Shown: positions 1 through 64,000, numbered from the stretch's first letter. The stretch: 64,000 bases of DNA from Fimbriimonas sp. (GCA_031292555.1 JARLGV010000104.1:1-64000); one strand, 5' to 3'. Translations and numbers: made by a program. Notes: generated by a model from the sequence alone, not told the origin.

Positions 1-1
1 C

Positions 2-466
2 AAGAACGCAGACTACGTAGAGTCCTTGTCGAGCTTGGGTCCTCGAGATGTTCTCCCAGGCATTCGCGGGCTGATCGAGGAGATGCGGCGGCGAGAAATT
101 CGAGTCGGGCTGGCGTCCGCGAGCAAGAATGCGCCACGTATCCTGGATGCACTCGGAATGCGCGCACATTTCGATAGGATCGCCGATCCTTCCGCCGTGC
201 CACATGGCAAGCCCGCCCCGGACCTATTCCTTGAGGCGGCACGGGTCCTCGGAGTCGAGCCGCACGATTGCATCGGAATCGAGGACGCGATTGCGGGCAT
301 TGAGTCGATCAACGCGGCTGGGATGGTGTCGGTGGGCGTAGGAGATGTCAAATTGATGGCGTCCCACGGCGCCCACGTGTTCTTCCCCAGTACCGAATCC
401 ATGACGTTCGCCGACCTGGTCGATCGCTGCTGCGAGGCGGCGAACTCCATTCGATCGGCGAACTAG
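2..466 (+). CDS. HAD-superfamily beta-phosphoglucomutase-like protein, 5' truncated by window edge
   Basis: Frame is open to the window start (KNADYVESLSSLGPRDVLPGIRGLIEEM...GLASASKNAPRILDALG...GKPAPDLFLEAARVLGV.P.DCIGIEDAIAGIESINAAGM), typical of HAD/beta-PGM; the track start at 26 (TTG) is internal. Confidence 0.85.
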   Translation, partial: KNADYVESLSSLGPRDVLPGIRGLIEEMRRREIRVGLASASKNAPRILDALGMRAHFDRIADPSAVPHGKPAPDLFLEAARVLGVEPHDCIGIEDAIAGIESINAAGMVSVGVGDVKLMASHGAHVFFPSTESMTFADLVDRCCEAANSIRSAN

Positions 467-2619
467 TCAGCAGTCAGGAAAACTAACTGCGACGTATCGG
501 GTTCGCCCAAGTGGATCGCGATGCCCTTGTTCAGTATATCGGAACCGGACATGGTTGCTGCTGGCAAGTCGCCATCCTCGTATTCAACTCGGTAGCGTCT
601 ATTTGGGTTCAGTCCTTGCAGCCTATACGTGTGCTCGCCAACCGTCGTGGAGCCACGGAACGCGAAGAGTATCGACTTCATACCGTCCTGACTGGCGAAC
701 TGCATCCCATCCCATCGAACGCCGTCCGGCCGTTCACTAACGTGGAATACATTGCCGAAGCGAATCAGGGGCCGGATACGCTTCTTGTAGTTGGTGAATT
801 CGCGCGTTGCCGCATTCCGCTCCTCCGGAGACCACTTCGCGGGGTCCTGCATGATGCTGCACCACCCCATAAGGCCGCTTCTCAGCATGCTCTTGAATTC
901 GCCGAGCGACTTGATCGGTATCTCCATAACATAGCATTCGCACATCGCGGCGGGGACAACGTAGGTCATGTCGAAGATCGCACGCCGATTGGCAAGAGGA
1001 AAATATGAGTCGGCGATGCTGATGTAGTGGACCCGCTTCACCACGCCGAAGTCGATAACACGGCCACCGTTTACGCAGTCCTCGAACATTAGGTCCGGAT
1101 GTTGTTTTCGAAGCGTGTCGTAAACCTGGTAGTAGCCGAGGGCCGCTCGGTAGGCGATATCTCCTTTGCTTGTCGTATGTCCATGATCCTTGCGGATGCA
1201 CTCGTCCACGATCATGCGCTGGTCATGCTCGAGCATGTCTATGTGATATTCGTCGATTGCGCGAGATAGCATCGACGTACACCAGTGGATCGCATCGGCC
1301 GAAGCCATGCAGAGATCTGCGCCCACGAAGTCGGCCGGCTTCCAGTCGGCCGAGTAGTTTTGGGCAAACCAGTCCCGCCGCAGGGGATCGTGAACGCTCA
1401 ATGCCATTTGCCGATCCTCGGAGAAGTTCCCGATTCCGCCTTGGGTCCATCCAATCCACAGCCCGAACCTTAGGCCGAGCGCATGGGCGGCCGAGGAGGT
1501 TTTTGCGATACCTTCCGGAAATTTGGCCGGATTGGGACGCCAATCCCCAACCGTGCGAAACCAGCCGGCGTCGATGTGAAACTGCTCGATTCCTAGCTCT
1601 GCCGCATCAGTCATCATGGACCGGGCAAGGTTCGAATCCACTGCCATGCCGCTGCCCCAGCTATTGAGAGTCAACAACGGATACCGCGTGTCGATCGCCT
1701 TTGGACGCAAGGCCGTATCGACCCAACGAGTCATTTGGTTACAGCCGTCGTCAACCGTCCCCTTGTAGGTGCCAAGGAAGACGGTTGGCAGTGCGTAGGC
1801 TTCGCCAGGTCGTATCACTGTGCGGAAAGGTTTGGCGCCTTCGGGTTCATCGGCGATCCCCATGACGCAATCGACTCGATTTGGCCCGTGCGGCTTCAGC
1901 TGGATGGAGACGCGGCCCGAGAATTCCACTCCGGCATACCATCCTGATCTTGCCGACCGGTCATGCACTGAAACCCAAGGAACCGCGTCCCGGTCGTGCC
2001 AGTCTTCGGAATAGGCTCTCTGGTCGCTCTCGTACGGTTCCGACAGCACGGTGTAGCTAAAGTCCGGACCTAGGGGATCGGCATGAATCCCGGTAGGACT
2101 CGGTCGGCCGGCTGGTTTTTCTACCCACCATGCTTCGAGCAACTGATTTGGCGAGCGATCGAACGACCAAGCCAGGCTTTTCTGCAGAGGTATCTCGACC
2201 GGCGCAAGTCCAGCATTTGTGATCGTAAGGGAGTGTTCGATCGGTCCGGATCGGAGCGCGGCCTTCCATTCCGAAACGGCTACGAGTTTCGGCGAGTCGC
2301 ACTTGAACGTAATCCGAACGACCCTTTCAGTCTTGGAGCTCTCCAGTCGATGGACTCTCCAAGCGAGCGCAACTCGCTTGCGCCCGTAGGTCGCCAATGA
2401 GACGAGATGCGTCTCGATCGGGACTCGACTGCTCCACTCCTGTGGCGATAGCCGGGATGCCACCGACTTCAGGACGATCTGTCCGCCCTGAGCATGGACG
2501 CTCAATCGGGTGTCAGCGCTAGACACAAAGCCGGAAGTCGGCGAGACCTGTGAATGTGCCAGAGAAACCCCCATTGCAAAAGTGGCGAAGAGACTGCCGG
2601 CCGTTTGGCAACTCATCAT
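463..2619 (-). CDS. Alpha-galactosidase-like glycoside hydrolase (GH36/clan D type), secreted
   Basis: 718 aa, signal peptide; 'LNSWGSGMAVDSN...DAAELGIEQFHIDAGWF...GDWRPNPAKFPEGIAKTSSAAHALGLRFGLWIGW' and 'FEDCVNGGRVIDFG' match the GH36 fold. Confidence 0.85.
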   Translation of the reverse strand: MMSCQTAGSLFATFAMGVSLAHSQVSPTSGFVSSADTRLSVHAQGGQIVLKSVASRLSPQEWSSRVPIETHLVSLATYGRKRVALAWRVHRLESSKTERVVRITFKCDSPKLVAVSEWKAALRSGPIEHSLTITNAGLAPVEIPLQKSLAWSFDRSPNQLLEAWWVEKPAGRPSPTGIHADPLGPDFSYTVLSEPYESDQRAYSEDWHDRDAVPWVSVHDRSARSGWYAGVEFSGRVSIQLKPHGPNRVDCVMGIADEPEGAKPFRTVIRPGEAYALPTVFLGTYKGTVDDGCNQMTRWVDTALRPKAIDTRYPLLTLNSWGSGMAVDSNLARSMMTDAAELGIEQFHIDAGWFRTVGDWRPNPAKFPEGIAKTSSAAHALGLRFGLWIGWTQGGIGNFSEDRQMALSVHDPLRRDWFAQNYSADWKPADFVGADLCMASADAIHWCTSMLSRAIDEYHIDMLEHDQRMIVDECIRKDHGHTTSKGDIAYRAALGYYQVYDTLRKQHPDLMFEDCVNGGRVIDFGVVKRVHYISIADSYFPLANRRAIFDMTYVVPAAMCECYVMEIPIKSLGEFKSMLRSGLMGWCSIMQDPAKWSPEERNAATREFTNYKKRIRPLIRFGNVFHVSERPDGVRWDGMQFASQDGMKSILFAFRGSTTVGEHTYRLQGLNPNRRYRVEYEDGDLPAATMSGSDILNKGIAIHLGEPDTSQLVFLTAD

Positions 2620-2714
2620 TGGAATTCAGCCGACTTCGCCCGAAGCTTGGTCCCAAAAAGCAGGCCGGTCCATGTTCCCACAACGAGGATCACGGACCGG
2701 CATGGCTTCCATCA

Positions 2715-2945
2715 TCAACGAGGCGACCCGGTGCCAGGCTGATTCGTAGACTGGTTGCCCAGTTGACCTGTCGATCTCCGTTTCAGCGTTTCCTGCAAGC
2801 GACGTTGCCCTTCGCCGGGAGGGAGTTGCTTATAGGTGGAAGACTCCACCGACTCATTCTTCTCGCCACATCCGCTCAGACCAAAAGCGGATATGGCTGC
2901 CAACGCGACAACTAAGCACATGACTGCAAGGCTCGTTCTTTTCAT
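2715..2945 (-). CDS. Small putative lipoprotein
   Basis: 76 aa, signal peptide ending in lipobox LSGC; 23 bp downstream of the prepilin-like gene. Confidence 0.6.
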   Translation of the reverse strand: MKRTSLAVMCLVVALAAISAFGLSGCGEKNESVESSTYKQLPPGEGQRRLQETLKRRSTGQLGNQSTNQPGTGSPR

Positions 2946-2968
2946 CTAGCTGGTGGTTTACCTCTGAC

Positions 2969-3808
2969 TTACCAGTTTGTGGCCGTGTTGTCGAAGTTGT
3001 ACGTGTACGGTTGAACATTCTTGAGCTGAACCGTGATTGCGAACTTAACGTGGCCGTCGAAGAAACCGACCGTATTGCCTGGAGGGCCGTATCGATAGGG
3101 CTCTACGAGCGGGAATCCGGCCGATCCCCAATCACACCCGGGAACGTTATAGAAGTTGGTCCACTTCAACGTCGTGTTTGGGTTAGACGGTTGTGTAATC
3201 GTTGACAGTCCGCCGTCGGTCGTGTAGCCGATCTGGTAGCCGTTGCCAACCCACTCCGGAAGGCCAGCCGCTTCCATCAGGATAATCTGTTCTGCGGGAT
3301 GGGTCAGCACGCCCATGTTGATGCCTGAGCCTAGGAAGTTATTGAGGTTGCTGAAGTTATTGTCGCTCCAGCCGGACTCGTTCATCATGTACCCCATTGA
3401 ATATCCGCCGGTGAGACTTGGGTTAGAGCCGAACGGATCGCTGGTGCCGTAGACGTTCTGGCTGACGTAAACTTCGCTGCCAGCGCCGGGATCCTTCCAA
3501 ATCCCCTGATTCTTGATGTAGGGATTGATGAACGGATGGAACGTGTGGTCGCCGTTGAAAGCCTGACCGGGGCCATTCCAAGCCGGATATCCGGAGAAGG
3601 GCCACTGGCATATCAGCTTGTCGTCGGCATCGTTGGCATACATCATCAAGCCAAGCAGCTGCTGTTTGACATTGGAGAGGCCAGTTGTCTTCTTCGCAGC
3701 GGCTTTCGCTTGGGCAAAGACAGGGAAGAGAATGGATGCGAGGATTGCGATGATGGCAATTACAACAAGAAGCTCTATGAGCGTGAATGCCTTGCGCGAC
3801 GTGCACAT
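2969..3808 (-). CDS. Prepilin-type N-terminal cleavage/methylation domain protein
   Basis: '[37 protein letters not shown]' and C-terminal '[12 protein letters not shown]'; SD-like AAAGGAGA upstream. Confidence 0.92.
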
Positions 3809-4121
3809 GATGGTCGTGTCTCCTTTGACGTATAAGTAAGCCGCCGAGGGCGACCTTTGGTGCGATTATGCTTCACTCCCAAATCGCTACGACACGTAAA
3901 ATAGTTTGCCAAACACTTGATTCACAGAAGTAATACTCTTCTGAGAACTGCAAACATTGACCTAAGATTTCTAGAGAATATAGGCTTCTTAGTGATGTTC
4001 ATTACACAGCTTGAAAAGATATACCGCCTGGAACCAAACATTGACATGATTCCCAGAAGCAGGCTTCTCTGAAATCGGCGGCCCTACTACCCGATATCCC
4101 CATTCCATTTGACCGGTCCAT

Positions 4122-5228
4122 CTATCGTCCAATACAATGCACGCGAGTGCTTTCACGTATGATGAGTCCGACCGGCTTGACTGCTCGCACCGTCTCTGGC
4201 TTTGAATTGCCACTTAGGGCTTCGAGGATCAGGCGCATTGCTTGTCGACCCATTTCCTCGACGCAGATTTCGACCGAACTCAAGAACATCTCCTGGTTTG
4301 GGCCCTCGATGTTATCGACACCGAGGATTGCAAGTTCTTGTGGGATTCGGATTCCGCGAGCTCTTGCCCAGTCAATCGCCTTCCAAGCAATATAGTCATT
4401 TGCGCAGTAGATTGCCGTCGGGCGGTCCTCAAGGGTCCACCAATGCTCCATCGTCGGCTGGACATCTGGGTCATGCCAAGCGTGCGCATTCGAAATGAGC
4501 TCAGGATCATAGGCGTCGCGGTTGTCGAGAAACTCAATGGCCGCATCCATCCTGGCTCGAGAAACGAGTTCTGCGGGTTCTTGGAACAACGTCACCACCC
4601 CGCCTGGGCCAGGAATATAGCGGAAGCAATCTTCATAGGGTCCTGCCAGGTGGGCGATCCGTCGGTGCCCCAGTTCCCAAAGGTGGCTAAGGGCCAAATG
4701 AGAGATCTCCCGTTCATCGGTATGGACGACGCCTGCGAGGTTCCCGGCTTGTTCGGGGACGCCAAAGCACACGACCGGCATGTTGGCCTGGGCAAGCTTC
4801 TTGACGATCTCGTGATTGCCCGAGCCATAGAATAGGATGCCATCGACGCGCCCATCGAGGACTGCCCGGTACTGCCGCTCAAGATACACTCGGAATGGAT
4901 AGGCGAGTACCCCGTAGTTGTTTTCGTTTGCGACCTCGAAGATCCCGCTCACAATACGCATGTTGTGGACGACCCAAGGCTTATTGCCTCGTTCGAGGTC
5001 GTCGCTGGCCAACAGTCCGATTGTGCTGCGGTCTTTGTTGCACGCACTGCCGGCAAGTGGATTCGGTTGATAGTTCAGATCGGCTACGGCTTGATCGATC
5101 CGTTTTGCCGTTCCAGCAGAGCAAACTTTAGTGCGACCGCTCAAGTACAGCGAGACAGTCGTGACCGAAACCCCAGCTCGATAGGCAACCTGGCTAATCG
5201 TCGATTTTTTACGCCCGTAGGATTCCAT
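4122..5228 (-). CDS. LacI-family transcriptional regulator
   Basis: N-terminal HTH 'STISQVAYRAGVSVTTVSLYLSGR...VCSAGTAKRIDQAVADLNYQPNPLA' and periplasmic-binding-protein-like sugar domain. Confidence 0.95.
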   Translation of the reverse strand: MESYGRKKSTISQVAYRAGVSVTTVSLYLSGRTKVCSAGTAKRIDQAVADLNYQPNPLAGSACNKDRSTIGLLASDDLERGNKPWVVHNMRIVSGIFEVANENNYGVLAYPFRVYLERQYRAVLDGRVDGILFYGSGNHEIVKKLAQANMPVVCFGVPEQAGNLAGVVHTDEREISHLALSHLWELGHRRIAHLAGPYEDCFRYIPGPGGVVTLFQEPAELVSRARMDAAIEFLDNRDAYDPELISNAHAWHDPDVQPTMEHWWTLEDRPTAIYCANDYIAWKAIDWARARGIRIPQELAILGVDNIEGPNQEMFLSSVEICVEEMGRQAMRLILEALSGNSKPETVRAVKPVGLIIRESTRVHCIGR

Positions 5229-5490
5229 CTTTAGTCAGAAATCTCAATTCTATCTATAAAGTTCTTGCTCGCTTCGCCAATTCTCCACGGGTTGGACGGA
5301 AGCTGGCGCGCTTGGTTCTTGTCTTGGCGGCTATCCATCGCCGGGGCAGCCTGCTCCCTTGACCTTCGCCATCCCCGCCTCTGCCTTGATCAGAAGTCCC
5401 ACGCTGGTGGATCAATTGTTCGAACTTGGTCCGACGATCGTCGACAAAACCGTTGGGTTCTCAAGTGCATCGATCAGTTGGCATAGTGCG

Positions 5491-6438
5491 CTAAGCGCCA
5501 CGTACCAAGCCCACTGATTGCAGTGTGACAATCTGGTTCAGGGTGTGCCTCAATGACCAGACGTCGCCGTGAACGATGGCCCCGATTTCAGTCAGTGTCT
5601 CGGCATATCGATGTGCGGATCTCCCGCCCACAATGATCGGCATTCCAGGGCCAAGCAAGCGCCGCAATATGCGCAACTCCTCACACAGGACTTCTTCATT
5701 CGTTGGGTAGACGACGCTGATGGCAATGGCCCGCACGGACGCCTGCAATCCGGCCAAAACAATGGATTCCGCCGGCATGTTGGGCCCCAGATATACGACC
5801 CCCCACTCGGCGGTTGAGGCAGCAATGGCGGCCATTAGGGCGCCAATCTCGTGAAGCTCGTTTCGAAGTGTTGTGATGAGCAGTTTCGGGGCGCGGAGCG
5901 ATCCGGGCATAGACGTTTTGACCTTATAGAGGAACGTCTTTAGCACCGCAGACATCATATGTTCCTGGGCAATACCGAGGGAGTGGTTGAGCCAGCGAGC
6001 CTCCACGTCGGCAATCAAGGGAATAATGACACGATCCAAGAGATGCTGAATGCCCATGGCGGCATGGCCGCGCACCAGGACCTCTTCCAACCCTTCTGGA
6101 TCGAATCGCAGAATTGCGTTCTGGCAAGCCACTAGGAAATAGTCGGCGCCAAGTGGCCTGGAATCCAAGCCAATGGCTGGAGCAGTCCTCATGAACGATG
6201 ACCCCAGTTCTCGGAGCTGTTCGGTAGGCAATTGTGCGACTTGGCCGATCGGATGGCCGGTTGCGACGATTCCCTTGAGCAACAATAATCGCTCGGCATC
6301 GTCTTCGCCATACACCCGGCGATTCGTGTCTGTTCGACCAGGAGACAGGGCGTTATAGCGGCGCTCCCAAGCTCGGATCGTGTGCTGAGATACGCCGGTC
6401 AATCCCGACAGGGTTCCAATCGTATAGGTTAGGCTCAC
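5491..6438 (-). CDS. MerR-family regulator with cobalamin-binding domain (CarH/LitR-like), GTG start
   Basis: N-terminal MerR HTH 'TIGTLSGLTGVSQHTIRAWERRYNALSPGRTDTNRRVYGEDDAERL'; W-x9-EH (WLNHSLGIAQEH) and ExHxxG (ELHEIG) cobalamin motifs. Confidence 0.9.
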   Translation of the reverse strand: MSLTYTIGTLSGLTGVSQHTIRAWERRYNALSPGRTDTNRRVYGEDDAERLLLLKGIVATGHPIGQVAQLPTEQLRELGSSFMRTAPAIGLDSRPLGADYFLVACQNAILRFDPEGLEEVLVRGHAAMGIQHLLDRVIIPLIADVEARWLNHSLGIAQEHMMSAVLKTFLYKVKTSMPGSLRAPKLLITTLRNELHEIGALMAAIAASTAEWGVVYLGPNMPAESIVLAGLQASVRAIAISVVYPTNEEVLCEELRILRRLLGPGMPIIVGGRSAHRYAETLTEIGAIVHGDVWSLRHTLNQIVTLQSVGLVRGA

Positions 6439-6448
6439 GCTCGGTCCC

Positions 6449-6477
6449 AGTATGGATCGCTGTCTAATTCATGTCAA
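6449..6477 (-). promoter_or_regulatory. Candidate sigma70-type promoter for the CarH-like gene
   Basis: Minus-strand TTGACA (6472-6477), 17 bp, CATACT (6449-6454), 10 nt before the GTG start at 6438. Confidence 0.6.
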
Positions 6478-6481
6478 TAAG

Positions 6482-6498
6482 GTCAAGAACTTCTTGAC
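6482..6498. promoter_or_regulatory. Perfect 17-bp palindrome GTCAAGAACTTCTTGAC, candidate operator of the carH-like/tspO divergent region
   Basis: 8+1+8 perfect inverted repeat overlapping a plus-strand TTGACA (6494-6499), with an outer ATGTCAA/TTGACAT repeat at 6471-6500. Confidence 0.6.
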
Positions 6499-6591
6499 AT
6501 CGAAAAGCGAAAAGTATAGTCAAATCTTAGGCAACAATGAGGGAGAATATAGACAGAAAGTCGACGATGTCCCCGAAGAGAGCGAGCGAAC

Positions 6592-7068
6592 TTGACCTAT
6601 TTCATATTGCTTCTGTTCTTGGTGGGGTGTCTTTCGATTGGAGCGTTGGGTGGCTACTGGACCGGCACATCGGTGAGAACCTGGTATGTCGATCTTCGTA
6701 AGCCTTCCTGGAACCCTCCTTCCTGGGTATTTGCCCCGATGTGGACATTGCTTTACCTGCTCATGGGGACGTCTGGCTGGATAGTGTGGCGGCATGAGGC
6801 GTTCGACACACTCGCGGGAGCGTTGTTCTTGGCACAACTCGCGCTCAATCTCTCCTGGTCCTGGTTCTTCTTTCTTAAGCGCCGCCCGGATCTCGCATTT
6901 GCGGAGGTCCTCCTCCTTTGGCTTGCCATTGCGGTGACATTGGTTGCCTTCTGGAGAGTCGATCCATTCGCGGGAGCCCTCCTCTTGCCCTATCTGGCTT
7001 GGGTGACGTTTGCCTCGGCTCTAAACGGTGCGGTCGCCCGCTTGAATCCGAACCCAAGTCGGGCCTAA
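6592..7068 (+). CDS. tspO: TspO/MBR family tryptophan-rich sensory protein
   Basis: 158 aa, five TM segments, 'KPSWNPPSWVFAPMWTLLYLLMGTSGWIVW...AQLALNLSWSWFFF'; TTG start. Confidence 0.92.
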   Translation: MTYFILLLFLVGCLSIGALGGYWTGTSVRTWYVDLRKPSWNPPSWVFAPMWTLLYLLMGTSGWIVWRHEAFDTLAGALFLAQLALNLSWSWFFFLKRRPDLAFAEVLLLWLAIAVTLVAFWRVDPFAGALLLPYLAWVTFASALNGAVARLNPNPSRA

Positions 7069-7310
7069 GTCCCTATCCGAGTTCGCTGGTCGGCTCCAAG
7101 ACGGACTAAGGCTGCATCCGGCACTGAGTATGCCGCCCAGAGGGAAGACGCTGTTGGAGACGACAAATGCCGGCGCCCAAGCCCAATTGGTTCGCCATAG
7201 CAAGTGTCGCTTACACGGTTCAGCCCGTGTCCACCATTCCAATGACATGGAAATCTTGGCTGGTTGTGATGGTGTCAGATCCGTACAATCTCGGCCAGTC
7301 AGGAAGTCGA

Positions 7311-8429
7311 ATGCCAAATATGCAGTTTCCCAATTTGGATCCCATTCCGATCCCGGCGCCGATCTGGTTGATGAAGGTTCTCAGCCTGTTGACGCTGACT
7401 CTACACTTCTTTGCGGTCCAGATTCTCATCGGCAGTCTGGTCGCCGTTATCTATTTCAGCCTCAAGTCCAAGGGCCAAGGCGCCTCGGCCAATCAGGTCG
7501 CCGCACTTGCCGTCGCCCGCAGACTACCGATCGTGATGACTTTCGTGATCAACCTCGGCGTTCCGCCGTTGTTGTTTGCACAGGTGCTTTATGGGAGGGC
7601 CCTGTACACCAGCAGCGTGCTGATCGCCTGTCAGTGGATCGCCGTGGTCTTTTTGCTGATGGGTTGCTACTGGCTCCTCTATCGAATTGCGGATCGAACC
7701 GGCCTTGGGAAGCCGAGCCATTGGCATGCTCTTGGCGCACTGGGCCTGGCTGCTATCGTGGGCCACATCTACGCCACGAATATGACCCTGATGCTCCGTC
7801 CCGAAGTCTGGCAAGCGATGTACGCCAAGACCGCGACGGGCTTCCAGATGCCGCCAAACGACCCGACTTCCGAAGCACGGGTCACCTTTATCCTGGTCGG
7901 CGGATTGCTGGTCGGCGGTTTCTGGCTTACCTTGCACAGCCGGCTGAAAACGATTTCGGATGAAGCGGCAAGCGTCCTGCGGTCGACCGGGTCGGTGTTC
8001 GCAGTGATCGGCGCCATTGCCGAATTGGGTGTCGGGTACTGGGCATATAGCGTCCAGCCGTCTGCGGTGACCGATGGCTTGCATTCCACGTTCTACCAAG
8101 TCTCGATCGGGATTTGGGCGATCGGATATGTGCTGGCCCTGCTGGTTGCCGGCCTCCAGGTTCTTAAGAAAGCGACCACCGCCTTATTGTCGACCATCGG
8201 CGGGCTCGGCGCTTTCCTCGGCATTGCCGGAGCGGTGATCGTACGAGACGGAATCCGAGACGCAACCCTGAAACTGAAGGGCTGGGATATTTGGCTTCGA
8301 ATTGAGAACTCGAACTGGTTCGTCATCCTGCTTTTCGTGATCCTCTTTGTCGCCGGCCTGGTTGCGATTGGCTGGCTGCTTTCGGTCATGAAGGCCGCAA
8401 AACCCATTACTGAGAAGGTGAATTCATGA
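7311..8429 (+). CDS. Multi-TM CydA-like membrane protein of respiratory cluster
   Basis: ATG at 7311 with AGGAAG upstream (ORF track starts at 7167). Hydrophobic; TM1 'LTLHFFAVQILIG' parallels 'ISHFAVGGGLY' of the 9993 protein. Followed by overlapping Rieske gene. Confidence 0.7.
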   Translation: MPNMQFPNLDPIPIPAPIWLMKVLSLLTLTLHFFAVQILIGSLVAVIYFSLKSKGQGASANQVAALAVARRLPIVMTFVINLGVPPLLFAQVLYGRALYTSSVLIACQWIAVVFLLMGCYWLLYRIADRTGLGKPSHWHALGALGLAAIVGHIYATNMTLMLRPEVWQAMYAKTATGFQMPPNDPTSEARVTFILVGGLLVGGFWLTLHSRLKTISDEAASVLRSTGSVFAVIGAIAELGVGYWAYSVQPSAVTDGLHSTFYQVSIGIWAIGYVLALLVAGLQVLKKATTALLSTIGGLGAFLGIAGAVIVRDGIRDATLKLKGWDIWLRIENSNWFVILLFVILFVAGLVAIGWLLSVMKAAKPITEKVNS

Positions 8430-8911
8430 GCAAAGAACCAACGGCTGTCCTACCGACGGAACCCGACGAAAACGGGGTGACTCGTGCCCAATTCATAAAA
8501 GTTGCGGTCGGTGGAATGTGCCTCGCTTATGCGGCGGCTATTGGCTATCCGGTCTACCGCTACCTGAATTCGCCGGTCGAGCGCGAGGCTGCGCTGGCGG
8601 CGATCAAGGATGTGACGCTGGCAGGAGCCGACAAGCTCGAACTGGGAAGTGTGCTGCTTTTCAAATTCGGTCCCTACCCATCGATGCTGATTCACCACCG
8701 CGACGGGAAATGGGTGGCGTTCGACGCCGTTTGTTCGCACCTGGGATGCACCGTTCAATACCATCCGGACCTGGACAAGATCGTCTGCGCGTGTCACGGA
8801 GGCGTTTACGATGCCTATACCGGTGAGAACGTTAGCGGGCCCCCTCCCAAGCCGCTTCGCAAATTCAATGTGAAAGTAGGTTCTGGATCCGTGTTGGTTT
8901 CGAGAGTTTAG
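8426..8911 (+). CDS. Rieske [2Fe-2S] iron-sulfur protein (bc1/b6f type)
   Basis: 'CSHLGCTVQYHPDLDKIVCACHGGVYDAYTGENVSGPPPKPL' = CxHxGC...CxCHGG; N-terminal TM. Confidence 0.96.
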   Translation: MSKEPTAVLPTEPDENGVTRAQFIKVAVGGMCLAYAAAIGYPVYRYLNSPVEREAALAAIKDVTLAGADKLELGSVLLFKFGPYPSMLIHHRDGKWVAFDAVCSHLGCTVQYHPDLDKIVCACHGGVYDAYTGENVSGPPPKPLRKFNVKVGSGSVLVSRV

Positions 8912-8912
8912 A

Positions 8913-9980
8913 ATGGCTAAGATCTTCGAATATCTGGATGAGCGGCTCTCGATCACCGAACTGCGCAAGTTCGGCGAGAAGAAGGCCGTTCCGCTCCACA
9001 AGCAGTCTTTTTGGTACTACTGGGGTGGAATCTCGCTTTTGTGCTTCCTGGTGCAAATCGTCACCGGGGTAATGCTGATCATCTACTACAAGCCCGGACC
9101 GGATGCCTATAACTCGGTTCGGTCGATCACGTACGACGTCGAATTCGGATGGCTGATTCGGTCGGCGCACAGTTGGGCGGCAACGATCTTCCTGGTTTCC
9201 ATCTTCGTCCACATGTTCTCGGTCTACTTCATGAAGGCCTATCGGAGCCCTCGTGAGTTCGGCTGGTGGTCAGGCATCGCGCTCTTAATCCTCGGATTGC
9301 TTTTCGGCTTCAGCGGCTACTTGCTTCCGATGGATCAGCTTTCCTTCGTGGCGACCAAGGTCGGCTTGGCCATCCCCGAAAACATCCCGGTCGTCGGTCA
9401 CGCGATTGCGAACCTGATGCGCGGTGGTTACGAGGTCTCGGAAATCACGGTTCAGCGGTTCTTTGCTTGGCACGCCGTGGTTCTTCCCCTGATCTACATC
9501 CCGCTTTTGATGTTCCACCTTTGGCTCGTGCAGAAGCACGGCAATGCGGTGCCCCCGAGCGAAGAGGCAAAGCCGGAGAAAGAACGGATGACGATTCCGT
9601 TCTTCCCGAACTTCTTGATGAAGGACCTTGCGCTTTGGCTGGTTACGCTCAACGTGATCGCCTTCTTTGCCTCGATCTTTCCTCAGGACATTGGCAAGAT
9701 CGCCGATCCCCTTGGGCCGGCGCCGGTTGGCATTCACCCCGAGTGGTACTTCATGAGCTCGTTCGAGACGCTGAAGATCATTGGAAAGCTTATCCCTGGC
9801 ACGATCGGCGAAGCGGTTGGCATCACGATCTTTACTCTCGGTCTTGTTCTGTGGGCTCTCATCCCCTTCTACGATGTTCGGTCATTGGCCGGAAAGCGGG
9901 GAAGGCTGGCGACTTACTTCGGGCTATTCTGCCTTGCCGTACTTATCGTTACGACACTGCTCGGCTACGTAATGGCCTAG
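8913..9980 (+). CDS. Cytochrome b (bc1/b6f type, fused N- and C-terminal domains)
   Basis: 355 aa; heme-ligand helices 'RSAHSWAATIFLVSIFVHMFSVYF' and 'FFAWHAVVLPLIYIPLLMFHLW'; 'DPLGPAPVGIHPEWYFMSSFETLKII'. Confidence 0.96.
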   Translation: MAKIFEYLDERLSITELRKFGEKKAVPLHKQSFWYYWGGISLLCFLVQIVTGVMLIIYYKPGPDAYNSVRSITYDVEFGWLIRSAHSWAATIFLVSIFVHMFSVYFMKAYRSPREFGWWSGIALLILGLLFGFSGYLLPMDQLSFVATKVGLAIPENIPVVGHAIANLMRGGYEVSEITVQRFFAWHAVVLPLIYIPLLMFHLWLVQKHGNAVPPSEEAKPEKERMTIPFFPNFLMKDLALWLVTLNVIAFFASIFPQDIGKIADPLGPAPVGIHPEWYFMSSFETLKIIGKLIPGTIGEAVGITIFTLGLVLWALIPFYDVRSLAGKRGRLATYFGLFCLAVLIVTTLLGYVMA

Positions 9981-9992
9981 GAATCTAATCAC

Positions 9993-11366
9993 ATGAATTA
10001 TCCGAATTGGGAAGTACCTGGCATTGGGTTGCCGTGGGTTATAGGAATCATTGCGATCTTCCACATCATGATCTCCCATTTTGCGGTGGGGGGCGGCCTT
10101 TACCTGGCGATGGCGGAAAGAAAGGCGATGAAGGAGGGAAGGACCGACTGGTTTCCGCTTCTGGAGCGCCATTCGAAGTTCTTTCTCATCCTCACCGGCA
10201 TCTTCGGAGCCGTCTCGGGCGTCGGCATCTGGTTCGCGATTGGCCTCATTCAACCGGAAGCGACCAGCACGCTGATCCATAACTTCGTATTTGGATGGGC
10301 CATGGAGTGGGTCTTCTTCATGGTCGAGCTAACCTCCGCGATCGTGTACTACTACACATGGAATCGCATCCCGCAGGCTCTCCACCTTAAGGTCGGTTGG
10401 CTCTATGCGATCGCGTCCGTGTGTACGCTGGTCATTATCAATGGCATCCTCACATTCATGCTTACGCCTGGCCAAGCGTGGCTAAGTGTGGCAGGGACAG
10501 GAAACGAATCGGCCTACTTCTGGAATGCGTTCTTCAACCCAACGTATTGGCCAAGTCTCGTTCTCCGCATTCTGGTGTGTCTGTCGCTTGCCGGAGTTTG
10601 GGCTCTCGTCACTTTCTCTCGCTTGGACGAGGCCACACACGGCGACTCCAAGGTCAAACTGGTACGTTGGAGCACCTCCTGGCTCGCTCCGGCGTTCATC
10701 CTCATGCCGTTCGTCTTTGCGTGGTATGCGGCGATGGTGCCAGCCACCAACAAGCATCTCCTTGAACTGGGCATGTCGACCATCGGTTCCGGCTCATTCA
10801 CTCAGATCACCCGCGTTGTACTGATGTCGGTGATGAGTACGGCAACGGTTGCGGGAGTCGCGTATCTGTTCGCCTACAAGTATCCGAGAGACTTCAGTCC
10901 GGGCCATGCAACCGCGATCCTCTTCTTGGCCCTGATCGCTACCGGCTCGACGGAATATGCTCGCGAGGCGATTCGTAAGCCGTATGTGATCGGCAGCCAC
11001 ATGTATTCGAACAGCGTTCGCGTCCGGGAGGTCGCCCAGTTTAACAAGGAGGGGTACTTAACCCACTCGTTGTGGGCGCCGAAGGACATGACGTTGGCGA
11101 TGGACGTTGGACGCACCATGTTTCGTGGGCAGTGCATGAGTTGTCACACCATCGGAGGATATCGTTCGATGAAGCACTTCCTGGAGGAGCGCGACTACAA
11201 GGCGATCGGCAATGTCCTCAAAATGCTGCACGAGAACAAAAAGGACTCGCCCTACCATAACTTCATGCCTCCAGTCGTCGGAACGCCTGAGGAGATTCTG
11301 GATTTGCAGATCTACCTGGCAGCCTTGAATCCGCCGCCAAACAAGGGAGCCGTCGCCAGCCGATAG
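9993..11366 (+). CDS. CydA-like cytochrome bd-superfamily membrane protein with C-terminal c-type heme domain
   Basis: 'FHIMISHFAVGGGLYLAMAERKA...FGWAMEWVFFMVELTSAIVYYYTW' TM helices; C-terminal CMSCH at 11133-11147. Confidence 0.8.
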   Translation: MNYPNWEVPGIGLPWVIGIIAIFHIMISHFAVGGGLYLAMAERKAMKEGRTDWFPLLERHSKFFLILTGIFGAVSGVGIWFAIGLIQPEATSTLIHNFVFGWAMEWVFFMVELTSAIVYYYTWNRIPQALHLKVGWLYAIASVCTLVIINGILTFMLTPGQAWLSVAGTGNESAYFWNAFFNPTYWPSLVLRILVCLSLAGVWALVTFSRLDEATHGDSKVKLVRWSTSWLAPAFILMPFVFAWYAAMVPATNKHLLELGMSTIGSGSFTQITRVVLMSVMSTATVAGVAYLFAYKYPRDFSPGHATAILFLALIATGSTEYAREAIRKPYVIGSHMYSNSVRVREVAQFNKEGYLTHSLWAPKDMTLAMDVGRTMFRGQCMSCHTIGGYRSMKHFLEERDYKAIGNVLKMLHENKKDSPYHNFMPPVVGTPEEILDLQIYLAALNPPPNKGAVASR

Positions 11367-11392
11367 ATTCCTTCCGAGCTCGAAGTCGATAG

Positions 11393-11432
11393 CGTGAATT
11401 GCCTTGCCCGAAGGCGGCCAAGGCAATTCACG
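11393..11432 (+). terminator. Hairpin terminator-like inverted repeat after the cytochrome operon
   Basis: CGTGAATTGCCTTG / CAAGGCAATTCACG perfect 14-bp stem, 12-nt loop, 26 nt after the stop codon; weak T tract. Confidence 0.7.
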
Positions 11433-11710
11433 TTTAGTGGGTACCGCTTAGCGAATCCACGCGAAATATCCGCCGATAATGTAAGGGAACTTTCCTGGCG
11501 TAACGAGCAGAACCACCGCCGTTGTTAATGTCATGGTGTGAACCTCCGATATGCGCGACAGTCTGTGGGAGGCGCATGAAGGAAAAATGAAGACCGCGGC
11601 AATCCTTGTGGAAATCGACTGCTTCCCGAGTGACTATCTGGGCTAGACTCCGTTCGAGGCTGTCCTTCATCCGGTCCCAAATGTTGGGGACGCCGCTCCT
11701 GAGGAACTAC

Positions 11711-12724
11711 ATGAAGCAGGTTGCCATCACCGGACCCATGGATTGTGTCGTCGACGAAGTGCCCGATCCAATTCGATCCCTGAATTTCGCTCTGGTCGAG
11801 ATCCAGTATGCGCCGATGTGTACTGAATTCCACCAGTTTCAAAATGGTCACAAGGATGATGCGATTGGGCACGAGGCGGCGGGCATCGTCCTGGAAGCGC
11901 CGCCGGCAAGCCGCATCCATGTGGGCGACCGAGTCGTCGTCATGCCTCAGAATGGGTGCGGCAAGTGCCCTCTCTGCCTCGCAGGGGAGCACATACGCTG
12001 TTTGCACCCTGTGAACCCACTGGAGATTTGTGGGTCGCCAAACGGGCGTGCGACCTACGCCGAGAGGCTCATCCAGCAAGACTGGCTTCTTTGGCCGATT
12101 CCGGACGATATCTCGACGCGTCACGCTTCGATGGCGTGCTGCGGTTTGGGACCGACGTTCAATGCCTGCGAAACGATGGACGTCGGCACAGGTGACGTGC
12201 TGCTCGTGTCGGGCCTCGGTCCAGTAGGCTTGGGCGCGGTTGTGAACGGCGTCGTCCGCGGGGCACGAGTTATCGGCATCGAGTCGAATCCCTATCGAGT
12301 CGCGCTCGCCAAGGAGCTTGGGGCGACCGACGTGGTCGACCCGAGAGGCGATCGGGTAGCCGAGACGGTGCGCGAACTCACCGGCGGCTTGGGCGCCGAC
12401 ATGGCGATCGAAGCCAGCAGCACCGAAACCGGTCCGTCAGTCCTGTTCCGCTCTACACGCATCGGCGGTCAGATGGCCAGCGTCGGCTGGGGCGGTCCTA
12501 TTCGAATGGCGGATTTGGTGGCAAGGGGCATCACTCTCCATGGTTGCTGGCACTGGAATCACCTCCGCCACTCATCACGTATGGCCTGGACGATTCGCAC
12601 CGCGGCGCCGCTGCTCGACAAGATGATCACTCACGAGTTCCCGCTTACCGAAGTCGAACAAGCCTGGAAACTACAAATGACCGGTCAATGTGGGAAGGTC
12701 CTTCTCCACAATGCAAGGTGCTAG
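11711..12724 (+). CDS. Zinc-type medium-chain alcohol dehydrogenase-like protein
   Basis: 'IGHEAAGIVLEAP...GDRVVVMPQNGCGKCPLCLAGEHIRC...VSGLGPVGLGAV..GVVRGARVIGIE'; likely start ATG 11711 (GAGG upstream). Confidence 0.9.
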   Translation: MKQVAITGPMDCVVDEVPDPIRSLNFALVEIQYAPMCTEFHQFQNGHKDDAIGHEAAGIVLEAPPASRIHVGDRVVVMPQNGCGKCPLCLAGEHIRCLHPVNPLEICGSPNGRATYAERLIQQDWLLWPIPDDISTRHASMACCGLGPTFNACETMDVGTGDVLLVSGLGPVGLGAVVNGVVRGARVIGIESNPYRVALAKELGATDVVDPRGDRVAETVRELTGGLGADMAIEASSTETGPSVLFRSTRIGGQMASVGWGGPIRMADLVARGITLHGCWHWNHLRHSSRMAWTIRTAAPLLDKMITHEFPLTEVEQAWKLQMTGQCGKVLLHNARC

Positions 12725-12782
12725 CCGTGGGATGGCGTATCCCCGCGGCCATAGTCGGCCAAATGACGCGCGATCAGGTTCG

Positions 12783-14060
12783 TTACCCCGTGGGGCCGGC
12801 CGCCTCCGATATTGCACGTTGCAGGCGTTCGAGGACTCCTGAAGTCAGACGCTTGAGTCCGTAGAACTCCAGGACCCTTCGGTGGGCGAGTTCTTCCGGT
12901 TCGTCTGTCAGTTCCATGCGAATGGCTAGTTCCACCAGTTCACCGATTGGGATATCTTCGAACGATCTCGGTCCACGTTCTCGGATGAGAACTCTAGGTG
13001 CGCCGGGAACACACAGGACGTTGCCGGACTTATCGGCGGGGGCGGTTTCAACTACCTCGACAAGGCCCTTGGAGATCGCTTTGGCGACACCAAATTCAAC
13101 TGCCTCACGTGTCGACCCGGTCAACCGGCCCAGCCCCATGCTGTCTCGGTACCTCTCGAACACTGTACGGACCGTGGCCGGACCCTCGACTCGAACGATT
13201 TGCTCGACGACAGCCGCGATCTCGCTGTGCGTAACTTCCTTCGGGTTGCTCACCGAGCCATCGAACACTGTGTAAGGGAGCGGTTCCAAACGCGACGAGC
13301 CTTTTCCGGCAGTTGGCATCGCTCCTCTTCCGCCTGGCTTCTGCCAGAGCATCGTGTGAAATAGAGGCACGCGATACTCGTCGATCATGTCAGGATACGC
13401 TTCAACCGCCTCGAAGGTCGGCCGGGGCTCACGGTACGCCCGAAGGAGCAGCCCAGACTCGAGAAACGCCGACATATAGGACTCGAGCGGGCGGTGGTAG
13501 TTCACGATCCGGATTCCCGACCACTCCAGGTCGAGTACCTTCTCGTCGTAGTAGTCTTCAACGGCCACATGCAGCTTTTGACCCGATTCGGTGCGATACC
13601 AAGCGGTTGCCCGCGTCGAAGCGAATGGGTTGATGTTGGCCACCACTAGCCTGCCTTCCGGTCGAACGACTCGCGCCATTTCCTGAATGGCGGTTCGATA
13701 GTCGAGCACGTCGATAAGGACCAAGTAGGCGATAACGACATCGAAACTCTCGTCGTCGAAGGGAAGCGACTCCGCTCTGCCATCCACGTATTCGCCCGAT
13801 GGGTCGCGCTCTCTCGCTGCCTTCAAGAGTCCCGCTGTTGGCTCTAGGCCGACTACGGCCGCTCCTCGACGCGACATAATTCGGCAGAATCGTCCCTCAC
13901 CGCAACCGACATCCAGGATGCGAAGCCCGGAGACGTCCCCCGCCAACTCGAGCATTGCCGGATCGAGGAGCATCTCCCGATTCCGGTCACCCCGATCTAT
14001 GTTCAAGATCCAGTTGGACGCTGATGCGTCCCATCCTCCGTTGCCACTGATAACAGTCAT
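12783..14060 (-). CDS. Class I SAM-dependent methyltransferase fused to a C-terminal DUF3320-like domain
   Basis: 'LRILDVGCGEGRFCRIMSRRGAAVVGLEPTAGLL' methyltransferase motifs; C-terminal 'IVRVEGPATVRTVFERYRDSMGLGRLTGSTREAVEFGVAKAISKGLVEV...FEDIPIGELVELAIRM...HRRVLEFYGLKRLTSGVLERLQRAI'. Confidence 0.85.
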   Translation of the reverse strand: MTVISGNGGWDASASNWILNIDRGDRNREMLLDPAMLELAGDVSGLRILDVGCGEGRFCRIMSRRGAAVVGLEPTAGLLKAARERDPSGEYVDGRAESLPFDDESFDVVIAYLVLIDVLDYRTAIQEMARVVRPEGRLVVANINPFASTRATAWYRTESGQKLHVAVEDYYDEKVLDLEWSGIRIVNYHRPLESYMSAFLESGLLLRAYREPRPTFEAVEAYPDMIDEYRVPLFHTMLWQKPGGRGAMPTAGKGSSRLEPLPYTVFDGSVSNPKEVTHSEIAAVVEQIVRVEGPATVRTVFERYRDSMGLGRLTGSTREAVEFGVAKAISKGLVEVVETAPADKSGNVLCVPGAPRVLIRERGPRSFEDIPIGELVELAIRMELTDEPEELAHRRVLEFYGLKRLTSGVLERLQRAISEAAGPTG

Positions 14061-14860
14061 CGCTATACGTTGAATCCTACTTCAATGAGGCACTTTGGCC
14101 GGGGTTCGTTTCTGGGAATGATAACGGGGAATTCGAGCGGATCCGCCACTCTACGCGCGCGAACCGGCGGTATGTCGGTCTAGGTCCGGGTGAATGCCGT
14201 CGTCGATCCCACGGAGTACACCGTTTAGTGTCATGAAATATCATTACGTAGATTTGGATGACGGTGAAATGGCGACTGGTACATGAGGGTGAACAAGGAT
14301 AAATTCTAGTCGTTAGGCCACGGCGGTTTCGAAGGGATGTTGCACGGAAAGAAGGCTCGAGGCGGGCAAGGGCACCAGATCTCCAATGTTCAGCGGGGAA
14401 GATATTCCTCGCGGCTCGATATAGGACACCAATCAGCGCCTCTTAACAAGCTCCTCGAAAGCGTTTTCAGTTATTTCCAGACGTGTCGAGAAGAGATTGC
14501 TGCACACCGGCGCGAGGCGCAGAATGAACTTAAGTAAAGCGTCAGATCGCGACCGCATGAATGCCGGACAAACAGGAGGCCCGTGCCGATGATTTCTGGG
14601 ACTCAATGCGCATCGATTGCGAATCGTGACTTGCCGAATCAGGGAACCGGTCGGGTACGCAACTGTCTAAGGGTTACTGTGAGGCGGAAGGGAGATCGAG
14701 TTGCATGGAGCGGTGGACATACTTCACCGGCGATGCATTCTTACGCCACGGACCTAGTGCGATCGCCTGAATCGTCACGAACGCGTCAAGTAAAGGCGAT
14801 CTCAGTGATTTCAGACTTGGCAAGAGATCGAATTCAACCCATGGATCTGGAGGCGAAACC

Positions 14861-15646
14861 ATGATCTACGGGAACAGGGTCAAGGGCAAAGTAGCGATAA
14901 TCACCGGTAGCGCGCTCGGTATTGGACAGGCCTGTGCCAAGTTGTTGGCAGCCGAAGGGGCTGCCGTCGCAGTGACCGACGTCAACGACGAAGCGGGACA
15001 ATGCTTGGTCGACGAGATCTGCGAAGCGGGTGGCACAGCTGGCTTTTGGCACCTGGATGTCTCCAACGAACGTGAAGTTACCGCCGTTACCCAAATGGTT
15101 CGAACGAAGTTCGGGCCGACCACGATTCTTGTCAACAACGCAGGCGTAGGGGGCACAGAAAAGCCCACTCACGAAGTGACTGCGGACGAATGGGATAATC
15201 TCATGGCTATAAATGCCAAGGGTGTGTTTCTGTGTACCAAGCACGTGCTGCCGCAAATGATGTCTGTCAAGCGAGGCAGCATCGTTAATCTATCTGCCAT
15301 CTATGGGCTGGTGGGAGCAAGCCAAATGGCGCCGTTCCGGGCCTCCAAGGGAGCTGTGCAGTGGCTGACAAAGACCGATGCGATAACCTATGCGCGTTAC
15401 GGCATACGCGTGAACACGATTCATCCTGGCTTCATTTCCACACCGATGACCGAGAACCACCTAGCTGCCCGTGGCGACGATTCGGAGGATACGAAAATTG
15501 CCGCCCAGCGACTTCATCCTATGGGCCGAATGGGCGATCCTGAGGATGTCGCATTTGGCGTGCTTTACCTGGCCTCAGACGAGTCCCGGTTCGTTTCGGG
15601 CGCCGAGTTGGTCATCGACGGAGGGTTTTCCGCTCGACTATGCTAG
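14861..15646 (+). CDS. Short-chain dehydrogenase/reductase (SDR) with Phe at the catalytic Tyr position
   Basis: TGSALGIG, NNAG, 'SAIYGLVGASQMAPFRASKGAVQ', 'HPGFISTPM'. Confidence 0.92.
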   Translation: MIYGNRVKGKVAIITGSALGIGQACAKLLAAEGAAVAVTDVNDEAGQCLVDEICEAGGTAGFWHLDVSNEREVTAVTQMVRTKFGPTTILVNNAGVGGTEKPTHEVTADEWDNLMAINAKGVFLCTKHVLPQMMSVKRGSIVNLSAIYGLVGASQMAPFRASKGAVQWLTKTDAITYARYGIRVNTIHPGFISTPMTENHLAARGDDSEDTKIAAQRLHPMGRMGDPEDVAFGVLYLASDESRFVSGAELVIDGGFSARLC

Positions 15647-16074
15647 GCAATCTTGATCCGACGCAGATCGAGGAGGTTTTGCACGGCGAAGCTCTGGGCA
15701 GAATCGGCTGTCACGCCGGTGGGCGCACTTACGTCGTACCCGTCACGTATGCCTACGACGGCGAACGGGTGATCTGCCACAGCGGACGTGGAGACATGTT
15801 ACGCATGATGCATACGAACGCGACCGTGTGCTTTGAGGTCGAACACGTACAGAGCCTGGCTGACTGGAAGTGCGTCGTTGCCGACGGGCGATTTGAAGAG
15901 CTGGAGGGCGATGATGCAGAAGAGGCGGCTAGATTCCTGGAGGATCGGCTACAACCTCTAATTGCGAGTGCCACGGCTGCCCCCTATTCGGTTGTCGGCC
16001 ATGGCCTGCATCCTGACAGCGTCATCTTCTCGATCGTACTCGGTAGAAAGACTGGCCGATACGAGCATCCCTGA
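15640..16074 (+). CDS. Pyridoxamine 5'-phosphate oxidase-like flavin-binding protein
   Basis: 'LHGEALGRIGCHAGGRTYVVPVTYAYDGERVICHSGRGDMLRMMHTNATVCFEVEHV'; ATG overlaps the SDR stop. Confidence 0.85.
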   Translation: MLGNLDPTQIEEVLHGEALGRIGCHAGGRTYVVPVTYAYDGERVICHSGRGDMLRMMHTNATVCFEVEHVQSLADWKCVVADGRFEELEGDDAEEAARFLEDRLQPLIASATAAPYSVVGHGLHPDSVIFSIVLGRKTGRYEHP

Positions 16075-16090
16075 ACAAACGGTTCATACG

Positions 16091-16129
16091 GCATGAGACC
16101 CTGATTACAAGGCAATCAGGGTCTCATGC
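16091..16129 (+). terminator. Strong hairpin after the SDR/PNPOx-like pair
   Basis: GCATGAGACCCTGATT / AATCAGGGTCTCATGC perfect 16-bp stem, 7-nt loop. Confidence 0.75.
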
Positions 16130-16513
16130 GAGGCATTTACTCTTATATGCGGATCCTTTTAAGCCTGATCCAGGGCCCGTTCAGTTTTTGGATTTCAATG
16201 GAGTTCGTCGGTTAGTTTTGACGTCGAGCGTCCAAACTTCGTCTTGCTCCTCACTCGAACCGCAGTGTTTCTCAACATCCCGCCAAAGCGACTTTACTCG
16301 TTCATCGACCGGTCGGATATCGGGTGATTCTTCCTCCTTGCGCGATTATTGGTACCGCGCACGAACATAGGTTATGCCGTTTTCTGGCTCCCTGCAAGTC
16401 GACGTTTCGACGTCATGGAAAGGCATGACACGGGAATCTCTGACATGGAAAATTCGGCTTGAAACGAGGCAAATTCAGGTTCAACATCATATCACTGGCG
16501 ACATAAAAACGCG

Positions 16514-17158
16514 GTGAAAATGATGACCATGCATTCAAGCGATTGTGACGATTGTTTATTGTTAAGCAGAGCACTTGACGGCGACGCGACTGCTTTCGAT
16601 AAATTAGTCGAAAAGCACCGCGTAAGGTTGCATGCGGCAGCGTTCAGGGTGACCGGAGATCACGAACAAGCGGCCGATGCGGTTTCCGATGCCCTGATTC
16701 GGCTGTTCCGCACCGGCAACAGCTTCCGCTTCGAGAGCAAGCTCTCAACCTGGTTGCATCGGGTCGTCGTGAACTGCGCGACCGATATCGCTCGACGCAA
16801 TGCCAGCCGACCGACGCGCAGCCTCGATCAGCTTCTCGAAGGCTATCCGGATCATGAACTCAATTCAGTGACTCCCAACAGCCACGATTACGAATGGGAC
16901 GAACTGGTGACCTACGCCAATGACCGAATTGCCGTCGAGCTCACTCGGTTGCCGGAATCGGAGCGCGAACTGCTTCTGGCCGTACATCGCGACCAGACGA
17001 CATATGAGAGTCTCGCGTCGAACCTTCATGTTCCGATCGGAACTGTAAAGAGTCGCATTTTTCGGGCTCGACGTAAGCTCCGTGAGCAGTTGCCGAGCCT
17101 GGACGAAATGGAACAAGAGTCGTTCGAGCAGGCATTCGCGGGTCTGGCGGCTGCCTAA
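16514..17158 (+). CDS. ECF-family RNA polymerase sigma factor
   Basis: Sigma2 'FDKLVEKHRVRLHAAAFRVTGDHEQAADAVSDALIRLFR...STWLHRVVVNCATDIARR' and sigma4 'LHVPIGTVKSRIFRARRKLREQL'. Confidence 0.94.
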   Translation: MKMMTMHSSDCDDCLLLSRALDGDATAFDKLVEKHRVRLHAAAFRVTGDHEQAADAVSDALIRLFRTGNSFRFESKLSTWLHRVVVNCATDIARRNASRPTRSLDQLLEGYPDHELNSVTPNSHDYEWDELVTYANDRIAVELTRLPESERELLLAVHRDQTTYESLASNLHVPIGTVKSRIFRARRKLREQLPSLDEMEQESFEQAFAGLAAA

Positions 17159-17232
17159 AGTGGCCGGAAGCTACGAAAGTATGAATTCTGTTGCAGTCGT
17201 CAAGCTAGAGGCTCGGCTGGGGCGGACGACGG

Positions 17233-17865
17233 CTATGCCTGTCGAATGACGCAGATCACGACAAGACCGCTCGGGGCCTCGATTGCGGACAGAGTTGCCC
17301 GTATCGAGATCTCCGTGCCGTCTTTTTTCATCGCCGGCGTGTCTTGATGTTCTCCCATCTGCCGTCTTTGCGGGTTGCTTACAAAGTCGTCTCGATGGGC
17401 GACATGGATTTTGTGCAGCCTTTCTGGAATCAGTTCAAGTATGTGGACTCCGTTTAGTGCACCCGGTTCATACCCGAATAGCTCATGGGCAACCGCGTTC
17501 GCAAACTGGATCGTGCCGTTTGCAGAAACTAGCACCATCGCGTCCGGAGCGTGCTCCATCAAGTCTCTATAGAACGATGTGTCCCCCGTTTCTGCCTGTT
17601 GATTGAGCCGCCGAATAAGGTCGGCGTTCTCCTGCCGCAATGCCTCGAGGGCAGACTCGCGTTCGGAGCGCAAAACGATGGAAACAAGCTCAGTTCTACT
17701 GTAAGGGCCAAGCTTGATGCGAACCCTGCCCCAATAGGTTCCTACGGTCGCTACGCTAATCCCCAGCTTCGTGGCGATTGCGGTGTCTGTGAGTCCGGCG
17801 GCGGCGTAATCGAGCAGTTGACGTTCTCTTGGGGATAATTCCGGGATAGGTCTTTCGTCGGTCAC
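17233..17865 (-). CDS. LuxR-type HTH followed by PAS domain protein
   Basis: 'LSPRERQLLDYAAAGLTDTAIATKLGISVATVGTYWGRVRIKLG' then 'LMEHAPDAMVLVSANGTIQFANAVAHELFGYEPGALNG'. Confidence 0.88.
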   Translation of the reverse strand: MTDERPIPELSPRERQLLDYAAAGLTDTAIATKLGISVATVGTYWGRVRIKLGPYSRTELVSIVLRSERESALEALRQENADLIRRLNQQAETGDTSFYRDLMEHAPDAMVLVSANGTIQFANAVAHELFGYEPGALNGVHILELIPERLHKIHVAHRDDFVSNPQRRQMGEHQDTPAMKKDGTEISIRATLSAIEAPSGLVVICVIRQA

Positions 17866-18052
17866 TGAACACCTTAACTGCGCGCGTCTAGATTATTCCC
17901 TATTTGCGAGCACGCATTGTTGTACGGATTCTATGCACGCATCGTCCGCATGAGCCCTTAAGGCAGCCGTATGGGGTTGTTCCTGGCGACCGGCCTCACC
18001 CATCTGGGAGTCCACGGAGCCCGAAAGCAGGCTATTCTATGCGGTAAACGAC

Positions 18053-19138
18053 ATGACACAGGAAGAACTCGCCGAAGCCGCGAAGGCATGTACCCATTTC
18101 TTGAGGGACCACTATCCACGCACGCCACGGCAACGCATGCAAGACATCGCCGATAGCCCATTCATCGAAGCTCGTCCCGACCATTACGGTAACGGTGGAT
18201 TCGTGGTGGAGTTTGAGAAGGAGTTATCGGACCTCCTGGGGAAGGAGGCGGCCGTCTTCATGCCCAGCGGAACCATGGCTCAGCAAATCGCTCTGCGCAT
18301 TTGGGCCGACCAGGCTAGGAACCGGCACGTCGCCTTCCATCCAACTTGTCACTTGGAGTTGCACGAGCACGCGGCGTACCGCGAACTGCATCATCTCCAA
18401 GCTCATTTGCTTGGCGAACCAAGCCGACTTTTCACTCTCGCAGACCTTGAAAGCGTAGGCGACCCGATTTCAAGCCTCCTCATTGAGTTCCCCCAACGCG
18501 AGATCGGGGGCCAGCTGCCGTCGTGGGATGATTTTCAGGCGATCGTGGAAATCGCGAAACGCAAGGGTATCAGGCTACATCTGGATGGTGCAAGACTATG
18601 GGAGTGTGGGCCGTTTTTTGGACGGTCGTATCGTGAGATTGTGGCGGACTTCGACTCCGTTTACGTATCCTTCTACAAGATCTTGTTCGGACTACCCGGT
18701 GCGGTGTTGGCCGGTCCGGCGGACTTCATCGCGGAAGCACGGGTTTGGCAGCGGCGGCATGGCGGCAACCTTGTTCACATGTTTCCGAATGCAATCTCCG
18801 CGAAGCTTGGCATTGACAAGCGTCTTGCTCTCATTCCGAGCTATGTAGCCAAGGCAGCTGAAGTAGCCGAGATCATGAGGACCCTGGATGGCGTTCAGGT
18901 GGTCCCGGAATTTCCGCCGACGAACATGATGCACGTCTTCTTTGACTATCCCAAGGAGAGGATCATGGATGCAGTCGGCGAGATCGCTCTGCGCGAGCGG
19001 TGTCTCCTGTTTGGTGGGGTAGGTGCAACCGAACAAGGCTGCAAGCTGGAGCTTTGGATCGGTGATGCCGCACTCGATCTGCCGCGCGAACGGCTCGAAC
19101 TCCTGCTCAAGGAACTCGTACGGCTTGCCGGCAGCTAG
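18053..19138 (+). CDS. Threonine aldolase / beta-eliminating lyase family PLP enzyme
   Basis: 'EKELSDLLGKEAAVFMPSGTMAQQIALRIW', 'IRLHLDGARLWE', 'VYVSFYKILFGLPGAVLAG' (PLP Lys). Confidence 0.9.
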   Translation: MTQEELAEAAKACTHFLRDHYPRTPRQRMQDIADSPFIEARPDHYGNGGFVVEFEKELSDLLGKEAAVFMPSGTMAQQIALRIWADQARNRHVAFHPTCHLELHEHAAYRELHHLQAHLLGEPSRLFTLADLESVGDPISSLLIEFPQREIGGQLPSWDDFQAIVEIAKRKGIRLHLDGARLWECGPFFGRSYREIVADFDSVYVSFYKILFGLPGAVLAGPADFIAEARVWQRRHGGNLVHMFPNAISAKLGIDKRLALIPSYVAKAAEVAEIMRTLDGVQVVPEFPPTNMMHVFFDYPKERIMDAVGEIALRERCLLFGGVGATEQGCKLELWIGDAALDLPRERLELLLKELVRLAGS

Positions 19139-19174
19139 AGCCTGGACCGAGATGGCCGATTCACGGCGGAGATG

Positions 19175-20305
19175 TCAGTCGAGTTTTCGGTGGAAGCGCT
19201 GAACGGCGGCCAAGAAGATGATCACGCTGATCGCGGCCAGTGGCCAGATCTCAGAGGAAAGTTCGGCGTATCCGTTGCCCTTCATCATCAGGCCCCGGAT
19301 GCATGTCAGGTAGTACCGCATCGGGAGGAAGTAGGTGACCGGTTGAAGCCATGTCGGCATGTTTGCGACCGGATACATGAACCCGGAAAGCAGCATGTTG
19401 GGCATCAGAATAAGGCTGGCCAACATCTGTGCCTGCTGCTGAGTCTTCGAAAGAGTCGAAATGAGAAGACCCATGCCGAGAGACCCGACCATGAACATGC
19501 ACGATACGCCGAGCAAGGCAGCGATGCTTCCACGCATCGGAACCCCAAACAGCACTACTGCCAACGTGAGCGTAGAAAGAACGTTCATGAACCCCATCAT
19601 CAGATAGGGAAGCAACTTTCCGAGCATCAACTCCACCGGCCGCATCGGTGTAACCAAAAGTTGCTCGATCGTCCCCAACTCCCGTTCGCGCACCACGGCC
19701 ATCGACGACATGAAAATCGTGAGGTTGCTCGCAATCATGCAGATGACGCCGGGAACCAACGAGAAACTGCTCTCGAGCGTCGGGTTGTACCAGAACTGAA
19801 TCCGCGCGTCGATCGATCCCGCCGTTCCACGTCCCATGCCCATCCGGTCCAGTCGACTCTGAAGCTGACGTCCTGCCTCGGAGGCGACGATTTTGCTTAG
19901 GTAGCCGGTCGCCACTGTCCCAACACTCGGGTCGCTGCCATCGACCAGCACCTGTAGAGCGGTGACCTGTCCTCGGTTCAGATCCCGGTTGTATTGCCGA
20001 GGAATCACCAATGCCAGGGAGGCTCGTCCATCCTGGAGGTACGCCTTGGCTTCGTCCGCATCGTTGACGTATCCAATGACATCGAAATACTCGGGTGACG
20101 CCTGGATCGACTGAATCAACCGTCGGCTGATCGACGTGTGATCCAGGTCGCATATGATCAGATGGAGGTGCCGGATATCCTGGGTGACAGCGTAACCATA
20201 GAGCAGAAGCTGGATGATCGGCATACCGAAGAGCATCCCGACTAGCCGGCGATCTCGCTTAGCTTGTCGAATCTCCTTGATTACGAAGTCCCATATCCTC
20301 ATCAT
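19175..20305 (-). CDS. ABC-2 type transporter permease
   Basis: 'RRLVGMLFGMPIIQLLLYGYAV...RERELGTIEQLLVTPMRPVELMLGKLLPY'. Confidence 0.92.
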   Translation of the reverse strand: MMRIWDFVIKEIRQAKRDRRLVGMLFGMPIIQLLLYGYAVTQDIRHLHLIICDLDHTSISRRLIQSIQASPEYFDVIGYVNDADEAKAYLQDGRASLALVIPRQYNRDLNRGQVTALQVLVDGSDPSVGTVATGYLSKIVASEAGRQLQSRLDRMGMGRGTAGSIDARIQFWYNPTLESSFSLVPGVICMIASNLTIFMSSMAVVRERELGTIEQLLVTPMRPVELMLGKLLPYLMMGFMNVLSTLTLAVVLFGVPMRGSIAALLGVSCMFMVGSLGMGLLISTLSKTQQQAQMLASLILMPNMLLSGFMYPVANMPTWLQPVTYFLPMRYYLTCIRGLMMKGNGYAELSSEIWPLAAISVIIFLAAVQRFHRKLD

Positions 20306-21435
20306 CAGATCCTCTTCTTAAAGGTGCGGATGCTCAAGAGCAGCAGCATCGTCGCCAGCAGAGTCATCGGCCAGATCTGCGGCCACAGATCGAAGAATCC
20401 ATCTCCCTTAAGAAAGATCCCCCGCGAGATCACGATGAAGTACCGGGCCGGCACAAGGTAGGTGAAAACTTGGACGATCGACGGCATGCTCGATATTGGG
20501 AAGACGAAGCCGCTAAGGATCACGCTCGGCATTGCAGTCAGGAGCATCACAGTCGTCATGGCGCCACGTTGAGTCTTGGCTCCAGCCGATGCCACCAGCC
20601 CTAATCCGAGCGAACTGGCTATGAATATCAGTGAGCAAACTGCAAAGAGAATTGGGCTGCCTCGGAGTGGAACGCCAAACACAAGCCGAGCAACGGCAAC
20701 AACGAGGATTACGTCCAGAAAGGCGAGTACCACATAGGCGGCCGTCTTTCCGAGCATGAGCTCAGTTGCTTTGACCGGCGAAGCGACGAGCTGTTCGATG
20801 CTCCCTTTTTCTCGCTCTCGGGTGATCGTGGCGGCTGTCAAGGTTGCCGTGGTCGTCATCAGAACGATAGCAACAACTCCTGGGACGATGAAATAGATGC
20901 TGAGGAGGTCCTCGTTGTACCAAACCCGTGGCCGCAGATCGAGCGTCTGGCCCCCATTTCCAACCAACACGCCTCGACGCGATAGTGTGGCTTGGATCTG
21001 GCCGCTGGAATACTTGCTTATGATCGTCGATGTGTAGCCGGAGACCGAATTGGCGGTGTTCGGGTCCGATGCGTCCAGGATGACTTGAACGGTGGTCGGG
21101 CGCCCTGCGATGATGTCGTTTCCGAACGTGGCTGGAATCACAAGGCCAATCTGGATGGTGCGGTCGTCAAGCGCGTGTCCTAGATCCTCATAGCGGCCGC
21201 TTTGGAACGTCTCAACGAAATATCCGGACGCGGTGAACGCATGCACTAAGTCTCTCGACTGGCGGGTGTGGCTCCAGTCGACAATGCCCAACTTGACTTG
21301 GCGGATATCGGTTGAGATGCCGTACCCGTAGAGAAACAGCATCATCAGCGGGTTGATCAGGGCAGTGATCATGGAGCGCCGGTCCCGCATGATGTGCAGG
21401 AATTCCTTGCGCATGAGAGCCCAAGTCCGCTTCAA
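20305..21435 (-). CDS. ABC-2 type transporter permease, TTG start overlapping upstream ATPase stop
   Basis: 'RDRRSMITALINPLMMLFLYGYGI...REREKGSIEQLVASPVKATELMLGKTAAY'; trimming to the TTG at 21435 gives 376 aa, same length as the neighbour. Confidence 0.9.
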   Translation of the reverse strand: MKRTWALMRKEFLHIMRDRRSMITALINPLMMLFLYGYGISTDIRQVKLGIVDWSHTRQSRDLVHAFTASGYFVETFQSGRYEDLGHALDDRTIQIGLVIPATFGNDIIAGRPTTVQVILDASDPNTANSVSGYTSTIISKYSSGQIQATLSRRGVLVGNGGQTLDLRPRVWYNEDLLSIYFIVPGVVAIVLMTTTATLTAATITREREKGSIEQLVASPVKATELMLGKTAAYVVLAFLDVILVVAVARLVFGVPLRGSPILFAVCSLIFIASSLGLGLVASAGAKTQRGAMTTVMLLTAMPSVILSGFVFPISSMPSIVQVFTYLVPARYFIVISRGIFLKGDGFFDLWPQIWPMTLLATMLLLLSIRTFKKRI

Positions 21436-22397
21436 GATGCCTCCCCCGCCACCGCGACGAAGACGTCTTCGAGCGTCGTCTCTCCGAGACCGAAGCCGCT
21501 GACCATAATGCCTGAATGGCGAAGCGATTCGCAAATCGATTCCGGGCTAATGCCCCCGGTTGGGACCCGGATATGTAGGCGCGAGCCAAGAACCGATGCA
21601 TCCACCACTCCGTTGATCGATTCCGCCGCGCTCAGTGCAGGGAAGAGAGGATGGCAATCGATCGTATATACAATCCCTTCCACCTGATTGGCCCGCAGGT
21701 CCTCAGGGCTGCCGGTACAAACAACGTGACCGCTTTGCATCATGGTTACGCGGTGGCAATGCTCGGCTTCGTCCATCGCATGGGTCGTGACTAGAATTGT
21801 TCGGCCCCGATTCGCCAATTCGTTGATCAGGTTCCAGAGCCGGCGACGCGAGAGGGGATCGACGCCGGATGTCGGCTCGTCGAGGATCAAGATCTCTGGC
21901 GAATGCAGGATCGACGCCCCCAAGGCCAAGCGCTGTCGCAGCCCGGTCGAAAGGCTCGCGACCAATGCGTTCTTGAATTCGGTCAGGTCGATCAGGTTTG
22001 TTACCTCGTCGATTCTTGCCCGCCGAACTGAGCCGTGCATGCCGTATATTCCGGCGAAGAAATCGAGGTTCTCCTTCACCGTAAGGTCGTCGTACAGAGA
22101 GAACTTCTGGGACATGTATCCTACGCGCTGACGAATCTTGTCAGAATCCTTGGCGGAGTCCATCCCTGCTACATAGGTCGAGCCGGAAGAGGGGCTCAAT
22201 AGACCCAAGATCATGCGGATCGTTGTGGATTTGCCGCACCCGTTTGGACCGAGAAAGCCGAAGATTTCGCCTCGCTTCACTCCAAATGAAATGCCGTCGA
22301 CGGCAGTGAACGCCCCAAACCGCTTCGTCAGGCCTTTGCACTCGATTTCGAACTCAGACAACCGGCTCACCTTCTTCGAGACGGGCGATGAACGCAT
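21432..22397 (-). CDS. ABC transporter ATP-binding protein
   Basis: Walker A GPNGCGKST, signature LSTGLRQRLALGASILHSPEILILDEPTSG; true start may be a few codons internal. Confidence 0.94.
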   Translation of the reverse strand: MRSSPVSKKVSRLSEFEIECKGLTKRFGAFTAVDGISFGVKRGEIFGFLGPNGCGKSTTIRMILGLLSPSSGSTYVAGMDSAKDSDKIRQRVGYMSQKFSLYDDLTVKENLDFFAGIYGMHGSVRRARIDEVTNLIDLTEFKNALVASLSTGLRQRLALGASILHSPEILILDEPTSGVDPLSRRRLWNLINELANRGRTILVTTHAMDEAEHCHRVTMMQSGHVVCTGSPEDLRANQVEGIVYTIDCHPLFPALSAAESINGVVDASVLGSRLHIRVPTGGISPESICESLRHSGIMVSGFGLGETTLEDVFVAVAGEAS

Positions 22398-23283
22398 CTT
22401 CTAGGCTCGGAGGCGCCAGTTTCAGTTCATCGAATGGCACTTGTGATTTCTCGAGGCACATCCGAACCGTGGCGATTTCGACCGAGGGATCCGCCGTGGC
22501 ATGTAATCTATGTCCGAATGCTTCGATGGCACGAATGCCGTCGACGTGAGCCAACGCGGCCGAAGCTGCTCTGGGTTCCGGCGAGTCAATTTCGATCACG
22601 ACGTTTTTCATCGAACTGCGCACGTTGGCAGGGGTGTCGCAGACCAAGATCTTTCCCCGATTCATCAGCGCCAAGCGCTGACAACGGTCTGCCTCGTCCA
22701 TGTACGGAGTACTGACAAAGAGGGTCATCCCATCGGCAACGAGGGCATAGAGGATCTGCCAGAATTCGCGCCGCGAAATCGGATCGACCCCGGTCGTGGG
22801 TTCATCCAGAAACAACACTTTGGGGGTATGGATGAGCGTGCATACCAACGCGAGCTTCTGCTTCATCCCCCCGGACAGGTTTTGGGCCAAACGGGTTCGA
22901 AACGGTTCAAGGCGGCTTGCTCTCAGGAGACCCTGTAATCTCTCCTCTCGTTCCCGTCTGGGAACTTCGTGGATATCGGCAAAGAAGTGGATGTTCTCCA
23001 GTACGGTCAGGTCGCCGTACAGCGAAAACCGCTGAGACATGTATCCCAGGCTGGAAATTACCTCGTCAACATCGTTTGGAATCTTGGCCCCCAGTACTTC
23101 GATTTGGCCAGCCGATGGATCCAGGATTCCACAGAGCATCCGGATCAATGTCGTCTTTCCGGCGCCGTCCGGACCGACAATGCCAAAAACCTCACCTGGA
23201 GCGACGGACAGACTCACGCCATCCACCGCTGCGACGTTCGGAAACAGCTTGCGGACTCCTGTACACGAGATTGCCGCTTGCAT
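22354..23283 (-). CDS. ABC transporter ATP-binding protein
   Basis: Walker A GPDGAGKTT, LSGGMKQKLALVCTLIHTPKVLFLDEPTTG. Confidence 0.95.
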   Translation of the reverse strand: MQAAISCTGVRKLFPNVAAVDGVSLSVAPGEVFGIVGPDGAGKTTLIRMLCGILDPSAGQIEVLGAKIPNDVDEVISSLGYMSQRFSLYGDLTVLENIHFFADIHEVPRREREERLQGLLRASRLEPFRTRLAQNLSGGMKQKLALVCTLIHTPKVLFLDEPTTGVDPISRREFWQILYALVADGMTLFVSTPYMDEADRCQRLALMNRGKILVCDTPANVRSSMKNVVIEIDSPEPRAASAALAHVDGIRAIEAFGHRLHATADPSVEIATVRMCLEKSQVPFDELKLAPPSLEDAFIARLEEGEPVV

Positions 23284-23290
23284 AAGGGAC

Positions 23291-24736
23291 CTATTTCACG
23301 CGGATCCAGGCGTCTCCGGGCATTCCCGGCTTGAGCCGCCGATCGGAGTTCTCGATTTCGATTTTTACGCCGAAGACGAGCTTGACTCGCTCCTCGGGGG
23401 TCTGCGCGTTCTTCGGAGTGAACTCGAAATCGGACGAGATCGTTATGATCCTCCCTTTGAACACTCGATCCGGGAAGCTGTCCACCTTTATATCGACCGG
23501 TTGCCCTAGCTTGAGAACGCCGTACTTGTCCTCCGGCACGTACACCCGAATCCAGATATGGTCCAAATCGGCGACGGTTAGGACGGGAGTGCCCGGGCTG
23601 AGGGTTTCACCGGTTTGAGAGTCCTTGGTTTTGATCACGCCGTCAGTTGGCGCATACAGAACCGTGTCCGCAACGAGTTCCTTCGCGTACTCCACCGCTT
23701 TCCCGGCTTGGTCGCGACTTGCCTTGGCGTTTTGGATGTCCTCCGGGCGTGAACCATTGCGCATTAGGTCGAGTTCGGCTTGAGCCGACGCCACCTGGGC
23801 ATTGGCGACTTCGACGCTCGCCGCCTGACTGTCGAACTGACTTTGGGCCGACAGCCGGTCTCGGTAGGTTCGGCGCATGTTTGCCAGGTTCGTCCGTGCA
23901 CCGTCGAGGTTGGCCTTTGCCTGTGCAACCGTCATCTCTGCTTCTCGGATCTCCTCCGGGCGCGGTCCGGCGACGAGATCATCGAAATGGGCTTGAGCCT
24001 GCTCGACCTGTTTCGCCGACGCATCGCGCTGGGCCTGCGCGTCATCGAGGCTCTGTCCGGGGGCCGCTCCTTCGTTGGCAAGTATGCGGATTCTCTTTAA
24101 GTCCGATTCTGACTTTGAAAGGCCGATCTTTGCTTGGGCAAGTGATGCCCGGGCTTCGTCGATTTGGAGCGGCCGCGTCCCAGATTCGATGAGCTTGAGG
24201 GATTGAACTGACTGTCGATACGCGGCCTCTTCGACCGGTAATCGTGATTCCGCTGCATCCAGTTGGGTTCGAAGGTCAAGCACGGTGAGGATATTCCGCT
24301 GCGAGGAACCCAATACGCGCCTTGATCCGAGGGCAGTGCTTCGGGCAGCAGAGAGCTGTGCCTCTGCTTGGCGAATCTGCTCAGGCCGGTTTCCGTGGAG
24401 CGCCAGATCGAGCTTTGCCTGCGCAGCTTGGAGTGCTGCCTGAGCCTGCCCAAGTTGCGCACTAAGTTCGGTGTCGTCGATACGAGCCACAACCTGGCCC
24501 TTGCGTACGTCATCTCCTTCGTCCACCTTCAACGTCAGCAGTCGGCCGGCTACCTTGGGCGAGATCGTTGTTTCGGTTGCCTCGATGCTTCCACTCGCCA
24601 CAATCACTCCATCAGGCGGCCGATTGGCATTGATGCGGTAATAGTAGTATCCGACCAGTCCCACCACCCCGAGGATTAGGATGGGACGAATCAGCTTCGG
24701 GCGTCTGCCGGCGTTTTTGGAATCTACTTTCCCCAT
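23291..24736 (-). CDS. HlyD-family membrane-fusion/periplasmic adaptor protein
   Basis: TM anchor, 'GSIEATETTISPKVAGRLLTLKVDEGDDVRKGQVVARID', long coiled coil, 'LYAPTDGVIKTKDSQTGETLSPGTPVLTVADLDHIWIRVYVPE'. Confidence 0.93.
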   Translation of the reverse strand: MGKVDSKNAGRRPKLIRPILILGVVGLVGYYYYRINANRPPDGVIVASGSIEATETTISPKVAGRLLTLKVDEGDDVRKGQVVARIDDTELSAQLGQAQAALQAAQAKLDLALHGNRPEQIRQAEAQLSAARSTALGSRRVLGSSQRNILTVLDLRTQLDAAESRLPVEEAAYRQSVQSLKLIESGTRPLQIDEARASLAQAKIGLSKSESDLKRIRILANEGAAPGQSLDDAQAQRDASAKQVEQAQAHFDDLVAGPRPEEIREAEMTVAQAKANLDGARTNLANMRRTYRDRLSAQSQFDSQAASVEVANAQVASAQAELDLMRNGSRPEDIQNAKASRDQAGKAVEYAKELVADTVLYAPTDGVIKTKDSQTGETLSPGTPVLTVADLDHIWIRVYVPEDKYGVLKLGQPVDIKVDSFPDRVFKGRIITISSDFEFTPKNAQTPEERVKLVFGVKIEIENSDRRLKPGMPGDAWIRVK

Positions 24737-24816
24737 CTTGGATGATTCTGTTGCAGCAATCCGCTGGCCACCAGTCAGCTATTCCAAGTCAGGTTTTTCC
24801 CCGACGCCACATCCCT

Positions 24817-24848
24817 CAAGGAGCGCAGACTAAAGTCCGCGCTCCTTG
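24817..24848 (-). terminator. Hairpin terminator-like inverted repeat after the UroD-like gene
   Basis: CAAGGAGCGC / GCGCTCCTTG perfect 10-bp stem, immediately 3' of the minus-strand stop at 24853. Confidence 0.6.
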
Positions 24849-24852
24849 GGAG

Positions 24853-25875
24853 CTATTGATTTATGAACGATTCGATGATGGCTACGGCGTTCTCGGTGGG
24901 GGTCTCTGGTTGAAGGTCTTTGGCGGGGGCGAGGATGTAGCCGCCTCCCTTTCCCATCTCATTGCAAAGGCGCTGGACCTCGGCGCGGATCTCTTCGGGA
25001 GTGCCATGGGGAATCGTGCTTTGCGAACCGAGGCAGCCCCAGAAGGTGATCTTGTCTCCCCATTTCTGCTTGAGTTCGTAGGGGTTCATTCCTGCCGCCT
25101 CAGGCTGACAACTCTCTAGGACGTCGATGCCTATTTCGATAATGTCCGGCATGATTTCGGCCACCGAACCGCAGGAGTGGTGCATGACAAGCTTGCCTGC
25201 CCGATGAGTCGCCTCATAGACGCGTGCCCAACGAGGCTTGATCAACCGACGCCATCGGTCAGCGCCGATAATGTTCCCGCGTTGGTCGCCCCAATCGTCA
25301 CCGAAGTGGATCGCATCGATTGGTAGGTCGACGGTATAGGCAACGAACTCCAGGTACAGGTTCATCAGCCGGTCCATCATTTCGCCGAAGAAATCCTCAT
25401 CGGCGATGGCGTCCATCAACGCGTTCTCGAACCCGCGGAGGTTCCAACTCCTCTCGAACAACCCCCATCCAAGCGATCCGACAAGAAAGCAGTCCCTCCG
25501 CTCCTCACATGTTCGGAATGCCTCGGCCTTCCAGTCGGGACGGAAGAACTTCTCCGCCTCAGGGAATGTGTAGCCATCGAAGGAAGGTTCTGCCAAGGGA
25601 GGAAGTTCGAGGTGCCACGGTCGTTGGTCGACTCGCCAGATGCCGCCGTAGCCATCACGCCGATGAGTCTCCCCGATCGGCTCATTCATATCGGTGTCGA
25701 CCGCCGCAACTCGGACCATGTAGGGCGTGATTCGATCCCGCCAATCTTGGCTGCCGTAGTAAGAGTCAACCCGTTCCGCGACATCTCCTTCGAAACCCAG
25801 CGTGTAGGGAACAACCGGCGTCTCCCGATGGTGAATCTGATCGAGAACGTAGTCGCGAAGTCGCATCGCCGTCAT
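24853..25875 (-). CDS. Uroporphyrinogen decarboxylase (URO-D)-family protein, possibly methyltransferase-like
   Basis: 'DAIHFGDDWGDQRGNIIGADRWRRLIKPRWARVYEATHRAGKLVMHHSCGSVAEIMPDIIEIGIDVLESCQPEAAGMNPYELKQKWGDKITFWG'. Confidence 0.88.
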   Translation of the reverse strand: MTAMRLRDYVLDQIHHRETPVVPYTLGFEGDVAERVDSYYGSQDWRDRITPYMVRVAAVDTDMNEPIGETHRRDGYGGIWRVDQRPWHLELPPLAEPSFDGYTFPEAEKFFRPDWKAEAFRTCEERRDCFLVGSLGWGLFERSWNLRGFENALMDAIADEDFFGEMMDRLMNLYLEFVAYTVDLPIDAIHFGDDWGDQRGNIIGADRWRRLIKPRWARVYEATHRAGKLVMHHSCGSVAEIMPDIIEIGIDVLESCQPEAAGMNPYELKQKWGDKITFWGCLGSQSTIPHGTPEEIRAEVQRLCNEMGKGGGYILAPAKDLQPETPTENAVAIIESFINQ

Positions 25876-25951
25876 GTCTTCGAGTGTAACTTACGCCTCG
25901 TGGACAACTTGCCGCGAAGTGAGAACCCCGTATAAATGCGCACTTGAGCGT

Positions 25952-27103
25952 TCAGGGATGCCAGGCCTTGCGGAGGGACTCGGCCATGGTGGAGTCGTCT
26001 TTATCGATCCACTTGTCCGACTCGGGCCACAGATCGTGGATAAGGGCGCGGACCACTTCGGTGACCGGGTGGAAACCGTCCACGGTGGCGACATGGTTGG
26101 TGGCAAAGTGATACGTTACTGAACGGAGATACCGCTTTTCGAAGACCAGTTCCTCGATCAAGTCGGGAATGATGGCTCTGCCCTCGGCCAGAAGCGCTTT
26201 GTAGACCGGGTGCCGCCGGAAGTTCAATACGTCGTCGACGTTTCCCTGTCGGCCGTAGATCGTGTCGAGACTTTCGATTAGGAGATCAAGCCGTTTGCCA
26301 GGAGTGAGCTTATCGATGCCCAGTAACTCGGCGGGCTCTTTCTTTGGGTGAAGGGCTCGGCGTGCCACGTCCGAGTAAAGGCTGCTCGTAACCTCCATGG
26401 ATGGCATGATCGAGTCAGTGACACCAGGAGGAGCTTCGATATTCTCGCGCTTTCGAACCATGGCGACCTTCAGCATCGCGGCCGCCCAATCGGTCGCCTC
26501 CGTGTCTCGCCGTAACACCAGAGACTTTGCGAATAAATACTGACTTTGCCGATAGATCTCTCGGCAAAGCGCGTAGGCGGAGGAGCCTTGCTTCATACCT
26601 GGTTCAATCGCCGAAAGCCTCTCCGCCAGGTCCGAACGATCGACGAGCAGAAGCAGCGCGGGCGTTGCCTCCGAATGCCATGATGGTGCGAACATGAGGT
26701 CCAGGGAAGTCGATTCTGCCGTCATCTTCATAACTGCGGCATCGAGGTCAGCGGGTCCAAGCACATTGGTGACGTCGTATTCGAGCCCGTCCATCAAGAT
26801 GGCATGCTTGCCGTCGGTCTGTGGCCAGCCGAACGTCTCGTAGATCGTGGGCGGTCCAAAGGGCACTAAGCCGATCGATGCCTTGACTCGGCAGAAGACA
26901 CGGCCACGCGGATCGCTCAATCCATTACCGACCAGCGCTTTTACTGCTGAAACATAGGATGTGTCTATGGTCGTGCTGGGAGCATCCCACGCCACCGAGA
27001 TTAGCGTCGGTTCGGTAAGCGCGCCCTGAGCGAGCGCGCTGGCAGGCAGCATCAGGATGGCTGCCGCCCAACACAAGGCGAGGGATCCGCTGCAATTTCT
27101 CAT
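25952..27103 (-). CDS. Secreted hypothetical protein
   Basis: Signal peptide 'CWAAAILMLPASALAQ'; 383 aa, no family recognised. Confidence 0.75.
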   Translation of the reverse strand: MRNCSGSLALCWAAAILMLPASALAQGALTEPTLISVAWDAPSTTIDTSYVSAVKALVGNGLSDPRGRVFCRVKASIGLVPFGPPTIYETFGWPQTDGKHAILMDGLEYDVTNVLGPADLDAAVMKMTAESTSLDLMFAPSWHSEATPALLLLVDRSDLAERLSAIEPGMKQGSSAYALCREIYRQSQYLFAKSLVLRRDTEATDWAAAMLKVAMVRKRENIEAPPGVTDSIMPSMEVTSSLYSDVARRALHPKKEPAELLGIDKLTPGKRLDLLIESLDTIYGRQGNVDDVLNFRRHPVYKALLAEGRAIIPDLIEELVFEKRYLRSVTYHFATNHVATVDGFHPVTEVVRALIHDLWPESDKWIDKDDSTMAESLRKAWHP

Positions 27104-27217
27104 GACGAACGGGCTATCAAGAACAATCTACTACGGTTCCACAGGAATTCAGAAAGAAGATTTCCCGAGCCTCGGTACCTCAATTCGCCTCGTGTGTTAG
27201 GCAGGTAAAACAAAGTC

Positions 27218-28072
27218 GTGTCACGCACACCATCTGAAACTGTTTGGTTCGTCACCGGATCGTCGACTGGATTCGGCCTATGCCTCGTCGAAGAGCTGCT
27301 TTCCACCGGTTACCTGGTTTCGGGCACTCTTCGCAATCCGGACGCACTCTCGCATCTCCGCGAGCAGTATCCAGATCGACTGATAACGCCTGTCGTTGAC
27401 GTGACCAAACCAGAACAGACCCGGTCGGCGGTTGCAGAGACGGTGGCGAAGTGGGGAAGGATCGACGTGCTCGCCAACAATGCGGGCTATGGGCTTGGAG
27501 GAATGATTGAAGACGTCCCCATGGAAGAGGTGCGGGAAGTCTTCGAGACCAATGTGTTTGGCGCCATCGAAACGATCCGAGCGGTTCTCCCCACCATGCG
27601 CGACCAAAGGAGCGGCGTAATCCTGAACGTCAGCAGCATTGTCGGACTGGTTGCCTACCGAGGAAGCGGTTTCTATGCGGCGACGAAGCATGCGCTGGAA
27701 GCAGTCAGCGAGAGCCTCTCCATCGAGCTTGCCGGATGGGGGATCAAAGTGGTTGCCATCGAGCCCGGTCCGTTCCGAACCGACTTTGCAGGACGATCGT
27801 ACAGATGGCCTTCTCAAAGAATGGCTGAATACGACGAGCTTTACGAAGTCGTGTTTAAGATCTACGGAAACATGAACGGAAGTCAAGCAGGCGATCCGCT
27901 GCGGGCCGCCAAACTGATGATCGAGGTTTCGGAATGCCCCGAACCACCTCTTCGTCTTCCGATGGGTCAATTCGCCTACGAAGAGACCGAACTCTATGTC
28001 GAGTCGATCGTCTCTGACCGAGAGAAGTGGAAGGATCGGCTTCTGGCCACCGACTATCCGCCGGAACCGTGA
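27218..28072 (+). CDS. SDR-family oxidoreductase
   Basis: 'TGSSTGFG', 'LANNAGYGLGG', 'SGFYAATKHALEAVSESL' with intact YxxxK. Confidence 0.93.
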   Translation: MSRTPSETVWFVTGSSTGFGLCLVEELLSTGYLVSGTLRNPDALSHLREQYPDRLITPVVDVTKPEQTRSAVAETVAKWGRIDVLANNAGYGLGGMIEDVPMEEVREVFETNVFGAIETIRAVLPTMRDQRSGVILNVSSIVGLVAYRGSGFYAATKHALEAVSESLSIELAGWGIKVVAIEPGPFRTDFAGRSYRWPSQRMAEYDELYEVVFKIYGNMNGSQAGDPLRAAKLMIEVSECPEPPLRLPMGQFAYEETELYVESIVSDREKWKDRLLATDYPPEP

Positions 28073-28177
28073 CGAGGCGATCTGTCTAGATGGATCGTCG
28101 TCCCTTACGCCAAGGCGCCCAGGCAGGAATCAATGCGTCGCGAGTAGAAAGGTTCTGCCTATCGGAGACCAAAGGCA

Positions 28178-28909
28178 ATGGAGATTAGGATCGAACAGGC
28201 GGCATACCAGGACGTTTCGGCGCTCCGCGAACTGTACCGGCACGAAGCGAACTGCCAGATTATTCATGACTCTAGCATGTCCCGTTCCTTTACCCAGCCT
28301 TACCTGATCGCGGTCAACGGCCGCTTGGCTGGATACGGGGCGGTATTTCACAAACACTATCCGGGGCGAGCAATGGAGTTCTATACTTTTCCCGAATTTC
28401 GCCCCCATGCATCGGCGATGTTCCGAGAGTTGATCTCTGTCGGCAGGGCAACCGAAATCGAGGCGCAGTCAAATATGCCGCTTGCCCTCTCCATGCTGCT
28501 CGAATTTGGCAAGAACGTGCGCGTCGAAAGCATTCTCTTTCACGATGGACTGACGACTTCGCTTGAAGCGCCGGGCGCAGTCTTTCGCGCGCGCGATTCC
28601 CAAGATCGAATCTCAAACGTCGGCGAACCGGAGGGCGATTACGTCGTCGCCGTCGATGGGAAAATCGCTTCTAATGGCGGCTATCTCTGCCACTACAACC
28701 CTCCCTACGGCGACATCTACATGGAGACTTCGGAGGAATTTCGCCGAATGGGATACGGAAGCTATTTCGTGCAGGAGCTCAAGAGGGTGTGCTATGAAGC
28801 GGGAAAGAAGCCGTCCGCACGATGCAATCCCGATAACCTTGCGTCTCGACGCACCCTCGAACGCGCCGGATTCCGTTGTGTCGGGCACCTCGTTGCTGCC
28901 GACGTTTGA
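28178..28909 (+). CDS. GNAT-family N-acetyltransferase
   Basis: 'DIYMETSEEFRRMGYGSYFVQELKRVCYEAGKKPSARCNPDNLASRRTLERAGFRCVGHLV'. Confidence 0.88.
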   Translation: MEIRIEQAAYQDVSALRELYRHEANCQIIHDSSMSRSFTQPYLIAVNGRLAGYGAVFHKHYPGRAMEFYTFPEFRPHASAMFRELISVGRATEIEAQSNMPLALSMLLEFGKNVRVESILFHDGLTTSLEAPGAVFRARDSQDRISNVGEPEGDYVVAVDGKIASNGGYLCHYNPPYGDIYMETSEEFRRMGYGSYFVQELKRVCYEAGKKPSARCNPDNLASRRTLERAGFRCVGHLVAADV

Positions 28910-29020
28910 TCGAGATTGGAAGGGCAACTGAGAGATCGGACTCAAGCGCCATGCGCATGCCAAACTCGAATGCCGATGGGATAGGCGCTTGGAAGCCCTT
29001 CGCCGATTCGTCGAGGAAGC

Positions 29021-29404
29021 CTAGGACGAATACATGTCTTCGTCCGGAATCCCGCCAATATCGTAAGGGAAGAAATCCTCCGTGGAAAGCGTTCTCGATA
29101 AAGTGCCAGCCTGAATCCGAAGAGACGGTACGGCCTGTACCGAGAATAGATCCCAACGCGATGGATCGAACTCGCCGATCGATTCGGACAGGGTTTCCGC
29201 TGGAATGGGCTCCGTTATGTGAGGCGGCTCTTCAAAGAGGTCGGCTCCGTGACTGCAGAGGATAAACCTCAGAAAGTCGGAGTTGGAAACGATCGTTTCC
29301 AGAATAACCGCGGCCAACAATTCCGGCCGACTTCGCATCGATTTTGCTTCTTCGAGAAGTAACCCTTCGACATTGGGGTTGACGTGAACAGGCAGCGTTG
29401 CCAT
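29021..29404 (-). CDS. Hypothetical protein
   Basis: 127 aa ORF without a competing good ORF; composition plausible, no family recognised. Confidence 0.4.
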   Translation of the reverse strand: MATLPVHVNPNVEGLLLEEAKSMRSRPELLAAVILETIVSNSDFLRFILCSHGADLFEEPPHITEPIPAETLSESIGEFDPSRWDLFSVQAVPSLRIQAGTLSRTLSTEDFFPYDIGGIPDEDMYSS

Positions 29405-29748
29405 ATCGACTTCATTGTACGTCCGCCGCCACGTTCCGTCAAATGATGCCCGCCGACTTCCGCAAGAAATGCTTCATTGAGCTGACCGCGTCCCGGCAGT
29501 TGTTCTTTCGAAGCCAACCGGTACGGATTGGGAAGGTCGATTCCAACTGGATCGCATCGAAACAAGGCTAGATGGATGAATGCGCATTTCGCTTGGGAAT
29601 CAAGGCAAGTCTTCCGCTTGGCGGTCGCCGCGAGCAGGCACGAAATATGTAAGGTGGAAGATCAGGGTAACCAATCTGCTCGGCTCGAAATGCATAGGGC
29701 GTTCTTCTGCGGCTCATGCCTGGTGATTGGCGGATTGCTCCGGAGAAG

Positions 29749-31200
29749 TTACTGATAGACCGTAAACTGGGTCGAGCCAAACTCGATGACGTCTCCCGGC
29801 TTGAGCGGCGAAGAGCCGGAAAACCGAACACCGTTGATTTTGGAACCGCCCGGGGTTCCCAGGTCGACCACTTCCAATCCCTGCGCCGACGAGACGAAGT
29901 CAGCGTGGTGGGGAGCTACATACGGGTCATTATAGAGACAAATCGCGTTCGTATTTTCCCGCCCAACTGTGTACCGCCCTACGGGCATGTGGACCGGCTG
30001 GCCATATGCATCGACGAGAACTCTCGCGTGCTGTTGGGGCGACACGTATAGCGGCTGGGCTTGTTGCGATGGCTGAGCGATCATCATGCCGGGAACAGGC
30101 TGAACGGGCTGGGGCGGTTGGGGCGAGAATGGCGTGGCGATCGGTTGGGCAGCCAGCGGCACGTATGGCGTCGTCAACAGCTGGCCTTGAGGCGCGACAA
30201 TCGGCCCTTGGACGATCGGTGCCGAGCTCGGGATACTCGATGCCGGTTGACCAACCGGCACCGTACGGTAGAAGCCACCCCCCGTCGTGAATACGAGTTG
30301 GGCGCCGCCGATCGAAATGGTGTCACCCGACTGAAGCGGCGCGTGGCTGACCGGCTGACCATTGACCAGAGTGTTGGTCTTCGCTTCGATATGAAAACGG
30401 CTCGCGCTTCGCACGATTACGGCATGGATCGGCTCGACGCCGGAAACCCCAAACAGAGGGATCTCACAACCCTCGGCCGAGCCGATTCGGTTCACCGGGT
30501 AGTCGAGGCTCCAGTCGCGAAACTCGTTTCTGCCGTGCATCAGCCGAATACTTGCCAGTCGGACCCACTCGTCGGCGACAAGGATCGTGAGTCCGAGGGC
30601 CACGCCGATCGCGATCTCCATCATGCGCCATACCGGGATCTGCGACTGCATCGCGTTTGACGCCGAGGGGTCTACGGCGCTCATCGTTCCTCCCGCCATC
30701 TGCACGCAGAACGACGCGACGATCGCCCACTTAACGGCAAAGATCGCGCGACGCACGCGCTCCGCGTTCAATCCGAGTGCCAAGGTGATGGCGAAGGCGA
30801 TTCCCAGTGGAACCAGGGTGCACCAGGCCAGCATCGCAAGTAGGCTTCCGAGTTCCTCGGACTGCCCGGAGGTAGCCAACCCAATGAGGTCGGCGGACGA
30901 GTCCGTCACGAAGTTGAAGATTCCGCCCAGTACCGCGCCGAATGCGCCTACCATGACTACGCGCGGGATGGATCGTCTTCCGATGGAGAGGGCGATGCAA
31001 AATGGACCGCAGATCAGAGCGCCAAAGGCGATCCGATTGATCTCGCCCCACATTGTGCCGTAGGTGAAGTGGGTTCTTGGATCCTCACGGGACAGCCCAT
31101 CCCAGGCGAGGGTGGCCTCGTACGGCTGCGCCAGCTTGAATGCGACGATCGCCGCAAGCAAACCGAGTATCGGCAATAGGATGACCTTTAATATGCGCAT
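29749..31200 (-). CDS. Multi-TM membrane protein with two C-terminal FHA domains
   Basis: 'RIGSAEGCEIPLFGVSGVEPIHAVIVRSASRFHIEAKTNTLVNGQPV' and 'YTVGRENTNAICLYNDPYVAPHHADFVSSAQGLEVVDLGTPGGSKINGVRF' FHA units joined by a Pro/Gln-rich linker. Confidence 0.9.
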   Translation of the reverse strand: MRILKVILLPILGLLAAIVAFKLAQPYEATLAWDGLSREDPRTHFTYGTMWGEINRIAFGALICGPFCIALSIGRRSIPRVVMVGAFGAVLGGIFNFVTDSSADLIGLATSGQSEELGSLLAMLAWCTLVPLGIAFAITLALGLNAERVRRAIFAVKWAIVASFCVQMAGGTMSAVDPSASNAMQSQIPVWRMMEIAIGVALGLTILVADEWVRLASIRLMHGRNEFRDWSLDYPVNRIGSAEGCEIPLFGVSGVEPIHAVIVRSASRFHIEAKTNTLVNGQPVSHAPLQSGDTISIGGAQLVFTTGGGFYRTVPVGQPASSIPSSAPIVQGPIVAPQGQLLTTPYVPLAAQPIATPFSPQPPQPVQPVPGMMIAQPSQQAQPLYVSPQQHARVLVDAYGQPVHMPVGRYTVGRENTNAICLYNDPYVAPHHADFVSSAQGLEVVDLGTPGGSKINGVRFSGSSPLKPGDVIEFGSTQFTVYQ

Positions 31201-31248
31201 CCGCTTCGACCATTGGGACGTTTCGAGCGACGCAAAAGTTTGCCGGAG

Positions 31249-32775
31249 CTATGCGAGCAAATCGTGTACGACATGCCCATGTACGTCTGTTAGGCGGAAA
31301 TCTCGCCCCTGGTAGTGGTAGGTCAACTTCGTATGATCGATTCCCAATTGGTTCAAGATCGTCGCCTGAAGATCGTGAACGTGAACCGCGCCCGGCGTAA
31401 GGTTGTCGACGCTCGGGTCGATCACCGCTCCGTCCTTGTCCACGATGTTGTAGCCGAAGTCGTCGGTTTGGCCATAGACGATGCCTGGCTTAACTCCCCC
31501 GCCTGCCATCCAGACTGTGAACGCCCGAGGGTGATGATCTCGCCCGTAGTTGTCCTTGGTTAATGGTCCTTGGCAGTAAACGGTGCGTCCGAACTCGCCT
31601 GCCCAGATAACCAGCGTTTCATCAAGTAGCCCAGTCCGCTTTAGGTCCTTTATAAGAGCTGCGCATCCTTGGTCAACATCCTTAGTCTGGCTGGGGAGAT
31701 CGCCCGTCAAGTTTGAATGTAGGTCCCAACCGCGATGGAAAATCTGTATGAATCTCACTCCCCGTTGCACCATGCGCCGGGCAAGGAGGCAGTTGGCGGC
31801 AAACGTCCCCGGTTCGTGAGCATCGGTCCCGTAAAGCTCCATGGTCTCGGCTGACTCCTTCCTGAGGTCCATCAAGTCTGGAACACTGGCCTGCAGCCGA
31901 TATGCGAGTTCGTATTGCTTGATTCGTGCCGCAATCTCTGGGTCGCCAAACTCGCTCAGGCCTTGGTTGTTGAGCGCGTCAACACCGTCCAGCATCGTTC
32001 GCCGAGTCGATCGGTCCATCCCGTTCGGGTCGTTGAGATAGAGCACCGGGTCGCCTTGTGAACGCAAAGCGATGCCTTGGTACTCGCTTGGCAGGAATCC
32101 CGAGCCCCAAAGCCGCGGGTAAACCGCCTGGTTCGGCTTGTTGCTCGACACCTTGCTGTGCAATACGACATAGGTGGGCAGGTTCTCATTCATGCTTCCC
32201 AGGCCGTAGCTGAGCCATGCCCCCATGCTCGGCCTGCCGGGAAGTTGACTTCCGGTTTGAATGAACGTGGTTGCGGGATCGTGGTTGATCGCTTCCGTCC
32301 ACATCGATCGGACGACGCACAACTCCTTCACAACTTGCGACGTGTGGGGCAGCAACTCGCTAACCCATATGCCGTCGTCGTTGTTGGCTTGCTTCTGGAA
32401 TTTGTATCGGGATGGGGCAATCGGAAACCGGGTTTGACCGCTCGTCATCGTCGTGATCCGCTGGCCGCGGCGAATTCGGTCCGGCAGATCGGTGTTGAAA
32501 AGGTCGTTCAGCTTTGGTTTATAGTCCCAAAGGTCGAGTTGAGACGGCCCACCGCTCATGAACAGATAGATCACCTGCTTCGCCTTCGGAGCGAAATTCG
32601 GGAATCCCACCAAACCATGCCCTTTCTGCCCTTGGGCCGCCGCCAATTCGAGGACGGATCCAATGCCTCCAATAGTCAGAAGGCGGCTTAGGGCAGCCGT
32701 GCCGATGCCGAGAGTTGTCCTGCCGAACAACTGCCGGCGGGTCATCATCAGTTCTGCTTCGCGAATTGGGTCCAT
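31249..32775 (-). CDS. DUF1501 domain-containing protein
   Basis: '[22 protein letters not shown]...[24 protein letters not shown]...[20 protein letters not shown]...[21 protein letters not shown]'; start MDPIREAEL at 32775 next to the upstream stop. Confidence 0.93.
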
Positions 32776-32777
32776 GG

Positions 32778-35702
32778 CTAGTGCTGGGTCAGAAACTCGT
32801 CGGTGTTCATCAAAGTCGAGCAGAGGAGCATCCAACTTGCCTGCTCCGATGGCGACAGGGTCGGGGATTGCGGTGAATCTCCCACTGCCAGCAGCTTCCT
32901 CGAATCAGAGGGATCGCTCTTGTACCGTGTTCGGAATTGTGACAGTTCGTGCTTGAGGACGTCCGTCTCTTTTGGCCTGGGCGCCCGACCCCAAGCTATC
33001 TGGCAGGCACGGATGAGCCTGTCGTCGTCGCCGCCTTTTGCTTGTAGCAGATGCTGTGCCATCAGGCGGCTGGCCTCTAGGAATTCAGGCTCGTTCATGG
33101 TCGTAAGTGCCTGCAATGGAGTGTTCGTCACCGCTCGGCGCACGGTGCACGTGTCACGTAACGGCGCGTCGAACGTAACCATAACGGGCGGAGGCGCGGT
33201 TCGTTTCCAAAAAAGATAGATGCTTCTTCGGTAAATCGACCGGTCCTTGTCGCGAACGTAAATGTGCGTTCCGCTAGCAGGATCCGAGGCGCCTTCCCAG
33301 AGTCCGCTGGGTTGATAAGGTTTGAATCCGTGTCCGCCCTGCTCAAGTTCGAGCAATCCGCCAGCCGCAAGCGCCTTGTCTCGAATGACCTCGGCATCCA
33401 AACGGAAACGCGGCCCGCGGCTGACGAGTCGGTTCTCCGGGTCCCTAAGCAGCTTGTCTCGGCTGATGCGAGAACTCTGACGGAACGTCGCCGAAGTCAC
33501 GATCAATCGATTGAGTTGTTTGACACTCCACCCGTTCCGTTCGAACGTTACGGCAAGATAGTCCAACAACTGCTGGTTGACCGGCCACTCGCCTTGACTG
33601 CCGAAGTCCTCCGAGGTCTTCACGATGCCAACGCCAAAATGCTGCTGCCAAACCCGGTTGACGAAAACTCTCGACACCAACGGATTCGAGGGTGAGACCA
33701 TCCAGTCTGCGAGACCAAGGCGATTTAGCGGGGCTCCCGCCGGCAATTGCCCAAGGGCAGCCGGCAGATGGCGGACCACCGGGTCTCCAATTTGATCGTA
33801 CTGACCTCGCTTCAGGATGAACGTTGGGCGCGGGTTCTCCATTTCCTGGGCGATTAGGGTCATCGGGATGGCGTTCTCAAGTTCGGCTTTCGACTTATCG
33901 AGCGCTCGATAACGCTGGGACGTGGGATTCGATGGGCCGAGGCGGAGGAATGTCGCGCAAAGCTCCCGTCGATTTTCGATGGCGGATGGTTCTGCTCGGT
34001 AGGAAGCGACGACTTTCTTGATTGCGGATACGTCCGGGTCGGCAAATCGGATGTTCAGTCCGTCGACGCTGATCCCGTTAATGACCTTGACGACCAATTG
34101 GTTATCGCCGGCATGGAAGTCGCCCGTGACCTTATCGATTCCCTGATCGACACCCCGGTTCACCTTGTTGGAGTGGATTAGCTTTCCGTTCAGCCAAACC
34201 CTAACCGCATCGTCACTGGATACGCCGAACTGCAGTCGCTTCGCTGTGCGAAAGCGAACAACTCCTCGTACGTAGACTGATGCGTTGTCAACACCCACCA
34301 GGTTCGCCTCATCCTTGCCGATCTCGAATTTCAGAGGCTTCCAGACCGCATCGCCAGTCTGTCCCGGCTCAGCCGGCTCCGGTTTGTCGAACGCCTCGTC
34401 GAAGCTTGCCGACCGATAGACCGGACTGATTTGCCAGGCGCTGGTCGTCGGCTCCTCGTCGCTACGCTGCCCAAGCCATGTCACGGCCTGTTTGGGATCG
34501 ACCTCATCTCGAAGTCGGTCGAGTTCCCTCTGCATGGAGGCGAGCCGGGCCTCTTGATCGGGGTATGGCGCCCGTACTACCGGTGGCGGAAGCAGGATGT
34601 TGTCGTCGAGAGGCTTGTCTTTCGTGCTATCGAAGAATGCGTACAGCCCGTAATAGTCCTTCTGCTTGATCGGGTCGTACTTATGGTCGTGGCACTTCGC
34701 GCAACCGAATGTTAGCCCCAAGAAGACGGTTGAAGTGGTGTCCACCCGGTCAAACGTGTTGCGAGCGAGAAACTCCTCAGGGATCGCTCCGCCTTCGTTC
34801 GAGGTCAGATTTGCACGCACATAGCCGGTTGCGACCAATTGCTCATTCGTAGGGTTTGGCAGCAAATCGCCTGCCAACTGGAACAGAGCGAACTTATTGA
34901 AGGGGAGGTCCCGGTTGAAGGCCCGAACCACCCAATCGCGGTATGGGTAGATTCCTCTTTCGTTGTCGAGTTGGAGTCCGTGCGTGTCGGCATAGCGAAC
35001 GGCATCCAGCCAATATCGCGCCTGGTTTTCTCCATAGGTCGTCTCGGTGAGAAGGCGGTCGACGAATCGTTCGTAGGCGCCAGGCTTTCGGTCGTTGCGG
35101 AATCTCGTTAGGTCTCTGCTTGTCGGAGCCAAGCCAGTTAGCGCTTGCGATGCGCGCATCGCAAGAGTGTCTCGATCAGCTTCCGGCTCCGGCTTGAGGC
35201 CCGCTTCGTCCAGCTTCGCCAGCACGAACCGGTCGATCGAATTCTTGCACCAATCTGGATGGCTGACCGTCGGCAGGGAAGGCATTGAGGGCGGTAAATA
35301 TGACCAGTGCTTCTCATATTGGGCGCCTTGGTGAATCCACGTGCGAACAAGCTCGATCTGTTCTGCCGTAAGTGGCTTGACTCCTGAATCCGCTGGCGGC
35401 ATCCGGAATGCCTCGCGTCGCTCGGAGACCCTCTCGATCATCTTGGATTGCTCAGGATGTCGCGGCACGATCGCCGACCCGTCATAGAGAGCTTTGGTGG
35501 CTCCCGCGAACGAATCGAGCCTCAAGCCTGCCGCCGCCTTGGAGACATCGGGCCCGTGGCACTTGAAGCACTTCTGGCCGATGATAGGCATGATGTCGCG
35601 ATCAAAGCTGACCCTCGGCGGGGGCTTCGGCGAAGGCGATTGAACGGCAACGTATCCTAAGAAGCCGTAGAGTGCGAGTGGGACGAGAATGGAGGGCTTC
35701 AT
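32778..35702 (-). CDS. DUF1549/DUF1553 protein with N-terminal planctomycete-type cytochrome c domain
   Basis: '[33 protein letters not shown]' (CxxCH), DUF1549 '[60 protein letters not shown]', DUF1553 '[35 protein letters not shown]'. Confidence 0.95.
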
Positions 35703-35773
35703 CGCTTCGAAGATGAACGGGACGGATCGAACCGCAAGTCATTGTACAGGAGACAGCGCCATCGGGCCGGAAG

Positions 35774-36919
35774 TTATCGGGTCTGGTCCAATAGCCTCCA
35801 GAATTCTCCAGGGTTCTTTGATATAGCATTTAGCGTGGCTTGCTCATCGAGTTCGGAGTTTCGACCGAGGCGTGCCGCTGCTCGAACCCGTAGAGATCGC
35901 CGGAAACCAGACGACATCACGCGGGGTTCGCTTTGCTTTGGAAACGATTTGAGGAAGTAGATCTCGGTGGTCTTTAGGTTCATCGACGAACTGCTCACTT
36001 CTAGCTCTGACGAGACTTGGGGAGTCGAAAGGAGAGGTGTTCCTGTATTTGCGGCTCGGGTCGGTAACGAATCAGACGCTTGATCCTCGTCTTCTTTGCC
36101 GGCAATTGCCAGAACGATCGCCGTGTTACGGGCCGGATGGACGACTCCAAGCGTGGGTTCGATCATCGACCAGCTTCCGTTGTCGCTCCAGTACTCGGTT
36201 AGCCATTGTTCCGCAAAGGCGCCGCGAACCCACGTGGGTAGATAAGCGACAGTTCGTGCAGCCACGCCTGCAGCTCGAAGGATCGCCGCACAGAGATTTG
36301 CGCGATTCAAGCTGTTTCCACCGCCGCTCAGTCCGGACGTGGCGTCCCACCCGTTAAGCGAGGAATCCAAGCTGGGCTTGTTCTTGGCAACCCACATGAC
36401 CGTCCTATGTACAAATTCGTCGGTGTCCGAATTGCCTTCCTTGAGGTGAATGGCCAAGGACTTGACCTTCGGGTCCGATGCCTGAACACATAGGGTGCTC
36501 CCGAGCCAAGGCTTGAATTGCCTGACCATGGTTCGAAGGACCGGCTCGGAAGGGAGAAGTACTTTGGCCGAGTATCCGACGACGGCGCCGTTTGCATCGG
36601 GTGCTACTTGGGCCTCGATGACTGAATTGAGGCCGTCCTTGCGATCCCTCCACGCCCATCCTTTGAGAGCATTGGCCGGCTGGCAAAATACGGCAAACGA
36701 CACCAACGTCTGGCCTGAGTAGTTCGATGGCGCAGGAAAGGTCACGATCCCCGCAACCCCTGGACGGCGCGAGTTGACGGGCAGTCGCATTATGAACTCA
36801 GAAAGTGTCGGACCATGGGTCGGGCGATGATAGAACTGGGGGTACACCGGTTCTTCTTTGGGCTCGCGATCGATCGTCTGCGGAACTTGAAAAATGCTCA
36901 GTAGGGCCAGCAGGACCAT
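35774..36919 (-). CDS. Secreted transglutaminase-like protein (paralog A) lacking catalytic Cys and His
   Basis: 'SGGGNSLNRANLCAAILRAAGVAARTVAYLPTWVRGAFAEQWLTEYWSDNGSWSMIEPTLG' aligns with paralog B at 40340-41482. Confidence 0.82.
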   Translation of the reverse strand: MVLLALLSIFQVPQTIDREPKEEPVYPQFYHRPTHGPTLSEFIMRLPVNSRRPGVAGIVTFPAPSNYSGQTLVSFAVFCQPANALKGWAWRDRKDGLNSVIEAQVAPDANGAVVGYSAKVLLPSEPVLRTMVRQFKPWLGSTLCVQASDPKVKSLAIHLKEGNSDTDEFVHRTVMWVAKNKPSLDSSLNGWDATSGLSGGGNSLNRANLCAAILRAAGVAARTVAYLPTWVRGAFAEQWLTEYWSDNGSWSMIEPTLGVVHPARNTAIVLAIAGKEDEDQASDSLPTRAANTGTPLLSTPQVSSELEVSSSSMNLKTTEIYFLKSFPKQSEPRVMSSGFRRSLRVRAAARLGRNSELDEQATLNAISKNPGEFWRLLDQTR

Positions 36920-37099
36920 GGTTCTCAGTATAGATCCCTAAACGCTGCCCGGCAGTTTCACTGGTCCGTAGGTGCTACCTGGGCGCGATTGGTCGCACGT
37001 AAGGCCCTTAGGCTCCTCAAGCGCATTGCGATCCGATAGAATGGACGGCATTGGAATCGCTGCATTCCGACATTTCCATCTTGTCTCGATTTGTGCTTC

Positions 37100-39481
37100 A
37101 TGAAATCCCACATGCCGTCCCACGCCGTTTCCGCACGACTCAGCGCCCTAGTTATCCTCGCCTTGTTGGGTAGCGCTGCCCCATCTCAAACCGCGGTCAC
37201 AACCTATCACAACGATATGGCTCGGACTGGCCTCAATCCGAACGAGCGAATATTGAATACAGCCAACGTCAATTCAAGCACGTTCGGCATGCTGTACAGT
37301 TTGCCCGTCGACGGTCAGGTTTACGCTCAGCCTCTGTATTTGCCGTCCGTCAGAATTCCAGGCAAGGGTATTCACAACGTGCTCTACGTTGCCACCGAGC
37401 ACAATTCAGTCTATGCATTCGACGCCGATAGCAACACTGGGCCGAACGCAAAGCCGCTCTGGCATGTGAACTTTGGACCCTCCGTGCCCAACTGGGATAC
37501 AGGTTCGGGAGACATTTACCCCGAGATTGGCATCACCAGCACTCCTGTTATCGGCCCAGCGACCTTCAACAACGTGAATCCGGTGCTGTTCGTTGTGTCA
37601 AAGGTCAAAACGGTCGACCAGAGCAACAATGCCGTCTACACGCAGAAGCTCCATGCCCTCGACACGACTTCGGGCGCGGAACGCTTAGGCGGCCCGGTCG
37701 TTGTTCAGGGTAGCGTGCCAGGCACAGGCGATGGGTCGGTAAACGGCACGGTGACCTTCAACTCGCTGATTCAGCAGAGTCGAGCCGCGTTACTTCTTGT
37801 GCCGCCTTCGACGAACATCGTACTTCCACCAGCGAAAGGACATGCGGCGGCCACGTCGGCAAACGGAACCCTGTACCTGACCTTCGCGTCGCACGGCGAC
37901 AACGGCCCCTATCACGGCTGGGTGATCGCCTATGACGCCGGAAACCTCAAGCAGCTTGGCATTCTCAACACGACTCCCAACGGCTTGACCGACCCAAGCG
38001 GTTATCCGATTGCCGCGGGCGGGATTTGGCAAAGCGGATCGGGCCCGGCGAGCGACGGAAAGAGCATCTTCTTCTCAACGGGTAACGGGAAGTTCGACCC
38101 TATAACCGGCTCGTATGGTGACTCGATTCTGCGGGTCCCCAATCGTGTCTTCAAAGTTGCCGATTACTTCACTCCATCCGATCAACTCAACCTCGACGAT
38201 TACGATGCCGATTTGGGCTCTGGCGGCGTCATGCTGCTGCCTCGGATAGTGGGCTCAAGCGCCCATCCCAACCTCCTGGTTCAGTCGGGAAAGGAGGGGA
38301 CGCTATATATGCTGGATCAGGCCAATCTAGGAAAGTACAACGTCAACGACGTAACCGTGCAGGAACTGGCCTACACGATGGGGGGAATCTGGGGCGCCCC
38401 TGCCTATTTCAACGGCAACGTCTATTACGGCCCCACCTACAGCAATGTGCTCGCATTCCCGGTCAAGAACGGCCAATTTACGACGGGCGCCGCTAATCAG
38501 GCAAGTCCGACATACTTCGCCTACCCCGGAGCAGGAATCAGCATCTCATCCAACGGCAATGCAAACGGCATCGTTTGGGCGATTCAGAGCGATGGATACA
38601 ACTCGGGCTACGCTGCGAACCTCTTTGCCTATGACGCCACGAATCTGGGATCTCTCCTGTATGGCACGACCGACACCAGCGGCCGCGACATCCTAGGTCC
38701 AGCGGTGAAGTTCGCCGTACCAACAGTTGCCGACGGACGAGTATTCGTGGGTGTCGACGGTTCGGTCGGCGTGTTCGGACTCGGTAAATGGGCGGCGACC
38801 CCGACGATCCTACCTGCCAGTGGCACATATCAGGGCGCGATTCAAGTCCAGTTGTCGGATGCGACACCGGGCGCCAAGATCTTCTACACGACCGACGGGT
38901 CGTTGCCGACACAGTCGTCGAACCTGTATACGGGGCCCTTTACGCTTACGGACAGCGCCAATCTGCAGGTCAAGGCATTTTCCTCTGGTCTTGGACAGAG
39001 TGGAATTGCCACTGGAACTTATCTCATTAATCCTGCGATAGGTGCCGGAACTGGCCTTACCGGCAACTATTACGATAACAGTCAGAATCCCGGGGGAACC
39101 CCAACCGTAAGCGAAACCGATCCGCAGGTCGACTTCGACTGGAACGGGAATCCGCCAGTGAACGGAGTTGCCGGTTCAAACTGGGCAGGCGAGTGGCTTG
39201 GTCAGATGCAAGCGGAAACGACCGCGACGTACACTCTCACTACGCTCTCCGACGACGGCGTACAGGTCTACATCAATGGGGTCAAAGTCATCGACGACTA
39301 CAATTACCACGCACCGGCCACGGACTTGGCAACGATCACGCTTCAGCGTGGCGTAAAGTACAACATTGACATCAAGTATTTCCAAGGCGGCGGCGGTTCT
39401 GTGTTGAAGCTGTACTGGTCCGCTCCGGGAATTCCGAAGACCATCGTGCCGACGAGTCAGCTCTTTCCGGTTTCGGGGTAG
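37100..39481 (+). CDS. Secreted PQQ-like beta-propeller protein with CHB_HEX_C and PA14 domains (paralog A)
   Basis: Signal peptide; propeller blocks 'VLYVATEHNSVYAFDADSN'; 'YTTDGSLPTQSSNLYTGPFTL' (CHB_HEX_C); 'TGNYYDN...YTLTTLSDDGVQVYINGVKVIDDYNYH...LKLYWSAPG' (PA14). Start taken at MKSHMPS. Confidence 0.85.
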   Translation: MKSHMPSHAVSARLSALVILALLGSAAPSQTAVTTYHNDMARTGLNPNERILNTANVNSSTFGMLYSLPVDGQVYAQPLYLPSVRIPGKGIHNVLYVATEHNSVYAFDADSNTGPNAKPLWHVNFGPSVPNWDTGSGDIYPEIGITSTPVIGPATFNNVNPVLFVVSKVKTVDQSNNAVYTQKLHALDTTSGAERLGGPVVVQGSVPGTGDGSVNGTVTFNSLIQQSRAALLLVPPSTNIVLPPAKGHAAATSANGTLYLTFASHGDNGPYHGWVIAYDAGNLKQLGILNTTPNGLTDPSGYPIAAGGIWQSGSGPASDGKSIFFSTGNGKFDPITGSYGDSILRVPNRVFKVADYFTPSDQLNLDDYDADLGSGGVMLLPRIVGSSAHPNLLVQSGKEGTLYMLDQANLGKYNVNDVTVQELAYTMGGIWGAPAYFNGNVYYGPTYSNVLAFPVKNGQFTTGAANQASPTYFAYPGAGISISSNGNANGIVWAIQSDGYNSGYAANLFAYDATNLGSLLYGTTDTSGRDILGPAVKFAVPTVADGRVFVGVDGSVGVFGLGKWAATPTILPASGTYQGAIQVQLSDATPGAKIFYTTDGSLPTQSSNLYTGPFTLTDSANLQVKAFSSGLGQSGIATGTYLINPAIGAGTGLTGNYYDNSQNPGGTPTVSETDPQVDFDWNGNPPVNGVAGSNWAGEWLGQMQAETTATYTLTTLSDDGVQVYINGVKVIDDYNYHAPATDLATITLQRGVKYNIDIKYFQGGGGSVLKLYWSAPGIPKTIVPTSQLFPVSG

Positions 39482-39512
39482 CTTTCTCGTCAGCCTTTCC
39501 TGATACCGAAGC

Positions 39513-40205
39513 ATGTCCCGACGAGCCTTTACCCTGATCGAACTCTTGGTCGTGATCGCGATCATCGCGGTCCTCGCCGCACTTCTTTTCCCGGTCTTTG
39601 CTCAGGCAAAGGCCGCTGCGAAGAAGACGGCTTGTATGTCCAACCTTCGCCAACTCGGGCTGGGTTTCCTGATGTACGTTGACGACAGCGACGGAGTCTA
39701 TCCCGATCGGCGCGACCTCAAGTCTGCGATTCCGGGCGGCTATCGACCTTGGACGACATGGCCTCCCGTCGATCCGCGAGCCGGGTGGGCCGAAATGATC
39801 TTGGACCCTTACATTCGGAACACGCAGATCTGGAACTGTCCTGCCATCTTGGGGTCGCCGCTTTCGGATCTGCCGGAAGTGCTTCAAACGACGCCCTCCG
39901 GAGTCGCAGTGCGGACGTGGTTTTGGCGATTCGCTCGTATGGACAACCCGGTGCCGTTGAACTACTGTTGGGGCAAGACCGATCAGCAAGCACTCGCCGA
40001 CCTTCAAATGGCCAAAGATCCAAACGTGGGATACCCGCAAGGTATGGGCGACGTAGAGCTAGCGGTCGATCCCTATTTCCCAGACAACGCCGCGAACGTC
40101 GCTCCCACAATGGCCGGGAAGTCGATCCATGGGAACGGACGCAACCGCGTGTACTTCGACGGTCACGCCAAGTTCTTTATCGACGGCCGATTGAACAACC
40201 GATAA
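39513..40205 (+). CDS. Prepilin-type N-terminal cleavage/methylation domain protein
   Basis: '[65 protein letters not shown]' and '[11 protein letters not shown]'. Confidence 0.93.
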
Positions 40206-40339
40206 CACGGATAGCAGGCGTATCTGCGGCGAACTGGTTGCCCTCCGTTCTTTCATGGCCGATCACTTGCATTGCGGCGTGCCGATTTGACGCCCTTTTG
40301 CGGCGCATTTTCCGATGTTTCCGATCCGCAGTGAAGTCC

Positions 40340-41482
40340 CTATTGTCGCGCGAGAAGACCGATGAAGTCGCTCGGGCTCTTCGCCACCGCCCGAATAACC
40401 GCTGTTTTGTCCAATCCATCATTCCTCCCAACTCGAGCAGCGGCGATTACACGTTGTGATCGCAGAGAACCTTCTGTCATCACGGTTTGTTCGCTCTGGT
40501 CGGGGAACGTTTTCAGCAGGTGGATTTCATTGATCGCGTCGTCTTCTGCAAGGTCAGCACCGAACAACTCGGGCGATAGCTCGGCGAGCGAGAGGTACGG
40601 CGAGCCGGGCATCGACAGCCGCAGATGCTGAGGATCAAATGCCTTGTTCTCGTCCTGAGGACTGGAAATAGCCAACACGATGACGGTGTTGCGGGCTGGG
40701 TGCTTGACCCCGATCGTTGGTTCGACCATCGCCCAGTTGCCGCTATCGGTCCAGTACTCGGTCAGCCAATGCTGATAGAACTTTCCGCCAAACCACGTGG
40801 GCATATGGGATATCGTACGCGCGGGTATCCCCCGGGCACGTAGGAGTGCGGCGCACAGATTCGCACGGTTCGTGCAACTCCCGCCACACTTGAGTCCGCG
40901 CTTGGCATCGAGCGAACTGAAAGCCTCGCCCTTTTGCCCTTGGTTCATGGCTACCCACATCACCACCTTGTGCACGTATTCGTCCCGCCCCAACGCGCCG
41001 ACCGCCAGTTTTTTGGCAAGCGAGGCGATCTCCGGATCGGCGGACTGCACGCAAGCGGTACTGCCAAGCCAGGGCTTGAATTCGTTTGACATCGTTCGAT
41101 ATACCGGTTCCGAAGGGACAAGCACTAGGGCGGTATACGAAATCCACGCGCCTTTCCCCCCAGGGGCGACCTTGGCTTCGATCACGGAGTTGAGGTGGTC
41201 GGGCCGGTCCTTCCATACCCAACTCTTGAGTGCCGACGGCGGGTCGCTGCTGACACTGAGCGAGACAACCAACTGCCCTGAATAGGACGAAGGCGCCGGA
41301 AACGAGACTACTCCCATGTCCCCCTGCTTGGCGACTTTCACCGGGGCTCTCAGCGTGAATTCCGAGAGAGTCGGCCCGTGGGTAGCCGCATGATAAAACT
41401 GAGGGAAGACCGGATTCTCCTTCGAATCCAGGTCTTGTAGCGCCGGAAAACTTAAAAGTATGAAGCAGGCAAGTGCGAGCAC
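40340..41482 (-). CDS. Secreted transglutaminase-like protein (paralog B) with Cys and His retained, GTG start
   Basis: 'KCGGSCTNRANLCAALLRARGIPARTISHMPTWFGGKFYQHWLTEYWTDSGNWAMVEPTIG'; signal peptide. Confidence 0.88.
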   Translation of the reverse strand: MLALACFILLSFPALQDLDSKENPVFPQFYHAATHGPTLSEFTLRAPVKVAKQGDMGVVSFPAPSSYSGQLVVSLSVSSDPPSALKSWVWKDRPDHLNSVIEAKVAPGGKGAWISYTALVLVPSEPVYRTMSNEFKPWLGSTACVQSADPEIASLAKKLAVGALGRDEYVHKVVMWVAMNQGQKGEAFSSLDAKRGLKCGGSCTNRANLCAALLRARGIPARTISHMPTWFGGKFYQHWLTEYWTDSGNWAMVEPTIGVKHPARNTVIVLAISSPQDENKAFDPQHLRLSMPGSPYLSLAELSPELFGADLAEDDAINEIHLLKTFPDQSEQTVMTEGSLRSQRVIAAARVGRNDGLDKTAVIRAVAKSPSDFIGLLARQ

Positions 41483-41678
41483 GATCTAGTATAGATGCCT
41501 CCGTGTTGTTGCGCCAAGGGGCCTCGTTTCCGCCGAAGCCACAAGCAGAAATACGATTTCCTGGAGTCGGTAGGGCAAAAGACCTCAAAACCAGGTCGGC
41601 CGCCAGATGATGCGTGTCAACCTAATAATCCGACTACGGCAGAGCGGATTTAACGCAAGATTATACCATTTCTTTACA

Positions 41679-44057
41679 ATGAATAAAGATAGCTTTAGGC
41701 ATAGTCTCCTCCGAATCGTGAACACAGTGCTCGCTGGCTGCGCCGTTGCGATGTGCTCTGCCCAAGTGTCGGTTTCGACCTATCACAACGACATGGCCCG
41801 CACGGGCCTTAACTCCCATGAGTCGATCCTGACGCCGCAAAACGTGAATCCAAAGAGCTTTGGACTCCTCTTCACGCTCCCAGTCGACGGACAGGTCTAT
41901 GCTCAGCCGCTCTATCTGTCGAACGTCTCGATCAAGGGTTGGCACTCACACAACGTCGTATACGTCGCAACGGAACATAACTCGGTGTATGCCTTCGATG
42001 CCGATTCGAATGCCGGAGCGAACGCCGTTCCCCTTTGGCATGTCAACTTGGGACCATCCGTTCCGAGCATCGACACAGGGTCGCCTCTCCTTGTGCCCGA
42101 ACAAGGCATCACGAGTACGCCAGTGATTGTCAATTCGAATCCCCAAGTGCTTTACGTAGTCGCCTATACGAAGACGCTTAGCACTTCCGGTAGTCCAATC
42201 TATGCCTACAAACTGCACGCCCTCGATGCGACGAGCGGGGCGGAGTTGTTGGGCGGACCGGTACTTATCCAAGGAAGCGTTCCTGGCACTGGCGACGGTT
42301 CGGTGAATGGGACGGTCGCGTTCACGCCTCTATGGCAATTGAACCGCGCAGCTTTGCTCTACGTTCCCTTCTTGGCCACTGCTCGACTGCCGGCCGCCGG
42401 GGCTGCGGCTCCTCCAAGACGACGGAACCTGTCGCTTGCCGGAACGATCTACGTGGCCTTTGGCTCACAGAATGACAACTTCCCGTATCATGGCTGGCTA
42501 TTTGCGTTCGACGCCTCGAATCTCCGACAGATTGGAGTATTCAACACCGGCCCGAATTCAAAGACTAGTCGAAGCGGGTATCCCGTGGCGGGAGCAGGAA
42601 TCTGGCAAGGTGGAGCCGGCCCGGCAAGCGATGGACAGAATATCTTCTTCTGCACAGGAAACGGTCTCTTTCAGCCTTCGATCGGAGCGTGGGGTGACTC
42701 GATTGTCAAGATGAAGGACCGGGTTCTTCAGGTCTCGGATTACTTCACTCCGTCCAACCAGGAAAGCCTCAATGATTACGACCGCGACCTCGGATCCGGC
42801 GGCGTTCTTCTGCTTCCCAAGGAAGCGTCTGCCGCTAACGGGCCGAGTCTTATGGTACAGATGGGGAAGGCCGGCACTGCGGTCTTAACCGATCCTGGCA
42901 GTTTGGGACGGTATGGTACGACTGACAACGTGATTCAAGAGCTTCCGAATGTGGCAGGAGTGCTAAGAGGAAGCCCCGCCTACTTCAATGGGTTGCTTTA
43001 CTTTGGCCCAAGCTACAGTCCACTGATCGGTGTTCCCGTGCAGTCGGGCAAGTTTGCCGCTAACGGGCCGATCGGAGAAACGACCGTTGAGTTTTCGAAG
43101 GGTACGGTTCCGAGCGTATCGTCCAATGGAAAAACGAACGGGATCGTGTGGGCGATTCAGTGGAATCGACTCCTAACAGGCGATCCGGGGGCCCTTCATG
43201 CATTTGATGCGGGAAATCTGGCTATAGAACTCTACGACAACACCAAGACAAAGGGGCGCGACACGATTCCGGCTGCCATCAAGTACTCGACGCCGACGGT
43301 AGCCAATGGCAAGGTGTATATGGGGACCGCTTCTGCGCTTGCGGTATTTGGGCTGGGATCTTGGGCGTCGGCCCCATCGTTCTCGCTCCCTTCCGGTCGC
43401 TATCCGAAAACCGTGATCTTAACGATCACGGACTCGACTCCCGGCGCAACCATTCGATATACAACCGACGGAACCGAACCTACGTCGACCTCAAGAATCT
43501 ACAAGTGGCCCCTTACAATTGACACGAGCATGACGATCAAGGCAAAGGCGTTTGCCGAAGGGAGCGGCGCCAGCGCAACTGTCGCCGCGGACTACTTGAT
43601 CAATCCGGCGATCGGCGATGGCATCGGACTTTTGGGGACGTTTAGAGGTACCGGCTGGGTGGCTGGTGCAGACCACATGGTCAGTCGCACGGACCCCACA
43701 ATAAGAATTGGAGATTCGGGAGCGATTGAGGGACTCAAGTCATCGTCTTGGGAGGGCAAGTGGACCGGATATCTGCAACCGGAGGTCTCTGGATGGCATA
43801 GGCTCTCGGTCGAATCGGATGATGGACTGGAGGTCTGGATCAACGGACATTTGGTCATTAACAACTCGATAGACACCGACGATCCATCGAAGGGCGGCAA
43901 GGTCTATCTGGATCGCGGGACCAGGGTTCCAATCGCGGTGCGGTGGATTCACAACGGAGGAAACTCACCGCTTAAGCTGATGTGGTCCGGGCCCGGCTTG
44001 CCAGAGGAGACCGTCCCAACGACGCAACTCTATCCGGCACGTGACAATGGGCTTTAG
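41679..44057 (+). CDS. Secreted PQQ-like beta-propeller protein with CHB_HEX_C and PA14 domains (paralog B)
   Basis: Shares 'STYHNDMARTGLN', 'LPVDGQVYAQPLYL', 'VYVATEHNSVYAFDADSN', 'QGSVPGTGDGSVNGTV' with paralog A; 'RYTTDGTEPTSTSRIYKWPL' and 'HRLSVESDDGLEVWINGHLVINN'. Start MNKDSF at 41679. Confidence 0.86.
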   Translation: MNKDSFRHSLLRIVNTVLAGCAVAMCSAQVSVSTYHNDMARTGLNSHESILTPQNVNPKSFGLLFTLPVDGQVYAQPLYLSNVSIKGWHSHNVVYVATEHNSVYAFDADSNAGANAVPLWHVNLGPSVPSIDTGSPLLVPEQGITSTPVIVNSNPQVLYVVAYTKTLSTSGSPIYAYKLHALDATSGAELLGGPVLIQGSVPGTGDGSVNGTVAFTPLWQLNRAALLYVPFLATARLPAAGAAAPPRRRNLSLAGTIYVAFGSQNDNFPYHGWLFAFDASNLRQIGVFNTGPNSKTSRSGYPVAGAGIWQGGAGPASDGQNIFFCTGNGLFQPSIGAWGDSIVKMKDRVLQVSDYFTPSNQESLNDYDRDLGSGGVLLLPKEASAANGPSLMVQMGKAGTAVLTDPGSLGRYGTTDNVIQELPNVAGVLRGSPAYFNGLLYFGPSYSPLIGVPVQSGKFAANGPIGETTVEFSKGTVPSVSSNGKTNGIVWAIQWNRLLTGDPGALHAFDAGNLAIELYDNTKTKGRDTIPAAIKYSTPTVANGKVYMGTASALAVFGLGSWASAPSFSLPSGRYPKTVILTITDSTPGATIRYTTDGTEPTSTSRIYKWPLTIDTSMTIKAKAFAEGSGASATVAADYLINPAIGDGIGLLGTFRGTGWVAGADHMVSRTDPTIRIGDSGAIEGLKSSSWEGKWTGYLQPEVSGWHRLSVESDDGLEVWINGHLVINNSIDTDDPSKGGKVYLDRGTRVPIAVRWIHNGGNSPLKLMWSGPGLPEETVPTTQLYPARDNGL

Positions 44058-44072
44058 GCCACTATCTGAACT

Positions 44073-44090
44073 GCCGCCACTTGTGGCGGC
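44073..44090. other. Hairpin between the PQQ/PA14 gene and the GH18-like gene
   Basis: GCCGCCAC-TT-GTGGCGGC inverted repeat. Confidence 0.45.
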
Positions 44091-44143
44091 CGAGGGCCCA
44101 TGCGAGCCCAGGTAGACATGGCGATAAACTGGAGGAACCTACG

Positions 44144-45034
44144 ATGTACCTTCTCCCGTGTCTGATCTTTGCCGGCTCCCTGTTTGCAGCGACTCCCTTG
44201 TCGACCCCTTCGCACATTCGACCGTACCGACGCCCCATCACAACGTGGATTGCTCCGTACGCAGTGAAGCGATCATTCGAGGCAATTCGCGTGCCCCAAG
44301 TGGCCGGTATTCTGACACACCTCGATCTTCAGTTTTGGGAGCCGACCAGCGACGGAGCGATCCGCCTGGTTGAAGAGCCTGAGGTGAGTCTCGATGCAGT
44401 CGAGAAGCTTAGGAACTGGGGACACGAGCAAGGTATCAGGGTGATGCTCTGTGCCTTCAACGGAGAGCGAGACTGGGATTGGCCGCTGGCCAAGCATGCA
44501 TTCTCTGACCACTGCGATGGATTCGTAGACAGCCTGGTGCATGAGGTCGATCGGCTTGACTTGGATGGAATCGATGTTGATCTCGAGGGGCCAGCCCAAT
44601 ATGAATCCGACAAGCCTGCGTTTCTCTCATTCATCGCGGCGCTGTCCAAGGAGATGCATTCCCGGCGCAAGCAACTGACGGTGGACAGCTTCTGCTACAT
44701 CTGGAACGCACCCAATCAAGGCTGGTGGGCGGATCTCTTCCGTTCAGTCGACGCTGTGAATTGCATGGGCTATGACGAGACTGGATGTGCCGCTCCCGAG
44801 TGGCGGTCGTTTGCCGCGCTCAAGAAGGCAGCCGGCGCCCATACCGACAAACTTTCAATTGGGATGTTGTCCGGTCGAGACAAGTGGCAAGGCAGCCCGT
44901 TGGCTGAGCATCTTGCTTGGATAGAGAAGGATAATACGATGGGTGTGGCGATATGGGATGCTCAGTTTCGGTCATCGGCTTGGAAGTCGACAGATGTTCT
45001 TAAGGCACTGGCTTCGATTCGGCGAGGCCGCTAG
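44144..45034 (+). CDS. Secreted GH18-like chitinase-fold hydrolase
   Basis: 'LDLDGIDVDLEGPAQYESDKPAFLSFIAALSKEMHSRRKQLTVDSF' = DxxDxDxE signature; 'VNCMGYDE'; signal peptide; GGAGG before ATG 44144. Confidence 0.85.
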   Translation: MYLLPCLIFAGSLFAATPLSTPSHIRPYRRPITTWIAPYAVKRSFEAIRVPQVAGILTHLDLQFWEPTSDGAIRLVEEPEVSLDAVEKLRNWGHEQGIRVMLCAFNGERDWDWPLAKHAFSDHCDGFVDSLVHEVDRLDLDGIDVDLEGPAQYESDKPAFLSFIAALSKEMHSRRKQLTVDSFCYIWNAPNQGWWADLFRSVDAVNCMGYDETGCAAPEWRSFAALKKAAGAHTDKLSIGMLSGRDKWQGSPLAEHLAWIEKDNTMGVAIWDAQFRSSAWKSTDVLKALASIRRGR

Positions 45035-45046
45035 TCTCCGCGCTCG

Positions 45047-47008
45047 CTAATTTGCCGCCGACGACAGCACTCGACCCAACTCGGCTTCGATCGCCTTCTT
45101 GCTGACCGGCTTGGGCACAAACCCGTTCATACCGGCATCGAAGCAGATCTGCACATGTTCGGGTAGCACGTTCGCAGTGACACCAATCACTGGGATAACC
45201 GATGTGCGGCGAATGATGCGCGTCGCTTCGAGGCCGTCCATTTCGGGCATCTGCACATCCATCAAAACGAAGTCGTACTCGTGCCCTCCCATGCTTCCCA
45301 CCGCCTCGCAGCCGTTTTCTGCAATATCGACATCGCAACCCAGACTCTCCAAAATGCCCTGCAAGACCATCTGATTAACTGCGTTGTCCTCAACGATTAG
45401 GGCGTGCAGACCGCTCAGGTTCATCGGATGAGAGGGGCTCTGAGTTTGTGGAGGTTTGGGTTTTGGGTCAGCCCACGGAAGCGAAACGGCAAACCAGAAA
45501 GTTGATCCGCTGCCGGGTTGCGTACTCACGCCGATCTCTCCGCCCATCATCTCGATCAATTGCTTGGAGATCGCCAGGCCCAAGCCCGTTCCTCCCGCCC
45601 GGCGCGTCGACGAGTCGTCGATCTGGGAGAAGAATACGAATAATCGAGAAACGTCGTCTTCCGATATGCCGATGCCGGTATCCGTCACCTGAACCTCCAT
45701 GATCGCACGGTCCCCTTCGCGTTTCACGCTCATATCGACCGCGACCTTGCCTTCAGCTGTGAATTTGACGGCATTGCTGATGAGATTCATGAGTACTTGC
45801 CTCAATCTCCCCCGGTCACCGACCACAGAGAGGCCTTCATCCCCATAAAAACGCCCCGACAGGTCGATACGCTTGGTCGTGGCGCTTCCTTGGAATAGGC
45901 CTACCGCGTCATCCAGCACTTGCTTCGGTTGGAACGGCTCAGCCGTCAATGTGAAGCGGCCCGACTCGATCTTGGAGTAATCGAGTATGTCGTTGACGAT
46001 GGCGAGCAAGGCCTCACCCGAGGTGCGGATAATACCGGCACGTTTGTGCTGGACCTCACTGAGGTCTCCCTCCAAAAGGAGGTTGGCCATCCCGATGACG
46101 CCGTTCATCGGTGTACGTATTTCGTGACTCATCGAAGCGAGAAACGCGGTTTTGGCTTGGCTGGCTCTTTCGGCGGTCTCCTTCGCGACCTGCAAATCCC
46201 GTTGCATCTGCCTTACGACGGTGATGTCGTTTTGTACCGCGACAAATCGCTCGACTCGGCCCCGGTCGTCGAGGATTGGAGAGATGACTATCGATACCCA
46301 GAATTTCTCGCTAGATTTCGTGTAGTTGAGGATCTCACATTGGAATGATTTGCCTAGTCGAAGATTCTCGCGAATAAACTCGACGGTATCGGGATCGGTT
46401 TCGGGCCCCTGCAGAAAGGAGCCTGGCTTGAGCCCCGATATCTCTTCGTTACGAAATCCGGTCTTCTGTTCGAATGCTCGATTCACCCACTCGATCAGAC
46501 CCTTTCGGTCTGTGATCACTACGAGGCTGTCAGTGTAACTGGCTACGAGCGAGAGCTTCGCAAGTTCGGCTGCTGCCTGTTTGCGCGGCGTGACGTTATA
46601 GAGTGTTCCAACCATGCCTCCGTCGTCGAGGGGCCGGGCAGAGAACTCCATCGTTACCAAGCCACCTCCGCGGGCTACCAGCCTGAGTTCGATGGGCGCG
46701 ATCAAGGCTTCCATCGGCGACTCCACTCTCGAACGCGGTAGCAGATGCCGATCCTCCGGAATGACGTAGCCCTGTAAGGGGGTGCCCAGACTAGACTCCA
46801 TGTCATACCCCAGCACATCCTCCCAGGCGCGATTCAAGAATCGAATGGCGCCTCCATCGTCCGTTTCGAAGACAATTTCGGACAGAAGATCGATACGCCG
46901 GCGCATCTTCTTCTCGGAGGTAACAAGCGCTTCCGTGAGCCTGTACGCAGCCTGTATATGGAGATCGGTTCGCAGGACCTCGTCTTCAGGCGACCTATTG
47001 TCGTTCAT
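45047..47008 (-). CDS. Hybrid sensor histidine kinase (PAS-PAS-HisKA-HATPase-REC)
   Basis: 'FLASMSHEIRTPMNGVIGMANLLL', 'QVLMNLISNAVKFT', 'GTGLGLAISKQLIEMMGGEIGV', REC 'FVLMDVQMPEMDGLEATRII'. Confidence 0.96.
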   Translation of the reverse strand: MNDNRSPEDEVLRTDLHIQAAYRLTEALVTSEKKMRRRIDLLSEIVFETDDGGAIRFLNRAWEDVLGYDMESSLGTPLQGYVIPEDRHLLPRSRVESPMEALIAPIELRLVARGGGLVTMEFSARPLDDGGMVGTLYNVTPRKQAAAELAKLSLVASYTDSLVVITDRKGLIEWVNRAFEQKTGFRNEEISGLKPGSFLQGPETDPDTVEFIRENLRLGKSFQCEILNYTKSSEKFWVSIVISPILDDRGRVERFVAVQNDITVVRQMQRDLQVAKETAERASQAKTAFLASMSHEIRTPMNGVIGMANLLLEGDLSEVQHKRAGIIRTSGEALLAIVNDILDYSKIESGRFTLTAEPFQPKQVLDDAVGLFQGSATTKRIDLSGRFYGDEGLSVVGDRGRLRQVLMNLISNAVKFTAEGKVAVDMSVKREGDRAIMEVQVTDTGIGISEDDVSRLFVFFSQIDDSSTRRAGGTGLGLAISKQLIEMMGGEIGVSTQPGSGSTFWFAVSLPWADPKPKPPQTQSPSHPMNLSGLHALIVEDNAVNQMVLQGILESLGCDVDIAENGCEAVGSMGGHEYDFVLMDVQMPEMDGLEATRIIRRTSVIPVIGVTANVLPEHVQICFDAGMNGFVPKPVSKKAIEAELGRVLSSAAN

Positions 47009-47015
47009 GGAATCC

Positions 47016-47630
47016 CTACACAGTTACGGTTGAGGCGATCTCGCTTACGATCTGATGACTGTCCATGACATCTGCGTAAAGAGGGAAGATGTTCTGGCAG
47101 TAGAATTCCTGCTCCGCCGGCGTTCGGGCCGACACACAGTCGGAGACGATGGTTACTCGGTACCCCCTTTCATAGGCGGCACGGCCAGTGGAGTCGATGC
47201 AAAGGGAGGTGATCATGCCGGCCAACAAAAGCCGCTTTATGCCTCGTTCGGCCAACACGCGGTCGAGTTCAGTGTTAGAGAAACCGTTGAACCCTTGCTT
47301 TCCGTTCACGTACAGAATTCGGTTTCCAAACGCCTGGATCTCCGGAATGGTCTCTGCCCCGGGGCTGCCCGCTTTGAAGGCGCCCGATTCCTTGATGGCG
47401 CCCAAGATGCCGACCGACTCCGCTAGCCCACGATAGTCGGACGTCAGGATGATTGGCGTCGATACGATCGTCATGTCCGACTTTGCCGCAAAAGTGAGGA
47501 GATCGACCGTGTTGCTCAAGGTCAAGTCAACTCGATTGGCCTCCTCGATTACACCGCGGAGAATTCCATCTGCCGCAAAGTAGTCATTCTGATAGCCGAC
47601 GAGAATGATTGCAGTCTGCTTTGTGTCCAT
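47016..47630 (-). CDS. Isochorismatase/cysteine-hydrolase family protein
   Basis: 'AIILVGYQNDYFAADGIL', 'LYVNGKQGFNGFSNTELDRVLAERGIKRLLLAGMITSLCIDSTGRAAYERGYRVTIVSDCVSA'. Confidence 0.9.
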   Translation of the reverse strand: MDTKQTAIILVGYQNDYFAADGILRGVIEEANRVDLTLSNTVDLLTFAAKSDMTIVSTPIILTSDYRGLAESVGILGAIKESGAFKAGSPGAETIPEIQAFGNRILYVNGKQGFNGFSNTELDRVLAERGIKRLLLAGMITSLCIDSTGRAAYERGYRVTIVSDCVSARTPAEQEFYCQNIFPLYADVMDSHQIVSEIASTVTV

Positions 47631-47754
47631 ACGCCAATTACTCCGTACTCATTCTTTTGCGATCGCTTCAAAGTGTTGACCCGACAGAGGCGAGTCTATC
47701 CCTGTAAGGCTTGCGAGGTTAAGTCACGCGAAAACGGTACTTTCACCTACCGTA

Positions 47755-50154
47755 TTATAACGAGAGTGAATGCGTTTGGCCTTTCTTCAGATCAACTTCA
47801 ATTCGTGTAGAGCCGGTTCGAATAACAATACGCATATGCTTGTTGGCGTGTAGCGTCGCGCTGGTAACTCTCCCATCTGACCACACGATTCCTACTTCGA
47901 TGCCACCCCGCGCCTTCAGTCCGTGGACTGCGCCGTTCGACCACTCGGTAGGCAGGGCCGGCAGCAGGACTATCTCGTCGCCATGGCTCTGTAGAAGCAT
48001 TTCAGCTAAGCCGGAAGCAAAACCGAAGTTGCCGTCGATCTGGAAAGGTGGGTGAGCGTCGAAGAGGTTCGGGTAGACACCGCCGCCGCCGCTATATCCT
48101 GTTCGATGGCTGTGTACCGGTCGCAATGCATCCTTAACTAGCTTAATGGCATGGTCTCCGTCCCTTAGTCTCGCCCAAAGGTTAATCTTCCACGCCAGAC
48201 TCCAACCAGTACCCTCGTCGCCACGAATCTCCAAAGAGCGCTTTGCGGCCGCGAACAGGTCGGGAGTTTGCTCTTGGTTTATCTGGCGGCTCGGGAAGAG
48301 ACCGTAGAGGTGAGAAACATGGCGGTGGTGCTGCTCGGGGGCGAACTCGTCCCAATCGTCAAGCCATTCTTGGAGTTGTCCGTGCCGTCCCACTTGAAGG
48401 GGCGCCAATCTGGACCGTTTCTGTTCGAGGATCGAACGAAACTCCGGGTCGGTATCCAGCACTTTCGAAGCCTCGATACAGGCTTCGAACAGGTCTCGAA
48501 CGATCTCCATGTCCATTGTAGGGCCGGCACAGAGACCTTCGCCCGGGTGATGGGAATTCTCAGGTGACGCGGATGGACAAGTTACCAGCCAACCGCGTGA
48601 CGGATGCTCCACCAGTGCGTCCACGAAGAACATTGCCGCGCCCTTCATCAGCGGATAGTGCTCAGCGAGCTTGGCTTTGTCTCCATTGAAGAGGTAGTGC
48701 TGCCACAAGTGGGTCGATAGCCATGCGCCACCGGTCTGCCAGATTCCCCAGGCAGCGCCGTCGATCGGCGCGGCGCCGCGCCACTGGTCCGTATTGTGGT
48801 GGAGTACCCAGCCTCTTGCGCCGTAGTGCACATTTGCCGTTCGGCTGCCGGTAACCGATAGGTCACGTACGAGTTCGAATAGAGGCTCGTGGCATTCCGA
48901 GAGATTGCATGTCTCGACCGGCCAGTAGTTCATTTCGGTGTTGATGTTGGTCGTGTACTTGGATCCCCATGGCGGCGTCAGGCTGTCATTCCATAGGCCC
49001 TGCAGCGTCGCAGGCTTGCCCCCGGGCCGAGAGCAAGCGATCATCAGGTAACGGCCGTAGTTGAAGTAGAGAACCGGGAGCGATGGGTCCAATCCCTGTC
49101 GATAGTTGTCGATCCGTTCGTCCGTAGTACCAGAGCCGACTTGGTCGCCTATCCGCAAGCCGACTCTCCTGAAGAGGCGGCGGTAATCATCGACATGGCG
49201 CGCTCGTAGTTGCCGATAACCCCTCTTAGCGGCGTGGTCGAGGTTCGCTGCGACCACGGCATCTGGGTCGCCCGAAAGATCGTCGAACCGAACGAAGTTG
49301 GTGGCGATCGAAAGCATGACGACGACAGATCGGGCGCCCTCAACCGAGATCCGGTGTCCCGTCGAAGTTACTGAACCTTGATCGATCAGAAACCGGGCTT
49401 TCGCAACGAACTTAACGGACCCTGGGATCCCTTCGGACTCCGAACTCATGCCCTCCAAAGCCAACTCGTTCTTTGTTGCACTTGAAGTCGCCATTTGGGG
49501 GCTCTCGAACCTGGCGGTGAACGAGACCCCATCGGGAGACTCTGTGAAGAGCCGAAGGATAAGGACATGGTCCGGATAGCTGGCGAATGCCTCACGCGTG
49601 TGTCGAGTCCCGTTCCGAGTGTAGGCGACACGCTGGATTGCAGAATCCAGATCCAGTTCTCGTTCGTATCCGGAGACGGTCGAATCGTCGCTGGGAAAGT
49701 CAAGAATCAGGTCACCGACCGTCTGATACTGCAGTTGTCCCAACGGCTTGCTCATAAATTTGGTATTGGCAAGCTGTTGCGCCTCTTTGATTTTGCCCTC
49801 GAAGATAAGTCGGCGAATTTCAGGCAAGGCAGCGAGCGCTTCTGGGTTGTCGTAGTCGTGCGGTCCACCTGCCCACACCGTCGATTCGTTAAGCTGGATC
49901 CTCTCAGATCGGACGCCGCCGAAAAGCATGGCGCCGAGGCGGCCGTTTCCGATTGGCAGGGCTTCGGTCCATTCCTCGGCAGGCGTTCGATACCAAAGTC
50001 GAGCGTTATCGCGATCTCTTGTATCTTCGTTCACCGTGGTCTCCGCGCTTCCACCCGCAACTAGGCCCGCGGCGTTCGCGATCTGTTCAAGTGGGCCGGC
50101 GGCAAGCACGTTTAGGCCGGCAACCAATACTTGTCTTCGACTGGGTGAGTTCAT
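47755..50154 (-). CDS. Glycoside hydrolase family 95-like protein (alpha-L-fucosidase type), Tat-like signal
   Basis: 'LWYRTPAEEWTEALPIGNGRLGAMLFGGVRSERIQLNESTVWAGGPHDYDNPEALAALPEIRRLI'; 'NINTEMNYWPVETCNLSECHEPLFEL'; 'SRRQVLVAGLNVLAAG' N-terminus (start MNSPSRR). Confidence 0.93.
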   Translation of the reverse strand: MNSPSRRQVLVAGLNVLAAGPLEQIANAAGLVAGGSAETTVNEDTRDRDNARLWYRTPAEEWTEALPIGNGRLGAMLFGGVRSERIQLNESTVWAGGPHDYDNPEALAALPEIRRLIFEGKIKEAQQLANTKFMSKPLGQLQYQTVGDLILDFPSDDSTVSGYERELDLDSAIQRVAYTRNGTRHTREAFASYPDHVLILRLFTESPDGVSFTARFESPQMATSSATKNELALEGMSSESEGIPGSVKFVAKARFLIDQGSVTSTGHRISVEGARSVVVMLSIATNFVRFDDLSGDPDAVVAANLDHAAKRGYRQLRARHVDDYRRLFRRVGLRIGDQVGSGTTDERIDNYRQGLDPSLPVLYFNYGRYLMIACSRPGGKPATLQGLWNDSLTPPWGSKYTTNINTEMNYWPVETCNLSECHEPLFELVRDLSVTGSRTANVHYGARGWVLHHNTDQWRGAAPIDGAAWGIWQTGGAWLSTHLWQHYLFNGDKAKLAEHYPLMKGAAMFFVDALVEHPSRGWLVTCPSASPENSHHPGEGLCAGPTMDMEIVRDLFEACIEASKVLDTDPEFRSILEQKRSRLAPLQVGRHGQLQEWLDDWDEFAPEQHHRHVSHLYGLFPSRQINQEQTPDLFAAAKRSLEIRGDEGTGWSLAWKINLWARLRDGDHAIKLVKDALRPVHSHRTGYSGGGGVYPNLFDAHPPFQIDGNFGFASGLAEMLLQSHGDEIVLLPALPTEWSNGAVHGLKARGGIEVGIVWSDGRVTSATLHANKHMRIVIRTGSTRIEVDLKKGQTHSLSL

Positions 50155-50238
50155 TGGGTCCTCTTCACTTTTGGCACTTGCATTCCTTTCTCGCGTGATC
50201 AATTCGACCGACATGAGAATTGTCCCTTTAGGCGTCTC

Positions 50239-51906
50239 TTAGTTGCCTCGTGTGGGAGCAGTTAGCGGAGCGATTCCGAAATTACCCGCAACCGATATCT
50301 CGGTGGGCCCAGCGTACTTCGATGCCTTGGCTCCCTTCGATTCGACGAACGGTTGACCGTGAGTGTCGAGCTTTACTAGTTCCATCTTGGGTTTGCCCTT
50401 GGTGGGCCTCCAGAGATACCACTGAGCTTCCATCCATCCGACCTTCGCGGTTGGTCCTATTTCGAATTCTGGGGCAGCATGCAATTCGGATGCCCGGTGC
50501 GACCGATAGTCGGCGATCGAAGCATAGGGAGGGCGATTGACCTCGAACTGAATAGCTCCGAGCCCGATTAGCAGGATAACGCCGCCTGCGACGACAAGAG
50601 GAAGCTTCGCGAGTTTGGTTGGGAGGGATGGCTCGATATGCGGCAGCAATCCTTGAAGGACAACAAACGCGATCAGATACAGACTCCCCGATACGATAAA
50701 CGGCAAGGTGTAGGAACTCGTAAGCTGAACGCACCTCCCAACGAAGAGCTGCATCGCCGATACACCCACCATAGCAAAACCGTTGATCGCCCCAACCGCG
50801 AGCGCCATCGAAGATTGGGGCACGGTGTCTGAAATCGTGGTGAACAGATTGCAGCTCCAGCCCTGATGAGCGCCACAGGCGAGCGCGACCAAACCCACCG
50901 CCCAGTAGACGCATGGAATGCCGGAGATCGGGGGATGGTCAACGAGAAAGCCGACGCTCGCAACCGGAGCCACAAGGCAGGCGAACATCAGCATCGGCCC
51001 TTTTCGCGCTCTGTTCAGACTCCAACCGGCCTTGAGAAGCCTCGATGAAAGCCATCCGCCAAAGATCGAGCCGATATCGGCTACCACGTAAATCACGGGG
51101 ATGGAGAACGCCATAAACGTCGGAGTCACATGGAATTGGTCGACGAGGATCTTCGGCATCCACGCGAGATAGAACCAGATAGGTGCATCCGAGAGGGCCT
51201 TGGCAATCGCCAAACCATATACTTGGCGCATCGCAAAGAGCTGCGCGAAGCTAAGCGGCGGTTCGTCAGTTTGACCATCGCTACGAATGTAAGCAAGCTC
51301 CGAAGGCGACACCTTCGGGTGTTTCTCTGGCTGCCGATATGTGGGTAGCCAGAGGAACAGCCAGACCATTCCCAATGTCCCAGTGATCAAGAAGCAGGCT
51401 CGCCAGCCCAAAGCGCTGGAGGCTATCCAGACGCCGATCAGCGGTGCGAGGATAGCGCCCACGTTCGAGCCGGCATTAAAGATACCGATGCCGGTGGCCC
51501 GTTCGTGCCTCGGGAACCAGTCGGTCGTCGTCTTGACCGCACTCGGATACATGCCGGACTCACCAACGCCGAGTACAAATCGAACTCCCATGAAGGCGCC
51601 GATGCCGCGAACCAGGGCGTGGCAGACGGAAGCGATACTCCACACGACAAATGCGCCCGAGAGTCCTCGCCGGGTGCCCACGCGGTCGATGAATCGGCCC
51701 ACAAAGAGCATTGCGTACCCGTACGGCAAGATGAAACTTACGTTCAAGAGGGCGATGTCGGTCGGTCCCAGCTTCAGGTCGTCTTCAAAGAACGGCGTTA
51801 ACACGGAAAAGAGCTGCCGGTCGAGGTAGTTGACCGTCACGGCAAGGAAAATGAGGGCGCAGATCGTCCACCGGAAACCGGTGGTCGGGCGGTTTGGGAT
51901 AGTCAT
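50239..51906 (-). CDS. MFS transporter (anion:cation symporter/hexuronate-like) with C-terminal extension
   Basis: 'INYLDRQ'-like 'VNYLDRQLFSVLTPFFEDDLKLG', 'GESGMYPSAVKTTTDWFPRHERATGIGIFNAGSNVGAILAPL'. Confidence 0.9.
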   Translation of the reverse strand: MTIPNRPTTGFRWTICALIFLAVTVNYLDRQLFSVLTPFFEDDLKLGPTDIALLNVSFILPYGYAMLFVGRFIDRVGTRRGLSGAFVVWSIASVCHALVRGIGAFMGVRFVLGVGESGMYPSAVKTTTDWFPRHERATGIGIFNAGSNVGAILAPLIGVWIASSALGWRACFLITGTLGMVWLFLWLPTYRQPEKHPKVSPSELAYIRSDGQTDEPPLSFAQLFAMRQVYGLAIAKALSDAPIWFYLAWMPKILVDQFHVTPTFMAFSIPVIYVVADIGSIFGGWLSSRLLKAGWSLNRARKGPMLMFACLVAPVASVGFLVDHPPISGIPCVYWAVGLVALACGAHQGWSCNLFTTISDTVPQSSMALAVGAINGFAMVGVSAMQLFVGRCVQLTSSYTLPFIVSGSLYLIAFVVLQGLLPHIEPSLPTKLAKLPLVVAGGVILLIGLGAIQFEVNRPPYASIADYRSHRASELHAAPEFEIGPTAKVGWMEAQWYLWRPTKGKPKMELVKLDTHGQPFVESKGAKASKYAGPTEISVAGNFGIAPLTAPTRGN

Positions 51907-51909
51907 GAT

Positions 51910-52503
51910 CTAAGCGTCGACTTCGTTATCGACCGCATCGTCGAACAGTGCCGAAATCACGTGAGGATTCGTTGCCGATCCCGGAAATTCCTCGTCTGCT
52001 ACAAATCGCTTGATTTCGGTGAGTTCGTCCTGCCGTTTTTGCAGTAGCTGTTCGATCGAAAGATGTGCTTTCTCAAGTTCCTCGTGAGCTAGGCGCAAGT
52101 CCTGCTCGCGCTGCTGGACGAGTTGGCGTTCCTTTCGAAGCGCTTCGCCAAAGAGGATGATCACTGAACCCACTACCAGATAGAGCAGCAGATTGATCGA
52201 GTCTAGAATGTCTTGAACGACCAGTGAGAATCGCTGAGGAGTGAGGAAATAGGCGCCGATGAGGCCCGAGAAGAGAAGGGCGAAGATTCCTGGACCCTTG
52301 CCGCCTCGCCAGGTGCCGTAGCAAGTGCCGATGAGCATGAGCGAGTAACGCGACCGCTCCTCCATGAGCGAGTTCGCCATGAACTGGATCGATGCAATGA
52401 TAACGACGACAACCAGCGTCTCTAAATAGGGCGCTAGAGTCTTCCTGTCCATGCGAAAGTCGACAGCTGCAGCGCTATTGGTTTCCTCGGCGTCGGGGTT
52501 CAT
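51910..52503 (-). CDS. DUF4118-like membrane protein with C-terminal coiled coil
   Basis: Four TM segments 'LVVVVIIASIQFMANSL...GTWRGGKGPGIFALLFSGLIGAYFLTPQRFSLVVQDILDSINLLLYLVVGSVIILFGEALR' resembling KdpD-type DUF4118; no kinase domain. Confidence 0.78.
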   Translation of the reverse strand: MNPDAEETNSAAAVDFRMDRKTLAPYLETLVVVVIIASIQFMANSLMEERSRYSLMLIGTCYGTWRGGKGPGIFALLFSGLIGAYFLTPQRFSLVVQDILDSINLLLYLVVGSVIILFGEALRKERQLVQQREQDLRLAHEELEKAHLSIEQLLQKRQDELTEIKRFVADEEFPGSATNPHVISALFDDAVDNEVDA

Positions 52504-52538
52504 GCGGATAAACTGGTCGTTCTGGCGATTATGAATCC

Positions 52539-53138
52539 TTAAAATCGGATGCTGAAAACTATAGACGAATAAAGCGTTCGGTCTGTTTGTTGAGTTTGGT
52601 ATCTCTGCGAGATCGTGTTCAATACGCTGACCTTTGTCGTTACTCGGCGTTTCGGAACTTCAGGGACTCGCACTATCGGCGATGTCGCGACGTACCAGGC
52701 CAAGCGATATGCGTCATCTTTGGGCCCTTCGAGGAGGACTGATCGTGGCCACCTGTCATGCTTGCGAAGTCCGAGAACGATTGTTCGCGTAAGTGAATCG
52801 AGTTTGGGACGAATCGTCTGCGCGAGATCGGGAGCGTGCTTGAGTTTCGGCCGCCCTTTCCAGCGGTCGATAAAGGCATGCTGCGCTATCTTATTGGCCT
52901 CAATCTGGGCCTTTATGACCCGCACCGTCCAGTCCGTGTCTACGCCAGCCTGTGCCGCTATGTGAACAGCCGCAAAGATAACCGAGCGCTCGCGGATGCG
53001 GTCCTCGATAGGGGCGCCCGAATTGAACTTCGCCATGGCAACGGCCTCCGCGGTTTCCAGACGTTCGCGTAACGCAACGATGATTGGGTCGGACGGGTAT
53101 CGGCCAAGCACAACGGCGGCGACAAACGGGCTGATCAT
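52539..53138 (-). CDS. Gamma-class (AroQ-gamma, periplasmic-type) chorismate mutase
   Basis: 'RLETAEAVAMAKFNSGAPIEDRIRERSV...VIKAQIEANKIAQHAFIDRWKG...RPKLDSLTRTI' keeps R-x10-K, PIEDxxR, QIEANKxAQ and a distal Arg. Confidence 0.78.
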   Translation of the reverse strand: MISPFVAAVVLGRYPSDPIIVALRERLETAEAVAMAKFNSGAPIEDRIRERSVIFAAVHIAAQAGVDTDWTVRVIKAQIEANKIAQHAFIDRWKGRPKLKHAPDLAQTIRPKLDSLTRTIVLGLRKHDRWPRSVLLEGPKDDAYRLAWYVATSPIVRVPEVPKRRVTTKVSVLNTISQRYQTQQTDRTLYSSIVFSIRF

Positions 53139-53156
53139 CGATCGAAACCTCTCGAG

Positions 53157-54500
53157 TTACTTCTTAGGCATGGGGGTCGTGGTCTTACCGATTGCGGCGT
53201 TCAATTCATCCTCAGCCTTGCGAAAGGAGAGGAGAGCATTGATGTAGCCCGTGCGTGCATTCCGAACCGTCGACTCAGCATCGAGTACCGGGAGGATTCC
53301 GGTTGCTCCCTGCTCGTAGCCGACTTTAGCCATATCCAGCAATTTTACCGAGGGCTCGAGAATCTCTGCCCGGTAGGACTGAACCGCCTTGGCAGCGGTT
53401 GCCAGGTCTGCCCTGGCTTGGGAGACCTGCTGCATGACCATCGCTTCGTTTTGCCGCTCCTGAGCCGCTGCCTGAGTTCTTGCATGCTTTGCCGAGTTAA
53501 TCGTGTGGGAAATACTGCCGAACTCGAATAGCGGGAGGCTGATGGAGAACGTCCAGGCATCGACTTGCTGCCGGACCGATCGCTCGTAGAGCACGTTGAG
53601 GTCAGGCAATCGCGAGGCCTCAGCTTGCCGAACCGAGTAGTTGGCGGCATGCACTTGTTCGGTCGCCGCTCGCAGCAGGGGGCGATCCTGTCGCGCCCTT
53701 GCGGCTAGTTCTTCAACCCGGGGAATACTTGAAGTACTCGGCGCCACTAACGTTTCACCCAGTACATCGGCAAGCGTGACGCTATCTTCGGGGCGGCGCG
53801 CCAAAAGGGTGTTGAAGGCAAATTGGGCGGCTTGATGGGCGTTCTGGGCTGTCAACCTGGCTTGCCTGGCGTTGGCGACATCGATCGACGAACGGACGAC
53901 GTCTGCCTTGGGAGAGGTTCCGGCCTTCTCCTGCGCAACGGTCAGGTCGTATACCTTTTGCGTCTCAAGCAGGCTTTGGTCGGCGATTTTGGCTTGGGCT
54001 TCAGAAGCGGCCAGGCTCCAATAGGCGTCACGAACCTGCTGCTCCAGAGACAGTAGCGTCTCGCCCAACTCGTAGAAGGCTACTTTGTACGCTGCCCTGG
54101 CCCCTGCCGCCTGGTACCTGCGTTGACCGCTCGTGTCTAGGCTGCCACCTAAGTTTACGATCGTATCGATCGTATCCCCCGTAAGCGATGGGGCGTTGCT
54201 GGTCCCTTGTACCTGAGACGCGCCGATGGTAAGTGGGACCGGCACTCCCAGAGCCAGATACGTGGAGCGTGAGGCGGCAAGTCCCGCCAATCCTGCCGCG
54301 ATCTGAGGGTTATGGGAAATGGCTAGTTTCACTGCGTCTTCTGCGGTCATCGGAGATGGCCCGCCCGACTGAAGATCGTGTGATTCGGCAATTCCAGTCT
54401 GCGCAAGAAGCGCCAATGTCAGAAGGCAAATGTTCAGTTTGAGAGTGCCTGCCGCCGGGCGGTTGGTTCGATGGGCCACGTGGTGAGGATCCATAGGCAT
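53157..54500 (-). CDS. TolC-family outer membrane efflux protein
   Basis: 'MTAEDAVKLAISHNPQIAAGLAGLAASRS', repeated coiled-coil halves, 'GYINALLSFRKAEDELNAAIG'. Confidence 0.92.
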   Translation of the reverse strand: MPMDPHHVAHRTNRPAAGTLKLNICLLTLALLAQTGIAESHDLQSGGPSPMTAEDAVKLAISHNPQIAAGLAGLAASRSTYLALGVPVPLTIGASQVQGTSNAPSLTGDTIDTIVNLGGSLDTSGQRRYQAAGARAAYKVAFYELGETLLSLEQQVRDAYWSLAASEAQAKIADQSLLETQKVYDLTVAQEKAGTSPKADVVRSSIDVANARQARLTAQNAHQAAQFAFNTLLARRPEDSVTLADVLGETLVAPSTSSIPRVEELAARARQDRPLLRAATEQVHAANYSVRQAEASRLPDLNVLYERSVRQQVDAWTFSISLPLFEFGSISHTINSAKHARTQAAAQERQNEAMVMQQVSQARADLATAAKAVQSYRAEILEPSVKLLDMAKVGYEQGATGILPVLDAESTVRNARTGYINALLSFRKAEDELNAAIGKTTTPMPKK

Positions 54501-54501
54501 T

Positions 54502-57500
54502 TTAGCGAGCCCCCTTTGAATGGTGGCGAATCTGTCGTTGGCGAATCGTGCTGTAGAGGATCGGGCTAACTAGCAAGGTCAGAATGGTCGAGAAACCGAG
54601 CCCGCCGATAACGGCGATTGCGAGAGGCTGCTGCATCTCGGCGCCTGCACCAAGTCCCAGGGCGAGCGGAAAGAGCCCAAGCATTGCCGTAAGCGTCGTC
54701 ATGAGGATTGGACGTAGGCGTAAGTGACCTGCCTCGACGATTGCATCAGATAACGGAACGCCGTTGCGTTCCGCATGTTGAACCCTGTCCAAGAGCAGTA
54801 TTCCGTTCTTGACAACGACTCCAACCAGCATAATCGAACCCATGAACGACGACACATTGAGTGCTGTGCCCGTGCAATAGAGCGCCACAATGGCTCCGGC
54901 GAGCGAAAGAGGCATCAAAAGCATGATGACAGTCGGGCAGGTGAACGAGCCAAACTGAAATAGCATGACGACAAACACAAGGACCATTGCCACGGCGAGA
55001 ACCGAGATGAAGTTGTCGAACGTCGCGGTTTGGCTCTCGTAGAGCCCTCCAATGGTGGAAGACACTCCTGCCGGCATCGGCGTGTCCGCAAGCACTTTTT
55101 TCACTTTCGTGACCGCGCTACCCAAGTCAAGACCTTCGAGATTCATCGTTACGCCGATCATGCGACGCTGGTCTTCGCGAGTGCCCTCCGTTAAGCCGGG
55201 TTGCACGGTCATTTCAGCAAGGGACCCGAGAGGTACATCCGCCCCGGACGGAGTGTGGATCGGGATCAAACCGATGTGCTCTGGGTTGTTACGCATCTCC
55301 AAGGGGTAGCGGACCCGAACCGGAATCTGGCGATCACCCCGAATGATCTTCGTCGGGATATTTCCGAACATGGCGTCATCGGCTTGAGTGGCCACGTCAT
55401 CTGCGCTCATACCGACTCGTCCGGCTCGCACGGGATCGACTCGAAAACTTAGGACTGGTCCGTTAACTACCACGCCGGATTTGATGTCAACCAGCCCTTT
55501 GATCTTTCCCAGCTTGTCTGCCAGGTCCGAAGCCAGCTTCTCGAGTTGGGCTTGGTCTTCGCCGAAGAGCTTGATCTCGATGGGAGCCGGGTCGCCTGCC
55601 AAGTCTCCGATTAGGTCTTGGAGAACCTGCGAGAAGTCGATGTCAAGTCCTGGGGCGACCTCTTGAACGCGCTTGCGAACGTCTGAGATGACCTCTTCGA
55701 TCTTGCGCTTGCGGTTCTGCTTCAGCACGATCGCGTAGTCGCCTTTGTTCGGCTCAGTGATCGAGAACCCAAGTTCGGTGCCTGTCCTTCGAGAAAAGAC
55801 GTCAATTTCTGGCGTGTCTTTAAGTACCTTGTCGACCTTCACCAAGAGCCGATTGCTCTCCTCTAGGGTCGTGCCGGGGGGGGACAAGTAATCCAGAATG
55901 AACGCGCCTTCATCCATTGACGGCATAAAGCCGGTTGGCAACTTGGGACCTACCAGGACGATTGTGGCGATCGCAGCAATCGCGAGCACCAAGGACGACC
56001 ACGGTCGCCGGACCATCCACCTGAGTAAGCGCTCGTACGCTGTCAGGAAGCCGGAGAACAACCGCCCGTGCTCGTGCAGCTCTTTACGGTTCCGCAAAAA
56101 GGCCGCGCATAGACTCGGGCTAGCCATGAGCGCCAAACCGAGCGATACCATCAGAGCGATTGCGAGAGTGATTGCCAGAGCTGTAAAGAATGCGCCGGCG
56201 ACTCCCTGAAGCATGACCAACGGCAGAAATACGACGACCGTTGTAAGTGTCGAAGAGATCATCGGCGACGCGATCTCACGCGAAGCGCTTCGGACCGCCG
56301 CCGCAACCGAGTCGCCGACCGACATATGGCGGAACACGTTCTCGACCACGACGATCGCGTCGTCTATCACGAGTCCGATACCTACCGCCAAAGCGCCGAG
56401 AGTCATCAGGTTCAGCGTGAGGCCGGCGATCCGCATAATCAAGAAGGTGATCAGGACGGTCGCAGGAATGATTGCCGCAGTTACGACGGTCGCGCGAAGG
56501 TCGCCGAGGAACATCATAAGTACGACTACCGCAAGCACGGCGCCGATGAGCACCGCCTCCTCAACACTCTGAACCGCATCCTTTATGAGCGTCGATTGAT
56601 CGTAAAAAAGCCCGATATCGACGCCCTTGGGCAACGACGGCTTCATCTTACTTATCTCGGCCCGTACTGCCGAAACCATCGAAACGGTGTTCGCGCTAGG
56701 TTGCCGGATGATGTTGAGCAAGACCGATTCCGAGCCGTTAGCGGCGACGATCGTGCTTTTATCCTCGAAGCTGGGTTTGACCTTGGCAACTTGACTTAGG
56801 AGCACGGGCACTCCATTTTTCTGGGTAACGACAAGACTCCCCATCTGGTCTTCGTCGATTGTCTCGCCTGTCACGACCACCTGAAACCGTTGGTAACGGT
56901 AGTCCATCTTTCCAACAGACCGCACAACGTTTCCCTTTGAGATCGCTTGAGAGAGGTCCTCAAGCGAGAGATGGAGCGACTGAAGCCGCCCAACGTTCGC
57001 CTCGACTTCGTACTCTGGGACTTGGCCGCCCTGAATCACGACACGAGCTACACCTGGCACGCGAGACAAACGGGGTTTCAGGTTGTAAGTCGCCAAATCG
57101 TACAGTTCGCCTTGAGTGAGGTTCTTGGCGTTGAGAGTCAGTCCAAGGACCGGAAAGACGGTCGGGTTCATTCTCTCGATCTCGATCGAAGTGTCCGCTG
57201 GTAAGTCGGGACGGATCTGGTTGACGCGGGCGTTGACTAATTGCTCGGCGGTGTAAACGTCGGTTCCCCACGCGAAGTTGATCGATACTTCGGTGGATCC
57301 TCGTTCCGTGCGGGACTGAACGCGCTTGACCTCAGGTAGTGTGCTTACCGCTTCTTCGATCGGACGGGTGACTGACACTTCGAGATTCTTGACCGGCCGG
57401 TCGCCGGACTCCGCGATCACGATTACCCTTGGAAACGTAACATCGGGAAGGATTGAAACCGGAAACGCACTGTAGGCGACGACACCCATGGCGCACAGTA

Positions 57501-57558
57501 CGATCGTTACAAAAAGGATCGCCTTGATGTGCCGAGTGGCGAAGTCGGTTACGTTCAC
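54502..57558 (-). CDS. RND efflux transporter permease subunit
   Basis: 1018 aa; 'GVVAYSAFPVSILPDVTFPRVIV', TM4 'ALAVGIGLVIDDAIVVVENVFRH' with DD proton relay. Confidence 0.97.
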   Translation of the reverse strand: MNVTDFATRHIKAILFVTIVLCAMGVVAYSAFPVSILPDVTFPRVIVIAESGDRPVKNLEVSVTRPIEEAVSTLPEVKRVQSRTERGSTEVSINFAWGTDVYTAEQLVNARVNQIRPDLPADTSIEIERMNPTVFPVLGLTLNAKNLTQGELYDLATYNLKPRLSRVPGVARVVIQGGQVPEYEVEANVGRLQSLHLSLEDLSQAISKGNVVRSVGKMDYRYQRFQVVVTGETIDEDQMGSLVVTQKNGVPVLLSQVAKVKPSFEDKSTIVAANGSESVLLNIIRQPSANTVSMVSAVRAEISKMKPSLPKGVDIGLFYDQSTLIKDAVQSVEEAVLIGAVLAVVVLMMFLGDLRATVVTAAIIPATVLITFLIMRIAGLTLNLMTLGALAVGIGLVIDDAIVVVENVFRHMSVGDSVAAAVRSASREIASPMISSTLTTVVVFLPLVMLQGVAGAFFTALAITLAIALMVSLGLALMASPSLCAAFLRNRKELHEHGRLFSGFLTAYERLLRWMVRRPWSSLVLAIAAIATIVLVGPKLPTGFMPSMDEGAFILDYLSPPGTTLEESNRLLVKVDKVLKDTPEIDVFSRRTGTELGFSITEPNKGDYAIVLKQNRKRKIEEVISDVRKRVQEVAPGLDIDFSQVLQDLIGDLAGDPAPIEIKLFGEDQAQLEKLASDLADKLGKIKGLVDIKSGVVVNGPVLSFRVDPVRAGRVGMSADDVATQADDAMFGNIPTKIIRGDRQIPVRVRYPLEMRNNPEHIGLIPIHTPSGADVPLGSLAEMTVQPGLTEGTREDQRRMIGVTMNLEGLDLGSAVTKVKKVLADTPMPAGVSSTIGGLYESQTATFDNFISVLAVAMVLVFVVMLFQFGSFTCPTVIMLLMPLSLAGAIVALYCTGTALNVSSFMGSIMLVGVVVKNGILLLDRVQHAERNGVPLSDAIVEAGHLRLRPILMTTLTAMLGLFPLALGLGAGAEMQQPLAIAVIGGLGFSTILTLLVSPILYSTIRQRQIRHHSKGAR

Positions 57559-59183
57559 TTCTCGACGGCTCCGGCCTTCTTCTCGTCTTTGGCCGAATCG
57601 GTTTTGTCGTCCGGCTTGTCCTTCTTGTCGTCCTCCGCCGTCTTGATCGCCGCACCGTCCGAAAGCTCATAGCTTCCGGTAGTGACCACCGTCGTTCCCT
57701 TGGCCAATCCCTTGGTGATTTCGGTGAACCCATCCTGCTTGGCACCTGTCTCGACCTTTGTGAGAACGACCTTTTCGCCGTTGGCCAGGTAAACGATCGG
57801 TTCTCCATCCTTTGTTAGGACTGCGATATCTGGAACGGCGAGGGCAGTTGGGTGCTCGGCCAGAACGATACTTGCGGTTCCGAATGTTCCGGGCTGTACC
57901 CAGGATGGAGGATAAACGGTGTGAATCCTAAGACTTAGCAAACCCGTCTGGGCATCGACTTGGCCGACGCTGGTCACCAGTCCGACAACCGGGGTTTGGC
58001 TGTCCGAGGCTCCGCTGACCTTGATCGACGCCTTCATGCCGACGCGAACCTCCGAGCCGTCGGAGGACGGTAAGTTCGCCGAAAAGTCCAAACCGCCACC
58101 AGTGTTGACGATCTCCAGGATTGGCGAATTATTGTCCGGCGTATCTCCCGGGTTCAGCATTCTCTTCGAGACCCGTCCGGCGATTGGCGATCGGATTTCG
58201 GTGAGGGCTTGAGAGGCGGTCGCGGCGCCAGCGTCTGCAGTTCGCTGGATCACGATTTTCTGATTGGCGACGGCTTCGCGTTCCTTGGCCCGCACCGCTA
58301 GTACGCCCGCTTCGGCTTGCCGGAGGGTGGCCTCGGCTTGCTTAACTCTCTGATTGCCCAGGTCGCGAGCGCTCTGCGCGCTCTGCTTTGCCGATTGAAA
58401 GGCTAGTTGAGCTACCTGGATATCTTCAGCCCGGTTGCCCTCCTTCATGAGGCTCAATTGAGATTGGGCGCTAGACAGATTCGAGTTGGCTGTCGTCAAT
58501 GCGGTCTTGCTGTCGTCATATGCCTTTTGGGACACGACGCCTTTATCAAGTAGAAGCTTATTGCGCCGCTCGTCGCGTGCAGCAGCATCGCGGGCGACTT
58601 GGGCCTGCAACACGGTTTGCTGCGCCTGGGCAATCTCCTGCCGCCGGTTGCCTTTGGTGGCCTTTCTTAGTTCAGCTTGCGTTGTCTGAGCGTTCAAGTC
58701 GGCGATCCTGACGTTTGCGTCACGCTCCGCCCTTGCCGATGCTAGGGCAAGGGAAGCGATTTTGACGCTTGCCTGCTGGTCCTGTTCTGCTGATTTGGCG
58801 TTGAGCGACGCTTCGTCTGCCTGCAGCTTTGCTACCTCCAGGGCGGCTTGAGCGCTCGCAGTTTGTGACGACTGAACGCGATTGTCGAGGAGAGCGACCA
58901 ATTGGCCTGCGGAAACGTTGTCCCCCTCTTTGACCAAAACCTTGTCGATGCGTCCAGCCGAAACGGCTCCAACCTTTGCGGAAGATCCCGGAGACGCCAC
59001 AAATGTGCCTTGGGCCGTGATCGTCTCCTGCATCGGCCGAACGGACACTTGGGCAAGTTCCACTAGGGCGGGAGCAGCCTCTGCTTTGTCATCGTCGCCT
59101 CCAGCGGAAGCCGGTGCATGGCAACCTCCAACGAACAGGGCAAAGAGCAACAAAGGGCCGGTCGGGAAAGGACGAACACGCAT
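57555..59183 (-). CDS. RND efflux periplasmic adaptor subunit
   Basis: Lipobox 'LFVGGCHAP'; 'GAVSAGRIDKVLVKEGDNVSAGQLVALLDNRV'; overlaps permease start. Confidence 0.94.
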   Translation of the reverse strand: MRVRPFPTGPLLLFALFVGGCHAPASAGGDDDKAEAAPALVELAQVSVRPMQETITAQGTFVASPGSSAKVGAVSAGRIDKVLVKEGDNVSAGQLVALLDNRVQSSQTASAQAALEVAKLQADEASLNAKSAEQDQQASVKIASLALASARAERDANVRIADLNAQTTQAELRKATKGNRRQEIAQAQQTVLQAQVARDAAARDERRNKLLLDKGVVSQKAYDDSKTALTTANSNLSSAQSQLSLMKEGNRAEDIQVAQLAFQSAKQSAQSARDLGNQRVKQAEATLRQAEAGVLAVRAKEREAVANQKIVIQRTADAGAATASQALTEIRSPIAGRVSKRMLNPGDTPDNNSPILEIVNTGGGLDFSANLPSSDGSEVRVGMKASIKVSGASDSQTPVVGLVTSVGQVDAQTGLLSLRIHTVYPPSWVQPGTFGTASIVLAEHPTALAVPDIAVLTKDGEPIVYLANGEKVVLTKVETGAKQDGFTEITKGLAKGTTVVTTGSYELSDGAAIKTAEDDKKDKPDDKTDSAKDEKKAGAVEK

Positions 59184-59296
59184 GCCGAACCCATTTTGGC
59201 GAAGCCCACCAGGGCCCAGTCTTAGAATCTGCTAAGAAGATGGCTAGGTTATAGGAGGATTAACGAGGTCCGCCTGATGGAGTGGCTCTTCACCGG

Positions 59297-60349
59297 TCAT
59301 GTTCCCAATGATTTCCTAAGATACTCCTGAACGTCCACTGGCGAGCCGCTATGTGCCGACTCTACCGCGGCGAAAAGGAGGGCGCAGCACTGGATGTTGT
59401 CCTCTAGGCGGGTCGCTGGTTCCGGACCACCGTTCAGCCAATCGCAGAACTGCTCGGCCAGCCATGGATTCATCCAAGTAGGGCGCTGAAGCAACTCCAC
59501 ATCGGTCGTTTCGGGGCCGAGATCGCGGCTTCGCAGCAGCCGAATCCGTCTCCGATCCATCTCCAGTGTGGCGTCTCGGCATTCGGCTCGGAAGTACTCC
59601 TGAGTCCAACCGTTCATCGTCGACGCGTTTGCCTTCGCTCCTTCATAGAAGCATTTGGCCCCATTAGTCATTTCCATCGTGATCATAGCCGTGCTATCGC
59701 CGGCAAACTCGCCCCAAGTTGGATTCCAGGTTTTGGCGTATACAGTTTGGGCGTCGGCACCACAAAGAGACCGAAAGATATCGAAGTGATGGACTGTCCC
59801 CTCGATCAATAGGGGATCGGGAATTCGATGTCTGAATTCACCCCAACTTCCGAATTTACGGCAATTGTTCGTGAAGCGGCAGATTACGTAGTTCAGCGGG
59901 CCGTAATCTCCGCCCTTGATCAGTGCCTCGAGCGTTTGCTTGTCACGATCGAACCGATGACTCATCGTCACCATCATCTTCTTGCCGGAGCTTCGAACCT
60001 TGTGATAGATGCGTGCGCAGGCGTCCATTGAATCTGCGATTGGCTTCTCCGAGAGGATATGTAGATCATGAGCGAGAGCAATATCGACGACCGACTCGTG
60101 ACACGCAGGTGGTACGACGACGATTGCGAAATCGGCTCGGTGATTCGCGAATGCGGATGCCATATCTGTGTAGAGCCTATCGGATGGGAGCATGAGGAAC
60201 TCTTGAGACCGCTTGAGTGCCTCCGGATCTCGGTCAACGGCAGCCACGGCGACTGCCTTGCCCGAATAGGCTAACGGGAGGAGGACCTCTCGGCACCAAT
60301 AGCCACCCCAACCGCCAACTCCGACGATGATGTATTCCAGTGGTTTCAT
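59297..60349 (-). CDS. Gfo/Idh/MocA family oxidoreductase
   Basis: 'IIVGVGGWGGYWCREVLLPLA', 'ADFAIVVVPPACHESVVDIALAHDLHILSEKPIA'. Confidence 0.93.
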   Translation of the reverse strand: MKPLEYIIVGVGGWGGYWCREVLLPLAYSGKAVAVAAVDRDPEALKRSQEFLMLPSDRLYTDMASAFANHRADFAIVVVPPACHESVVDIALAHDLHILSEKPIADSMDACARIYHKVRSSGKKMMVTMSHRFDRDKQTLEALIKGGDYGPLNYVICRFTNNCRKFGSWGEFRHRIPDPLLIEGTVHHFDIFRSLCGADAQTVYAKTWNPTWGEFAGDSTAMITMEMTNGAKCFYEGAKANASTMNGWTQEYFRAECRDATLEMDRRRIRLLRSRDLGPETTDVELLQRPTWMNPWLAEQFCDWLNGGPEPATRLEDNIQCCALLFAAVESAHSGSPVDVQEYLRKSLGT

Positions 60350-60762
60350 TGATCCACTTCCTTAACCTGCCCGCTTTTGAAGCCACTCGGTATAGGGAGG
60401 TGAATTACGGGATGGCCCTCGGCCTTGTCGGCGCTCCGGTGCAGGTGCCCGATTCGTCCTCCGGCCTGGGTTGCGTCTTCGAACCAAAAGGCCTCGAGGT
60501 CTTCGTAGACCTCAAGGACGTCGTGCTCGTCGCCTGCTTTCGTGCAAACGATGTCGCCGGTCTGGACATAGTAGGCAACGCCCTCGGTGCAGACCTTTGC
60601 CTTCCCCTTGAAGACGAGCCAATACTCATGGCAGTCGTGATAGTGGCAGTCGAACCGGCCCCCGACTGCCGCCACCCTGAAGATTCCTGCCGATGTGACG
60701 CCAGACCAGGCGGGTCTGTTCGATTCGGTCATGGATTGGCATTGGGTGTGGATGACAGGCAT
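60346..60762 (-). CDS. Cupin-domain protein
   Basis: 'GGRFDCHYHDCHEYWLVFKGKAKVCTEGVAYYVQTGDIVCTKAGDEHDVLEVYEDLEAFWFED'; overlaps the oxidoreductase start. Confidence 0.88.
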   Translation of the reverse strand: MPVIHTQCQSMTESNRPAWSGVTSAGIFRVAAVGGRFDCHYHDCHEYWLVFKGKAKVCTEGVAYYVQTGDIVCTKAGDEHDVLEVYEDLEAFWFEDATQAGGRIGHLHRSADKAEGHPVIHLPIPSGFKSGQVKEVDQ

Positions 60763-60810
60763 GTGAAGTCCTCCTCCAAGGGCCCGGTGGGCAGGCTTTT
60801 GTGGCGCAGG

Positions 60811-61314
60811 TTACCGGATGTCCGATGGCGATTCACTGCTCTCTCCGCGAATCACACGGACGATGCAGCCTCTCATCTTTGGCTCGACGAACAGGAACAG
60901 CTTGTGTTCGCCCAATGTGACGATTCCACATGCCGCCTGCCAGTCATCAACGATGATGTCCCGCAGCGTTCTCCTTGGCTGGCCCTTTAGCATATGGGCT
61001 TCGAGCCCCTCCGGAGACCCGTAGATGACGGTTGCCTCCACGACCCCATCCGCTCCCGACAGTATCTCCTGAATCTTGCTGTCCCAGTCCATGAAGCTTG
61101 CTTCGTCGACGAAGAACCGATTGTTGAGTTGATCGCGCTTGACCCCGAACGACTTCAGGAAGATCTTGTGCATGTGCCGTGGGATCAAGCCATCGCAGAA
61201 CTCGTCGAATGCTGCGTCTGCCGCATCCTGATTCAGGCGGCGGGGGGTTGCCCATATTTTCTTCCAATGGGCTAGTCGGTTTTCTGGCGTAACTGATTTG
61301 TTGGCACGGGCCAT
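60811..61314 (-). CDS. Conserved-looking hypothetical protein
   Basis: 167 aa, well-formed ORF; no family recognised. Confidence 0.6.
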   Translation of the reverse strand: MARANKSVTPENRLAHWKKIWATPRRLNQDAADAAFDEFCDGLIPRHMHKIFLKSFGVKRDQLNNRFFVDEASFMDWDSKIQEILSGADGVVEATVIYGSPEGLEAHMLKGQPRRTLRDIIVDDWQAACGIVTLGEHKLFLFVEPKMRGCIVRVIRGESSESPSDIR

Positions 61315-61400
61315 TGCCTAGTGTAGTCCCGCCCGGGGCAGATGAGTCCATTCGGCTCCTAACCGGATATGATTGGGCATACGGCTTCGAGGATTCGACC

Positions 61401-64000
61401 ATGCTTTGTGCCCTCATTCTTCTCGCTACGGTTGGCGCCCCCGCCAACGATTCGCTCGCCGCGAATTTCGCCCACCCTCCGCTATCGGCCCGGCCACACA
61501 CATGGTGGCATTGGCTGAACGGCAACGTCACCAAGGAAGGCATCACCGCCGACCTGGAAGCAATGAAGCAAGTAGGCATCGGCGGAGCACAGATGTTCAC
61601 CGTCGACCAGGGAGTGCCCGCCGGACCGGCTAAGTATGCGGGGACGAAGTGGCGGCAGATGACCCAGTTCGCGGTGAAGGAGGCTGCCCGGCTCGGAATC
61701 GAGCTTTGCATTCACAATGGCGCAGGCTGGTCGAGCAGCGGAGGTCCTTGGATCACGCCCCAGGACGCCATGCAGGTAATCGCCTGGTCTGAGAAGAACG
61801 TGCACGGCCCGCGCAACTTTGCAGATGTGTTGCCTCAGCCGAAAGCGCCGCAAGTCGAATCGGAAGTGCCGTACTATCGAGACATCGCCGTGTTTGCCTA
61901 CCGGACTCCTTCTGAGGGAGATACGCCGTCTCAACGTCCCCCACAGTTCTTGGAGAAGACTGGTGTCGTCCGTGGTGGCGGGCTCCAGGTCGATACGTCT
62001 CCATCTCCCGCCGGTTTGGCTATACCGGCGAACGAGATTGTGCCACTGAGCGACAAACTCGATGGGCAAGGGAAGCTAACCTGGGACGTGCCGGACGGCG
62101 ATTGGACGATTCTGAGAATCGGGCATGTACCTACCGGGGTCCATAACCATCCGGCTCCCCCGGAAGGAGATGGACTGGAGGTCGATAAACTCAGCAAGGA
62201 GGCTCTCGACCATCATTGGGCCGGTTTGATGGCCAAAGTCGTCTCCGATGCTGGACGCCTCGCAGGAAAGAGTCTGAACAACGTGTTGATCGACAGCTAT
62301 GAGGTCGGCACCCAGAACTGGTCTCCGAGCTTCCGAGTCGAGTTTATGCGCCGTCGAGGCTATGATCCGCTACCTTGGTTACCAGTCGTGACAGGAATGA
62401 CGATCGACAGCCACGAGAGAAGCGAGCGTTTCCTTTGGGATCTCCGCCGCACGATCGCCGATCTGTATGCCGACAACTATTACGGCCACATGGCTGATCT
62501 GGCCCACCAGAACGGTCTGATGTTCTCTGCCGAGCCCTATGGAAACGGCGGTTTCGACACTATTGAATCCGGGGGTAAGGAAGATATTCCGATGGCCGAG
62601 TTCTGGCTCGGAGGCAGCGCCATGGAGACCACCAAACTCGCGTCATCGGTGGGCCACATTTATGGTCGACCTATAATTGGCGCGGAATCTTTCACAAGTG
62701 ACGTGCCACCTGGCCGTTGGCTGGAGCAGCCATACGATATGAAGGCGCTTGGGGACTTGGCGTTTTGCAACGGCATCAACCGCTACATCTTTCATCGCTA
62801 TGCCATGCAGCCGTGGCTTAACTTGAAGCCGGGAATGACGATGGGGCCTTGGGGGACTCATATTGAACGAACCCAGACTTGGTGGGGTGAGGCCGCCACT
62901 TACATGCAATACGTCGCACGTTGCCAGTACCTGCTGCAATCCGGACTCTTCGTTGCTGACGCTTGTTACTACTATGGAGAAGACTCACCAAACGACTTGC
63001 TAAGCAGGTCAGCTTTGAAACCTGAGCTTCCGATAGGCTATGACTACGACGGTTGCGACTCGATTTCCCTCAAGAAGATGACGGTTAAGAACGGTCGTGT
63101 CGTGCTTCCGAGCGGTATGTCCTACGCCGTCCTCGTGTTGCCCAACTCCAAATTCATGACTCCGAGCGTTGCTCGAAAGGTTGAAGAGTTGGTTTCGGCG
63201 GGAGCAACCGTGTATGGTCCCCGTCCAGTTCAGTCTCCCAGCCTTCAGGGCTATCCGGCTTGCGACGATCAGGTTCGTGTCATCGGCGAGCGAGTGTGGG
63301 GCGCAGGTGCGGCGGATAAGCCGATCTCCCGTGCGGTCGGAAAGGGCCACATCTATTCGGGGCAGCCTCTCGTCAACGTCCTGGCTGCCGTCAATGTGCG
63401 GCCAGATTTCGAGTATCAGCCCATGAACTTCGCGACCAAGCTGGTTGACATTCACCGGCACATCCAGGGCGCCGACGTCTACTTTGTGTCGAACCAAAAC
63501 CAGCGGAACACAAGCGCAACGTGCTCGTTCCGAGTGTCCGGAAGAATTCCCGAGCTATGGCATCCCGAGACCGGAGTCGTCGAAGACGCTCCCGCATATT
63601 CTGAAAAGAACGGCCGAACATCCATTCACTTTGAGTTCGGTCCGTCCGAATCAGTATTCGTCGTCTTCCGGAAGTCTAGCCACGAAACACACCTGAAAGG
63701 ATTCAGTGCAATTCGAGGCGGGGCCTCGGGCCTGCATGTTCCAAAGATCGAGATCGAGAAGGCGAGATACGAATCGGTCGACGGTCGGGGGGCGGACGTC
63801 ACCGAAGTCGTCCGAAGTCTGGCTCAGGGCGGACAGCTCGAAATCCCGGCATCCAACTCAGTTTTCGGAGACCCGGTGGTCAACGTGGTCAAGCACTTGG
63901 TCGTCGAGTATCGCCTTGATGGCAAGTTCGTCAAAAGATCGGCAGGCGAAAACGAGACGCTGAACCTGACTGAAATTCACAATCCGGCGCCAGATGCTCC
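61401..64000 (+). CDS. GH106-like alpha-L-rhamnosidase, 3' truncated by window edge
   Basis: Frame open from ATG 61401 to the window end; 'ARPHTWWHWLNGNVTKEGITADLEAMKQVGIGGAQMFTVDQGVPAGP...AARLGIELCIHNGAGWSSSGGPWITPQDAMQVIAWSE...NVLIDSYEVGTQNWSPSFRVEFMRRRGYDPLPWLPVVTG'. Not in the ORF track. Confidence 0.88.
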   Translation, partial: MLCALILLATVGAPANDSLAANFAHPPLSARPHTWWHWLNGNVTKEGITADLEAMKQVGIGGAQMFTVDQGVPAGPAKYAGTKWRQMTQFAVKEAARLGIELCIHNGAGWSSSGGPWITPQDAMQVIAWSEKNVHGPRNFADVLPQPKAPQVESEVPYYRDIAVFAYRTPSEGDTPSQRPPQFLEKTGVVRGGGLQVDTSPSPAGLAIPANEIVPLSDKLDGQGKLTWDVPDGDWTILRIGHVPTGVHNHPAPPEGDGLEVDKLSKEALDHHWAGLMAKVVSDAGRLAGKSLNNVLIDSYEVGTQNWSPSFRVEFMRRRGYDPLPWLPVVTGMTIDSHERSERFLWDLRRTIADLYADNYYGHMADLAHQNGLMFSAEPYGNGGFDTIESGGKEDIPMAEFWLGGSAMETTKLASSVGHIYGRPIIGAESFTSDVPPGRWLEQPYDMKALGDLAFCNGINRYIFHRYAMQPWLNLKPGMTMGPWGTHIERTQTWWGEAATYMQYVARCQYLLQSGLFVADACYYYGEDSPNDLLSRSALKPELPIGYDYDGCDSISLKKMTVKNGRVVLPSGMSYAVLVLPNSKFMTPSVARKVEELVSAGATVYGPRPVQSPSLQGYPACDDQVRVIGERVWGAGAADKPISRAVGKGHIYSGQPLVNVLAAVNVRPDFEYQPMNFATKLVDIHRHIQGADVYFVSNQNQRNTSATCSFRVSGRIPELWHPETGVVEDAPAYSEKNGRTSIHFEFGPSESVFVVFRKSSHETHLKGFSAIRGGASGLHVPKIEIEKARYESVDGRGADVTEVVRSLAQGGQLEIPASNSVFGDPVVNVVKHLVVEYRLDGKFVKRSAGENETLNLTEIHNPAPDA

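Follow-up and report, generated by a model that had tools for sequence, protein, structure and literature searches.

A four-gene cluster of a Rieske/cytochrome b module and two CydA-like proteins, one with a heme c domain: a candidate bc-bd-type quinol oxidase in Fimbriimonas sp.

Gene layout and the Rieske/cytochrome b module

The window analysed here, a 64,000 nucleotide stretch of Fimbriimonas sp. DNA (GCA_031292555.1 JARLGV010000104.1:1-64000), derives from a 6.46 Mb genome estimated to be 100% complete and whose nearest named relatives, judged by protein C described below, are Armatimonadota. Positions 7311-11366 hold four ORFs, all on the plus strand, which we term A, R, B and C (Table 1). 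ORF calling bore out the tight packing proposed in the original prediction, with A and R overlapping by 4 bp (8426/8429) and with gaps of 1 bp between R and B and 12 bp between B and C. An alternative start for A at position 7167 was rejected since its homologues begin at the 7311 start, aligning from approximately residues 1-6. The predicted Rieske protein and full cytochrome b were recovered by Pfam searches (PF00355 and PF00033/PF00032), which annotated R as Rieske, B as Cytochrome_B plus Cytochrom_B_C and C as Cyt_bd_oxida_I; gene A returned no Pfam match. TspO, MerR-B12 and alcohol dehydrogenase genes were considered as further members of the system and discarded because this neighbourhood is not conserved, the sole exception being a MerR-B12 gene beside the cluster at one other locus (L013).

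Table 1. Features of the A-R-B-C cluster in window coordinates.
Feature	Position	Strand	Description and evidence
Gene A	7311(ATG)..8429	+	372 aa, CydA-like partner (CydA'-like), 9 predicted TM; AlphaFold, Foldseek, conservation
A His32 codon, TM1	7404..7406	+	Invariant in all 54 aligned A homologues
Gene R	8426..8911	+	161 aa, Rieske [2Fe-2S] protein anchored in the membrane by its N-terminus; PF00355 2.6e-12
Rieske cluster motifs CSHLGC ... CACHGGVY	8732..8797	+	Gly in place of the potential-raising Ser of bc1 Rieske proteins; alignments
Gene B	8913..9980	+	355 aa, cytochrome b; PF00033 6.1e-46, PF00032 1.1e-7
PEWY of B (residues 276-279), Qo site	9738..9749	+	Invariant in 43 sequences
Gene C	9993..11366	+	457 aa, CydA-like with 8 TM, followed at the C-terminus by a periplasmic cytochrome c domain; PF01654 3.7e-16
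C His24 (IFHIMIS, TM1)	10062..10064	+	Equivalent to E. coli His19/Geobacillus His21, high-spin heme ligand; invariant
C Glu105	10305..10307	+	Equivalent to E. coli Glu99, oxygen-site glutamate; invariant
C Glu325	10965..10967	+	Equivalent to E. coli Glu445/Geobacillus Glu378, second high-spin heme ligand; invariant
CMSCH of C (residues 381-385), heme c attachment motif	11133..11147	+	Invariant in 50 sequences
C Met425, probable sixth heme c ligand	11265..11267	+	Invariant in 50 sequences

The cluster ligands of R (C103, H105, C121 and H124) are invariant or nearly so, and the Ser of the CHGS motif is Gly in every readable relative. This Ser raises the Rieske potential by ~130 mV in yeast (PMC12954380), and its replacement makes a low-potential, menaquinol-type cluster likely. 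Protein B is a full-length cytochrome b, with the b6 and subunit IV portions fused in a single chain, and its heme ligands His 86/100/187/202 are invariant in 43 sequences. Together R and B provide the Rieske protein, the four heme histidines and the PEWY motif that define a bc complex, but the cluster contains no gene for a dedicated c1, f or diheme c subunit. That the only c-heme of the cluster lies on C, as the original prediction had it, extends to the 42 contigs encoding all four genes, none of which has another CxxCH ORF between A and C.

The two CydA-like proteins

The AlphaFold model of C (pLDDT 86.9) comprises eight TM helices and a C-terminal domain, and its ten best PDB matches in Foldseek were all CydA (TM-scores 0.54-0.60), with CydA/CydB structures matched at probability 1.00. 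Sequence comparison by hhalign gave 3e-13 against canonical CydA, whilst a profile of 50 relatives of C matched Geobacillus CydA (5doq) both across TM1-5 (7.8e-11) and near Glu378. The C-terminal domain, in which the CMSCH motif noticed at the outset proved to be invariant, matches cytochromes c at the profile level. Because there are eight helices and the positive charges fall in odd loops, this domain is placed, like the N-terminus, in the periplasm, a position that the Rieske head could reach.

In E. coli, His19 is a ligand of heme d and Glu445 of heme b595, with Glu99 facing heme d (PMC8585947, PMC6853902). In addition to the counterparts of these residues, alignments pair E112 and R328 of C with E. 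coli Glu107 and Arg448, both invariant, and H131 too is invariant throughout the four phyla that carry the cluster and the distant A-C pairs that lack a bc module. The equivalents of the oxygen-site ligands (His19, Glu99, Glu107, Glu445 and Arg448) are thus retained without exception even in those distant pairs, and the position of E. coli Trp441 is occupied by Glu321, itself invariant, a difference that we count against the oxidase reading given below. In fold, sequence kinship and oxygen-site ligands alike, C is a member of the bd superfamily. The histidine corresponding to the b558 ligand His186 is absent from C, the aligned position being Leu191/Arg192, and alignments with canonical CydA revealed no Q-loop, so by these two features C falls outside the canonical quinol-oxidising (qOR) enzymes. 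A conserved TM1 histidine had been proposed for both CydA-like proteins: this holds for H32 of A (LTLHFFAV), but in C the conserved residue is H24, and H29 of the ISHFAVGG motif is rejected as a heme ligand, being Gln or Leu in relatives.

Protein A was modelled with higher confidence (pLDDT 92.4) with nine TM helices, and for it Foldseek returned first the CydA chains 8b4o_A and 5doq_A (TMq 0.68) and then CydB, at probability 1.00. Profile-profile comparison by hhalign links A to C at 1.7e-10, whereas the match to canonical CydA was weak (0.0026) and CydB was not linked (0.18); no counterparts of the CydA active-site glutamates were found in the alignment. Protein A is best read as a degenerate CydA paralogue, a CydA-type partner in the position of CydB, for which the CydAA' pairs of Nitrospirota and Nitrospinota offer a parallel (PMC10839748, PMC12342949). 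The fold searches with both flanking proteins therefore agree with the CydA-like character originally assigned to them and rule out an unrelated fold.

Gene order and distribution

Screening 85,000 species genomes for C yielded 69 loci. All 42 contigs holding the four genes keep the order A-R-B-C, and a layout conserved in this way, across Armatimonadota, Verrucomicrobiota, Acidobacteriota and Chlorobiota, is not attributable to chance. The gene-order survey proposed with the original prediction thus turned out in its favour. The carriers include Candidatus Thermochlorobacter, an aerobic phototroph, and Bryocella elongata DSM 22489, a type strain that makes the cluster open to testing. A rapid tree search on C, in which the distant sequences have long branches, groups the A-R-B-C forms into one clade with 100% SH-aLRT support. 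In part of the Acidobacteriaceae, R and B are separated by one or two additional genes, which encode a short-chain dehydrogenase and a four-helix protein, neither with heme motifs. Within the host genus the distribution is patchy and accessory, the cluster being present in one of the eight other genomes.

Pairs of A and C without R and B occur in more distant genomes, from Desulfobulbaceae, Planctomycetota, Krumholzibacteriota, Gemmatimonadota, other Armatimonadota and further groups, and here C can bear extra c-hemes (eight CxxCH motifs in Desulfobulbaceae, two in several others). The Desulfobulbaceae pair lies head-to-head with canonical cydAB and beside an Rrf2 regulator, an oxygen-related setting. 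Two Verrucomicrobiota genomes encode both forms, and this, together with the pairs lacking R and B, indicates that A-C is the basic unit and that a single branch either acquired R-B or lost it, the direction being undecidable from unrooted counts. The occurrence of the flanking proteins apart from a Rieske/cytochrome b module had been named in advance as evidence against a combined complex, and in part this is what was found, as A-C pairs are common; but in those genomes A and C remain paired with unchanged heme ligands, a finding that indicates a c-type oxidase able to act alone and does not count against the idea of a combined complex. The pair without R and B accordingly looks, from its conserved residues, like a stand-alone version of the enzyme.

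Among 201 Armatimonadota genomes, cytochrome b of the R-B type (52-67% identity, followed by a drop to <=41%) was found in 19 besides the host and adjoins C in 18 of these. The exception (G122) has R and B without C, a monoheme cytochrome c gene and CcmF beside them, and canonical bd oxidases elsewhere in the genome. This is the pattern expected if the c domain of C normally accepts electrons from this Rieske protein. Pairwise distances among A, R, B and C correlate at 0.88-0.93, values that species kinship alone could produce, and so they were set aside as proof.

The wide occurrence of A-C without R and B, and the separate monoheme cytochrome c accompanying R and B in G122, would also suit a pair of independent enzymes in a shared operon, with soluble cytochrome c connecting a Rieske/cytochrome b complex to an A-C cytochrome c oxidase and no supercomplex formed. 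We regard this arrangement as improbable, for every contig has R and B enclosed by A and C, often with 4-bp overlaps, and the cluster holds no soluble cytochrome c gene, which would leave the bc module with no c-type subunit. The conserved gene order across four phyla, the CydA/CydB folds and the sole c-heme on C instead support a combined bc/bd-like complex.

A proposed quinol:O2 oxidoreductase and related systems

Our preferred interpretation is that A, R, B and C probably form one membrane enzyme, in which a bc module and a c-heme-type bd-superfamily oxidase together act as a Q-cycle quinol:O2 oxidoreductase. Quinol, probably menaquinol given that R lacks the potential-raising Ser, would be oxidised at the Qo site of B. 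One electron would return to the quinone pool by way of hemes bL and bH, and the other would travel via the Rieske cluster to heme c in the periplasmic domain of C. As the cluster encodes no other c-type cytochrome, this heme most likely replaces cytochrome c1. From there the electron would reach the membrane part of C, in which H24, E105 and E325 would hold two high-spin hemes as the site of O2 reduction to water, and A would substitute for CydB. The genes with their folds, conserved residues, topology and order and the single C clade are observations, whereas heme occupancy, the electron route, the use of O2 and the association of the four proteins are inferred.

The host genome encodes one heme-copper oxidase, in an ACIII-like/caa3 operon, as well as a second Rieske/b6/IV operon, and a search of this genome found no other CydA-type protein. 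Heme-copper oxidases are present in the host and in 40 of 42 tested A-R-B-C genomes (25/26 in a first set and 15/16 in further Armatimonadota), and any general tie between the cluster and the absence of other oxidases was therefore rejected. With nearly all carriers so equipped, the heme c of C could instead feed the heme-copper oxidase. The cluster would then encode a quinol:cytochrome c reductase only, with A and C an inactive bd-like anchor whose c-heme stands in for c1 and passes electrons via a soluble carrier to an oxidase such as the caa3 of the host. The lack of active-site glutamates in A would fit such a role, but we consider this reading, though the main rival, unlikely overall. An anchor need not keep H24, E105, E112, H131, E325 and R328, which are invariant across four phyla, and their strict conservation even in distant pairs without the bc module weakens the case for an inert protein. 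One genome with the cluster (G074, ~98% complete) also speaks against a reductase, as it gave no match to a heme-copper oxidase, a canonical bd or any other CydA-type protein. The cluster as its only oxidase match is suggestive of a role in O2 reduction, although an anaerobic host, as a nearby hydrogenase might indicate, or an assembly gap could account for it; this genome also encodes a superoxide dismutase.

A bd-like site reducing mainly a substrate other than O2, such as NO or peroxide, would make the system a detoxifying quinol oxidase, in keeping with its accessory distribution and with the peroxidase and NO activities described for canonical cytochrome bd (PMC4899803). Detoxification would hardly call for a Q-cycle module and the neighbourhood holds no NO-related pointers, so that we give this idea very little weight relative to a Q-cycle oxidase acting on O2.

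A more specific form of the favoured reading is that the four proteins make an obligate bc-bd supercomplex, a single and not yet described Q-cycle quinol oxidase of four phyla with direct transfer from the Rieske protein to a CydA-fused heme c and on to a bd-type oxygen site, and with a higher proton yield; this we put forward tentatively, as a possibility short of an even chance. Cytochrome bd is viewed as a quinol oxidase that bypasses complex III and conserves little energy, and to our knowledge the known complex III/oxidase supercomplexes all end in heme-copper oxidases. If correct, our proposal would join two respiratory enzymes that are normally separate, raising the coupling of bd-type respiration by having a Rieske/cytochrome b Q-cycle supply the bd-type oxygen site, and would provide a system in which to test the c-heme bd families, which are largely uncharacterised.

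Enzymes of the OR-C family have a CydA core with the oxygen-site ligands, a c-type heme and no quinol site, and this family was reportedly defined in the bd-superfamily paper of Murali, Gennis and Hemp in 2021. Protein C has each of these features and would fit OR-C as a CydA with a c-type heme and without a quinol site, an assignment made on these features; the cluster differs in having its own Rieske/cytochrome b genes between its two bd-like genes. The system is best read as an OR-C-like bd-superfamily oxidase coupled to a bc module of its own. The superfamily is split into qOR, OR-C and OR-N (PMC13189123), OR-C being named also in PMC10839748. For the OR-N CydAA' of Nitrospirota and Nitrospinota, cytochrome c is the proposed donor (PMC10839748), an OR-N5 pair lies downstream of alternative complex III (PMC12342949), and in Nitrospira a supercomplex of complex III and a bd-like oxidase was suggested from expression and gene clustering (PMC6606698). 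Two CydA-superfamily paralogues are common to OR-N and the present cluster, but the cluster has a Rieske/cytochrome b module as complex III partner, placed inside the pair, and carries the c-heme as a fusion to CydA. A description of a bc-bd supercomplex or of OR-C gene context was not found in the literature searched, which did not include the 2021 superfamily paper, so that a prior mention is possible. With the OR-C and OR-N families already known, what appears to be new is the fixed four-gene unit with a c-heme fused to CydA and no c1.

Canonical CydAB shares with C the CydA fold and the two-heme oxygen site, but besides lacking the b558 histidine and Q-loop C has a heme c domain in place of the ninth TM helix, and its partner resembles CydA and is not recognisable as CydB. 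Cytochromes bc1 and b6f share the Rieske protein and a cytochrome b with PEWY and four heme histidines, whereas the cluster has neither c1 nor f and B is a single chain with b6-like heme spacing. In bcc-aa3 supercomplexes complex III is likewise joined to an oxidase, although the oxidase proposed here is bd-type and not heme-copper. The alternative complex III-caa3 system also combines genes for quinol oxidation and an oxidase in one operon, which in the host is a separate locus, and the subunits of alternative complex III are unrelated to R and B.

Residues of C and the N-terminus of R

Residue 321 of C, the CydA-like protein with a heme c domain, corresponds in position to E. coli Trp441 and is a Glu that is invariant in all C proteins, as is Arg324; the replacement of Trp441 by Glu is a consistent change at the putative oxygen site. 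The Rieske protein R of most relatives carries a twin-arginine signal (TRRAF), whereas R of the window and of the three closest relatives (L002, L003 and L013) has a single Arg in the N-terminal motifs TRAQF, SRLGF, SRASF and SRLNF, and since only one Arg is present the export of R in these four may differ from that in most relatives.

Genes adjoining the cluster

Shortly upstream of the cluster A-R-B-C (B, cytochrome b; A, the other CydA-like protein) lie genes for a CarH/LitR-like MerR regulator that carries a B12-binding domain and for TspO. A related MerR-B12 gene (53% identity) is likewise found upstream in L013 but, unlike this regulator, TspO is not kept there. Near A-R-B-C of another Armatimonadota genome (G074) there is a gene for the large subunit of a NiFe hydrogenase, which most resembles the Vhu type.

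Coordinates of the features described
Feature	Locus	Position	Strand	Remark
MerR-B12 regulator	window	5491-6438	-	directly upstream of A-R-B-C
TspO	window	6592-7068	+	directly upstream of A-R-B-C
R N-terminus	window	8426-8520		
NiFe hydrogenase large subunit	L102 (G074)	52-1512		
Rieske/cytochrome b6/subunit IV set	L075 (host contig C98)	1096-5114		second set of host
R-B pair region	L101	1681-7397		

Related sets at other loci

The host's second Rieske/b set is adjoined by a GltD-like flavoprotein with ferredoxin-type cysteines, and together they resemble the anammox Rieske/b complexes, for which NAD(P)H production has been proposed. At L101, an R-B pair of the A-R-B-C type lacks A and C and is flanked by genes for a monoheme cytochrome c (upstream) and CcmF (downstream). 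In Desulfobulbaceae (L053, L055, L056, L058 and L080) the A-C pair, adjacent without R and B, and canonical cydAB are arranged head-to-head; an Rrf2 regulator separates them in most cases. C there extends into a long tail that bears seven additional CxxCH motifs.
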